A stretch of 34,878 nucleotides of DNA from a virus. Positions 1-34,878 of this stretch are shown piece by piece. The notes below the pieces were generated by a model. It was given only the letters and a program-made list of their open reading frames with translations, ran no database searches and was not told the DNA's origin. The stretch is from positions 1 through 34,878 of IMG/VR virus record IMGVR_UViG_3300027977_000106; one strand, 5' to 3'. Position 1 is the first letter of the stretch. Every line of letters starts with the position of its first letter. Both the position numbers and the translations under genes were made by a program.

Positions 1-33
1 ACCCTTACACACAAAAACGATTCAAATGAAACT

Positions 34-150
34 TCAGTTGCGATCGCGAAATGGTGCTATAGTGTGCCACTGGTAGCCTTGGTGGGCTTGGTGTTTCTTG
101 GGAAAAAACAAGAAAAGCAGAGAAAAATAGCGTTTTTTCAGGAAAATCAT
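34..150 (-). CDS. Putative 38-residue hydrophobic peptide
   Basis: This short reading frame is kept because its ATG overlaps the TGA of the preceding zinc-ribbon gene in the ATGA arrangement used at most junctions of this operon. The product begins with a basic, hydrophobic stretch (MIFLKKRYF then SLLFLFFP), which could be one short membrane segment, and ends in a polar tail. I recognise no family. It is the last frame before the window edge, and no independent ribosome binding site is obvious, so it would depend on coupled translation. It may instead be untranslated 3' sequence. Confidence 0.35.
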   Translation of the reverse strand: MIFLKKRYFSLLFLFFPKKHQAHQGYQWHTIAPFRDRN

Positions 151-446
151 TGACTTTCCCATTTTTCGCATTCTTGACAGCATTTGATAGAAATCGCGGA
201 TTCGTGGTTGATTTTCTTGACAATGCATTCAGCGTAAACGCAACAAGCAAAGACCTTTGGTTTTCCGGCGCATCCGCAAGGGACGTCCTTCAATACTTCA
301 CCTCTGTGTCGGCATTTACTGCGACGTGTCGGCGTGCTATTTGTCAATGTCAATTCAGTTTGCTGCTGACAAGAGCACTTTAATCTGGTCGCAAGATCAG
401 AAACAACATAGGACTTGCTGCATTTCTCGCAAACAATAGTTTTCAT
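147..446 (-). CDS. Cysteine-rich zinc-ribbon protein, end of tail operon
   Basis: The 99-residue product has about a dozen cysteines, in paired motifs: CEKC near residues 6-9, CSC near 24-26, then CRHRGE, CGC, ACCVYAEC and a final CCQEC. The pattern suggests two small zinc-binding domains. From memory, similar CxHRG...C.C proteins end tail operons in planctomycete phages and prophages. The exact role is unknown; a tail-tip or assembly role is inferred from position. The ATG at 446 overlaps the TGA of the upstream gene as ATGA, which is why I use it and not the longer frame beginning at 521. Confidence 0.72.
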   Translation of the reverse strand: MKTIVCEKCSKSYVVSDLATRLKCSCQQQTELTLTNSTPTRRSKCRHRGEVLKDVPCGCAGKPKVFACCVYAECIVKKINHESAISIKCCQECEKWESQ

Positions 447-1345
447 GGTGGGGGTGGTGGCGGTTCTGTGTCGGCAAGTGTGATGTTCCCGATCGTGATT
501 GTGATTCCGCTTATATCGCATGCGTTCGGAAACGAATCACAGTTTAGATAGCAAAATGGCTGACCAGATAGATTGCAATTTGTAGCATGTACCGCAACTA
601 AGTCAGCTACACCACCAGCAAGCCCTGAACATGACCCAAGCGTTTCTTCATCTGGGCAAGACGAATCTGTTTTGACTGCGTTCCCTGGTGCGTAGATGAA
701 GTAAAATATTTTTTGTCCCTGTGGAATTGATAGCCGATCTGGATGATTGAAGTAGGCGATGCTTCCTTCGATTCCCTGAAATACCGTTATCAAGAAGACA
801 TGTCCCTTGGGAATCGTGTAGTTCTGGCAGATGTACACTGAGTCTTGTATCGTCGCTGGGACTAGGACGCGATCGTTGAATAAGATTAGATCATCGTTCA
901 TTGCGCCAGCTGTGACCGATCTTTCTTGGTTGTTATAAATGACTTCAACCAAAATAAAGAATTCCTCAAGCAGTGTCCCAGTGCAAATTTCTGTCGGTGG
1001 GTACTGAGACCATCGAGTTTGCGGTCCACAAGTCTTTAGGTTTCTGTAAAGTTCATCGCCGCAGATGGTAGATCCAGACATTGCGTAAACTGCGTTTGCG
1101 TCATCGCAATCGCAGTCAACTGTTCCGCAACCAGACATAGGCGAAAACGTGTAGGTCGGATTCGTAATCCCCGATACTTCAACCGTGTAGCTTTCAAAAG
1201 TGTTGCAAGCTTCTTCCGTTGTGTCGTAACAAGTGTTGCAAGTTGGTTCGCATGGCAAGCACGGTGGAGTGCAGCAGCAATCGCTACTGATTGCGACTTG
1301 TCCACCAACAAGCAATGGGAGTCCTTCGAGTAGTTGAATCGTCAT
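443..1345 (-). CDS. Cysteine-rich distal tail protein
   Basis: The 300-residue product carries 21 cysteines, with a dense cluster at about residues 23-38 (DCCC, CLPC, CNTC). A hydrophobic N-terminus (LLEGLPLLVGG) precedes the cluster. The middle looks like beta-rich structural protein, and the C-terminus ends in six prolines immediately before the stop. Cysteine content near 7 percent is very unusual for a phage structural protein and suggests metal binding or disulfides, the latter only if the protein matures outside the cytoplasm. I know no named family. It sits four genes past the tape measure gene, so a tail tip, baseplate or receptor-binding role is inferred. Start chosen at 1345 because ATG overlaps the upstream TGA; an in-frame start at 1378 would overlap the upstream gene by 37 bases. 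Confidence 0.68.
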   Translation of the reverse strand: MTIQLLEGLPLLVGGQVAISSDCCCTPPCLPCEPTCNTCYDTTEEACNTFESYTVEVSGITNPTYTFSPMSGCGTVDCDCDDANAVYAMSGSTICGDELYRNLKTCGPQTRWSQYPPTEICTGTLLEEFFILVEVIYNNQERSVTAGAMNDDLILFNDRVLVPATIQDSVYICQNYTIPKGHVFLITVFQGIEGSIAYFNHPDRLSIPQGQKIFYFIYAPGNAVKTDSSCPDEETLGSCSGLAGGVADLVAVHATNCNLSGQPFCYLNCDSFPNACDISGITITIGNITLADTEPPPPPP

Positions 1346-1770
1346 GGACAACTTGTTCCGGTAGTCCAGGTAAACCAAGATCCTCCTCGCTTGTATTGGA
1401 AGCTACTTCCAGACAAGCGAAGATCTGTGATAGGTTGAGGATCGACAATCCAGCGTCCTGTTGCGTATTCTCGGCGAGCAGTTGTGTAACCCTCAAGCAC
1501 GGTTGCGCCGGTATCCAGATTCAATCCTGTCTCTGTGACGGAAAGATCCTCTAGATCTGTTCCATCGATTTGGACAAACGTGATCGTCGCTGTGCCTGGT
1601 GTGGCTCCAGTCATAACCGGAATTCCGCCAACAGGCACTTTGACGATCGCATTTCGAGCTTGCTCGATTTCTTCCTTTTCCTCACCCTGTTTCGAGTGGA
1701 GACCGCGAAGTTGATCGAGCATTCGTTTAGCGATCTCTTTGCGAAATCCGTGTGGTTTCTTGTCGCTCAT
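1342..1770 (-). CDS. Distal tail protein of unknown family
   Basis: The 142-residue protein starts with a charged, probably helical segment (MSDKKPHGFRKE through about residue 40), followed by a beta-rich domain with many Gly, Thr and Val and a C-terminal aromatic patch (GGSWFTWTTG). A helix plus small beta domain is common in tail-tip or fibre-anchor proteins, but I recognise no family. It lies between two structural genes and is coupled to both by ATGA overlaps, which supports a virion role. The start at 1770 is preferred over 1833 because of the overlap with the upstream stop. Confidence 0.66.
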   Translation of the reverse strand: MSDKKPHGFRKEIAKRMLDQLRGLHSKQGEEKEEIEQARNAIVKVPVGGIPVMTGATPGTATITFVQIDGTDLEDLSVTETGLNLDTGATVLEGYTTARREYATGRWIVDPQPITDLRLSGSSFQYKRGGSWFTWTTGTSCP

Positions 1771-2123
1771 GCGCTGATCAGTGCCACCTTGATAATCGAT
1801 GTTCCAGAAGCTGTTTTGTGACGGATATCGCAACTTGAGTTGATTGTCAGGAATCCGATGTTGCCAGGTGAAACTTGACCAACTTGATTCGTGGTGTTAC
1901 CGGCGAAAAGCTGGACCGCGTTGGTTCCAGTTACCTTCCAAGCAAGTAGCTTTGGGCTCGATACTGAGCTAAGCGTGATCTGTGCTAAGCTAGTGCTGAC
2001 GTCCATCGAAAACTGACCAGACTTGCCGGCGACGCCGTCTTCGCTGTCATCCCAGTTGATATCTAGGGAATCTTCGAGGTTTGTGTAATTGATCGAAAGA
2101 GAATAGCTGATTTCGTCTGCCAT
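1767..2123 (-). CDS. Small beta-rich tail protein
   Basis: The 118-residue acidic protein is rich in Ser, Thr and Asn and shows alternating hydrophobic patterning typical of a beta sandwich (for example ISYSLSINYTN at the start and GNIGFLTINSS near residue 90). It has no cysteine cluster and no membrane segment. The gene begins one base after the stop of the preceding tail gene and ends in an ATGA overlap with the next. I do not recognise it. By position, two genes after the tape measure, it is probably a distal tail or baseplate component, possibly an appendage adaptor. Confidence 0.66.
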   Translation of the reverse strand: MADEISYSLSINYTNLEDSLDINWDDSEDGVAGKSGQFSMDVSTSLAQITLSSVSSPKLLAWKVTGTNAVQLFAGNTTNQVGQVSPGNIGFLTINSSCDIRHKTASGTSIIKVALISA

Positions 2124-2124
2124 T

Positions 2125-3084
2125 TTAGTTCCCTCGTTGTCGAATCCGTAACCAGTTGAAATTGATCGCCGGCTTGGTGTTATGAATTACGTAAACCGGC
2201 AAGTTTGTTTCCAAATCGAGCTGAAGACCGTTTTCATCGACTGCCATCATTGCTCGATTCTTTTCTTCATCTTTGCATGGTAGCTTGTTGCGCTGAATGG
2301 TATCAGCCTGGTAGATAGCATCCTGCCAATCGTACCTACCGTCAGTGATTTGTTGGTAGGTAGCTCTTCCTGTTCTGCGAAATAGTCTACCACCTTGCGG
2401 ATTGATAAATCGCTTCAAATAACGAATTTTCAGATCCAGTTCCCAGCAGTATCGCCCATTGGTTAGACCGATCGCCCATTTCTCTACCGTCAACATCCAT
2501 GTCCCTTTTTCGGCCCCAAGGAATGGAGATTTGTTGACGGTTTCATTGACGTCAAGGTAGTAATCAAGCGGCCTGGTCGCTGGCTCGTATTGCTTCCAGC
2601 GAATGACGGGTACTTTTACTGTTTTTGTAAGCGGACTTTGGTATCGTCGTCCTGTTGTCGCGACAATCGGCCACCCATCTGTATCCGTGATGATCGGTAT
2701 ATCAATTTCTTCGAGATCGCCATCGATCACACTCCACCAACTTGTTGGATCTGGCGAAGAGTCTTCTTGCGAACCTTCGCCTCCTTGCCTGCCCCCAGTC
2801 GATGGAGTGTTATCGATATCGCAGCTGACGTAGTAAAGTCTTTTGTTTTTCTCTTCTTGCTTGACGCTCTTTTTCTTGCATGCAAGCAGATATGGAAGGT
2901 CTGGCAATCGCAGTGGCCTGTTGACTTTTGGTAAACCTGGTGTTCGGTATGCCTTTGCTAGCGTTCCGTCTCCGCTGGTGTCGTATAGGATGTATTCCAG
3001 CGTTTCGGAATAGACCAGCTGTTGCCCCGAGATATTCAATGTCGACGATGGACCGCGCTTTTGTCCTATGATTGTAAATGCCAT
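2125..3084 (-). CDS. Tail protein following the tape measure
   Basis: The 319-residue product follows the tape measure gene directly (TAATG, one-base overlap), the place usually held by a distal tail protein or tail hub. It has a beta-rich N-terminal part to about residue 70, a low-complexity linker with Gly, Ser, Asp and Pro near residues 93-115, and a C-terminal half rich in Trp and Tyr (WWSVIDG, WKQYEP, YCWELDLKI, YDWQDAIY). Aromatic content and length fit a virion structural protein. I cannot assign it to the distal-tail or Tal families from sequence alone. Start and stop are unambiguous. Confidence 0.7.
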   Translation of the reverse strand: MAFTIIGQKRGPSSTLNISGQQLVYSETLEYILYDTSGDGTLAKAYRTPGLPKVNRPLRLPDLPYLLACKKKSVKQEEKNKRLYYVSCDIDNTPSTGGRQGGEGSQEDSSPDPTSWWSVIDGDLEEIDIPIITDTDGWPIVATTGRRYQSPLTKTVKVPVIRWKQYEPATRPLDYYLDVNETVNKSPFLGAEKGTWMLTVEKWAIGLTNGRYCWELDLKIRYLKRFINPQGGRLFRRTGRATYQQITDGRYDWQDAIYQADTIQRNKLPCKDEEKNRAMMAVDENGLQLDLETNLPVYVIHNTKPAINFNWLRIRQRGN

Positions 3085-5942
3085 TAGTCTACAAGCCCCA
3101 TTAAGTTTGTTTCAAGATTTCCGGCGATCTTCGCTAGCAGCTTGTTGCCGGCTTCCTGAAGTTCTTTTTGTTTCTTTTGTTGCTCAAGCTGTTGCTCTTG
3201 AATCATCGCCCGCTGTCCGTAGATCGCTTGATATGCTTCGATCGTGCCGGCCTTGATCAGATTAGGTAACTCGCCTCCAGATTCTTTTTTCTTGTCTTTT
3301 AGCTGATTTTCCATCGCCATCATAGCTTGTTTTTGAGTAATCAGTCCCATCTGAATCATCACGGCCATTTTGCCGATGTCGTTATTCAGTTTTTGTTCTG
3401 GTGTCTGCAAGCTGTCAAGCAAAGACTTTGCACTATCTTGAACCATCTTTCGTTTTTCTTCAAGCTTCGAGACTCGATCAACTTGATCATAGATTTTCTT
3501 GTAGGCATCGATCTCTTTGTTCATCTGATCGATGCGGGCTTTTGCGTTCTTTGCTTCGTTGTAGAGTTTTCCGTCTTCGATTCGATCTCTTTCCATGATC
3601 GCCCTTGTTCGCTCTTTGGCGAGTTGCTCGAAATCGAACAAATCAAGCTCTCGCTTGCCTTTTTGTAGTTCGATCAATTCTCTTTCTTTTTTGGCAACAC
3701 CGTCAAGATCTTTGATTTTTTCAGCTGCTTTGTCGATCTCTTTTTGTCGAATTCTTGCTTCTTCTTGACCAGCTTTTTTTCTGTCGTCTTCTTCTAGCTT
3801 CTTGATATCTTTGAAAAGATTCTTGCGCTCTGCTATTTTGTCTGTCGCAGTGTTTTGCATGTCAAAGTATCTTTGAACTTGACCAAGCATTTCCGCAGTC
3901 TCTCCATTGGAAGCTGCTAATCCAGCTCGATACAGAGTTAAGTTACTCATTATTGATAGAGATGCTGAATCAATCTTGTCTGCCCACTCACTTAGCAATT
4001 GTCCAGTTGGGCCAGCTGCCAATTCTCCAAGCGTTTCCTTCATTCGCAAAAGAGATTCATTAAATTTATTGACTTTTGCAGTATACTCGCCGCTAAGCTT
4101 TTCGGTCATTCCGCTGAACTTTCCGCCAGGTTGCGTTTCAGCATAGAGTGCATCGGCAATAGTATCGAAGCTAACCTTGCCTTCTTCCATAAGTTTTTTA
4201 AGCCTAGAAAATTCTATTCCGGTCTCTCTAGCAACTGTTTTAAGTGGGTTCCATCCAGCATTGATAAATTGAAGTGTTTCTTGCCCCATTAAGCGACCGG
4301 CGGCGCGGGCTTGTCCATAGGCAAGCGCTAGTGACCTAAATCGATCAGCGTTGCCGGCTGAAACATCCATCAACATTTTCATGTTTGGTATCAATTCTTC
4401 AATCTCAAAGCCATACTGATTTAGCGTAACTGATCCTTTAAGTAAGTCGTTAGTCATCAGTGGCGACTTAGCCGCTATCGTTCTCATTTGGTTGAATTTT
4501 TTAAATGCTATCTCTGTTGATCCCATTTGGACCTCAAGTCGAGCCATTTCCATACGCATGGCACCAAACGCGGAAAGCGATGTTTGTATTGTTATCGCAG
4601 CTGCCGCAATGGTTCCTGCTAATACTCCAGCGCCAACAAGCTGCGAGCCTGGTATTCCGCCCATCGATAGACCGCTGAAAATACTCGATAGCATGCCTCT
4701 TGAATTTGATGCTTCTCGGTTCATTCGAGCAAACTCTGCTCGAACCTTTGCGACTTGATCGGCTTGTCGCTTCCAGACTTCCAGCTGTCGAGCTGACATA
4801 GAATGGAGTCTTGTCGCTTCAGCTCGCATTGCGGCTAGCTCTGCCGTTGTCATGCCGGCAAACATTTTCATGTTCTGGTTTTTGAATCGATCCCAGTCGA
4901 ATTTCTGATAGTCCAAATGACTCGTTAACGAACGGAATCTTTCGGCCTTGATCCGTTCGATCATTTGTTCAATTTCGAGCCTCCGCCTGTCCTGAGCCGC
5001 AATGATGTCGTTTACGTGCTTTTGGGCGATGCTTGCTTCGATCGATGCTCGCTTCTTAGCAATCAGTGCATCCTGTGCTTTAATCGCATCTTGAGCCGCA
5101 AGGACTTCTTTGACGTGGGCATTAGCAATTAGCTTTTCGCGTTCCTGATTTAGCTTTATCGTTTCTGCTTGTTCCTTTGCCGTTTTTGCAAGCCAAGCTT
5201 CTAACTGTTTTCTTCTTGCTTCTTTTTCGGCAAGAACCTCCTTCATGTACATCGCAGCGACTGCGTCTTCGTGTTCTCTTTTCTTCTTGGCAATGTATGC
5301 CGTTTCCGCTTCTTGCTTTCGTTTGATCGCATCCTGGGCAGCTAGCGTTTCTTTGACATACATGTCGGCGATCGCGACTTCATAATCCTTCTTTTTCTTA
5401 GCAATGTACGCTTCTTCCGCAGCTTGTTTCCTTGCAATCGCATCCTGTTGGGCCAATACGTCCTTGACATGGGCACTAGCAATCAATGCATCTCGTTCTT
5501 GGCTTAGACGAATGTGTTCCTTCGAGATTCGCCCAACCATCTGAAGTAGTTGAGCGCGACGCTCTTCCTTCTTCGCCGCAATCTCACTTGCCTCTGCGTT
5601 TCGTTGGTACGCAAAGGATAACTGATCAACTTCAGACTTGAGTTTCGGAACAAGGCCACCGATATGTTGCAAGGCAGTTGTGTATTCGCCACTTTTCTTC
5701 GCCATATCGAGATAGGCGTTCGATGCTACGCGACGCATTTGTTCGTAGGTCTCGACCGAATACTGACCCTTCTTCTCCAAATCCGATATGACTCGCAATT
5801 GATGAATGAACTTTTCAAGTTCGCTCATTTGTGACTTAGCTTGTCGCGTCAATTGGCTTATTTCAGATCGGACGTTATAGATTCCGCCTGTGTCCGCAGT
5901 GAAGTTCAACGCGATGTTCGCATAGCTAATTACTTTGGTCAT
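3084..5942 (-). CDS. Tail tape measure protein
   Basis: This 952-residue protein is the longest in the window and sits after the tail-tube and chaperone genes, as expected for the protein that sets tail length. The N-terminal 350 residues are highly charged coiled coil with internal repeats. A hydrophobic stretch lies at about 434-465 (LVGAGVLAGTIAAAAI). Residues about 465-640 match the tape-measure domain as I know it, with LEVQMGS, FNQMRTIAAKSP, GQARAAGRLMGQE and the INAGWNPL region. The C-terminal 250 residues are again helical and rich in Lys, Glu and Gln. ATG at 5942 overlaps the stop of the frameshifted chaperone frame (ATGA). If the roughly 1.5 angstrom per residue rule holds, the tail would be about 140 nm. 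Confidence 0.93.
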   Translation of the reverse strand: MTKVISYANIALNFTADTGGIYNVRSEISQLTRQAKSQMSELEKFIHQLRVISDLEKKGQYSVETYEQMRRVASNAYLDMAKKSGEYTTALQHIGGLVPKLKSEVDQLSFAYQRNAEASEIAAKKEERRAQLLQMVGRISKEHIRLSQERDALIASAHVKDVLAQQDAIARKQAAEEAYIAKKKKDYEVAIADMYVKETLAAQDAIKRKQEAETAYIAKKKREHEDAVAAMYMKEVLAEKEARRKQLEAWLAKTAKEQAETIKLNQEREKLIANAHVKEVLAAQDAIKAQDALIAKKRASIEASIAQKHVNDIIAAQDRRRLEIEQMIERIKAERFRSLTSHLDYQKFDWDRFKNQNMKMFAGMTTAELAAMRAEATRLHSMSARQLEVWKRQADQVAKVRAEFARMNREASNSRGMLSSIFSGLSMGGIPGSQLVGAGVLAGTIAAAAITIQTSLSAFGAMRMEMARLEVQMGSTEIAFKKFNQMRTIAAKSPLMTNDLLKGSVTLNQYGFEIEELIPNMKMLMDVSAGNADRFRSLALAYGQARAAGRLMGQETLQFINAGWNPLKTVARETGIEFSRLKKLMEEGKVSFDTIADALYAETQPGGKFSGMTEKLSGEYTAKVNKFNESLLRMKETLGELAAGPTGQLLSEWADKIDSASLSIMSNLTLYRAGLAASNGETAEMLGQVQRYFDMQNTATDKIAERKNLFKDIKKLEEDDRKKAGQEEARIRQKEIDKAAEKIKDLDGVAKKERELIELQKGKRELDLFDFEQLAKERTRAIMERDRIEDGKLYNEAKNAKARIDQMNKEIDAYKKIYDQVDRVSKLEEKRKMVQDSAKSLLDSLQTPEQKLNNDIGKMAVMIQMGLITQKQAMMAMENQLKDKKKESGGELPNLIKAGTIEAYQAIYGQRAMIQEQQLEQQKKQKELQEAGNKLLAKIAGNLETNLMGLVD
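5019..5471 (-). repeat. Internal 37-residue repeats in the tape measure gene
   Basis: Residues 158-308 consist of successive units that each begin with HVK or YVK/YMK followed by a (D/E)xLAxQD-type core: 158-194 (37 residues), 195-231 (37), 232-275 (44, with a QEREKLIANA insertion) and 276-308 (33), with a fifth partial copy starting HVNDIIAAQD at 309. The first two units also share AYIAKKK. A copy of the QERDALIASA linker precedes unit one. The units are amphipathic helix, so gain or loss of one would lengthen or shorten the protein without breaking its frame. Confidence 0.8.
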
Positions 5943-6301
5943 AGCTTCTCGACTTTCTTTGTTAGCGACTTCGCCAAGTCTTCACTGGACATGATTTCGA
6001 CCGATTTTGTGCTTTTCGGTCGAAGGCGTTTTGGAAGAACCCAAGACAATGCCATTGTAACATGCTTGATGCCATTAACGCTCTTTAACGTTCCTAGAAT
6101 GCGGTCCAAGTGCATCATTAGCTTGGCAAAGTTAAAAGCATTTTGTTCTGTCGCTGGACCATGCGGGTATTCACAAAAAAAGTGAACCCAGAAGTCAATG
6201 TCTTCCGAGTTCACTTCACTAGCGAATTGATAGATGTCGTGCCGGCCACTATGAAGAGCCAACCAAGCGATTGCCCGAATGCGTTCGTTTTTGACTAGCT
6301 T
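5939..6301 (-). CDS. Tail assembly chaperone, -1 frame extension (GT part)
   Basis: This frame has no convincing start of its own; the longest internal start is a TTG at 6262 with no ribosome binding site. It stays open back to the A-run at 6300-6307, where it joins the upstream gene by a -1 shift. Reading after the slip gives KLVKNERIRAIAW and then ALHSGRHDIYQF, adding 120 residues to the first 115 of the upstream product (235 in total). This matches the G/GT arrangement in phage lambda and most long-tailed phages, where the longer form binds the tape measure protein and recruits tail-tube subunits. It ends in an ATGA overlap with the tape measure gene. Confidence 0.8.
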   Translation of the reverse strand, partial: KLVKNERIRAIAWLALHSGRHDIYQFASEVNSEDIDFWVHFFCEYPHGPATEQNAFNFAKLMMHLDRILGTLKSVNGIKHVTMALSWVLPKRLRPKSTKSVEIMSSEDLAKSLTKKVEKL

Positions 6302-6645
6302 TTTTTTGAAAGATCTACGGTCTTTGGTTGTAGACCGCAGTGATCATCGATTTCTTCTCGTAGAAACATAGTGATCAAGGAATCAACGTTTTCCAGTTCA
6401 TTTTCTTGACCAGGCAAATAGACGGAAGTACCGTCTTCTTCAACTAGACAGCGAACAATCAACTTTCGGGTTGCGGCGCTTGCTTCCTTCGAATTGATTT
6501 CGTTTTTTTCGTTGAACATCGATTCATTGAATTCAGCTCGCTCTAGTTCCGTAATCGATTGAATCCAAAATTTGTCGCCTGTCGGTGCCGTCAGTTCTTT
6601 GATTCGACGTACCTTAAATTTTTCGAGTGTTTCTTTAGCTTTCAT
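6295..6645 (-). CDS. Tail assembly chaperone, zero-frame product (G part)
   Basis: The 116-residue protein lies between the tail-tube region and the tape measure gene, the canonical place of the first tail chaperone. It starts MKAKETLEKFKVRRI, is mostly helical and charged, and ends DLSKKS just after the slippery A-run. Like lambda gpG it would chaperone tape measure and tube assembly and not enter the virion. Its ATG overlaps the end of the upstream gene by 11 bases. The role rests on position and on the frameshift, not on a recognised motif. Confidence 0.8.
   Translation of the reverse strand: MKAKETLEKFKVRRIKELTAPTGDKFWIQSITELERAEFNESMFNEKNEINSKEASAATRKLIVRCLVEEDGTSVYLPGQENELENVDSLITMFLREEIDDHCGLQPKTVDLSKKS
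6296..6309 (-). promoter_or_regulatory. Programmed -1 ribosomal frameshift site
   Basis: On the coding strand the zero frame reads TCA AAA AAA AGC TAG. The heptamer A-AAA-AAA fits the X-XXY-YYZ rule for simultaneous -1 slippage, and the zero-frame stop lies one codon further on. The -1 frame then stays open to the tape measure gene. I did not find a clear downstream pseudoknot or an upstream Shine-Dalgarno stimulator by eye. The eight-A run (6300-6307) could also allow some transcriptional slippage. Confidence 0.82.
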
Positions 6646-6937
6646 TGTCCTCGTCCAGTTTTTTCAAAGCTTCCCGTACTTGCTCATCGGTCGGCATTTC
6701 CACTACGGGTGGAGTCTCGACTTCGCCCTTGAGCTTTCCAATAGCAGCAGCGATTTCTTGCTTTACGCTACGTGGCAATTGGATGGTAAAGTTGATGTGA
6801 GCGCCGGCCTGCTTACCAACATAACCAACATGGTGGTCATTGGCAAACACGTATGACTGATCAAACTCTTGATCAATCTCGCCAAGAATCGTTTTCTTCT
6901 TTGCAGTGTGCGGAACCAATCGAACGCTGATTGCCAT
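6635..6937 (-). CDS. Small protein between tail tube and tail chaperone
   Basis: The 100-residue product has a compact N-terminal part with a histidine-rich patch (VFANDHHVGYVGKQAG, about residues 30-45) and an acidic helical C-terminus (DEQVREALKKLDEDNES). There are no membrane segments. It lies 57 bases after the tail-tube gene and overlaps the next chaperone gene by 11 bases. It could be an accessory chaperone or a minor tail component, and I recognise no family. A purine-rich AAAGAGAAA precedes the ATG. Confidence 0.66.
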   Translation of the reverse strand: MAISVRLVPHTAKKKTILGEIDQEFDQSYVFANDHHVGYVGKQAGAHINFTIQLPRSVKQEIAAAIGKLKGEVETPPVVEMPTDEQVREALKKLDEDNES

Positions 6938-6994
6938 GGTTTTTCTCTTTTATGATTTTTAGATGATAGTTGTCGAAACAGAAACAAGAAAAGA

Positions 6995-7447
6995 TTAGCT
7001 TGCTTTAGTCCAAGCTGGTCCTGTTCCACCGTCATAGGCAAAGCGAACCGTACTGATCTGAAGCTGACCGACTTGCAAAGTTGGTCCGCCAGCGTTGATG
7101 AAGAATCCGCTTCCCGCACAATTGGCAGCTACAGTTTCGTTCGAAGTCGTTGTGGCCGATGCCACTTTACGCATCGGAAATGTTACTGTACATGTTTGAG
7201 TTACCGTTTCGTTTGGGATAGGGAAGTCGATGCTTGTTGGGTGCAAGACACTTAACTCGACTTCACCAGGCTCGACCAAGTCGCTCATCATGTATTCCAT
7301 GAAATCAGTCGTGCTTAGCACGGATATCCCGAGTTTTTCTCGTGTGTGATCTGGAAGCTTGACCGACAGGATTTTAGCCGCAAAGCTGGTCACGGAAAAT
7401 ACAACCGTTGCGCCTAGGCCGGTATCTGGTACGTCTGTCACAGGCAT
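6995..7447 (-). CDS. Major tail tube protein (probable)
   Basis: The 150-residue, beta-rich protein has the size and position of a siphovirus major tail protein: after the DUF3168 tail terminator and before the chaperone pair and tape measure. It begins MPVTDVPDTGLGATVVFS and includes alternating beta strands such as VELSVLHPTSIDFPIP and VTQTCTVTFPM. The family is not one I recognise by motif, so the call rests on synteny and fold-like composition. The gene is separated from its upstream neighbour by 11 bases and followed by a 57-base gap, the largest in this part of the operon, which could allow separate control of a highly expressed protein. Confidence 0.72.
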   Translation of the reverse strand: MPVTDVPDTGLGATVVFSVTSFAAKILSVKLPDHTREKLGISVLSTTDFMEYMMSDLVEPGEVELSVLHPTSIDFPIPNETVTQTCTVTFPMRKVASATTTSNETVAANCAGSGFFINAGGPTLQVGQLQISTVRFAYDGGTGPAWTKAS

Positions 7448-7458
7448 CGTAGATGCTC

Positions 7459-7896
7459 CTACTGTACTGAATGAGTGAACGTGAAATCAATTATCGAGAT
7501 GTACTCTTTCGAGTCGCTGGCGTCGATCGCTGGGACTTCTTGAGTTCGCATTGATCCGTACTCAACATCACTTACCCATACAGCCGAATGAACGCCCTTC
7601 ATTGTGCCGACATCCATGATAGCCGATTTTACAGCCAAAGCTATATTGCTCGCGATCTGCCTGGTTGTTGCTCGGCATTCGAATTCAACTCTCGATTGCT
7701 CTTTAACGAGCCCCTGGTTGATTGTGTGCGTCCCGTTGCCGCTGACGACACTGTAGGTGATCAGTGGCCTGGTTTCCGATTCCGCTGGAGCGTCTGGCGA
7801 AATGCGATCGGCGACGATGTCATAGACAATTTTGTCCGCCGCGTCATCGGTGTAATCGATTAAGTATTTGCGAATCGCGAACGACAAATCAGCCAT
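7459..7896 (-). CDS. Tail terminator/completion protein, DUF3168 family
   Basis: The 145-residue protein shows the DUF3168 (gp17-like) plan: an N-terminal helix with AIRKYLIDYTD, a Pro-rich turn followed by PLITYSVVSG, a strand and helix pair with VEFECRATTRQIASNIALAVKSAI, and a C-terminal strand ending in IIDFTFTHS. Family members cap the tail tube and join it to the head-completion complex. Its place between the HK97-gp10 homologue and the tail-tube gene agrees. It overlaps the upstream gene by 8 bases. Confidence 0.82.
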   Translation of the reverse strand: MADLSFAIRKYLIDYTDDAADKIVYDIVADRISPDAPAESETRPLITYSVVSGNGTHTINQGLVKEQSRVEFECRATTRQIASNIALAVKSAIMDVGTMKGVHSAVWVSDVEYGSMRTQEVPAIDASDSKEYISIIDFTFTHSVQ

Positions 7897-8476
7897 TTCT
7901 CGCCCCCATGTGGTGATCTACGGTTCTTGCGACTCCGCCAAGAATCATGTTGACGATGAATTCTTGCCGTGCGTCTCGGACTTCGCGGAAAATATCTCTC
8001 TTGCGACGGATTCGCCCGAGAGTCTTCGGGACTGTGCCACCCCCAGATTGACGGGGAGTCCAGAAATACATGTGCCTAAATGGTTCTGGTCCGTAGTAAT
8101 CGAAGTAAAATTTGTTCCCGTCTGGGAACGTTGGCCCCGCGTAAATGCTTGACCCGAGTGTTCCGTATTTTCTGACGACATAAGAAACTGCGTCCTTTGC
8201 TCGTTTAGTGTTTTGCCATCGGTCCCGATGCCTTCGACTTTGTTTCGCTCGATCCTTGTCGTTACCGACTGGCGCTCGAGCGGTTAGTTCCGCAGCTAAA
8301 ATCTGGCCGGCTTGATTTAGATAGACCTCGCGAAGATCTCGTGCGACTCGAATTGGCAGATCCTCGATTCGATTAACAACCGCAATAACCTGACTCAAAT
8401 CGATAACGTTCTTGCCACCAGATGATCCTGTCTTCCAGGCAGGTTGCTTGATCGGCGTATAATCTTGGCTACTCAT
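7889..8476 (-). CDS. HK97-gp10-like head-tail joining protein
   Basis: The 195-residue, very basic protein has an N-terminal helix with the dipole pattern seen in HK97 gp10 homologues (VARDLREVYLNQAGQILAAE followed by ARAPV, about residues 45-70) and an aromatic middle with YAGPTFPDG and PFRHMYFW. Family members help close the head-tail interface. The segment NDKDRAKQSRRHRDRWQN is unusually positive and may be an insertion. ATG at 8476 overlaps the adaptor gene's TGA. Confidence 0.8.
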   Translation of the reverse strand: MSSQDYTPIKQPAWKTGSSGGKNVIDLSQVIAVVNRIEDLPIRVARDLREVYLNQAGQILAAELTARAPVGNDKDRAKQSRRHRDRWQNTKRAKDAVSYVVRKYGTLGSSIYAGPTFPDGNKFYFDYYGPEPFRHMYFWTPRQSGGGTVPKTLGRIRRKRDIFREVRDARQEFIVNMILGGVARTVDHHMGARNG

Positions 8477-8826
8477 CTTGGTTTGACCAGGTTGCAGAAG
8501 ATATCTAGATATCGATCACCGTCACGCACGGACTGTGCCCATTTTATGCCGTAGTTCTGATCATGGAACACAATTCTCATTTTTTCCGTGATTCCTTCGA
8601 TGTGGCGAATTCGGAAAATAACGGTTTCGATAACCTCAGTTAAGTCTCCAAAATTAACTTCGCCACCTCTCGGCGATCGCTTTCCAGCTGGAACACCGAC
8701 GCGAAAGTTTTTCCAGTTTTTGATCTCTTGACCAGTAGTGGTATCTCGCTCCGCAATGAATTCCTGAATGGTAATTCGATATCGCATTTTCCCCACTGGT
8801 CCAGTATCGCCGCGATAATTCGTCAT
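8473..8826 (-). CDS. Head-tail adaptor (SPP1 gp16-like)
   Basis: The 117-residue protein has the small beta-barrel signature of head-tail adaptors: GKMRYRITIQEF near the start, the WKNF and GVPAGKRS region, then RIRHIEGITEKMRIVFHDQNYGI, and a final strand (DIFCNLVKPR). These proteins form the stopper ring under the connector. Its place between connector and gp10 homologue is the standard order, with ATGA-type overlaps on both sides. Confidence 0.85.
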   Translation of the reverse strand: MTNYRGDTGPVGKMRYRITIQEFIAERDTTTGQEIKNWKNFRVGVPAGKRSPRGGEVNFGDLTEVIETVIFRIRHIEGITEKMRIVFHDQNYGIKWAQSVRDGDRYLDIFCNLVKPR

Positions 8827-9434
8827 GGGTAGCTTGTCCTGAGATATTTCGTAATCAAAGACTCGTAGGCAACCAGGTGTTTGCTGTTGGATGTTGTGGC
8901 TTCACCTCGATGCTCAAATCGGGCCGTGCAGAGAAGCAACAGGGCTTGCTTGTGAATAGCTGGTATTTCTTCAGAAGTAGATCCATAACCGGCCACAAAT
9001 CGAATCGTAACCGCATCATGGCGACCGTGCGTAAACGGCCAATACTTGTCCCATTTCAGCTCGATTTCTGGGTATCCAGGGTTCGCACCTTGGCGATCGT
9101 GGATGAAATCATACTCCGTTGCTGCAAGTGTCTGCTGAACTTCTCCGCCATCGTAATACTTGATGTAAGTCACCGCACTTGCCGGCCTGACTGGGAGACG
9201 GATTACATCGCTGTAAAAATGATCGATGGTCCAGTCGTAAACCGTTTGAGCGAGACAAATCCCGGTGTCGCGCTCAAGTTCTTCGATTGCACCATCGATC
9301 AGCATTTCTAAATGCGTGTTGTGGCTTGGTTCTTCAGGAGCAATTTCAAGTTGCTTCTTGAGTTCCTGAACCGTTATCGGCTTGATCGTCGCTGCTGTCT
9401 GGATTGTCAGTCGTTGACGGTTTGGTTTCTTCAT
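8823..9434 (-). CDS. Head-tail connector (gp6-like)
   Basis: The 203-residue protein matches the connector family that docks under the portal: the ITVQELKKQLEI motif near the N-terminus, HLEMLIDGAIEELERDTG, LPVRPASAVTYIKYYD, and a C-terminal helix with AIHKQALLLLCTARFEHRGE. The family start (a strand, then the 'xxPITxxE' motif) needs the ATG at 9434, so the first 89 bases really overlap the end of the glycosyltransferase gene. The connector normally follows capsid genes directly; here two carbohydrate-type enzymes separate them. Confidence 0.86.
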   Translation of the reverse strand: MKKPNRQRLTIQTAATIKPITVQELKKQLEIAPEEPSHNTHLEMLIDGAIEELERDTGICLAQTVYDWTIDHFYSDVIRLPVRPASAVTYIKYYDGGEVQQTLAATEYDFIHDRQGANPGYPEIELKWDKYWPFTHGRHDAVTIRFVAGYGSTSEEIPAIHKQALLLLCTARFEHRGEATTSNSKHLVAYESLITKYLRTSYP

Positions 9435-10155
9435 AAGTTGGTGTCACCATCGCCGCAAGTTTTTCGTTCTTCAATTTGGCTTGCTCCTCAAGCCATTCTT
9501 GAGGGTAGACATATCTTACATCCAGATTGTCATCATAGCACGTAATCATTTCCTCCAAGTGACCGATTTTGACTCCAGTGTGGCACCAGGCTGTGAATCC
9601 AGATTCCCTAAAATTGTGCCAGAAATAGATGTCTTCATCGACCTTGTTGCTTTTTGTTTCCCAGCCTCCTTCGTCGTTGGGTTTAGAGAGAAACCATGGC
9701 TTTTTAAGGTTTCGCAAGCAATCCGCTCGAAATAGCGACATACCAAAATGCCCTGTGTGGATCGGTATGATCGCTCCTTTTGGAAACCTGGCCTCTCCGT
9801 CTACCCCAAGGGAAACAAGGGGCAGCTGTCCGCCGCGACGCACTTGCAGTGGAACTAATGCGTCGAGGTTCTTACGGATGCCATCAAACACGATTTCCCG
9901 AATGTGATCGCCGGTAATCATCGAGTCCCAGTCGATGGTTAACACGTAATCGACTTTATCAAGATTTTCCGTAATAGCTCTTGTTAAGCATTGCCCCCAA
10001 AACACTCCTTGAGTGTGGACTAACGGGATGCCAAGCTCTTGGAGAGCCGATGTAATCTGCAAGAGCGATCGTACCGCGCCCCAGCGACCGCAAGTCATTA
10101 CTGCTGCAATCTTGATGTTCTTTGTTTTGTCTTCTGCCTTATCTTCTACTCCCAT
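9346..10155 (-). CDS. Glycosyltransferase, GT-A-like
   Basis: The 269-residue protein has a nucleotide-sugar transferase layout: an opening strand and helix (IKIAAVMTCGRWGAV), VDYVLTIDWDSMI near residues 68-80 with a DxD-type metal-binding motif (D75-W-D77), GHFGMSLFRADCL near 140, and DEDIYFWHNFRESGF followed by an HTG motif further on. The acceptor is unknown. A disordered acidic and Thr/Ser-rich tail covers roughly the last 35 residues, part of which overlaps the connector gene. It follows the FkbM gene with a 10-base overlap, so the two probably act together. A virion or host-surface glycan is the likely target (inference). It has no membrane segment. Confidence 0.8.
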   Translation of the reverse strand: MGVEDKAEDKTKNIKIAAVMTCGRWGAVRSLLQITSALQELGIPLVHTQGVFWGQCLTRAITENLDKVDYVLTIDWDSMITGDHIREIVFDGIRKNLDALVPLQVRRGGQLPLVSLGVDGEARFPKGAIIPIHTGHFGMSLFRADCLRNLKKPWFLSKPNDEGGWETKSNKVDEDIYFWHNFRESGFTAWCHTGVKIGHLEEMITCYDDNLDVRYVYPQEWLEEQAKLKNEKLAAMVTPTYEETKPSTTDNPDSSDDQADNGSGTQEAT

Positions 10156-10748
10156 AGTGCCCAGTCCTTAATAGCAAAAATGTCCCAGTAAAAAACACGA
10201 AAAAGATAGTGTCGTTCGCTAAGCCAACAAACGATATTTGCTAATCGATCAGCGTCGCCATTGTGTTCGATCGTCATCATCACTGGCTTGAAAAGCACTG
10301 AATTAAGCCCTTCTAAGACTTCGACTTCGTGCCCTTCAACGTCAATCGACATGTAGGTAATGTCTGAGGGTGCATCGAAGGATTGCAAGATACTTGTGAT
10401 CGTGTCGCAAGCAATATTTGTTCCGCCGATTTTGTGGCCAGCAAGCATTGGATCGGCGACATTGAAGTCGATGGGCAAATGGCCATCTTTGTTAGAAACC
10501 GCCATGTTGCAGCAATGACAACTGCGATTCTTGCGAAGCTTCGAGAACGTTTCTGGATTAGGCTCGATGCAAAGACCATCCCAACCTAATTGCTTTTCGA
10601 AATAATGCGTATTCGAAAGTTGCATTCCATCGTGGGCACCAATTTCCACAAAGTATGGAGAATTGTTTTTAACAATGCGAGCTTGATTTTGGATGAAATG
10701 CTCGCGAACCCATTGATCTTGACTTAGTTGACTCTTAAACAATGTCAC
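10146..10748 (-). CDS. FkbM-family methyltransferase
   Basis: The roughly 200-residue protein has the SAM-dependent FkbM pattern: SQLSQDQWV at the start, the glycine-rich SAM motif YFVEIGAHDG, the acidic-loop motif CIEPNPETFSKL, and MSIDVEGHEVEVLEGL, followed by a strand with MMTIEHNG. FkbM enzymes O-methylate sugars or small molecules. I use the GTG at 10748 because a GAGGG ribosome binding site lies 7-8 bases upstream; an in-frame TTG at 10772 falls within the terminator's T-run and has no such site. Coupled to the glycosyltransferase, it may methylate the sugar that enzyme adds. Confidence 0.86.
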   Translation of the reverse strand: MTLFKSQLSQDQWVREHFIQNQARIVKNNSPYFVEIGAHDGMQLSNTHYFEKQLGWDGLCIEPNPETFSKLRKNRSCHCCNMAVSNKDGHLPIDFNVADPMLAGHKIGGTNIACDTITSILQSFDAPSDITYMSIDVEGHEVEVLEGLNSVLFKPVMMTIEHNGDADRLANIVCWLSERHYLFRVFYWDIFAIKDWALWE

Positions 10749-10773
10749 AGTGTAGCCCTCACTGTTGCCCAAG

Positions 10774-10816
10774 AAAAAAACGCCCCCAGCGGGCTGGGCT
10801 AGAGATCGCTGGGGGC
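10774..10816 (-). terminator. Intrinsic terminator after the capsid genes
   Basis: On the minus strand the perfect 10-base arms GCCCCCAGCG (10816-10807) and CGCTGGGGGC (10791-10782) enclose a 15-base loop. A G and seven Ts follow. This is a strong rho-independent terminator just downstream of the probable decoration-protein gene and immediately before the FkbM gene, with no visible promoter between them. Confidence 0.88.
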
Positions 10817-10819
10817 TCT

Positions 10820-10843
10820 CCGCAAGTGGTACGGCACTTGCGG
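10820..10843 (-). other. Hairpin preceding the capsid terminator
   Basis: Nine-base arms CCGCAAGTG and CACTTGCGG with a six-base loop lie between the decoration gene stop (10853) and the main terminator. No T-run follows directly, so it may protect the capsid mRNA 3' end instead of terminating transcription. Confidence 0.7.
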
Positions 10844-10852
10844 ATTTTACAC

Positions 10853-11293
10853 TTACTTCAGTACGACCGCAACGTCGCCCATTCCGACTGTACCGACTGG
10901 CGTTGAGTCATTCCACAATTCAGCGATCGCAGAGCACGAAACAGGATTGTTGGTCGAGTTCGCAACTGAGATTTCAAGCCGTTGGTATCTCTTACGGATT
11001 CCAGTCATGGGAATTCCATAAGTAATCAACGTTCCGTTGGTGTTGCCGCAATCTTGCGTTGAAATCTGCAATGAAGAATTGTGCGTCGTAAAGCTGGTAG
11101 CAACTGTCGTGTCGCTTTCTTTGATCGCGACAGCTGGTCCCACTGCGTTGGTATTGAGTTCCGTTCCGAACGAAATTCGCAACACAACATAATCGGCTTG
11201 CGAACAGTCGATATTCGCCGTAGTAGTTGAGTTCGCACTAAGCGATTGTGGCCGAATCACTTGTTCGGCATGCATCATTTGACCTAATTCCAT
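10853..11293 (-). CDS. Probable capsid decoration or head protein
   Basis: The 146-residue protein is beta-rich, low in charge, and full of Thr, Asn and Ser (ANSTTTANIDCSQADYVVLRI near residues 20-40, SVANSTNNPVSCSA near 110). There is no signal peptide. It follows the major capsid gene after a 93-base gap, has a good AAGGA ribosome binding site 9 bases before its ATG, and ends at a double-hairpin terminator, all pointing to high expression. Position and composition suggest a head decoration protein or short head fibre. I recognise no named family. Confidence 0.65.
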   Translation of the reverse strand: MELGQMMHAEQVIRPQSLSANSTTTANIDCSQADYVVLRISFGTELNTNAVGPAVAIKESDTTVATSFTTHNSSLQISTQDCGNTNGTLITYGIPMTGIRKRYQRLEISVANSTNNPVSCSAIAELWNDSTPVGTVGMGDVAVVLK

Positions 11294-11386
11294 GTTTGGA
11301 ATTCCTTATAAAAAATTTGGCTATTCGATGAAAATAATCGCTAAGCCGCTAAGCCTAGCGTTGAAAGTTTTGCCCAAACCAAATGC

Positions 11387-12763
11387 TTAGCCCATGATCA
11401 TTTCAAGCATAGGCCCCGATTCGGTATCGGTTCCAACTTCGTGAACGTTAACGTCCGCACGTTGCCAAGCTCGCAAAGCGATCTGGTTTCGCTTCCAGTA
11501 GACGTTCGTGTTAGCTTCGACACTCATGCCGCGACGTTGCCCAAGCTTCGCTGACATCGCCGCATCACCAAAGAATCCGAATGTTTCACCAGTGATCGAA
11601 GTCAACGCCTTTGGCAAGCAGTTTACGAATTCGACATCGTAGCCCAAGAATGTTGGGCCAATACGTCCTGCAAGATCTGTCTTTGTGTTCCCGCCTCCAG
11701 CTGCCATCAATCGTTCCATTGCCGCGTGGTAGCATGCTTTGTTGACGTAGAATTTCATTCCCATGGCGTTGTCGTAGTTCTTCATCGCTGCAAGCACGTT
11801 ATGGAAGTAGGCGAGCGTCAAGGTGCCGTAAGTGGTAATGCCTGTCGCAGTGACGGCGCAACCAGCTTTCAGGGCGCTTTTGAATCCTCGCATCCCACCA
11901 TAGGTGCTTGTTCCGTCGCCAATGAATCCGATTTCATCTTCTTTCTTGGCGAGCGATCGACCGAACATCTGAGCCATAAAATCGGCCATTGCGATATAGG
12001 CATCCTCGGAAAGATTGCGTGACATGCGAGTCATCGCGTACCAATCTTTGGCTCGCAAAGCAACCTGGTCGAATGTTGGGTCACTTTCGTCATCCCAGTC
12101 CACATCACTTTCGTCGCCGAAATAAACTTCCGCATCGGTCAAGCTTCGAGGAGCGTAGTCGATCGCGGCGGACATTGGGAAGACACCGACGTTTCGGCGA
12201 AAGACACCGTATTTTTCGCGAATCACCAAGACGGCGGTTTCGAATTGCACTGGAGTCAGAACGCCGGCAGATTGATTGTCCGTGGTGGTAAGCACGTTCA
12301 AAAAGCGAAATCCCATGTCCTCCGCTTTTTGCTTGGCGATGTTGCGGCCTTCGCCCGAGAACGAAACTGCTGCCAAGTAAAGACCGCAGACATAGGCGTC
12401 TTCGTTGTTTTCGAAATACTTTGCTTTCGTTGCTTTCGCTTGAGCTGGAATTCGCAATCGATCCATCGCAAAGACCGGATAGCCATCATCCAAGGCATCA
12501 TTTGGGCCGCGTGGTGGTTGCCCATTCAAGGGTTGATCAACGCGACCATTAAGCAAGTCTTGCGTGATCTTCTCAAGTTTGATTGCCCGCGACAAATCGA
12601 CTTGGAGATGATAAACATCGCCGCGTTCGCCGATGATCTTGTCAACGTCGCTTTTTTCTTCAGCGGTTAGTTCGCGGTTTTCTGTCTTGGCAAGCTCTGC
12701 GATCGCAATAGCTTGAGCCGATTTCTTAGCGATTTCTTCGCGTAATTGAGCACTGGTTTTCAT
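11387..12763 (-). CDS. Major capsid protein, HK97 fold
   Basis: The 458-residue protein has the two-part HK97-type layout. The first 75 or so residues are a charged coiled coil (REEIAKKSAQ, LTAEEKSDVDKII), like the delta scaffolding domain removed by the protease. The mature part contains family-like segments DNQSAGVLTPVQFETAVL, MSAAIDYAPR, KDWYAMTRMSRNLSEDA and a C-terminal WKRNQIALRAWQRADV before a final hydrophobic strand. A linker near residues 78-95 (GQPPRGPNDALDDG) is a plausible place for cleavage. The gene follows the ClpP-type protease and has a GGAG ribosome binding site. Confidence 0.93.
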   Translation of the reverse strand: MKTSAQLREEIAKKSAQAIAIAELAKTENRELTAEEKSDVDKIIGERGDVYHLQVDLSRAIKLEKITQDLLNGRVDQPLNGQPPRGPNDALDDGYPVFAMDRLRIPAQAKATKAKYFENNEDAYVCGLYLAAVSFSGEGRNIAKQKAEDMGFRFLNVLTTTDNQSAGVLTPVQFETAVLVIREKYGVFRRNVGVFPMSAAIDYAPRSLTDAEVYFGDESDVDWDDESDPTFDQVALRAKDWYAMTRMSRNLSEDAYIAMADFMAQMFGRSLAKKEDEIGFIGDGTSTYGGMRGFKSALKAGCAVTATGITTYGTLTLAYFHNVLAAMKNYDNAMGMKFYVNKACYHAAMERLMAAGGGNTKTDLAGRIGPTFLGYDVEFVNCLPKALTSITGETFGFFGDAAMSAKLGQRRGMSVEANTNVYWKRNQIALRAWQRADVNVHEVGTDTESGPMLEMIMG

Positions 12764-12776
12764 GGTTCACTCCGTT

Positions 12777-12834
12777 GGTGGCGCATGAAAAAAGCGGCCA
12801 CCGAAAAACATAGAAACAAAAACAATAGTTTCTA
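12777..12834 (-). promoter_or_regulatory. Leader hairpins upstream of the major capsid gene
   Basis: Two stem-loops occupy the leader. TAGAAAC/GTTTCTA (12834-12828 with 12817-12811) comes first. Then GGTGGCCGC pairs with GCGCCACC (12802-12794 with 12784-12777), with one bulged base and a T-rich loop. The second ends only a few bases before the GGAG ribosome binding site. Such hairpins often stabilise abundant capsid mRNA or mark a processing site. No promoter is clear in the 132-base gap. Confidence 0.5.
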
Positions 12835-12895
12835 GCCTTCCGATCTAAGCCGCTAACGAGTTGCTCGATCATCTGCTAACACGAATAATCTAGGT

Positions 12896-13576
12896 TTACA
12901 GATTACCGATGTCAAGACTCTTAGACTGCGCAATCGCTTGCCTGGCCTTCGCCAAGATCAAGTTGTAGTCTGGGTTGACTGCCCCAAAGATCGGTGACGC
13001 CGATTGCCGAACATCACTAGGAACGTTCTTGAACAGTCCTTGCGGAGCTACTGGTTCCTCTTCTGGAGCATTTGGATCGACGGCATCGGCGAGTCCAAAA
13101 TCGATCGCCTCTTGCGATGTAAACCAAGTTTCCGCTTCGAGCATTTCGAAAATCTTTTTGATTGGCTTGCCGGTTTTTTCGTTGTAGATGTCGGCAATGT
13201 CGGCATTGTATTTGTCGAGAACTTCAGCTGTCTTTCGCAAGATTTTCGCGTTACCAAGCTCGATCGTCCATGGTTCATGAATCATCATTTTGGCGCCCTT
13301 GCTTATCACCACTTGTTTCGAAGCAAGCGGGAATACAGAAGCGATCGATGCCCCCAGCGCGTCAATGTGCGAAATCACGTTTCCATGTCGTTTGATCGCT
13401 CCTTGAATCGAAATCCCCATGTCGACGCTTCCGCCTGGTGAATTGATACGAAGATGAACTTCCTTACCTTTCAGCTGGTGCAGCGCATCAATGACTTGCG
13501 AATCGCTAATATAGCCTGCCCATGATGGGCCGATCACGCCATAGACGTAAATAGAGTTTCCATCGATCTTGAACAT
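12896..13576 (-). CDS. Head maturation protease, ClpP/S14 type
   Basis: The 226-residue protein carries the ClpP-like serine protease core: oxyanion region RINSPGGSV near residues 43-51, nucleophile serine in DALGASIAS (Ser77), and catalytic histidine in MMIHEPWT (His100). A C-terminal tail (from about 170) carries the Pro and Glu-rich NAPEEEPVAP. It would cleave the capsid scaffold domain and then itself. It lies between portal and capsid genes, as in HK97, and has a clear GAGGAG ribosome binding site. Confidence 0.92.
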   Translation of the reverse strand: MFKIDGNSIYVYGVIGPSWAGYISDSQVIDALHQLKGKEVHLRINSPGGSVDMGISIQGAIKRHGNVISHIDALGASIASVFPLASKQVVISKGAKMMIHEPWTIELGNAKILRKTAEVLDKYNADIADIYNEKTGKPIKKIFEMLEAETWFTSQEAIDFGLADAVDPNAPEEEPVAPQGLFKNVPSDVRQSASPIFGAVNPDYNLILAKARQAIAQSKSLDIGNL

Positions 13577-13579
13577 TGC

Positions 13580-15085
13580 CTACTCCTCAAAAAATTGATC
13601 GACCCGAGATTGAATTTTTTCGACTGCTTTTATCGCACCAAGATCTGCAATATCTTTTTCGCTTTCATCGCACCATTTGGTTGCCAGTTCACCACTGACA
13701 CCCGAATCCTCAAAAGCTTCGGCAAGCGTTTTTCTCCATCCAGCATAGAACGAAGATGTTTTTTTCTGAAATGAATCTGTCTCTGAAAATTGAACAATTC
13801 GTTTTGCCTCTACCGTGGCAAGATGTTTTAGCCTTGCTTTCGCAGTTTTCTTTTTCGGATCTTCACTAAGCTTATCGCTTTGGTCCTTGCCGCTACTGGT
13901 CGATGGATTTTCATAAACATCGCCGCCTGGTCTCTTCTTTTCACCAAGCTTCATCAGGACATCGTTTGGACTGTAAACGGTATGCTGAATCAGTTTGCAA
14001 TAAGCTGTGATCAACGTTTCGTAATCAGCTCGCAACAAAATGGATGTGTCCCAGTGAAAGCTGAAACCTCGCTTTAGTTCGCTCTTGCTCAATAGCTTGA
14101 CGTTTAGTTCTTCCGTCCAGCGAACAAGCCATGTCATTAAGCAGTTGGTAAGGTAAGCAAGATTCTTCTGTTCTTGGGTGTTGTACCCCTCTGTTTTCTC
14201 ACCACCTAGTATCGATTCAAGCAAGAACCAAAGAGCCGCTTCTTCGCGTTGGAACCGTCGAGCTTGAATAAACTCGGCATCTTTGTTGCTCATCACTGGA
14301 GCAGCTAGCTTGATTCCGTTTTTCAATAAAAGTGGCTTGCCGGCATTGTCTGGACCAGCTTGTCTAGCCGAAATGTTTTTGTAAAAATCTTCAGCTTCCT
14401 TGTCGCTTCGAAATGCTCCATTTGGTGCTTCGAGCGTGATGCCACCGCTAAAACCGAATCGCATTTGCGAGTTGGCTCGAAGATCGCTTGCACGACCTGT
14501 ATTCCAGCTCAAGCCGGCCATTTCGCATAATGAAAGCCCTTCAATGCCGTTGTAACCGAATCCTGGTATATGAATGACTTCACTATCTTCTAGGACAACG
14601 ATGTCATGCTTGTTCACTTGTTGAAAAATCATCAACCTATCATGGATTCCTTCCGGTTTTGTGACGTGGTATTTTTTTCCGTTCATTAAAAAGCTTGCAG
14701 TGCGATCGGGCTGAAGAATGATGAATTCATAACCGTCCGTTGTGTCGATATAACATCGACCATTTCCCCAAAGCAAAGCGTGTCCCTGTACTGTGCTTTT
14801 GAGATAGCTTGGCGTTAAATAAGCCCCTGATTTATGGAAAACCGCAAAGTCTCTTTCATCATCGGATCTCGCTGTAAAACCATCATCCGTTTCTTGCTTT
14901 AAGCGGAGTGGCATGATCGAAACGTTTCCGCAAATGCGGTTCAGTGCATGCCAAACAGGTGCATGCTTGAGCGCATTGTGGGCGCTGATCACTTTGTCGC
15001 CATCTTCGTGCTTGTCACCCATGACAAGAGAGATTAGCCACTGAAGAGGATTGACGATTCCGCTAATGCCGGCGATTTCTGCCAT
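13580..15085 (-). CDS. Portal protein, HK97 family
   Basis: The 501-residue protein shows the portal family plan: PVWHALNRICGNVSIMPLRL near the N-terminus, SYLKSTVQGHALLWGNGRCYI, then EVIHIPGFGYNGIEGLS and FRSDKEAEDFYKNI. The last 90 residues (from GKDQSDKLSEDPKKK on) form a charged helical extension longer than in many relatives. The dodecameric portal would sit at the packaging vertex. I choose ATG at 15085, with a GGTAGG-like site upstream, instead of GTG at 15160, which would overlap the terminase gene by 67 bases. Confidence 0.92.
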   Translation of the reverse strand: MAEIAGISGIVNPLQWLISLVMGDKHEDGDKVISAHNALKHAPVWHALNRICGNVSIMPLRLKQETDDGFTARSDDERDFAVFHKSGAYLTPSYLKSTVQGHALLWGNGRCYIDTTDGYEFIILQPDRTASFLMNGKKYHVTKPEGIHDRLMIFQQVNKHDIVVLEDSEVIHIPGFGYNGIEGLSLCEMAGLSWNTGRASDLRANSQMRFGFSGGITLEAPNGAFRSDKEAEDFYKNISARQAGPDNAGKPLLLKNGIKLAAPVMSNKDAEFIQARRFQREEAALWFLLESILGGEKTEGYNTQEQKNLAYLTNCLMTWLVRWTEELNVKLLSKSELKRGFSFHWDTSILLRADYETLITAYCKLIQHTVYSPNDVLMKLGEKKRPGGDVYENPSTSSGKDQSDKLSEDPKKKTAKARLKHLATVEAKRIVQFSETDSFQKKTSSFYAGWRKTLAEAFEDSGVSGELATKWCDESEKDIADLGAIKAVEKIQSRVDQFFEE

Positions 15086-15093
15086 AGATAGAC

Positions 15094-16785
15094 CTACCCA
15101 ATGAATAATGTTTTTTGCCGTGGTGGTTGCAGTTTCGCCAAACGAAACGCCATCAAGCACGAAACGATAGGGTCGATCTTGTCGCTCGATGTCTTTTTAC
15201 AAGGCATCCAGCGGTCTTCGCCATCCTTCTTGATCGACAGATTGTCCACTGCCCATGCTAGCACTTCGTCTCCGTTGTGTCGAATCTTGTCCTTGTGGAG
15301 CAGATCAACGAAGTCTTGCAGTGGCTCATTGTACATTATGTAGTTCTGCCGAAACTCCACAACAGGGAAACCGGACTTCTGAAAATTCTCGATGGTTCCA
15401 AGGCAGTTATGAGGGTCAAAAGCAACTTTATCCAATGTTTCCGCAAAACTCTGGTCTAAGATGCATTTTTCGATGTCAGACACAACGAATTCGCTTTTGA
15501 TAATCTTTCCATCGTAAAGCCAAACCGCCCAAGGCATTTCATTGATCTTTCGCTTTGTGTCGACCGATATGAAAGCTTTTTGCCAAACTTCGTAATGGTA
15601 AACATATTCTGTCTCGCCGGTTTCTGGGTTCACTTTCTCTTCGTCAACGAATCGAGCAACAAATCCAGCTGATCCCAAGTCGTCTCGACCACCAATATCT
15701 CCAGCGCCGCAAATGCAATCAGCTTGTTCAAGTGGCGTAAATGGCTTGTGTGCCGACTTCCATTGTTCCGCTTCGATTGCCTTAGATGTTGCAGACACTC
15801 GGCGATTCAAGTGAAAACGAAGAAAATCATTCTTCGTCATTGGCTTGTGTTTTGCTTCACGACACATTTGTCGCATCGGCTCAATTTTGGCGGAGATTCC
15901 AAGATTCGGATTCGCTTTTATCCAGACGCTTTCATCGTCCCAAGCGTCATCTTTGTCGAGCATGTAAAGCATCGCAAAAAGCTCTTCATCTTCGACAATT
16001 CCATCGAGAACTTTTTGCGCGTAATCTAGCTCTTCTTGCCAGATGATACTGTTATCGTCTCCTTCTGTTGTGATGATCGCAAACAACGGTTGCCGGCGAG
16101 CACCTGAACCCGTTGTCATCGTGCCGTAAAACTTGCGATGTCGTTCTAGCCATTCGTGCATTTCGTCAAAAAATACAGTGTGCGGATTAAGACCAGAAAA
16201 GGGCTTGTCTGCTCCAAGGGGCTTGATGTAGCTATTGTTGATTGCGTAAGAAATCAAGTTAGTAATACTCTTCGAATGCTTGCAAAGACCAGGGCTCTTG
16301 TCTCGCATTAAAACGCATTCATTGAAAACCATCTTCGCTTGATCAATCTTCGTTGCCGTGGTCAAGATTTGAGCACCAGGCTCACCGTCTGCGATCGCCA
16401 TGTAATGGGCTAAGCCGGCAAACTCCGTCGACTTGCCGTTTTTTCGAGCTACTAATTTGATGTACTTGCGAAATTTTCGTGTCCCATCGAGTCGCTTCCA
16501 GCCAAAGAGACACCAGTTACAAAATGCTTGCCATGGTTCAAGTTCAAATGGCCGGCCTGCCCACTCGCCCACTGAATGCTTGATGATTCGTGGAAAAAAA
16601 TCGCATGCTTTTTTTGCTGATTGTGGGTCGAAGTAATAGGGAAATGATTCAGTATCTTGCCGTGAAAGATCGCTAAGATGCCTATTGATCGCTAGCTTGA
16701 TGTACTTGCCAGTTGGCATTTCACCGCTTGTGACAGCGTCGATATAGTATTCAACTTTATCTTGAGCTGTTGTTTGGGTGATCAT
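15094..16785 (-). CDS. terL: Terminase large subunit
   Basis: The 563-residue packaging motor has the ATPase domain with Walker A ARKNGKS (residues 113-119) and Walker B VFFDE (204-208), a coupling-type motif IITTEG near 237-242, and a RuvC-like nuclease domain beginning at GAGDIGGRDD with its first acidic residue at Asp363. Length is typical for the HK97/YmfN-type group. It is preceded by the small subunit with a 4-base gap. Confidence 0.95.
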   Translation of the reverse strand: MITQTTAQDKVEYYIDAVTSGEMPTGKYIKLAINRHLSDLSRQDTESFPYYFDPQSAKKACDFFPRIIKHSVGEWAGRPFELEPWQAFCNWCLFGWKRLDGTRKFRKYIKLVARKNGKSTEFAGLAHYMAIADGEPGAQILTTATKIDQAKMVFNECVLMRDKSPGLCKHSKSITNLISYAINNSYIKPLGADKPFSGLNPHTVFFDEMHEWLERHRKFYGTMTTGSGARRQPLFAIITTEGDDNSIIWQEELDYAQKVLDGIVEDEELFAMLYMLDKDDAWDDESVWIKANPNLGISAKIEPMRQMCREAKHKPMTKNDFLRFHLNRRVSATSKAIEAEQWKSAHKPFTPLEQADCICGAGDIGGRDDLGSAGFVARFVDEEKVNPETGETEYVYHYEVWQKAFISVDTKRKINEMPWAVWLYDGKIIKSEFVVSDIEKCILDQSFAETLDKVAFDPHNCLGTIENFQKSGFPVVEFRQNYIMYNEPLQDFVDLLHKDKIRHNGDEVLAWAVDNLSIKKDGEDRWMPCKKTSSDKIDPIVSCLMAFRLAKLQPPRQKTLFIG

Positions 16786-16789
16786 CTTG

Positions 16790-17209
16790 TTATCCGCATG
16801 CCAAGAACTTTTTCAAGTCGTCCTCCTCTTCACTGCCTCCGCCTAATTGTATTCGCTTTCGATCAGCTGGAGATAATCCAACCACCGCAGAAATTTGCAA
16901 AATCTTTTGCGAACACTGGTTAAAAGCCTGCCGAATGTCGGCATCTGCTGGATCGAGTAAGAAGCTTCTATTTAGTTTTCGCATGGCACAAATGTAAGCA
17001 GAAAGGATCTGCAAGAGAGCGGAATCAGCTTTCTTCATTGTCTCTGTTGGAAGCGAAGAGACAATGTCGTCCCAAACTTTTTGTTGTTCGACCGTTAATC
17101 CTTTTGGCTTAACTGGACCACCTTTTGTGTCGACTAGGTCTTTGCCGTCTTTGATTGCTCGATTGCTTTTGTTTCTTGCTCCACCGCTTCTACCTGGTCT
17201 ACCTGCCAT
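16790..17209 (-). CDS. terS: Terminase small subunit, P27 family
   Basis: The 139-residue protein starts with the basic Gly/Arg-rich segment MAGRPGRSGGARNKSN typical of the P27 group, followed by LTVEQQKVWDDIVSSL and the ADSALLQILSAYICAMRKL helices, and ends with a helical region LSPADRKRIQLGG common to the family. It should recognise the packaging site and load the large subunit. It overlaps the HNH gene by one base. Confidence 0.9.
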   Translation of the reverse strand: MAGRPGRSGGARNKSNRAIKDGKDLVDTKGGPVKPKGLTVEQQKVWDDIVSSLPTETMKKADSALLQILSAYICAMRKLNRSFLLDPADADIRQAFNQCSQKILQISAVVGLSPADRKRIQLGGGSEEEDDLKKFLACG

Positions 17210-17532
17210 TATCTACCCTCTCGCTCTCGTACAGCGTGATGTCGATCGCATAAATTCATTACATTGTTTCGGTCTAGTCTTAGTTCTGGAGCGTCGATTA
17301 TCTTCTGAATGTGATGTCTTCCATCTCCAGGGTTAACTATACCCTCTTCTAAGCAATCTGGACAAAGAGGATCTTCTTTTGCAATCGTCTGCGAAAGCTT
17401 CCGCCAGTCGTGCCCATAGCCACGCTCTTTCGTGGTCTTTCCGTGTCCAGATCTTTTGCCGCGGCTACACTTCTGGCATCGCTCGTTTCTGGGATGTACA
17501 TTACCGCAGCTGCAAAGAGTGTTTGCCGTCAC
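17209..17532 (-). CDS. HNH endonuclease next to the terminase
   Basis: The roughly 107-residue protein begins with two zinc-binding CxxC-type pairs (CSCG and CQKC) and contains the HNH core: YGHDWRKLSQTIAKEDPLCPDC, then GRHHIQKI and DRNNVMNLCDRHHAVRE. In HK97-like phages an HNH protein beside the terminase is needed for efficient genome cutting; the same role is inferred here. I use GTG at 17532 because it overlaps the upstream TGA as GTGA; the longer frame from 17628 runs deep into the upstream gene. Confidence 0.88.
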   Translation of the reverse strand: MTANTLCSCGNVHPRNERCQKCSRGKRSGHGKTTKERGYGHDWRKLSQTIAKEDPLCPDCLEEGIVNPGDGRHHIQKIIDAPELRLDRNNVMNLCDRHHAVREREGR

Positions 17533-18203
17533 AGTACCGCAGTGTCCTTTACTAAGATGATTCCATCGGCTGGAGATGCCTTGTAGTATTGGCTCGACTC
17601 GTCGGCGATGTCGTTTACAAGAGACCAAACAAGCGATCTCTCTTTACTTGTCGACGCAACGTTCGGTTTCCAATAAAACTGATTATTGTCAGTTCCTATT
17701 ACGCTAACCGTCTGCTCTTGGAGAGATGTTGCACCAGGCACACTAACCAAAAACTTGAGTCCAGTGTAAACCGTCAAATTGACTGGATCGTCGTTTTCGT
17801 CGAGGATTGTTACCAGTATCCAGCCCTGCGTTCCCTTACGAATCGTGATTGTGTTCGCTTCGATCATTGCATCTTGGCGAGCGAATGCCGGCGTGATATT
17901 GATTGTCTGTTCAAGACTAGCATCATCCACCAAATAACTACCAGCTACGTCTGACTCGATATACAGATCGCCTCCATAAGCTATTGGTGTTCCAGATTGG
18001 CAGACGCGAACCTTGAACCAACCATTTATTGCGTCATCCACAACGGCTGTAAATCGTCCCGCTCTGTCTTCGTCTTCGGTTAGAGTGTCACCGCTGCCGC
18101 CGCCATTTTCGATTTCGCCTGTGGTGGGGTTGACCAACTCAATGGTCAATGACGTCTCATCGCGCAAATCGTCATTGATTAAGATGATTGTTTTGTTTGC
18201 CAT
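17529..18203 (-). CDS. Tail-appendage or baseplate protein
   Basis: The 224-residue protein has two beta-rich halves. The first begins MANKTIILINDDLRDETSL and has an acidic GGGSGDTLTEDEDRAGRF linker near residues 33-50. The second contains NTITIRKGTQGWILVTI and DENDDPVNLTVYTGLKFLVS, a pattern I know from BppU-type baseplate proteins, where a domain of this kind anchors receptor-binding proteins. It lies downstream of the fibre gene. The assignment is by pattern only. ATG at 18203 is chosen over a TTG at 18212. Confidence 0.62.
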   Translation of the reverse strand: MANKTIILINDDLRDETSLTIELVNPTTGEIENGGGSGDTLTEDEDRAGRFTAVVDDAINGWFKVRVCQSGTPIAYGGDLYIESDVAGSYLVDDASLEQTINITPAFARQDAMIEANTITIRKGTQGWILVTILDENDDPVNLTVYTGLKFLVSVPGATSLQEQTVSVIGTDNNQFYWKPNVASTSKERSLVWSLVNDIADESSQYYKASPADGIILVKDTAVL

Positions 18204-18208
18204 GACGA

Positions 18209-18745
18209 TCAATCGCTCCCGTCATCAATGTACGCTTCTGCCCGTGTCCCGTCCTGTAATAGTGCTCCCGCTCTCTCATCGGTTACCATGCCGAATGAAC
18301 GCAAATAACCTACAGCTTGCCGCATCTCAACTGAGTCGAGTTCGATTCTCCAATCATTGGATTTATAGGCCAACAGCATTTGTGAAATAGCCTGCACGTT
18401 CGGATCATCGGACGAAAATAATTGAGCTAATTCCGTCGATGTTATTCGATTTAAGAATGCGTTAGCTTCAATTGTTCTGGGATCGAAGTTTACTTGCGTG
18501 ATGAGTTCTGCGATTCTTGCATAGGCTAATTCAAGTTTTATCAAAAGATCGTCACGTTGGGCAATCACCCCAGCTGAAAATTCAGATTTGAATGAGAGAA
18601 ACGCGGGGTCGGATGTACCCGCTAGCGGTTCGGGGTCACCTTCAATAACTCTCCCTTCTACTTCCAATAAATACCGAATAGATGCTCCGGCAATGCTTCC
18701 ATCGGAATTTAGCCTCAACAGCACTTCGTAAGGTGTTTTTGTCAT
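18209..18745 (-). CDS. Fibre-associated protein of unknown family
   Basis: The 178-residue protein follows the tail-fibre gene with a one-base TAATG overlap. It starts MTKTPYEVLLRLNSDGSIAG, suggesting a beta hairpin, and continues with long helices (IAQRDDLLIKLELAYARIAELI near residues 65-85, and DPNVQAISQMLLAYKS). A beta N-terminus plus helical body is seen in fibre chaperones and in proteins that cap or attach fibres, which fits its place, but I know no specific family. The start is fixed by the coupled stop. Confidence 0.62.
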   Translation of the reverse strand: MTKTPYEVLLRLNSDGSIAGASIRYLLEVEGRVIEGDPEPLAGTSDPAFLSFKSEFSAGVIAQRDDLLIKLELAYARIAELITQVNFDPRTIEANAFLNRITSTELAQLFSSDDPNVQAISQMLLAYKSNDWRIELDSVEMRQAVGYLRSFGMVTDERAGALLQDGTRAEAYIDDGSD

Positions 18746-19695
18746 TATGCTACCACAACTTTCCAATCTGTTCCGTTTGAGTAAACAACAGCACGATTAG
18801 CCCCACTACCGGCAACCGTTGAACCGTTCGTTGTTATGCTTGAATCTGTTACCTGGGCCAGCCTACCGGCATTAGCTGAAGCCGAAGGTAAGGTAGTTAC
18901 AGTATACGTACCAAGAGCCACTAAACCGTTAACCGTTAAGTTTGTAAGGAACGTAGCTTCTGTTGCCGTAAGTGTTAACCTATTCGATAAGCCAGTTTGC
19001 AGGCTTAATTGAGTTAACCCACTAAGCCTTAGCCCAGGTGCGCCGTCGGTGCGGAAATCAATTCGGTTATTGCCGTTTGATGAATGGTTGATATAGGTTG
19101 CCGCGCCCACAACCGAAATTGGTTTTACAAACTGGCTTTCGGAACCTATCGAAATTGCGGCTGTATTTGGGTTGCCGGACGAAATCAACAAAGTTGTATC
19201 GTAATTACCTGCATAACCGGCCTGAATTCGCCCAGTCGTGCCCGATACGCTATTGACGAAGTTTAGCCCGTCTGTCGTGACATTTGAGGATGTTTGAGTG
19301 ATATTTCGGCAAGAGAGGTTGCCACTGGACGTAATTGCCCCACAACCCACCGTACCAAGACCGCTTGCGTTGCCCGAATCATCAACAGTTATCGCAGAAT
19401 CTTGGACAGTAGCCCCGTCAGTTCCATTGGCACGCAAAAGACGGTTATCGTTGGAACCTGTTGAACCGCCAATCTTCGCATCTATGTCACTTTGTAGACT
19501 CGCAAAAATAACACTTAGGGCGGAATTATCTTCGGGGTCGCCTGTTATGTCTTCAAAATTGGTAGAAGAGATAGCTTGACGCGATACGTTTCCATTCGTG
19601 TCAATCGTTAATATTTCTATCTCAGACGGAAGAGACGATAACCAAGTCGATTTTATTCCGCCCCATTTCAAGGGTGCTCTAGGTGTTAGCGTCAT
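18745..19695 (-). CDS. Tail fibre or receptor-binding protein
   Basis: The 316-residue protein has typical phage-fibre composition: rich in Gly, Ser, Thr and Asn, nearly free of Lys and Cys, with short beta repeats such as NRLLRANGTDGATVQDSAITV near residues 85-105 and VNGLVALGTYTVTTLPSAS near 265. The end, GSGANRAVVYSNGTDWKVV, is a C-terminal motif I associate with many phage fibre proteins. It probably trimerises and binds the host. ATG at 19695 is chosen because AAAGGG lies 6 bases upstream. It is unusual that a fibre gene sits between the lysis genes and the terminase. Confidence 0.75.
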   Translation of the reverse strand: MTLTPRAPLKWGGIKSTWLSSLPSEIEILTIDTNGNVSRQAISSTNFEDITGDPEDNSALSVIFASLQSDIDAKIGGSTGSNDNRLLRANGTDGATVQDSAITVDDSGNASGLGTVGCGAITSSGNLSCRNITQTSSNVTTDGLNFVNSVSGTTGRIQAGYAGNYDTTLLISSGNPNTAAISIGSESQFVKPISVVGAATYINHSSNGNNRIDFRTDGAPGLRLSGLTQLSLQTGLSNRLTLTATEATFLTNLTVNGLVALGTYTVTTLPSASANAGRLAQVTDSSITTNGSTVAGSGANRAVVYSNGTDWKVVVA

Positions 19696-19885
19696 CGAAT
19701 ACCCTTTCATAAATGTACGAATTGGCACAATGATCGGCTTCTAGGAAGAAAATCTTGTTGATGTACCACTTGAGCCAATGATTTTTTAGATGGCAATAAC
19801 TCGATAACATCCAATTGCAATCACCAAAGATGATCGCAGTCAATAATCTCGAAAAAGCAACTTGGATGTGGTCAAGTCGATTCAT
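19679..19885 (-). CDS. Small protein before the tail fibre
   Basis: The 68-residue product is rich in aromatics, histidine and cysteine (WMLSSYCHLKNHWLKWYINK, residues 25-44, then ADHCANSYIYERVF). The ATG overlaps the TGA of the membrane-protein gene as ATGA, and its stop lies 17 bases inside the fibre gene, which supports translation. The His and Cys spacing could bind a metal, though no complete zinc motif is visible. Function unknown. Confidence 0.5.
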   Translation of the reverse strand: MNRLDHIQVAFSRLLTAIIFGDCNWMLSSYCHLKNHWLKWYINKIFFLEADHCANSYIYERVFDDANT

Positions 19886-20271
19886 CCCTCAGTCCTTTCT
19901 CTTGCAGCTTCGAAAATGCCATCAACCTTCCCAAGCTCTTTACGTGCGCTTTCGCGATCGCCGTCGATAATATGAATGCCGGCTGTCGTGAGTCGATGAA
20001 TTGCTTGATGAGTTACATTGTGGCCAAAAGAGCTTGCAGCCATCGATCTTTCTAGTTTTGAAAGCGTCTGCGCGTTTTGCTCTTGGATTTTGATTGAGCT
20101 TTCCACGAAACTAATGTGACTCTGTGCGATCTTTGGACCGTATTGCTTGACAAGCGAAAAGAGTAGGTAAATAAACGGCGCCGCAAATAGAAGTAGGCAT
20201 GTAAAAGGCACGCCCACCGTTTGAATGAACGTGCCTACTTTGTCCCAATCCCAAGCGATTTCACTAATCAT
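19882..20271 (-). CDS. Single-span membrane protein with coiled coil
   Basis: The 129-residue protein has one strong membrane helix at about residues 19-41 (VGVPFTCLLLFAAPFIYLLF), then a long amphipathic helix (ISFVESSIKIQEQNAQTLSKLE, about 53-75) and a helical C-terminus. This layout resembles membrane-anchored accessory lysis proteins (spanins or holin partners), but no signature proves it. It follows the secreted cysteine-containing protein by 4 bases, in a cassette of small envelope proteins. Confidence 0.62.
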   Translation of the reverse strand: MISEIAWDWDKVGTFIQTVGVPFTCLLLFAAPFIYLLFSLVKQYGPKIAQSHISFVESSIKIQEQNAQTLSKLERSMAASSFGHNVTHQAIHRLTTAGIHIIDGDRESARKELGKVDGIFEAARERTEG

Positions 20272-20275
20272 TCAA

Positions 20276-20818
20276 TCACCTTCGTCGACAAAAAAGCCCT
20301 CCAAGCCTCGCAAGTGGACGAAATGCACGATTTCGCACTGGCGCAGTCGATACAGTCCTCGAAGAAGATTGTACCACACTGGGCGCCTCAAAGAAAATAT
20401 CTCGCTCTTCGATCACTGGATAGGATGTATCTTCGATGTACCTTACAGATGGTGCATTTACTTTTCGACAAACGCCATTTTCACAAATCGTTTGCACTTG
20501 ACTGGATTGCACAATTCTTCCTTGCGTCCGACTTGGCGTTGATGCTGAAGCAAACGGTTTGACCGCAGCGTCGGCAACGCAAATGCCGTTTACACATCGA
20601 AATACTTGGCTAACCGTCCCATCGGGTCGGACAATCTTGCACTGTCCGTTGTAGCCTTTGTCGCAAACAACCATCTCGGGACCAGACTCGGAAGCCTCGA
20701 CGATAAAATCACTCTCTTGCTCGGCGATCGCAAACGGCTGATTCGATGCACCCAAGCTAAAAAGCCAACCCAAAGCAATGACCAAACCTAGAAACAAACC
20801 TGTCTTAATTCCGTTCAT
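20276..20818 (-). CDS. Secreted or anchored cysteine-containing protein
   Basis: The 180-residue protein begins with a signal-like segment (MNGIKTGLFLGLVIALGWLF, then SLGASNQPF), so it is probably exported or membrane-tethered. The mature part has paired-cysteine patches: VVCDKGYNGQCKIV, FRCVNGICV and TICENGVCRKV. The basic end RLGGLFCRRR resembles C-termini common in planctomycete proteins, a host hint from memory. Function unknown; it is probably an envelope protein of the lysis cassette. The start at 20818 overlaps the stop of the cysteine-peptidase gene (ATGA), which I prefer over 20842. Confidence 0.68.
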   Translation of the reverse strand: MNGIKTGLFLGLVIALGWLFSLGASNQPFAIAEQESDFIVEASESGPEMVVCDKGYNGQCKIVRPDGTVSQVFRCVNGICVADAAVKPFASASTPSRTQGRIVQSSQVQTICENGVCRKVNAPSVRYIEDTSYPVIEERDIFFEAPSVVQSSSRTVSTAPVRNRAFRPLARLGGLFCRRR

Positions 20819-21621
20819 AACGTAACTTGTGGCGTTCGCCACTCTCCTTCTATTGGATCTGTAACACCCCGAATCAACGTAAAAGCGTGGTTCCTGTTGG
20901 GACCGCTTAAATGCTTATCCCATGTTACCCGATGTCGTCCATTCTGTCCAAATCGATTCGAATGTGAATTGTGGACATCGTAGACATATTTACCTCGCAT
21001 AATGGTAACATCGTCGACGTTTTCAGCATGATTGCCTCCGCCGTTACTGGATGCCGATATTCCATCGCTATCAAGAGATGCCATCCGTCCTTGATCGAAT
21101 TCAGTCGCAATCACGCCAATAAAGCCGTTGGCGAGCCCACTGGCGAGCCCTTCATCGCTATCGACACGATAAGCTTCAAAAGCCCGAAAATTCTTTGCCG
21201 CATTCCTTGCGGCTTGTGACATTTTACTGAATCGATACTCCCACTGTTTGACCAATTCTTCAGGCGCAATGCCCTGTTCTTCGCTCGCTTTCGCTCCGTC
21301 ATCGAGCATGGCTCCAGCATCTCGACCACCATTGATCAAGCTGTAAATGTAATCGCCGGAAAGCTTCACCCAAATCAAGCCGAAAAGTATTCTTGCTTTC
21401 TCAAGTGCCAGCGCATAGGCATAGCCGCAACAAGCAGACATCATCGACTGGTTTTTAGTAAACTCTGCACCAAAGATCTGCCGGCGTGGAGTTCTTCTAG
21501 GATCTGATAGTCGCTTCTCGATCTCTGTTCGCGTAAGCATTAGCTTGCTGTCTTCGATCGACTTCAATCGAAGAGGACGTGACGCTGGAGTGAGTAGACC
21601 AAGTCCGTATTGTTCGCTCAT
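20815..21621 (-). CDS. Papain-family (C1-like) cysteine peptidase
   Basis: The 268-residue protein carries the papain triad in order. Gln58 and Cys64 lie in NQSMMSACCGYAYALALE, with the same six-residue spacing as Q19 and C25 of papain. His198 lies in GGGNHAENV, and Asn218 lies in HNSHSNRFGQNGRHRV, matching the family's KNSWG..WGENG motif. Between them, LSGDYIYSLINGG and DAGAMLDDGAKASEEQG follow the typical C1 pattern. There is no signal peptide and no inhibitory prodomain. It lies among small membrane proteins in a probable lysis cassette, so it may cut cell-envelope protein or peptidoglycan cross-links, or process virion proteins. No other endolysin is visible in the window. Confidence 0.8.
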   Translation of the reverse strand: MSEQYGLGLLTPASRPLRLKSIEDSKLMLTRTEIEKRLSDPRRTPRRQIFGAEFTKNQSMMSACCGYAYALALEKARILFGLIWVKLSGDYIYSLINGGRDAGAMLDDGAKASEEQGIAPEELVKQWEYRFSKMSQAARNAAKNFRAFEAYRVDSDEGLASGLANGFIGVIATEFDQGRMASLDSDGISASSNGGGNHAENVDDVTIMRGKYVYDVHNSHSNRFGQNGRHRVTWDKHLSGPNRNHAFTLIRGVTDPIEGEWRTPQVTL

Positions 21622-22055
21622 TCGGTGACGTCCTTGCCTGTCGTTTCTTCAATCAGTTTCAGCATAGCTTTTTGCGTGGTGAAATCCGCCATGCGAACGG
21701 CTTTTCCTTTTTCAGCTTCCACGTTGACCATGATCACCGCTGGGATCTTCAGTTTCAGATCACGGTAGGTCTTTGCCTCTTCTTGATCAACATCCATGGG
21801 GCGAAATTTTATGCCGGCTGACGTAAGCCTCTGACGCATCGCAGCATCTTGCAATGTAACAGACAATTCTGGATAGTCCTTAAGCTCGGCGCTCTCGTAA
21901 AGCAGAATGCATCGAGCATCGGGATAGACCGTTTGCGGAATCGGTATCCACTTTGAAAAATCGAAGCTCGATGGAAGCTTGCCGCCAAAAGCGAGAAAGC
22001 CACCGATCGCAATCAGTGCAATCGGTAGCCAAAATGTCTTTTTATTGCTGTTCAC
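21618..22055 (-). CDS. Membrane-anchored thioredoxin-fold protein lacking CxxC
   Basis: The 145-residue protein has an N-terminal membrane helix (FWLPIALIAIGGFLAFGG, about residues 8-25). The following domain shows a thioredoxin-like order: strand RCILLYES, helix, strand IKFRPMDVDQ, helix, then LKIPAVIMVNVE with the proline that is usually cis in this fold. The CxxC catalytic pair is absent (one cysteine only), so redox activity is unlikely. Its role in the lysis and envelope cassette is unknown. ATGA overlap with the peptidase gene suggests joint expression. Confidence 0.65.
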   Translation of the reverse strand: MNSNKKTFWLPIALIAIGGFLAFGGKLPSSFDFSKWIPIPQTVYPDARCILLYESAELKDYPELSVTLQDAAMRQRLTSAGIKFRPMDVDQEEAKTYRDLKLKIPAVIMVNVEAEKGKAVRMADFTTQKAMLKLIEETTGKDVTE

Positions 22056-22341
22056 CAGGCACCTCTTGATTCGGTGTGGTGTACATCATTTGCCCGACTT
22101 CGTCGAGCTTCACTTGTGCAGGGTGTGACGGACTAAGCAATCGCTTCAGCTCAAGAATTTTCGAGTGGATAACAATCAAATCCGTTCCTTGACTGTTAGC
22201 ACCGCTGGAATCCTTTTCCTTGCCGTTCTTCTCCTCTCCCAAAGAGGAACGGCGCCAAGCGTCAATAAATCCGCTTTGCTGCATCGCTAGCCATAGTCCG
22301 CCACACACAAGGATCGCCCAACCGATTATGGTTTGGTTCAT
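22042..22341 (-). CDS. Small single-span membrane protein
   Basis: The 99-residue protein begins with a membrane helix (MNQTIIGWAILVCGGLWLAM) followed by a charged, Gly and Ser-rich linker and a helical C-terminal part (LIVIHSKILELKRLLSPS, about residues 55-72). The order suggests an N-out or N-in membrane anchor with a cytoplasmic or periplasmic stalk, as in spanin-like accessory lysis proteins. No lipobox is visible. It overlaps the downstream gene by 14 bases and the upstream gene by ATGA. Confidence 0.62.
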   Translation of the reverse strand: MNQTIIGWAILVCGGLWLAMQQSGFIDAWRRSSLGEEKNGKEKDSSGANSQGTDLIVIHSKILELKRLLSPSHPAQVKLDEVGQMMYTTPNQEVPGEQQ

Positions 22342-22631
22342 TCGTCGTCGTCCGCGTCTTCCAATGAAACAGGAAGTTTTGGATTATTGATACGGTTGAT
22401 CAACCATTCAGCAATCCACTTCGCAGCAAACATGATAAAGATCTCGACAAGCCAAGCTGGAAAACCAAGCTTCTGAACCTCTTCATTGAAAAGCTGCGTT
22501 GCTAGATCTTGATCGCCGTTGGCTCTTTGCCAACAGTCTTTCGACATCCCCCAGCATCGCCGTCGACCGCGAAGCGTAAGTTTACGAGCTGGTGTAGCGT
22601 AGACTCGAAATTCTTCATTCGTCTGGGACAT
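22338..22631 (-). CDS. Small protein with amphipathic or membrane segment
   Basis: The 97-residue product is basic at the N-terminus (RKLTLRGRRRCWGMSK, about residues 16-31) and has an aromatic-hydrophobic stretch near 58-80 (PAWLVEIFIMFAAKWIAEWL) that could sit in or on a membrane, then an acidic end (SLEDADDDE). It lies between the holin candidate and another membrane protein with overlaps on both sides. I recognise no family. Confidence 0.6.
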   Translation of the reverse strand: MSQTNEEFRVYATPARKLTLRGRRRCWGMSKDCWQRANGDQDLATQLFNEEVQKLGFPAWLVEIFIMFAAKWIAEWLINRINNPKLPVSLEDADDDE

Positions 22632-22851
22632 TCTTCCAGTTCTCCAGTGCTTTAGTCGCCATCGCTAAGGCAAAGGTAATTGCTGCCGCGATCGCGTAGT
22701 TCATGCCACCTTGCTTTTGCAAGTCTGGAATAACCGTCGTGGTCACAAACAACACCAATGGACCAGAAACGGAAAAGATAAAGCTCTTGAAAGCTCGTTT
22801 CAATCCGATCGCTTTAATCGCAAGGACTACGTATTCTTGCCAATTTTTCAT
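22615..22851 (-). CDS. Candidate holin
   Basis: The 78-residue protein has two hydrophobic segments, about residues 26-42 (FSVSGPLVLFVTTTVIP) and 49-67 (GMNYAIAAAITFALAMATK), separated by a short polar turn, with a basic N-terminal helix and a charged end. Size and two-helix layout fit class II holins, which time lysis by opening the inner membrane. It heads the lysis cassette. Assignment is by topology only. Confidence 0.62.
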   Translation of the reverse strand: MKNWQEYVVLAIKAIGLKRAFKSFIFSVSGPLVLFVTTTVIPDLQKQGGMNYAIAAAITFALAMATKALENWKNVPDE

Positions 22852-22892
22852 GTTCTAGCCCCACATTGCCAGCAAAAAAATAAGAAATGCAA

Positions 22893-22915
22893 TTCTGGTC
22901 ACGCAAAGACCAGAA
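22893..22915 (-). terminator. Possible terminator hairpin before the lysis cassette
   Basis: Arms TTCTGGTC and GACCAGAA (8 bases) enclose a 7-base loop, 10 bases past the stop of the dNMP-kinase-like gene. A seven-T run lies about 13 bases further on, not directly after the stem, so termination would be weak. The position fits a boundary between early and late genes. Confidence 0.45.
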
Positions 22916-22924
22916 AGTCAACCA

Positions 22925-23500
22925 TCAATTGATTGGCTTTGCTTTGTTTTTCGCCGTCTTAACTTGTTCGCCATCGAAAGCCGCAAGTGTGGCGATTGTT
23001 AATTTCTCCAGCGAAACAGTACTTACCAGCTTTTTTGTTATATCGATTCCGGCTGTATCGCACTCGGAAAACTCTTTGTAAACGTACCATGTCTCGGATT
23101 CAGGCATTGCATCACGCAAGTATGTAAGTAGTTCAATGTCCTCGAAATCCGAGATTACAAAAACTGCGTTTTCGTTCTCTGTTGCGATCGGTTGAATCTT
23201 GTCGTGTGACAATAGATTGAGCAGACATGGCTTGCCGAAAAAGTCCTGTAAAACGCGAGTTGTATTCGAAACAATTTCACGAAGTTCCTTGTACTTCGTC
23301 AAACAATGTTCTACTCCGTATCGATCGAGTAGCGATTGCACTTTTGATCCACTTGCGGCGATCACTGGATTCTGCCGGCGAATGATATCGATCACGATAT
23401 CTTCCATTCGCAGTTGAACACAACCGCGATCGCGAACCAATATCTCCGCTACAGATCTTTTGTCTGTTCGCCCTTTACCGTACAAGGCAATGATCTTCAC
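22925..23500 (-). CDS. dNMP-kinase-like protein with degenerate P-loop
   Basis: The 191-residue protein follows the layout of phage deoxynucleoside monophosphate kinases: start strand and loop (KIIALYGKGRTDKRSVAEIL), a helix with MEDIVIDIIRRQNPVI, a segment YGVEHCLTKYKELREIV then TTRVLQDFFG, which corresponds to the family's 'RxxLQxxG' region, a strand NAVFVISDFED, and a late LVSTVSLEKL. The expected GxxxxGKS/T nucleotide-binding loop reads GKGRTDKRS, with GK moved and KR in place of GK, so kinase activity is doubtful. It may be a regulator or a decoy derived from the kinase. ATGA overlap with the nuclease gene upstream. Confidence 0.6.
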   Translation of the reverse strand: MKIIALYGKGRTDKRSVAEILVRDRGCVQLRMEDIVIDIIRRQNPVIAASGSKVQSLLDRYGVEHCLTKYKELREIVSNTTRVLQDFFGKPCLLNLLSHDKIQPIATENENAVFVISDFEDIELLTYLRDAMPESETWYVYKEFSECDTAGIDITKKLVSTVSLEKLTIATLAAFDGEQVKTAKNKAKPIN

Positions 23501-23934
23501 GCTTTTTCTCCGTAAATAATTTCCTTCCAGCCACCATCTGGCAGATGTCCGAACATCCGAAAAGTAAACATCGGAAAAGACTCTCCAGCTACCTTAAACT
23601 TCACATCGGCATCATCTTCTTTTAAGATGTTGCCGCGAGCGTCGCAAGTCTTCACTTCATGGAATTCGAGCGAATCATCTGAAAGTTGCACAAAAAAATC
23701 AGGTCGATACCATGATTGATCAGCTAATCGAAGGCCAAAAGATTCGTATCTAAACGCAATGACTGTCCCAAGTAGTTTTTGTTCGGTTAGCCATTTCGCG
23801 TAAGCTTGTTCCGTTAAATTCATCTGACCCAAAAGCTTTGATCTTGCGTTAGATGCTTTGCCTTTTTTCCAGCGTTGTTTGTCTTTTTTGTCTTCGTTTT
23901 GAAGCCACTGCTCAAGTAGATTCTTCTTTTTCAT
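23497..23934 (-). CDS. PD-(D/E)XK nuclease (DUF1064-like)
   Basis: The 145-residue protein has a basic N-terminus and the nuclease signature WYRPDFFVQL...EFHEVKTC, with Asp79 and the E93-V-K95 pair as the metal site. This is the layout of small phage PD-(D/E)XK nucleases of the DUF1064 kind, thought to act in recombination or Holliday-junction resolution. It overlaps the upstream gene by 23 bases and is coupled to the kinase-like gene by ATGA. Confidence 0.78.
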   Translation of the reverse strand: MKKKNLLEQWLQNEDKKDKQRWKKGKASNARSKLLGQMNLTEQAYAKWLTEQKLLGTVIAFRYESFGLRLADQSWYRPDFFVQLSDDSLEFHEVKTCDARGNILKEDDADVKFKVAGESFPMFTFRMFGHLPDGGWKEIIYGEKA

Positions 23935-24316
23935 ATTGCAAACACTGAATAAGGATATTCAGTTCCTTTGCCGACAAAGGCCCGCGAATTTCGTGTCTAA
24001 ACGCGACAGATCCATAACAGTAAACAACTGACCAAAGTTGCTGAAAGCAGTGCCAAAAAACTAACTCAATGTTGTTGCAGATTACAAACTTGTATTCACA
24101 CGCAAATTCCGGCTCGCCAATGATCGCCAAGCCATCTCCGTAATCAGGCTCGAATCCAAGCTCTAGTAATTGCTCATGGCTAATTGGTTCTTGCATTTCT
24201 TCTTCTGTTTCTCGATTAGCGATCTCTTCTCGCAGCATTGCCTTGGCAATCCTTGTTTCTGCCTCAAGCTCGATAATCCGAGATCGTAAAATAGAGATTT
24301 CGTTTTTAATACTCAT
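23912..24316 (-). CDS. Early-type protein with N-terminal coiled coil
   Basis: The 134-residue protein starts with a coiled coil (ISILRSRIIELEAETRIAK and on to about residue 40), then an acidic linker, then a compact domain with CEYKFVICNNIELVFWHCFQQLW (about 73-95) that is unusually rich in Cys, Trp and Phe. I know no family. ATG at 24316 overlaps the upstream TGA, and the end overlaps the nuclease gene by 23 bases, so the three are one unit. Confidence 0.62.
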   Translation of the reverse strand: MSIKNEISILRSRIIELEAETRIAKAMLREEIANRETEEEMQEPISHEQLLELGFEPDYGDGLAIIGEPEFACEYKFVICNNIELVFWHCFQQLWSVVYCYGSVAFRHEIRGPLSAKELNILIQCLQYEKEEST

Positions 24317-24642
24317 TGTTTACCTTCCCGGCCTGTGGATTCAGTATCCACAGTCTCAACAAGTTCGCCAAAGCAGTTTGCACCAGCTCCACCAGCAAGC
24401 GAAACGCAATTCATGACTCGATCCGTTCCGTTTTTGTTGACAATAAAACTACCGTCGCCGTCAGCAACATAAAGAGTTTTCAAGCCAATGCCTTGAACTG
24501 GTTGGTGGCTCAATCCAAGAGGTTCGCTGTAGCTCTGCATGTCCACATAGACTTTCATTCGTCCGTGACCAAGCAAAACAAGCTTTTCGAGTCGCTTATG
24601 CAATTCTGCTACGCTCATGCCGTTAATTCTTTTCCTGGCCAT
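24313..24642 (-). CDS. Small phage protein of unknown function
   Basis: The 109-residue product begins MARKRINGMSVAELHKRLEK followed by GHGRMKVYVDMQ. This 'SVxEL..L..L...kVyv' opening is common in small uncharacterised phage and plasmid proteins. The rest has GIGLKTLYVADGDG and a Gly-rich LAGGAGANCFGEL stretch. No catalytic motif is visible. ATG at 24642 overlaps the DUF6527 stop as TGATG, preferred over the upstream start at 24654. Confidence 0.6.
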   Translation of the reverse strand: MARKRINGMSVAELHKRLEKLVLLGHGRMKVYVDMQSYSEPLGLSHQPVQGIGLKTLYVADGDGSFIVNKNGTDRVMNCVSLAGGAGANCFGELVETVDTESTGREGKQ

Positions 24643-24908
24643 CACTCCTCCCAATCTGGTAAATCAACAGTCTGCCCTCTGAGGCCATGGGTGCAATCAC
24701 CCAAGAACTGAATCTTTCCGTCTGTCACAAACGAATGGCAAATATCATCAAGCCTGTCTGGTGAAGTGTAATTCGCTTTGACCAAAATCGATGGTGTGAA
24801 TGTCGGCTTATCAAGGCTTCCGTTCCATCCCCATTGGGCCCCGACTGAGTTCTTCTCTCGGACGCCAACCGCATGCAGGCATCCACAACCAGGACATTCG
24901 AATAGCAC
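24642..24908 (-). CDS. DUF6527 family protein
   Basis: The 88-residue protein shows the family's conserved string in order: FECPGCGCLHAVGV (zinc-like CxxC plus His), WGWNGSLDKPTFTPSI, DDICHSFVTDGKIQFLGD, and CTHGLRGQTVDLPDW. These small proteins are widespread in phages; their function is not established. It probably starts at GTG 24908 with a weak GGGA site. It is the first gene after the structured noncoding region. Confidence 0.82.
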   Translation of the reverse strand: MLFECPGCGCLHAVGVREKNSVGAQWGWNGSLDKPTFTPSILVKANYTSPDRLDDICHSFVTDGKIQFLGDCTHGLRGQTVDLPDWEE

Positions 24909-24949
24909 GTTCCCATTTTCTGTCTCTTTTCACTTTGCCATGCGTCCTA

Positions 24950-25604
24950 CCCCCCCCAACCTGCGGACAGGTCATCTTGTGTTTCAATTCAGTTTTAGTG
25001 ATCTTCTAATTTCACGAACACGCCCTGCGTCTCCACGACACTCAAAGTGGCTGAACAGGAATGATGATTCCTCTAGTGCTTCAAAACGCGGCACTCTCTC
25101 CGCCCGTCACGGTCTCCATGCTCCGCACCCACCGTTCGCTGCTGTCAGTCATGGCCCCGGCGACGATCTAAGCAATCGGTCTCGTCGCTCCACTTACTCG
25201 GTATTTTCAGTCAGTACCGAGGATTGCTAGTGCTCAATCGATCGGGCAGGATTCGAACCTGCTGCTTGCAGTCTCACGTCGCTAGCGATCTCGTTTGCTC
25301 TAGCGCCGAATTCACACTGGCGACCCAGTTTCGGTTTTAACGTCACAAGCCGTAGCTATTGGCGTGTCCCACCACGCCGCCGATCGCCACGCCAGATTTG
25401 GACGGCGTCACCCTGTCGCGATACTACGCCTTCGAGCCGTCACGACTGCCGGACATCTCAGCGCGGATCTGGTCTTCCGCTGCATAGCATTCATTACTGA
25501 TTGCTAGCCGTTACTTCTTTCACCCCTCCCGCGCAGTGGACTATTAAAAAACTGTGATCCACTACCGCGCCACCGCGCACTAGATAAAGCCATCTACTGC
25601 TTTA
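24950..25604 (-). ncRNA. Candidate large structured RNA
   Basis: About 650 bases between two minus-strand genes hold no supported coding sequence. Many perfect stems can be drawn on the minus strand. TAAAGC/GCTTTA spans 25604-25585. AGTGGA/TCCACT plus GCGC/GCGC spans 25570-25531. GCGGA/TCCGC spans 25480-25463. GACGGC/GCCGTC spans 25441-25401. GGCGTG/CACGCC spans 25378-25361. CTCGGTA/TACCGAG (25221-25197) sits inside CTAGCAATC/GATTGC-TTAG (25230-25168). AGGAAT/ATTCCT (25072-25057) has a CATC loop. GACCTG/CAGGTT (24973-24958) has a UCCG tetraloop. The stretch looks more GC-rich than its surroundings. Large ornate RNAs of phages (GOLLD and ROOL classes) are of this size and are often linked to tRNA-like elements, but I cannot verify homology. 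Confidence 0.5.
25238..25386 (-). ncRNA. tRNA-like element with enlarged central domain
   Basis: On the minus strand a perfect T arm (GCAGG-TTCGAAT-CCTGC, 25262-25246) is followed by CCGATCG and A (25245-25238), which pairs over all seven bases with CGATCGG at 25386-25380. A D-arm-like hairpin (GCGT or GGCGTG with CACGCC) follows the 5' strand. In place of a 17-base anticodon arm there are about 85 bases, closed by GCTTG/CAAGC (25350-25346 with 25268-25264) and holding two hairpins: CCGAA-ACTGG-GTCG-CCAGT...TTCGG and CGCTAG/CTAGCG. No CCA is encoded. It could instead be a phage attachment core copied from a tRNA 3' end, plus a chance acceptor match. Confidence 0.4.
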
Positions 25605-25817
25605 GCCACAACCATGAAACGAATCGAAGTCATCTTCGCCGGTGTCTGGTCGCGTTGGCTTTGTCTTATTCTCAAAAATCACTGCTGCCTCCGAAAGATT
25701 CTTCACGGCAATTTTCAAGTGAGTTGGTAGCCTATCAACTTCAGCTTCAGTAAAAAAGTTCTTTACCTTAATAGCCGCGTTGTTCAGATTGATCTGTGCT
25801 TGTGCGTAATCCGGCAT
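25602..25817 (-). CDS. Small early-type protein, unknown
   Basis: The 71-residue product is helical at the N-terminus (YAQAQINLNNAAIKVKNFF), has a middle with LPTHLKIAVKNLSEAAVIF, and an acidic end with GEDDFDSFHGCG. It has no motif I know. The ATG has a GGAGAGA ribosome binding site just upstream. It is the last gene before the structured noncoding region; its TAA lies in the first hairpin of that region. Confidence 0.6.
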   Translation of the reverse strand: MPDYAQAQINLNNAAIKVKNFFTEAEVDRLPTHLKIAVKNLSEAAVIFENKTKPTRPDTGEDDFDSFHGCG

Positions 25818-25841
25818 AATTCTCTCCGCATGTATCTTAAA

Positions 25842-26261
25842 TCACTGACAACACTTGCAGTAATCTCTACCGCAAAGGTATGAAAAGTCGCCATCGGAAT
25901 GAGCTTCCATGTTGCAAAACTTGCATCTGCGTTCAATTTCTTTTCTGTCGTTTTCCTTCTTAACAAAACGATGCTTACATTTCTCTTTAACTGGTTCGCT
26001 GTTAACAAGCCAACCATCGCTGATCGCCTCTTTCTTCAGTGCCTCAACGTCAAAGTCTTCATTAACATAGCGATAAAACGAGATCAGACACCTAAGTCCC
26101 TTTTTGATTTCGTATTCTGGATCGGTAGACGTTATTTCGTGATCAAAAATCCGAAACAAGCTACTACTTGGAACGTGATTCAAAAAGTAGGTTCTTGCAA
26201 GTTCGATAGTGACCTTACCATCTGGCTTTCTGACAACGTATAGAAATGTCGTTTCAATCAT
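25842..26261 (-). CDS. Protein with C-terminal zinc-ribbon
   Basis: The 139-residue protein starts with beta-like IETTFLYVVRKPDGKVTIEL, has a helical middle, and ends in a cysteine and histidine-rich domain: CKHRF near residue 93, RRCKFCNMEAHS near 112-123, and LCGRDYCKCCQ at the end. The CxxH/CxxC spacing suggests a small zinc ribbon, perhaps for nucleic-acid or protein binding. Unrecognised family. The ATG overlaps the upstream stop (ATGA). Confidence 0.62.
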   Translation of the reverse strand: MIETTFLYVVRKPDGKVTIELARTYFLNHVPSSSLFRIFDHEITSTDPEYEIKKGLRCLISFYRYVNEDFDVEALKKEAISDGWLVNSEPVKEKCKHRFVKKENDRKEIERRCKFCNMEAHSDGDFSYLCGRDYCKCCQ

Positions 26262-26716
26262 TTTTTCCACCATTTTTTTGATTCTCGAATGCCATCGAGC
26301 AGCTTCGGGTTACAGTTTCTGAACTTTCCTACAGAGGTCACTAGCAAGCAAACATCATTGACTGATGCCGCGTAGCTTGCAAATTCTTTGAGTCCTTCTA
26401 GAACAAGCGACAACGCTTCCCACTCTTTACCGTCCAGTAGTTTGTCTTCAGTTGTAAACTGAACAAGCCTGATCTTGCGATAAAATTTGCATCCATCGGC
26501 GATCATGTTCTTCAGTTGGTCTTTGCCTGTTTTTCGCTTGTACTTGGTCGAGATGCGTTTGCGAATCTTATTCAATGACAAACGTGTTTTCCAAAAAACA
26601 AAGTCACTCTCTCGTAACCAGGCTCGTATTTCTTCGAGCTGCTTATCGTCGAGTACCTTAAGTGGTGGATTGTTACGCTTCCAAGATGGTGTTTTTGTTG
26701 CTTTTGTCTTGTTCAT
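26258..26716 (-). CDS. Basic helical protein of unknown function
   Basis: The 152-residue protein is strongly basic and helical: NKTKATKTPSWKRNNPP at the start, KIRKRISTKYKRKTGKDQL near residues 50-70, and LDGIRESKKWWKK at the end, with a more neutral core (LSLVLEGLKEFASYAASVND). The charge suggests nucleic-acid binding. I favour the ATG at 26716; ATG 26728 and TTG 26746 are in frame, none with a strong ribosome site. A 70-base T-rich gap on the minus strand precedes it. Confidence 0.58.
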   Translation of the reverse strand: MNKTKATKTPSWKRNNPPLKVLDDKQLEEIRAWLRESDFVFWKTRLSLNKIRKRISTKYKRKTGKDQLKNMIADGCKFYRKIRLVQFTTEDKLLDGKEWEALSLVLEGLKEFASYAASVNDVCLLVTSVGKFRNCNPKLLDGIRESKKWWKK

Positions 26717-26817
26717 TGCGATACCCATCGAATAAGCCAGATCCAAGTTAAAACGTTAAGCAAAAGGGCAGCAAAAAAAACAAAAGAAAAAGCACAACGC
26801 AAGCAAATTGCTACGAC

Positions 26818-27936
26818 TCATTTTGTCAGTGTTCCCATGAAATAGTGTCCTTTTGCGTCACAGCTGACGAACCTTCCCCACTGCAACAGATAGGTCGCAG
26901 AAAAGCCGTTGATCAAAGTTTCTGGACGGTCACCAACTGGTGACGATACGCCGCTGATTCTATGCAACTGTTCGTATTGCTCGCCGTCATGGAAGCACTT
27001 AACGCAGAACAATCGGCTAATCAAATCCTCTGCGTCTTGGTAGGTAAAAGGCTGTATCTTACCAACTGGTGGGTCATACACTTGGCAGATCGGGTATCCT
27101 TGACCAGTTAAGTCGTACCATGGATACACGTTTGCCCCTGGAGCGATCAAGCAGCGTTTCAACTCGCTGTATCGCCAATCTCTTCCAAGACCGTTCGCAA
27201 ATCGAGCTAACAAGCCGCGATCAACATCATCGTATTCTGCATCTCGCCAAAGGATCTCGGGCCGGCTTTCGAAACAAGATTCAAGAATGCTTTTGCCGGC
27301 AACAACTCGCTCTTGTTGATGCTTGATGTCGTCTGTGATTTTCCGTCGAAAGAATAGACCTGGTTCGCTGTAGGTTCGATCGCTGATCTTGTGAATCTTT
27401 ATCCAATCGTGTTCTTTGTTTCGAGTACAAAATTCGTCGGTCGGAAGGATCAATTCTTTGCGACGATCGACTAACCTATATCCAGTCCCGCAATCTGGTA
27501 CCACATACGCTTGCATCTGCGAAAACGTTCTATCTTCACACTCAAATATATAGTTCATTAGCTTATCTATTTGAAACTGACCAATCGCTCTCACGAATTT
27601 TGAGATGATCCATACTTCGCTTTCTCTGTTCCGAAAACGAAAAGTTCTGCTAAGCCGATCATCTTCCTCGTTGGATAAGAATTCGAAATCTTCTTGAGTT
27701 TTTATATCGATCCAACCATCTTCCAGATAGCTGGAAAAGTCTTGCTTCTCGATTTCTTGCGTTGAAGCGACTAAGTCTTCAGCCTTAGCCATGATGCAAA
27801 TCTTGTGGAGTTCGTTCTTCTCGCAGATCGCAAAGACCTCATCATCAATTGTGCCCCATTGCCAACCTTTGCTGTCCTTAACGAAGACATCCATGGTTCG
27901 GCCACTCGCTAACAAAACTTTATCCGTTGGGTTCAT
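26818..27936 (-). CDS. Large early-type protein, unrecognised
   Basis: The 372-residue protein is the largest of the unrecognised early genes. The first 130 residues alternate strands and acidic loops (WQWGTIDDEVFAICEKNE, then DGWIDIKTQEDFEFLSNEEDD). The second half has several Trp, Tyr and Cys patches (VDRGLLARFANGLGRDWRY, ANVYPWYDLTGQGYPI, SRLFCVKCFHDGEQYEQ). No nucleotide-binding or nuclease motif is visible. It overlaps the upstream gene by 17 bases. The context, after replication genes and before late genes, is where phages often keep host-takeover or anti-defence proteins; that is inference only. Confidence 0.65.
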   Translation of the reverse strand: MNPTDKVLLASGRTMDVFVKDSKGWQWGTIDDEVFAICEKNELHKICIMAKAEDLVASTQEIEKQDFSSYLEDGWIDIKTQEDFEFLSNEEDDRLSRTFRFRNRESEVWIISKFVRAIGQFQIDKLMNYIFECEDRTFSQMQAYVVPDCGTGYRLVDRRKELILPTDEFCTRNKEHDWIKIHKISDRTYSEPGLFFRRKITDDIKHQQERVVAGKSILESCFESRPEILWRDAEYDDVDRGLLARFANGLGRDWRYSELKRCLIAPGANVYPWYDLTGQGYPICQVYDPPVGKIQPFTYQDAEDLISRLFCVKCFHDGEQYEQLHRISGVSSPVGDRPETLINGFSATYLLQWGRFVSCDAKGHYFMGTLTK

Positions 27937-28447
27937 TGTTATTCAGTACCTTAATAGAAAACTTTTCTGAATTTAGAAAATCGCAAAGATCTTGCATTGT
28001 TATCGAATAATCCAAGCACTCACCACTGAATAGTTCATCCGTATAAAGAAGCGACGGTATCCATCTTCGTAATTCACGACTCCACCTGATTGACATCACG
28101 TTTCCAAGCTTGTCTTTCAGCATCCATGTCAAATTTGTATCCAAACTTTTGTAAGCGACTGTCACGTTGTAGCCTACAAAGCTGTTTTCGGTTTTCTTTA
28201 TTTCAACTTCGTAGCGCTTGTGTTGCCAAAGAAAGGAAAAGTGGTTGCAATCACCTGGGATATCTGCTATTTCGCAGTACATGTAACACTGCGAATCTTC
28301 GCCCATGTGCATGATCAATCCGTGAATATTTTCAAACTTAATGAAAACTCCGATTCCTGTGTTTGTTTCTTTGTCTAGAAAGCGGGCAAACTTACACTTG
28401 CCCTGATCTGATTCATTTGGCAATCGCCACATTACTTCATCGGTCAT
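27920..28447 (-). CDS. Early-type protein, unknown
   Basis: The 175-residue protein has a beta-rich N-terminal half with aromatic strands (KCKFARFLDKETNTGIGVFI, about residues 17-36, and QCYMYCEIADIPGD) and a second half with LTWMLKDKLGNVMSIRWS and a helical end. No membrane segment or motif is recognised. It starts MTDEVMWRLPNES and overlaps the upstream Arg-rich gene by 11 bases and the downstream gene by 17, so it belongs to one operon. Confidence 0.62.
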   Translation of the reverse strand: MTDEVMWRLPNESDQGKCKFARFLDKETNTGIGVFIKFENIHGLIMHMGEDSQCYMYCEIADIPGDCNHFSFLWQHKRYEVEIKKTENSFVGYNVTVAYKSLDTNLTWMLKDKLGNVMSIRWSRELRRWIPSLLYTDELFSGECLDYSITMQDLCDFLNSEKFSIKVLNNNEPNG

Positions 28448-28727
28448 GTGTTGACCCTTTCAGGACAAAAGCAATCATCCAGTCAAACGCCTGCGATGGT
28501 AAAGCAAAACTTTGTTTAGTAGCTCGAATCAGGAATCCGTTTTTTCCTTCGAGATAAACGTTCCAGAAAAAAAAACGATCATCTCGGCAAGCAAGTAGGT
28601 AGCCAACTCGCATTCGCATTCGGCTGTTACGAATTTTGTCGTCGCGAACCCTACGACGCTCTTTCATTAGTCGTAGTCCGACGCGAAGCGATCGCCGAAA
28701 ACAGTATGGGTATGGCTCGTCGCTCAT
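28437..28727 (-). CDS. Arg-rich small protein
   Basis: The 96-residue product is very basic in its first half (CFRRSLRVGLRLMKERRRVRD, about residues 9-29, then RMRMRVGYLLACRDDRFFFW) and ends in a more neutral region. It could bind nucleic acid or an acidic host protein. I know no family. ATG at 28727 lies 10 bases after the upstream stop and behind a GAGAGA purine stretch; a GTG at 28754 is possible but would overlap the membrane-protein gene. Confidence 0.58.
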   Translation of the reverse strand: MSDEPYPYCFRRSLRVGLRLMKERRRVRDDKIRNSRMRMRVGYLLACRDDRFFFWNVYLEGKNGFLIRATKQSFALPSQAFDWMIAFVLKGSTHDR

Positions 28728-28737
28728 GTTCGTCTCT

Positions 28738-28944
28738 CTATTTATCCGAATCACAAAAAGCCTCTACCGCGGTCGCTGTGCCTGCTCCAAGCACAATCAC
28801 TAATCCGCAGAACAAAACAAAACCCTCAAATGCACCAATCATTTGATGCCTCTGACCGGGCTCTTGTTGGAAAAGCCAGTAAAAGCCAGCTAGCCCCAAA
28901 CACAACAAGCAAAGACCGAATATCCCCTGTGACAATCGTTTCAT
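28738..28944 (-). CDS. Small two-span membrane protein
   Basis: The 68-residue protein has two hydrophobic helices: about residues 7-25 (GIFGLCLLCLGLAGFYWLF) and 36-61 (IGAFEGFVLFCGLVIVLGAG), joined by a polar loop with EPGQRHQ. Holin-like topology, but its place among early genes argues for another envelope role, such as superinfection exclusion (inference). ATG at 28944 overlaps the upstream stop (ATGA). Confidence 0.6.
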   Translation of the reverse strand: MKRLSQGIFGLCLLCLGLAGFYWLFQQEPGQRHQMIGAFEGFVLFCGLVIVLGAGTATAVEAFCDSDK

Positions 28945-29228
28945 TTTTTTCTGAGCCTCTTCGCAGTGGTTACCAGTTTTCGAGACTTTGGTACTGGGGG
29001 AGACGGAGCTGGAACCAAAAACTGGAACTCAACCACATTAGGGGGCTTTGCTCGAATCGATCGAACCGAAATGGAAACGTCCATTCGTTTGGCTTTGCGC
29101 CGCAGAGCGTTAATAAAGCCAACTGTCGAGCAGTAGTAATCAACCCCCTGTTGTGCTCGATGGACTTCCCCGTCAGTCCACTGGTCGTAAGGATACTTAG
29201 CACTTCTGTCGGGTATCGTAAAGTTCAT
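28941..29228 (-). CDS. First early gene left of the putative origin
   Basis: The 95-residue basic protein starts MNFTIPDRSAKYPYDQWTDG, continues with VDYYCSTVGFINALRRKAKRMDVSI and ends in a Pro and Lys-rich tail (PAPSPPVPKSRKLV). The mix of an acidic-aromatic start and basic helical middle could bind DNA, but no family is recognised. I use the second of two adjacent ATGs because GAGG lies 5 bases before it. It is the first gene after the 420-base intergenic region and probably starts the leftward early operon. Confidence 0.6.
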   Translation of the reverse strand: MNFTIPDRSAKYPYDQWTDGEVHRAQQGVDYYCSTVGFINALRRKAKRMDVSISVRSIRAKPPNVVEFQFLVPAPSPPVPKSRKLVTTAKRLRKK

Positions 29229-29272
29229 CATTTCCTCAATTCTTGTGTCTTCGCCCAGCACACTTGCGGAAC

Positions 29273-29300
29273 ACTATAAGTATCTATTCGCCGAGCACAA
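29273..29300 (-). promoter_or_regulatory. Possible sigma-70 promoter for the leftward early operon
   Basis: On the minus strand TTGTGC (29300-29295) and TATAGT (29278-29273) are 16 bases apart, about 45 bases before the first early gene. The -10 box matches five of six consensus bases; the -35 box matches only its TTG and is weak. The location directly downstream of a terminator makes a promoter here necessary in principle. Confidence 0.4.
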
Positions 29301-29378
29301 CCAAAGTACACCCAAGAAACACATTTTTTTGCAGAAATTTTGCATACCCCCTCTTTTAACGGTGATAGGTGCCGATCT

Positions 29379-29685
29379 ACCTACTACTTCACCTACTACC
29401 AGCAAAGGTGGGGTTTTTAGATTTTTGACTTCGCAGTAATAGGTGACTAGTAGTCCTACTACTTGTTCATGCCTATGTCCAGTATCTTTTGGGGGATGCC
29501 TGTCGTTGTAAGTCTAATATATATATATATATATATCTATATTAGATACTCTAATAGAGTCAGTAGTAGGTAGTAGGTGCTACCCTACCCCATCTCTCCC
29601 TGTGTGTTAAAATAGATAAAGCCGGCAAGTATTTCTCTCGCCGGCTTTCTGTAGCCCTATACCATATCACCCTACTACCTACTAC
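29379..29685. repeat. Iterons and AT-rich element, putative replication origin
   Basis: The 9-mer ACCTACTAC or its complement occurs five times: plus at 29379-29387, 29391-29399 and 29677-29685, minus at 29571-29563 and 29578-29570. Two more 8-base cores CCTACTAC lie at 29455-29462 and 29671-29678. Between them lies (AT)10 at 29517-29536, framed by the inverted repeat TCTAATATA/TATATTAGA (29513-29521 with 29538-29546), then ACTCT-AAT-AGAGT. Iterons beside an AT-rich unwinding element next to primase genes are typical of phage origins. The last copy runs into the stop of the primase gene. Confidence 0.6.
29618..29648 (-). terminator. Terminator of the replication operon
   Basis: Perfect 9-base arms AAAGCCGGC and GCCGGCTTT enclose a 13-base loop. 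The minus-strand transcript continues TTTATCTATTTT after the stem, so leftward transcription from the primase gene, which ends 34 bases upstream at 29682, should stop here. The A and T flanks could make it work in both directions. Confidence 0.78.
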
Positions 29686-31832
29686 TTGATTAAACCCCTA
29701 AAAGTGACCAGTTCTTTTGTTCCATACGGCTTTCGGGTGATCTCTATCTTTCCCTCGCGCTCGAGTATCAAAGCAGCTGCCATAATCTCGTTCTTTTGCA
29801 TGCTGCGATTACGCTGAATGGTGACCAATTTGACTGGTTCGCCGCCAGCTCGCTTCACAAACTCCATGATCGCATTTTGAGCCTTCGGCGAGTTCATGTC
29901 GCTGGTGTTGTTCAGTGCTAGATTGCACGCAGTCCGTGCAATCCAGTTCGAAATCTTGATCGCCCAGTCGATATCGGTGATATCGAGCGCCGCTTGGCTC
30001 CATTGGTTAATCTCCTCGGGACCAAACATGCGTGATCCTCGGTGGACGATCGAAAGCTTGATGGTTCGAGCCGCAACCCGCGACCAAATGGCCGCTCGAC
30101 CTGTTGTTTCCGTCTCTTGTTTAGCTCTAATGGCTCGCTGGTGACGTTTCCAGCGTTCTTTGGCCTCTAATGTCCATGGCAGGACTACAGGCTGGCAAAT
30201 GGGCGGGAAACCGTCTTCTGGTCTAAATTCGAGCCATTTCTTAACTTTATCGACAATTGACTCGGGAATCGGCTGAATTACGACATCCTCTCGAAGCTGT
30301 GTTCGTTCTGTGACCGGCCACCAGGCAATTCGGCTAAACAAGCCCGATTCAACTTCTTTGTAATCGATATTGGCGAAAAGCGTCCCGAACGTTGATAACC
30401 CAAGCAAACATAAATGGGGCTGATCGATTTCGTGTTTTTTGCCGGCCGCATGAGCGTTGCCGGAATAACGAGAATCAGATTTTCCGTACATCTCAAGTAG
30501 TAGTCGCCCAACTTGCATCTCGATTGGTTGCTTTTTCTTGCCGAATACACCCTCCAGATACATCCCGAATTCGTCCTTGATCCAAAGTGAACAGGGATTA
30601 TTGGAAAGATATGCTAGCAGTCCGTTTCCGGACTGAACTCCAGCTGGGCAAACCATATCGAGATCGCCAGCTGCCGAAAGGATTCGCACAATCGTTTTCT
30701 CGGCCATTTCCTTACCGACTCCCGAATCGGCAAGAATGACGTTGTAGTCATTTGTGCGCAGACCTGAATCTGATTGCAGTCTTCGCCCAAATAGAGCCTC
30801 CAAGAAACTGATAGCCGTTGCCATACCGATCGTAGGCGAAAACAAGTGTGCCGTCAGATTGTAGAACTCAAAAATCTCTTTGATTAAACCATCTGCCGGC
30901 ACCAAAGACTGAAGATACTCTTCGTCCGTTTCGTCACTCTGATCTTTTTGTTCCGCCAACCACTGATCGATCAAGCTTGTATCAATCTGTTGCTTCTCAT
31001 CTGGAAGCTTTATCGCTGGTGGCCGGCCACATGTCTTCGAATTCTTGATTCGCTGTCGCAAGTAGTCTTCAGTCAAACCAGGATCGCATCCGCCGCACCA
31101 AGCCCACATCAAACTGAAGATCGTCTCTTCGTCCATCGAAGAGCCCGATGCATCGACAATCTTCCAAAGGTGACCCGCTGTCTTAAATAGCGTATTGTTA
31201 ATCTGTCCCTTCGCTGGAGTTGGGATCGTCAATAGATACAGCCTGCCCCGCTCGACTCGCATGTCATTAGCTGCCGGCCTGAAAGCGAGTGGCAATGTCT
31301 TTAAGGGGGGTGATGGTGTTTTCTCTGGTACATTGAGATCAAACAACGTAAACATGCGATCGATCTGATCGCTAGCATTGGCAATGACCGACTGAGACTC
31401 AAAAAGATTCCCTGTCATCGTCCAGAATCTTACGCGATCGTAAATTTCAAACTTCTGCTTGCCTATGTAATAAACACATCGAGATCCTTCAGGCTTGGTT
31501 CCTTGAGTGGTGATCTTGATTCCTGTTCCACTTGGGCTAATCTCCATCCATCCCTTGCTAACAAATAGATCAATCACTTTCCTTGCTTCCGGCGTCACTT
31601 CTCCTTCGATGATGCAATCGTCAATGTCGATGCCGACAAAAACATCTTCGTCGCAAAGTACAAAACAAATCTGCTCCTCTCGACAAACGGATTCGTAATG
31701 CGAAAACGTCTTCGCGTCGTTAGTTCGCAGCTTACGCTTGAATCCAGGCATGTACGGGATCTTATTGCCGTCTTCGCTTCTCCAAACGCCCCACTGTTTG
31801 TAAGGCTTCATTACTTCTGGGACTTCGATCAT
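29682..31832 (-). CDS. Primase-polymerase/DUF3987 replication protein
   Basis: The 716-residue protein combines two parts. Residues 1-160 resemble a primase-polymerase domain: acidic motif FVGIDIDDC (Asp69, Asp71), then ISPSGTGIKI, and FWTMTGN near 137-142. The C-terminal part has the DUF3987 pattern with an ATPase-like loop DYNVILADSGVGKEMA (about 362-377), a following acidic LWIKDEFG strand, and CLLGLSTFGTLF further on. Such proteins prime and unwind phage DNA. It follows the helicase gene by 2 bases and sits beside the putative origin. The loop ends GKE, not GKS/T, a known variation in this family as far as I recall. Confidence 0.85.
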   Translation of the reverse strand: MIEVPEVMKPYKQWGVWRSEDGNKIPYMPGFKRKLRTNDAKTFSHYESVCREEQICFVLCDEDVFVGIDIDDCIIEGEVTPEARKVIDLFVSKGWMEISPSGTGIKITTQGTKPEGSRCVYYIGKQKFEIYDRVRFWTMTGNLFESQSVIANASDQIDRMFTLFDLNVPEKTPSPPLKTLPLAFRPAANDMRVERGRLYLLTIPTPAKGQINNTLFKTAGHLWKIVDASGSSMDEETIFSLMWAWCGGCDPGLTEDYLRQRIKNSKTCGRPPAIKLPDEKQQIDTSLIDQWLAEQKDQSDETDEEYLQSLVPADGLIKEIFEFYNLTAHLFSPTIGMATAISFLEALFGRRLQSDSGLRTNDYNVILADSGVGKEMAEKTIVRILSAAGDLDMVCPAGVQSGNGLLAYLSNNPCSLWIKDEFGMYLEGVFGKKKQPIEMQVGRLLLEMYGKSDSRYSGNAHAAGKKHEIDQPHLCLLGLSTFGTLFANIDYKEVESGLFSRIAWWPVTERTQLREDVVIQPIPESIVDKVKKWLEFRPEDGFPPICQPVVLPWTLEAKERWKRHQRAIRAKQETETTGRAAIWSRVAARTIKLSIVHRGSRMFGPEEINQWSQAALDITDIDWAIKISNWIARTACNLALNNTSDMNSPKAQNAIMEFVKRAGGEPVKLVTIQRNRSMQKNEIMAAALILEREGKIEITRKPYGTKELVTFRGLIK

Positions 31833-31834
31833 CG

Positions 31835-33535
31835 CTAGCTCTCCATGAATTCTTGCCAGTCCGCGCTGACAGCATCTGTTTCTTGTTCATTCAGAACTTG
31901 CGAATCGAAAGATAGATCAACCAGTTCAATGAACCTTCGATTATCGGCTTGAGCTTTAATTTTCACCGCGACTGGTGACGGCAATCCTTCGATGATCAGC
32001 TCGTTTAGTCTGAGCGAACATTCTTCCGCGTCGCGTGGAATATCGGTCATCTTCCCTTGAGTCAATTTTTTTATAACTCGCTCCGCTTTGTTTCGCGCAA
32101 ATCCAGAATGCTCGACGCAAAGAAAAGCACTCACAACAGGGAATCCAATTGGAAAGGCGGAATTAAAAAAACTTACCTTCAGTGTTCGTTTCGTGGTTTC
32201 GTCGCCACCTTTTTTTGTATGTGGCTGGACTGTTATGCATCCAATTTGTTCCCATGTTCCTTCATCTTGATCGCTTGTTACTGCCGCTTTCGTCGGTTTA
32301 CCATTCAGCGATTCCCAGAGATCGCCACGCTCGAAAGTGTATTCACAAGCTGGGCATTTCATTTGATTTTGCGTCAGTGCCTCATCGCACTGAGGGCATT
32401 TTTTGATCGATGGTTTCTTTTCCTTTGCCTGACCAGCGACAGCTGGAATGACGATTTGGTCGATTGGTCCGTGTCGATCCAAGTTCTGTCCGTAGTCGAT
32501 TACTAGGCAATATGATTTCGCAAACCAAGTTCGTAATCCGCGTCCTACCATTTGATAGTACAAGCCTGGGCTCGTTGTGGCTCGCATTAGCACAACGCAA
32601 TCGATGTTCGGAGCATCGAATCCTTCGCAAAGCACTGTACAGTTGATTAGAAACGGGATTCGACCGGCCTTGAATTCTTGAATGTATTCGTCGCGAAGAT
32701 CGTCGTCGGTGTCGCCAGTAATCAATCCGCAAGCCATTCCTCGATCGACTAACGATTGCCGAACTTCCTTCGCCTGATCTACGCCAGCACAAAAAACGAT
32801 CGTTGCTTTCCTTTCCGCAATCTGACATCGTCGAAGCATGTCTTCGATAATCTCTTCACTCTTCACCGCAAAAGCTATTTCTTGCTCTCCAATGGCAAAG
32901 TCCCCGCTCACTTGTTTCATTTTTTGAGTGTCGATTTCGCTTTTCGATATCTTGCTGGATATCGGGCAAAGGAATTTTTCCTTAATCAATCGGTTGACTG
33001 GGACTTCGTAAGCGACTTCCTGAAACCAGTTTTGATCGCAAGGACCACAAATCAGACCTTTGCGGATTCGATAGGGTGTTGCGGTTAGTCCGATAACTCG
33101 TAGCTTTGGATTGACCGTGGATAGGTCATCGAGAAATTGACCATACATTCCTCCCTGGTCTTTACTTGGCACTCTGTGTGCCTCATCGACTAGCACTAAG
33201 TCAATATGCCCAAAAAGTTTTGCTTGCTCATAAACGCTCTGAATCCCGCAAAGCGTTACTTGTTGGCTTGCATCCTTGGCGCCGAGTCCCGCAGAGTAGA
33301 TACCCGCGTCGACGCCAAATTTCTCTAGCGTGCCTTGGGCTTGTGATAGCAGTTCTTTGACATGCGTGATCAATAAACATCTTTTACCCCATCGAGCTGA
33401 ATCAGACAGTTGTGCAGCTGCTAGAGCTGTTTTTCCTGCTCCAGTGGGAAGAACGATTACTGGATTGCCTGGGTTCTTTTTGATCCATTCCCAACAAACC
33501 GTTCGGGCTCGTTCTTGGTACCAGCGAAGTTCCAT
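31835..33535 (-). CDS. Superfamily 2 DEAD/DEAH helicase with zinc ribbon
   Basis: The 566-residue protein has helicase motifs in order: Q-motif-like LRWYQERA at the start, Walker A PTGAGKT (30-36), Walker B DEAH (117-120), motif III LTATP (150-154), a second RecA domain with CEGFDAPN and QMVGRGLRT, and a C-terminal zinc ribbon with CPQCD and CPACEYTF. It probably unwinds or remodels DNA during replication or recombination. ATG at 33535 is chosen because GGAG lies 6 bases upstream; GTG 33547 is in frame. A 12-base hairpin precedes it. Confidence 0.92.
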   Translation of the reverse strand: MELRWYQERARTVCWEWIKKNPGNPVIVLPTGAGKTALAAAQLSDSARWGKRCLLITHVKELLSQAQGTLEKFGVDAGIYSAGLGAKDASQQVTLCGIQSVYEQAKLFGHIDLVLVDEAHRVPSKDQGGMYGQFLDDLSTVNPKLRVIGLTATPYRIRKGLICGPCDQNWFQEVAYEVPVNRLIKEKFLCPISSKISKSEIDTQKMKQVSGDFAIGEQEIAFAVKSEEIIEDMLRRCQIAERKATIVFCAGVDQAKEVRQSLVDRGMACGLITGDTDDDLRDEYIQEFKAGRIPFLINCTVLCEGFDAPNIDCVVLMRATTSPGLYYQMVGRGLRTWFAKSYCLVIDYGQNLDRHGPIDQIVIPAVAGQAKEKKPSIKKCPQCDEALTQNQMKCPACEYTFERGDLWESLNGKPTKAAVTSDQDEGTWEQIGCITVQPHTKKGGDETTKRTLKVSFFNSAFPIGFPVVSAFLCVEHSGFARNKAERVIKKLTQGKMTDIPRDAEECSLRLNELIIEGLPSPVAVKIKAQADNRRFIELVDLSFDSQVLNEQETDAVSADWQEFMES

Positions 33536-33555
33536 GCTTGACTCCACGAAGAAAA

Positions 33556-33584
33556 GCGATGGTGAAGTGTGTCTTCACCATCGC
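33556..33584 (-). terminator. Hairpin terminator or attenuator before the helicase gene
   Basis: Perfect 12-base arms GCGATGGTGAAG and CTTCACCATCGC with a 5-base loop are followed on the minus strand by TTTTCTT. It lies 32 bases past the stop of the DUF669 gene and 20 bases before the helicase start. The short T-run suggests partial termination that would lower helicase and primase relative to the single-strand-binding protein. Confidence 0.7.
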
Positions 33585-33616
33585 AAGTGACAAAACTAAA
33601 CTCGCGTACTTTCGTT

Positions 33617-34102
33617 TTAGAACGGTGTTGCCGTTGGGTCGTCGCTAGCTTCGATCGTAGCTGCTTGTGTTCGGTCTAGATATTTCTTAATTGTGTTCAC
33701 TTCGTCGGTGCTGTCTTTCGATTTCTTCTTAAATCCGAGTTCAGCGACAAAAGGGCGATCGACAATTTCGCTCATCGACTTGATTGTCTTAAATCCGAGC
33801 GCCGTAAGTAATTTTGAAAACTCTCGCTTGCCAATAGATTCAGCTTGAGCGTTTTCGTTCTTGATATTGAACATCTCCCAGAATTTGCGACCGTTGTATT
33901 CGCCATCGGTGACCTGGAATTCACAGTCGACAAAGTAGCCGTTCTGGTTTTTGTTTCGTTTGTAGTCTGCTCGCGTAGCAACCACAACGTACTTGCCAGC
34001 TGGAATCAGGCTTGCGCGACTCGACATGTCGACGCCTTCGGTATCAAATCCGCCGAATTCCGTAACTGTCTCTAGTTCATTAAATTCTTGATCTTGACTC
34101 AT
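33617..34102 (-). CDS. Single-strand-binding protein, DUF669 family
   Basis: The 161-residue protein has the DUF669 plan: an N-terminal acidic segment with FGGFDTEGVD, the strand IPAGKYVVVATRADYKRNK, NGYFVDCEFQVTDGEYNGRKFWEMFNI (about residues 54-80), then EFSKLLTALGFKTI and RPFVAELGFKKKS, with an unstructured C-terminus. Family members are OB-fold single-strand-binding proteins in phage recombination modules. It lies next to the Sak4-like ATPase, the usual partnership, and has a GGAGAAAG ribosome site. Confidence 0.86.
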   Translation of the reverse strand: MSQDQEFNELETVTEFGGFDTEGVDMSSRASLIPAGKYVVVATRADYKRNKNQNGYFVDCEFQVTDGEYNGRKFWEMFNIKNENAQAESIGKREFSKLLTALGFKTIKSMSEIVDRPFVAELGFKKKSKDSTDEVNTIKKYLDRTQAATIEASDDPTATPF

Positions 34103-34145
34103 CTTACTTTCTCCAAAACAAAAACAAACGAAAACAAAACAAACG

Positions 34146-34878
34146 TTACTTCAAAAACTTTGCGTAGCTTTTTTCAAAGCAATCTTTCGTGAAATCAATC
34201 TTGTCCGGTAATCCAAGGCGATTTTTCGCGTAGGCACCAGGTTGTTCCGTTGTGTACATTACACGACGCACATCGCCGATACCAATCACCCGAGTCTGAT
34301 TAAAGCCTTCGTCGAGCACTTTTGTTGTGAATTCCTCGCCGACAAAAAGCACTTCATCGCACCATTCTTTGAGCATTTCGGCACAAACATCGGTCATTTT
34401 CGCATTGTACTTGTAAAAACTTGCTCGATCTGGTGGTTCGATTTTAACCTGGTCCGCGTGAGCCAACAAAAGAATATGCATGCCGCGTTTTTTCGCGATC
34501 TCCTCCAGAAGAGCGATCAATCGCATTGTTTGGGCGCCGGACTTAGCTTTCCCTTTACCAAAATCGAAATCCGCTAGCGTCTCTTTGCCATGCTTCTTAG
34601 CAAGTGATTCTTCAAGCATGCGCACCATCCAGTCGATGGTGTCGATCACCAGTGTCTTAAATTGGTGATCTTCATTTAAAAGCGAAACAAGAAATGTCCA
34701 GGCTTTTGCGCCGTCCTTGAAGCAATCGAATCGAGTGATATCAAGATCTTCTGTTCCGCGTTCGATGTCGATGAAGATTGCATCGGGCCACCGCGCAGCA
34801 AAAGAGCTTTTTCCGCATCCTTGCACCCCATAGAGCAAAGTCCTACGTGGTTTCAAGAGCTTTCCTTTACTAACGTTT
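34146..34878 (-). CDS. Sak4-like RecA-fold ATPase, 5' end cut by the window
   Basis: The protein has Walker A YGVQGCGKSSFA near its visible start, IFIDIERGTEDLD, the Walker B-like strand TLVIDTIDW, LLEEIAKKRGMHILLLAHADQV, and a C-terminal part including AYAKNRLGLPDKI. This is the pattern of phage AAA_24/Sak4 single-strand annealing proteins, which act with the neighbouring single-strand-binding protein. A TTG at 34856 could be a start, with AGGA upstream, but the frame stays open to the window edge and reads SKGKLLKPRRTLLYG, which fits the usual family N-terminus. I therefore treat the gene as partial. Confidence 0.85.
   Translation of the reverse strand, partial: NVSKGKLLKPRRTLLYGVQGCGKSSFAARWPDAIFIDIERGTEDLDITRFDCFKDGAKAWTFLVSLLNEDHQFKTLVIDTIDWMVRMLEESLAKKHGKETLADFDFGKGKAKSGAQTMRLIALLEEIAKKRGMHILLLAHADQVKIEPPDRASFYKYNAKMTDVCAEMLKEWCDEVLFVGEEFTTKVLDEGFNQTRVIGIGDVRRVMYTTEQPGAYAKNRLGLPDKIDFTKDCFEKSYAKFLK

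What the first reader, a model, noticed from the sequence alone, without database searches (positions are those of the whole stretch)
24950..25604. Large hairpin-rich noncoding region with tRNA-like T arm: possible ornate phage RNA
In a genome where most genes overlap, about 650 bases hold no supported gene but show at least eight perfect stems of 5-9 bases on the minus strand, including a hairpin (CTCGGTA/TACCGAG) nested in a 9-base stem and a UCCG-capped hairpin. The first stem includes the stop of the upstream gene. The 9-mer CTAGCAATC occurs twice (25507-25499 and 25230-25222) and could compete for the same partner GATTGC-TTAG, hinting at a switch. GOLLD and ROOL are known classes of large phage-associated RNA of similar size, often linked to tRNAs. 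This region could be a member or a new class.
Basis: partly seen in the sequence, partly recalled or inferred. Interest (0 to 1): 0.82.

Follow-up and report, generated by a model that had tools for sequence, protein, structure and literature searches.

The report
Phage tRNA mimic with swapped arm
A gap between genes in this virus of bacteria holds a small RNA that keeps the outer half of a transfer RNA but replaces the code-reading arm with other sequence; dozens of related viruses carry the same kind of RNA, it is in no RNA family library searched, and its job is unknown.

Summary
On the minus strand, 25386-25238 is a tRNA-like RNA: a perfect 7-bp acceptor stem, a D-like hairpin, a canonical T arm (GCAGG-TTCGAAT-CCTGC) and, in place of the anticodon arm, a 98-nt third arm. 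It is not GOLLD, ROOL, tmRNA or a recognisable tRNA (Rfam, ARAGORN). Pattern scans of IMG/VR recovered 83 related elements (70 distinct third arms), often in tandem or 2-4 nt from real tRNA genes. A covariance model built without the window finds 25239-25386 as its only hit (62.7 bits, E 9.5e-14). Acceptor, D and T stems show compensatory changes, and D-loop and T-loop types change together, as expected if the tRNA elbow forms; the third arm is hypervariable. The window also carries a spacer hairpin (25110-25088) identical over 23 nt to one in the tRNA region of cultured phage D6. Cultured Pseudomonas phage Itty13 carries the commoner form of that spacer, followed by an unannotated tRNA-like RNA. 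The rest of the region folds no better than chance. Best reading: a non-decoding tRNA mimic, probably matured by host tRNA enzymes. The decoy or scaffold function is inferred, and there is no expression evidence.

The parts
25238..25386 (-). tRNA-like RNA element (whole, with discriminator-like A at 25238)
   Evidence: Only hit in the window of model R1, built without the window: 25239-25386, 62.7 bits, E 9.5e-14. The unconstrained MFE fold gives acceptor, D, third arm and T arm.
25380..25386 (-). 5' acceptor strand CGATCGG
   Evidence: Perfect 7-bp complement to 25245-25239; across the family pair 1:72 appears as GC, CG, AU and UA.
25361..25378 (-). D-arm-like hairpin GGCGTG-GTGGGA-CACGCC
   Evidence: Conserved and covarying in relatives; 71% of members selected without regard to this arm have such a hairpin vs 7% of shuffles.
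25263..25360 (-). hypervariable third arm (98 nt) in place of anticodon arm and variable loop
   Evidence: Predicted to be closed by a helix of GCTTGTGACGT with ACGTGAGACTGCAAGC and to hold two hairpins. Sequence not shared with relatives.
25246..25262 (-). T arm GCAGG-TTCGAAT-CCTGC
   Evidence: 5-bp stem and canonical T loop; covaries in relatives.
25239..25245 (-). 3' acceptor strand CCGATCG
   Evidence: Pairs with 25386-25380.
25088..25110 (-). spacer-hairpin motif GTGACGGGCGGAGAGAGTGCCGC
   Evidence: 23 nt identical to phage D6 noncoding DNA near tRNA genes; variant of GTGACAGCCGGAGAGACGGC, which lies just 5' of a minority of family members and in cultured phages.
25387..25604 (-). 5' flank with hairpins, no excess stability, no relatives found
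   Evidence: z -1.01; no similar DNA in phages or plasmids beyond short matches.
24940..25087 (-). 3' flank up to the downstream gene, no excess structure
   Evidence: z 0.75 for 25080-24940.

Best explanation
The element is a non-decoding tRNA mimic encoded by the phage. Shown by sequence: it keeps the acceptor stem and the D-arm/T-arm elbow of a tRNA and replaces the anticodon arm with a variable third arm. Inferred: it is transcribed with its neighbours, cut at the 5' end by host RNase P and at the 3' end by the host tRNA 3'-processing enzymes, and given CCA, because these enzymes read the acceptor/T-arm half that is kept. Inferred, less certain: the mature RNA acts by engaging host proteins that bind the tRNA elbow or acceptor (for example tRNA-targeting defence proteins or tRNA-handling enzymes) as a decoy or competitor, and the fast-changing third arm either escapes anticodon- or variable-loop-directed attack or carries a lineage-specific payload. 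My split: real structured tRNA-like RNA family 0.95; matured by tRNA enzymes 0.7; decoy or competitor as main function 0.3; scaffold for a third-arm payload 0.25.
For: Independent model hit, E 9.5e-14. Unbiased tests: of relatives chosen only by acceptor-5'/D-arm sequence, 40 of 46 have CCGRTC downstream and 40 of 40 pair at 1:72 (GC 34, CG 2, AU 2, UA 2), against 7 of 36 in bacterial-genome chance hits; of relatives chosen without the D arm, 71% have a D hairpin vs 7% in shuffles and in chance hits. 17 pairs counted on 26 members: 99.8% paired, 5 pairs changed on both sides, 0 of 500 shuffles reach any measure; slid controls at most 46% paired. D-loop and T-loop types co-vary (mutual information 1.56 bits vs permuted maximum 0.69), also among paralogues in one phage. 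Wobble pairs are tolerated, as for RNA. Members lie 2-4 nt from tRNA genes and repeat in tandem; one 204,794-bp phage record has nine model matches. The anticodon region is all but missing in a 62-nt member (L146) and about 30-140 nt long in most others. Phage tRNAs are reported or proposed as counter-defence elsewhere (PMC10264068, PMC11555353), which makes tRNA mimicry by phages plausible.
Against: No expression, processing or binding data. No CCA is encoded. Acceptor positions 2-7 were fixed by my searches, so their conservation is not evidence. The D/T-loop association is not corrected for phylogeny. Third arms are only slightly more structured than shuffles (mean z -1.04, s.e. 0.17), and their closing helix is not above chance (32 of 49 vs 26.7), so a common function of that arm is unproven. 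Nothing directly supports the decoy role.
Confidence: 0.5

Rival explanations
1. A real tRNA gene with an intron in or near the anticodon loop that is removed to give a decoding tRNA.
For: With introns allowed, ARAGORN calls the window element tRNA-Arg(acg) with a 63-nt intron, and 38 such genes in all viral loci. Some relatives (L396, L348, L401, L379) have a canonical D arm and an enlarged anticodon domain.
Against: The calls give inconsistent amino acids (SeC, Pyl, Pro, His...) and intron positions across one family. Many members have a non-canonical D stem and no recognisable anticodon stem, and one member (L146, 62 nt) has no room for an anticodon arm. No group I intron or other Rfam match, and the insert is too short for a group I intron.
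Confidence: 0.1
2. tRNA punctuation: the element serves only as an RNase P/RNase Z cutting signal that separates and stabilises neighbouring phage mRNAs; the third arm is filler.
For: It lies between protein genes on the transcribed strand; only the processing half is conserved; 11 of 20 whole phage records with members have no tRNA-family match.
Against: Strong primary-sequence conservation of D arm and T stem exceeds what RNase P needs; several copies per phage, in tandem, sometimes directly next to real tRNAs that would already punctuate.
Confidence: 0.2
3. Degenerate tRNA pseudogenes inside phage tRNA arrays.
For: Phage tRNA arrays contain odd tRNAs (for example L116 and L141, called tRNA-??? 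by ARAGORN).
Against: Compensatory changes and co-varying loops imply selection on structure. The same acceptor/D-arm/T-arm core recurs across diverse phages.
Confidence: 0.04
4. A GOLLD- or ROOL-like large ornate RNA of about 650 nt, with the tRNA-like part embedded as in some GOLLD RNAs.
For: Size and tRNA link; GOLLD linkers sometimes contain tRNAs and both classes occur near phage tRNA islands (PMC12286853).
Against: No GOLLD or ROOL match at E up to 10 in the region; flanks show no excess stability and no relatives; the family members stand alone in other phages.
Confidence: 0.05
5. A DNA-level element (for example an attachment site copied from a host tRNA, or a replication hairpin).
For: Phage att sites often copy tRNA 3' ends (general knowledge).
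Against: Both acceptor strands are present with an unrelated D arm; copies are tandem with different third arms; wobble pairs are tolerated; no integrase among the window proteins scanned.
Confidence: 0.04

Closest known systems
tRNA (Rfam RF00005), including odd tRNAs of phage tRNA arrays
   Same: 7-bp acceptor, 5-bp T stem, T loop TTCGAAT, D-like hairpin, tight spacing to true tRNAs in some phages.
   Different: No anticodon arm; length 62-189 nt; D stem often 5-6 bp with a non-canonical loop; RF00005 scores the window element 14.3 bits (cut-off 29) and ARAGORN does not call it by default.
tmRNA (RF00023)
   Same: tRNA-like acceptor/T-arm half with a long replacement of the anticodon arm.
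   Different: Much shorter, with a paired D hairpin, variable insert and no tmRNA call from ARAGORN or Rfam.
GOLLD and ROOL phage RNAs
   Same: Phage noncoding RNAs of unknown function found near tRNA islands; GOLLD linkers may hold tRNAs (PMC12286853).
   Different: No sequence or model match; the element is about 149 nt, not 600-800.
Viral tRNA-like structures of plant RNA viruses
   Same: A viral RNA that imitates the acceptor/T half of tRNA.
   Different: There a part of the genomic RNA's 3' end; here a separate unit in DNA phages of bacteria. Comparison from general knowledge, not tested.
Phage tRNAs that evade tRNA-targeting defences (PMC10264068, PMC11555353)
   Same: Phage-encoded tRNA-shaped RNAs; selection on the anticodon region.
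   Different: Those are decoding tRNAs that replace cleaved host tRNAs; these lack a usable anticodon.

Membership tests
tRNA (RF00005) | Reaches the family's curated score | tested here: not met
   14.3 bits vs gathering 29 on the element alone; no hit on the window.
tRNA (RF00005) | Anticodon arm with 5-bp stem and 7-nt loop | tested here: not met
   98-nt branched third arm; ARAGORN calls it only with a 63-nt intron allowed.
tRNA (RF00005) | Acceptor stem and T arm in tRNA geometry | tested here: met
   7-bp and 5-bp stems, 7-nt T loop, contiguous.
tmRNA | tmRNA model match and tag reading frame | tested here: not met
   No ARAGORN tmRNA and no Rfam tmRNA match in the window.
GOLLD / ROOL | Covariance-model match | tested here: not met
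   No match at gathering score (window) or at E up to 10 (region).
intron-containing tRNA | Consistent anticodon and splice position among relatives | tested here: not met
   Inconsistent anticodons and intron positions across the family.
intron-containing tRNA | Spliced product | not testable with these tools
   Needs RNA sequencing.
GATCGG tRNA-like family defined here (model R1) | Match to a model built without this sequence | tested here: met
   62.7 bits, E 9.5e-14; bacterial-genome loci carrying the 5' motif by chance reach at most 35.8 bits.
GATCGG tRNA-like family defined here (model R1) | D-loop type matches T-loop type | tested here: met
   Window GTGGGA with TTCGAAT, as in all 21 members of that D-loop type, the window included.
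RNase P / CCA substrate | 5' cleavage at +1 and CCA addition | not testable with these tools
   Needs biochemistry.

The most novel reading that the evidence does not exclude
Phages of many lineages carry arrays of non-decoding tRNA-shaped RNAs whose elbow and acceptor are held constant while the third arm is swapped freely, so that the tRNA body acts as a natural stabilising and targeting scaffold for lineage-specific payloads or decoys: a distinct class of phage RNA alongside GOLLD and ROOL.
Probability: 0.4. Interest if true: 0.9.

Novelty: new variant of a known kind. Interest (0 to 1): 0.74.

Why it matters
Phage tRNA regions contain much unannotated DNA. If these are stable non-decoding tRNA mimics, standard tRNA finders have missed a recurrent phage gene type, and the long-standing question of why phages carry tRNA arrays gains an answer beyond decoding. 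A cultured phage (Itty13) with a comparable tRNA-like RNA makes the idea testable in the laboratory, and a natural tRNA scaffold with a freely replaceable arm would also be of practical interest for RNA stabilisation.

Tried and rejected
Rfam at gathering and relaxed thresholds: only three weak, implausible matches (snoRNAs, a CRISPR repeat) far below their cut-offs in the region. blastn of the region against phages and plasmids: only short pieces. Relatives through the upstream gene (none), through the DUF6527 gene (142 relatives of the protein, but none of the 80 fetched loci shares the RNA), and through the terminase (one identical 5.5-kb contig without the region). A 29-nt match in L045 lies in apparently coding DNA and was dismissed. 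Genome collection scan: stopped at 120 stretches, none of those checked had the rest of the element; L219, with three model hits, looks like a calcium-binding repeat gene. GOLLD/ROOL, tmRNA, intron, pseudogene and att-site readings were considered and ranked as rivals. Cultured phages by blastn with consensus members: no significant family hit, but weak hits pointed to unannotated tRNA-like RNAs between tRNA genes of Klebsiella phage GlastoCabaret and Mycobacterium phage Reindeer. Literature: no description of this family found in the open library; subscription papers were not searched.

Full report
Setting. The window is a 34,878-base virus record, a tailed phage with terminase, portal, capsid, tape measure, primase, helicase and Sak4-like genes, nearly all on the minus strand. 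The region lies between a 71-aa gene of no known family (25817-25602) and a DUF6527 gene (24908-24642). It has no supported gene and is more G+C-rich than its neighbours.

What is there. A scan for T arms joined to an acceptor strand found one in the whole window: GCAGG-TTCGAAT-CCTGC-CCGATCG on the minus strand ending at 25239, with a single perfect 7-bp partner CGATCGG at 25386-25380. One base after that partner comes a 6-bp hairpin, GGCGTG-GTGGGA-CACGCC, in the place of a D arm. The unconstrained minimum-energy fold of 25386-25238 is a four-arm form with acceptor, D arm, a branched 98-nt third arm and T arm (z -2.0). Flanking stretches fold like shuffles.

Relatives. The 25-mer of the T arm plus 3' acceptor occurs once elsewhere in IMG/VR (L083). 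There the missing acceptor strand is also present (element length 130 nt), and a normal tRNA-Arg begins 2 nt downstream. A gapped pattern on both acceptor strands gave L085 and L088, which share the D hairpin although it was not in the pattern. A D-arm pattern (complete, 51 stretches) and a pattern with free D arm (99 stretches) then gave 83 elements with 70 distinct third arms. Lengths run from 62 to 189 nt. Members occur in tandem (L102, L120, L189, L107, L393) and 2-4 nt from real tRNAs (L107, L108, L329, L083). In 20 whole records the model finds one to nine matches each (some of the weakest are true tRNAs); only 9 of these records have a tRNA-family match. Most loci are linked by at least one shared protein, but ten of 80 share none, so the family spans more than one phage lineage.

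Is it a real structure? Three checks limit circular selection. First, among viral hits chosen only by 5' acceptor plus D arm, 40 of 46 have CCGRTC downstream and all 40 pair at position 1:72 (GC 34, CG 2, AU 2, UA 2); chance hits in bacterial genomes pair in 7 of 36. Second, among hits chosen without the D arm, 48 have fully paired acceptor and T stems and 71% of them carry a D hairpin, against 7% in shuffles and 7% in the remaining chance hits. Third, on a 26-member alignment without the window, 17 pairs are 99.8% formed, five pairs change on both sides, and no shuffle of 500 reaches any measure. A covariance model from that alignment finds 25239-25386 as its only window hit (62.7 bits, E 9.5e-14). 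Loci chosen on the 5' motif in bacterial genomes reach at most 35.8 bits.

Elbow. D-loop and T-loop types go together: GTGGGA(A) with TTCRANT (21 of 21, window included), GACANNGA with TGYRAWT (9 of 11), CGGYAA with TGAAAAY (7 of 7), and CGCAA-like or GATRGA mostly with an 8-nt TAGCCAAT-like loop. Mutual information is 1.56 bits against a permuted maximum of 0.69. Paralogues within one phage differ in type and still mostly match, which weakens but does not remove a purely phylogenetic explanation. This is what selection on a D-loop/T-loop contact would give.

Third arm. It is hypervariable, only slightly more structured than shuffles (mean z -1.04) and not closed by a helix more often than chance. 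Some relatives have a canonical D arm and an enlarged anticodon arm (L396, L348), so a continuum towards tRNA exists.

Spacer motif. GCCGGAGAGACGGC (as part of GTGACAGCCGGAGAGACGGC) occurs 11 times in the 300 nt upstream of members where 0.24 is expected; in several it ends 2-5 nt before the acceptor. The window carries the variant GTGACGGGCGGAGAGAGTGCCGC at 25110-25088, 3' of its own element rather than 5', identical over 23 nt to noncoding DNA near the tRNA genes of phage D6. Cultured phages Itty13, IME1369_02, PSTRCR_117lys and phiM9 carry the motif. In Itty13 it is followed by an unannotated tRNA-like RNA (L411 963-1063) with canonical D and T arms and a 20-nt anticodon loop, inside a longer helix (arms read from the sequence; fold agrees on the outer helix only). 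Model R1 does not match it, so it is an analogue or a distant relative, not a member.

Mechanism. Shown by sequence: the tRNA acceptor/elbow half is kept and the decoding arm is not. Inferred from established tRNA biology: RNase P, the tRNA 3'-processing enzymes and the CCA-adding enzyme recognise exactly that half, so maturation by host enzymes is likely. Inferred and weaker: the RNA works as a decoy or competitor for proteins that bind tRNA, or as a scaffold for its third arm. Phage tRNAs are known or proposed to counter tRNA-targeting defences (PMC10264068, PMC11555353), but those decode; this RNA cannot.

Known or new. It resembles tRNA, tmRNA and, by location, GOLLD/ROOL (PMC12286853), and fails a defining test of each. 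No open paper found describes it. I call it a new variant of a known kind (tRNA-like noncoding RNA), with a real chance that it is a distinct class.

Noticed in passing
L411 963-1063 (Pseudomonas phage Itty13): Unannotated tRNA-like RNA with canonical D and T arms, 20-nt anticodon loop and a long outer helix, in an 880-nt stretch without annotated genes where ARAGORN finds no tRNA; further long helices and a second T arm follow.
   Followed up: partly
L409 688-777 (Klebsiella phage GlastoCabaret): Unannotated tRNA-like RNA with encoded GCCA end (GGAAGAG...CTCTTCC) between annotated tRNA-Leu and tRNA-Ser genes.
   Followed up: partly
L084 1873-4081 (phage D6): About 2.2 kb with only tRNAs annotated but several long-stem hairpins (13-17 bp) between them; the tRNA strand in the record's annotation appears opposite to the readable tRNAs.
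   Followed up: no
L410 130-870 (Mycobacterium phage Reindeer): Several unannotated T-arm sequences upstream of and between annotated tRNAs.
   Followed up: no
L123 2771-2647 (158-kb phage record): A family element whose third arm contains another T-arm-bearing tRNA-like hairpin (GTTGG-TTCGACT-CCAAC): a tRNA-like inside a tRNA-like.
   Followed up: no
L130, L133, L154, L197: Subfamily with D loop GAAAGCAGA in which the T arm is replaced by a hairpin of the kind GCYGGNGTAGCGYCCRGC.
   Followed up: no
L116 4739-4825, L132 3426-3345, L334 8302-8393, L336 7745-7654, L184 12081-12148: A second class of odd tRNA-like RNAs, mostly GCYCCGG-AAGTTAWTGCGG..., lying beside family members, with variable anticodon regions.
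   Followed up: no
window 25394-25388 and 25366-25360 (minus): TGGCGTG just 5' of the element can pair with CACGCCA and so compete with the D-arm strand GGCGTG (25378-25373).
   Followed up: no
window 24940-25610, plus strand: The plus strand folds better than its shuffles (z -3.3, only 20 shuffles) while the minus strand does not (z -1.3).
   Followed up: no
window 24951-24958: A run of eight C (G on the minus strand) just upstream of the downstream gene; possible slippage or sequencing-sensitive tract.
   Followed up: no
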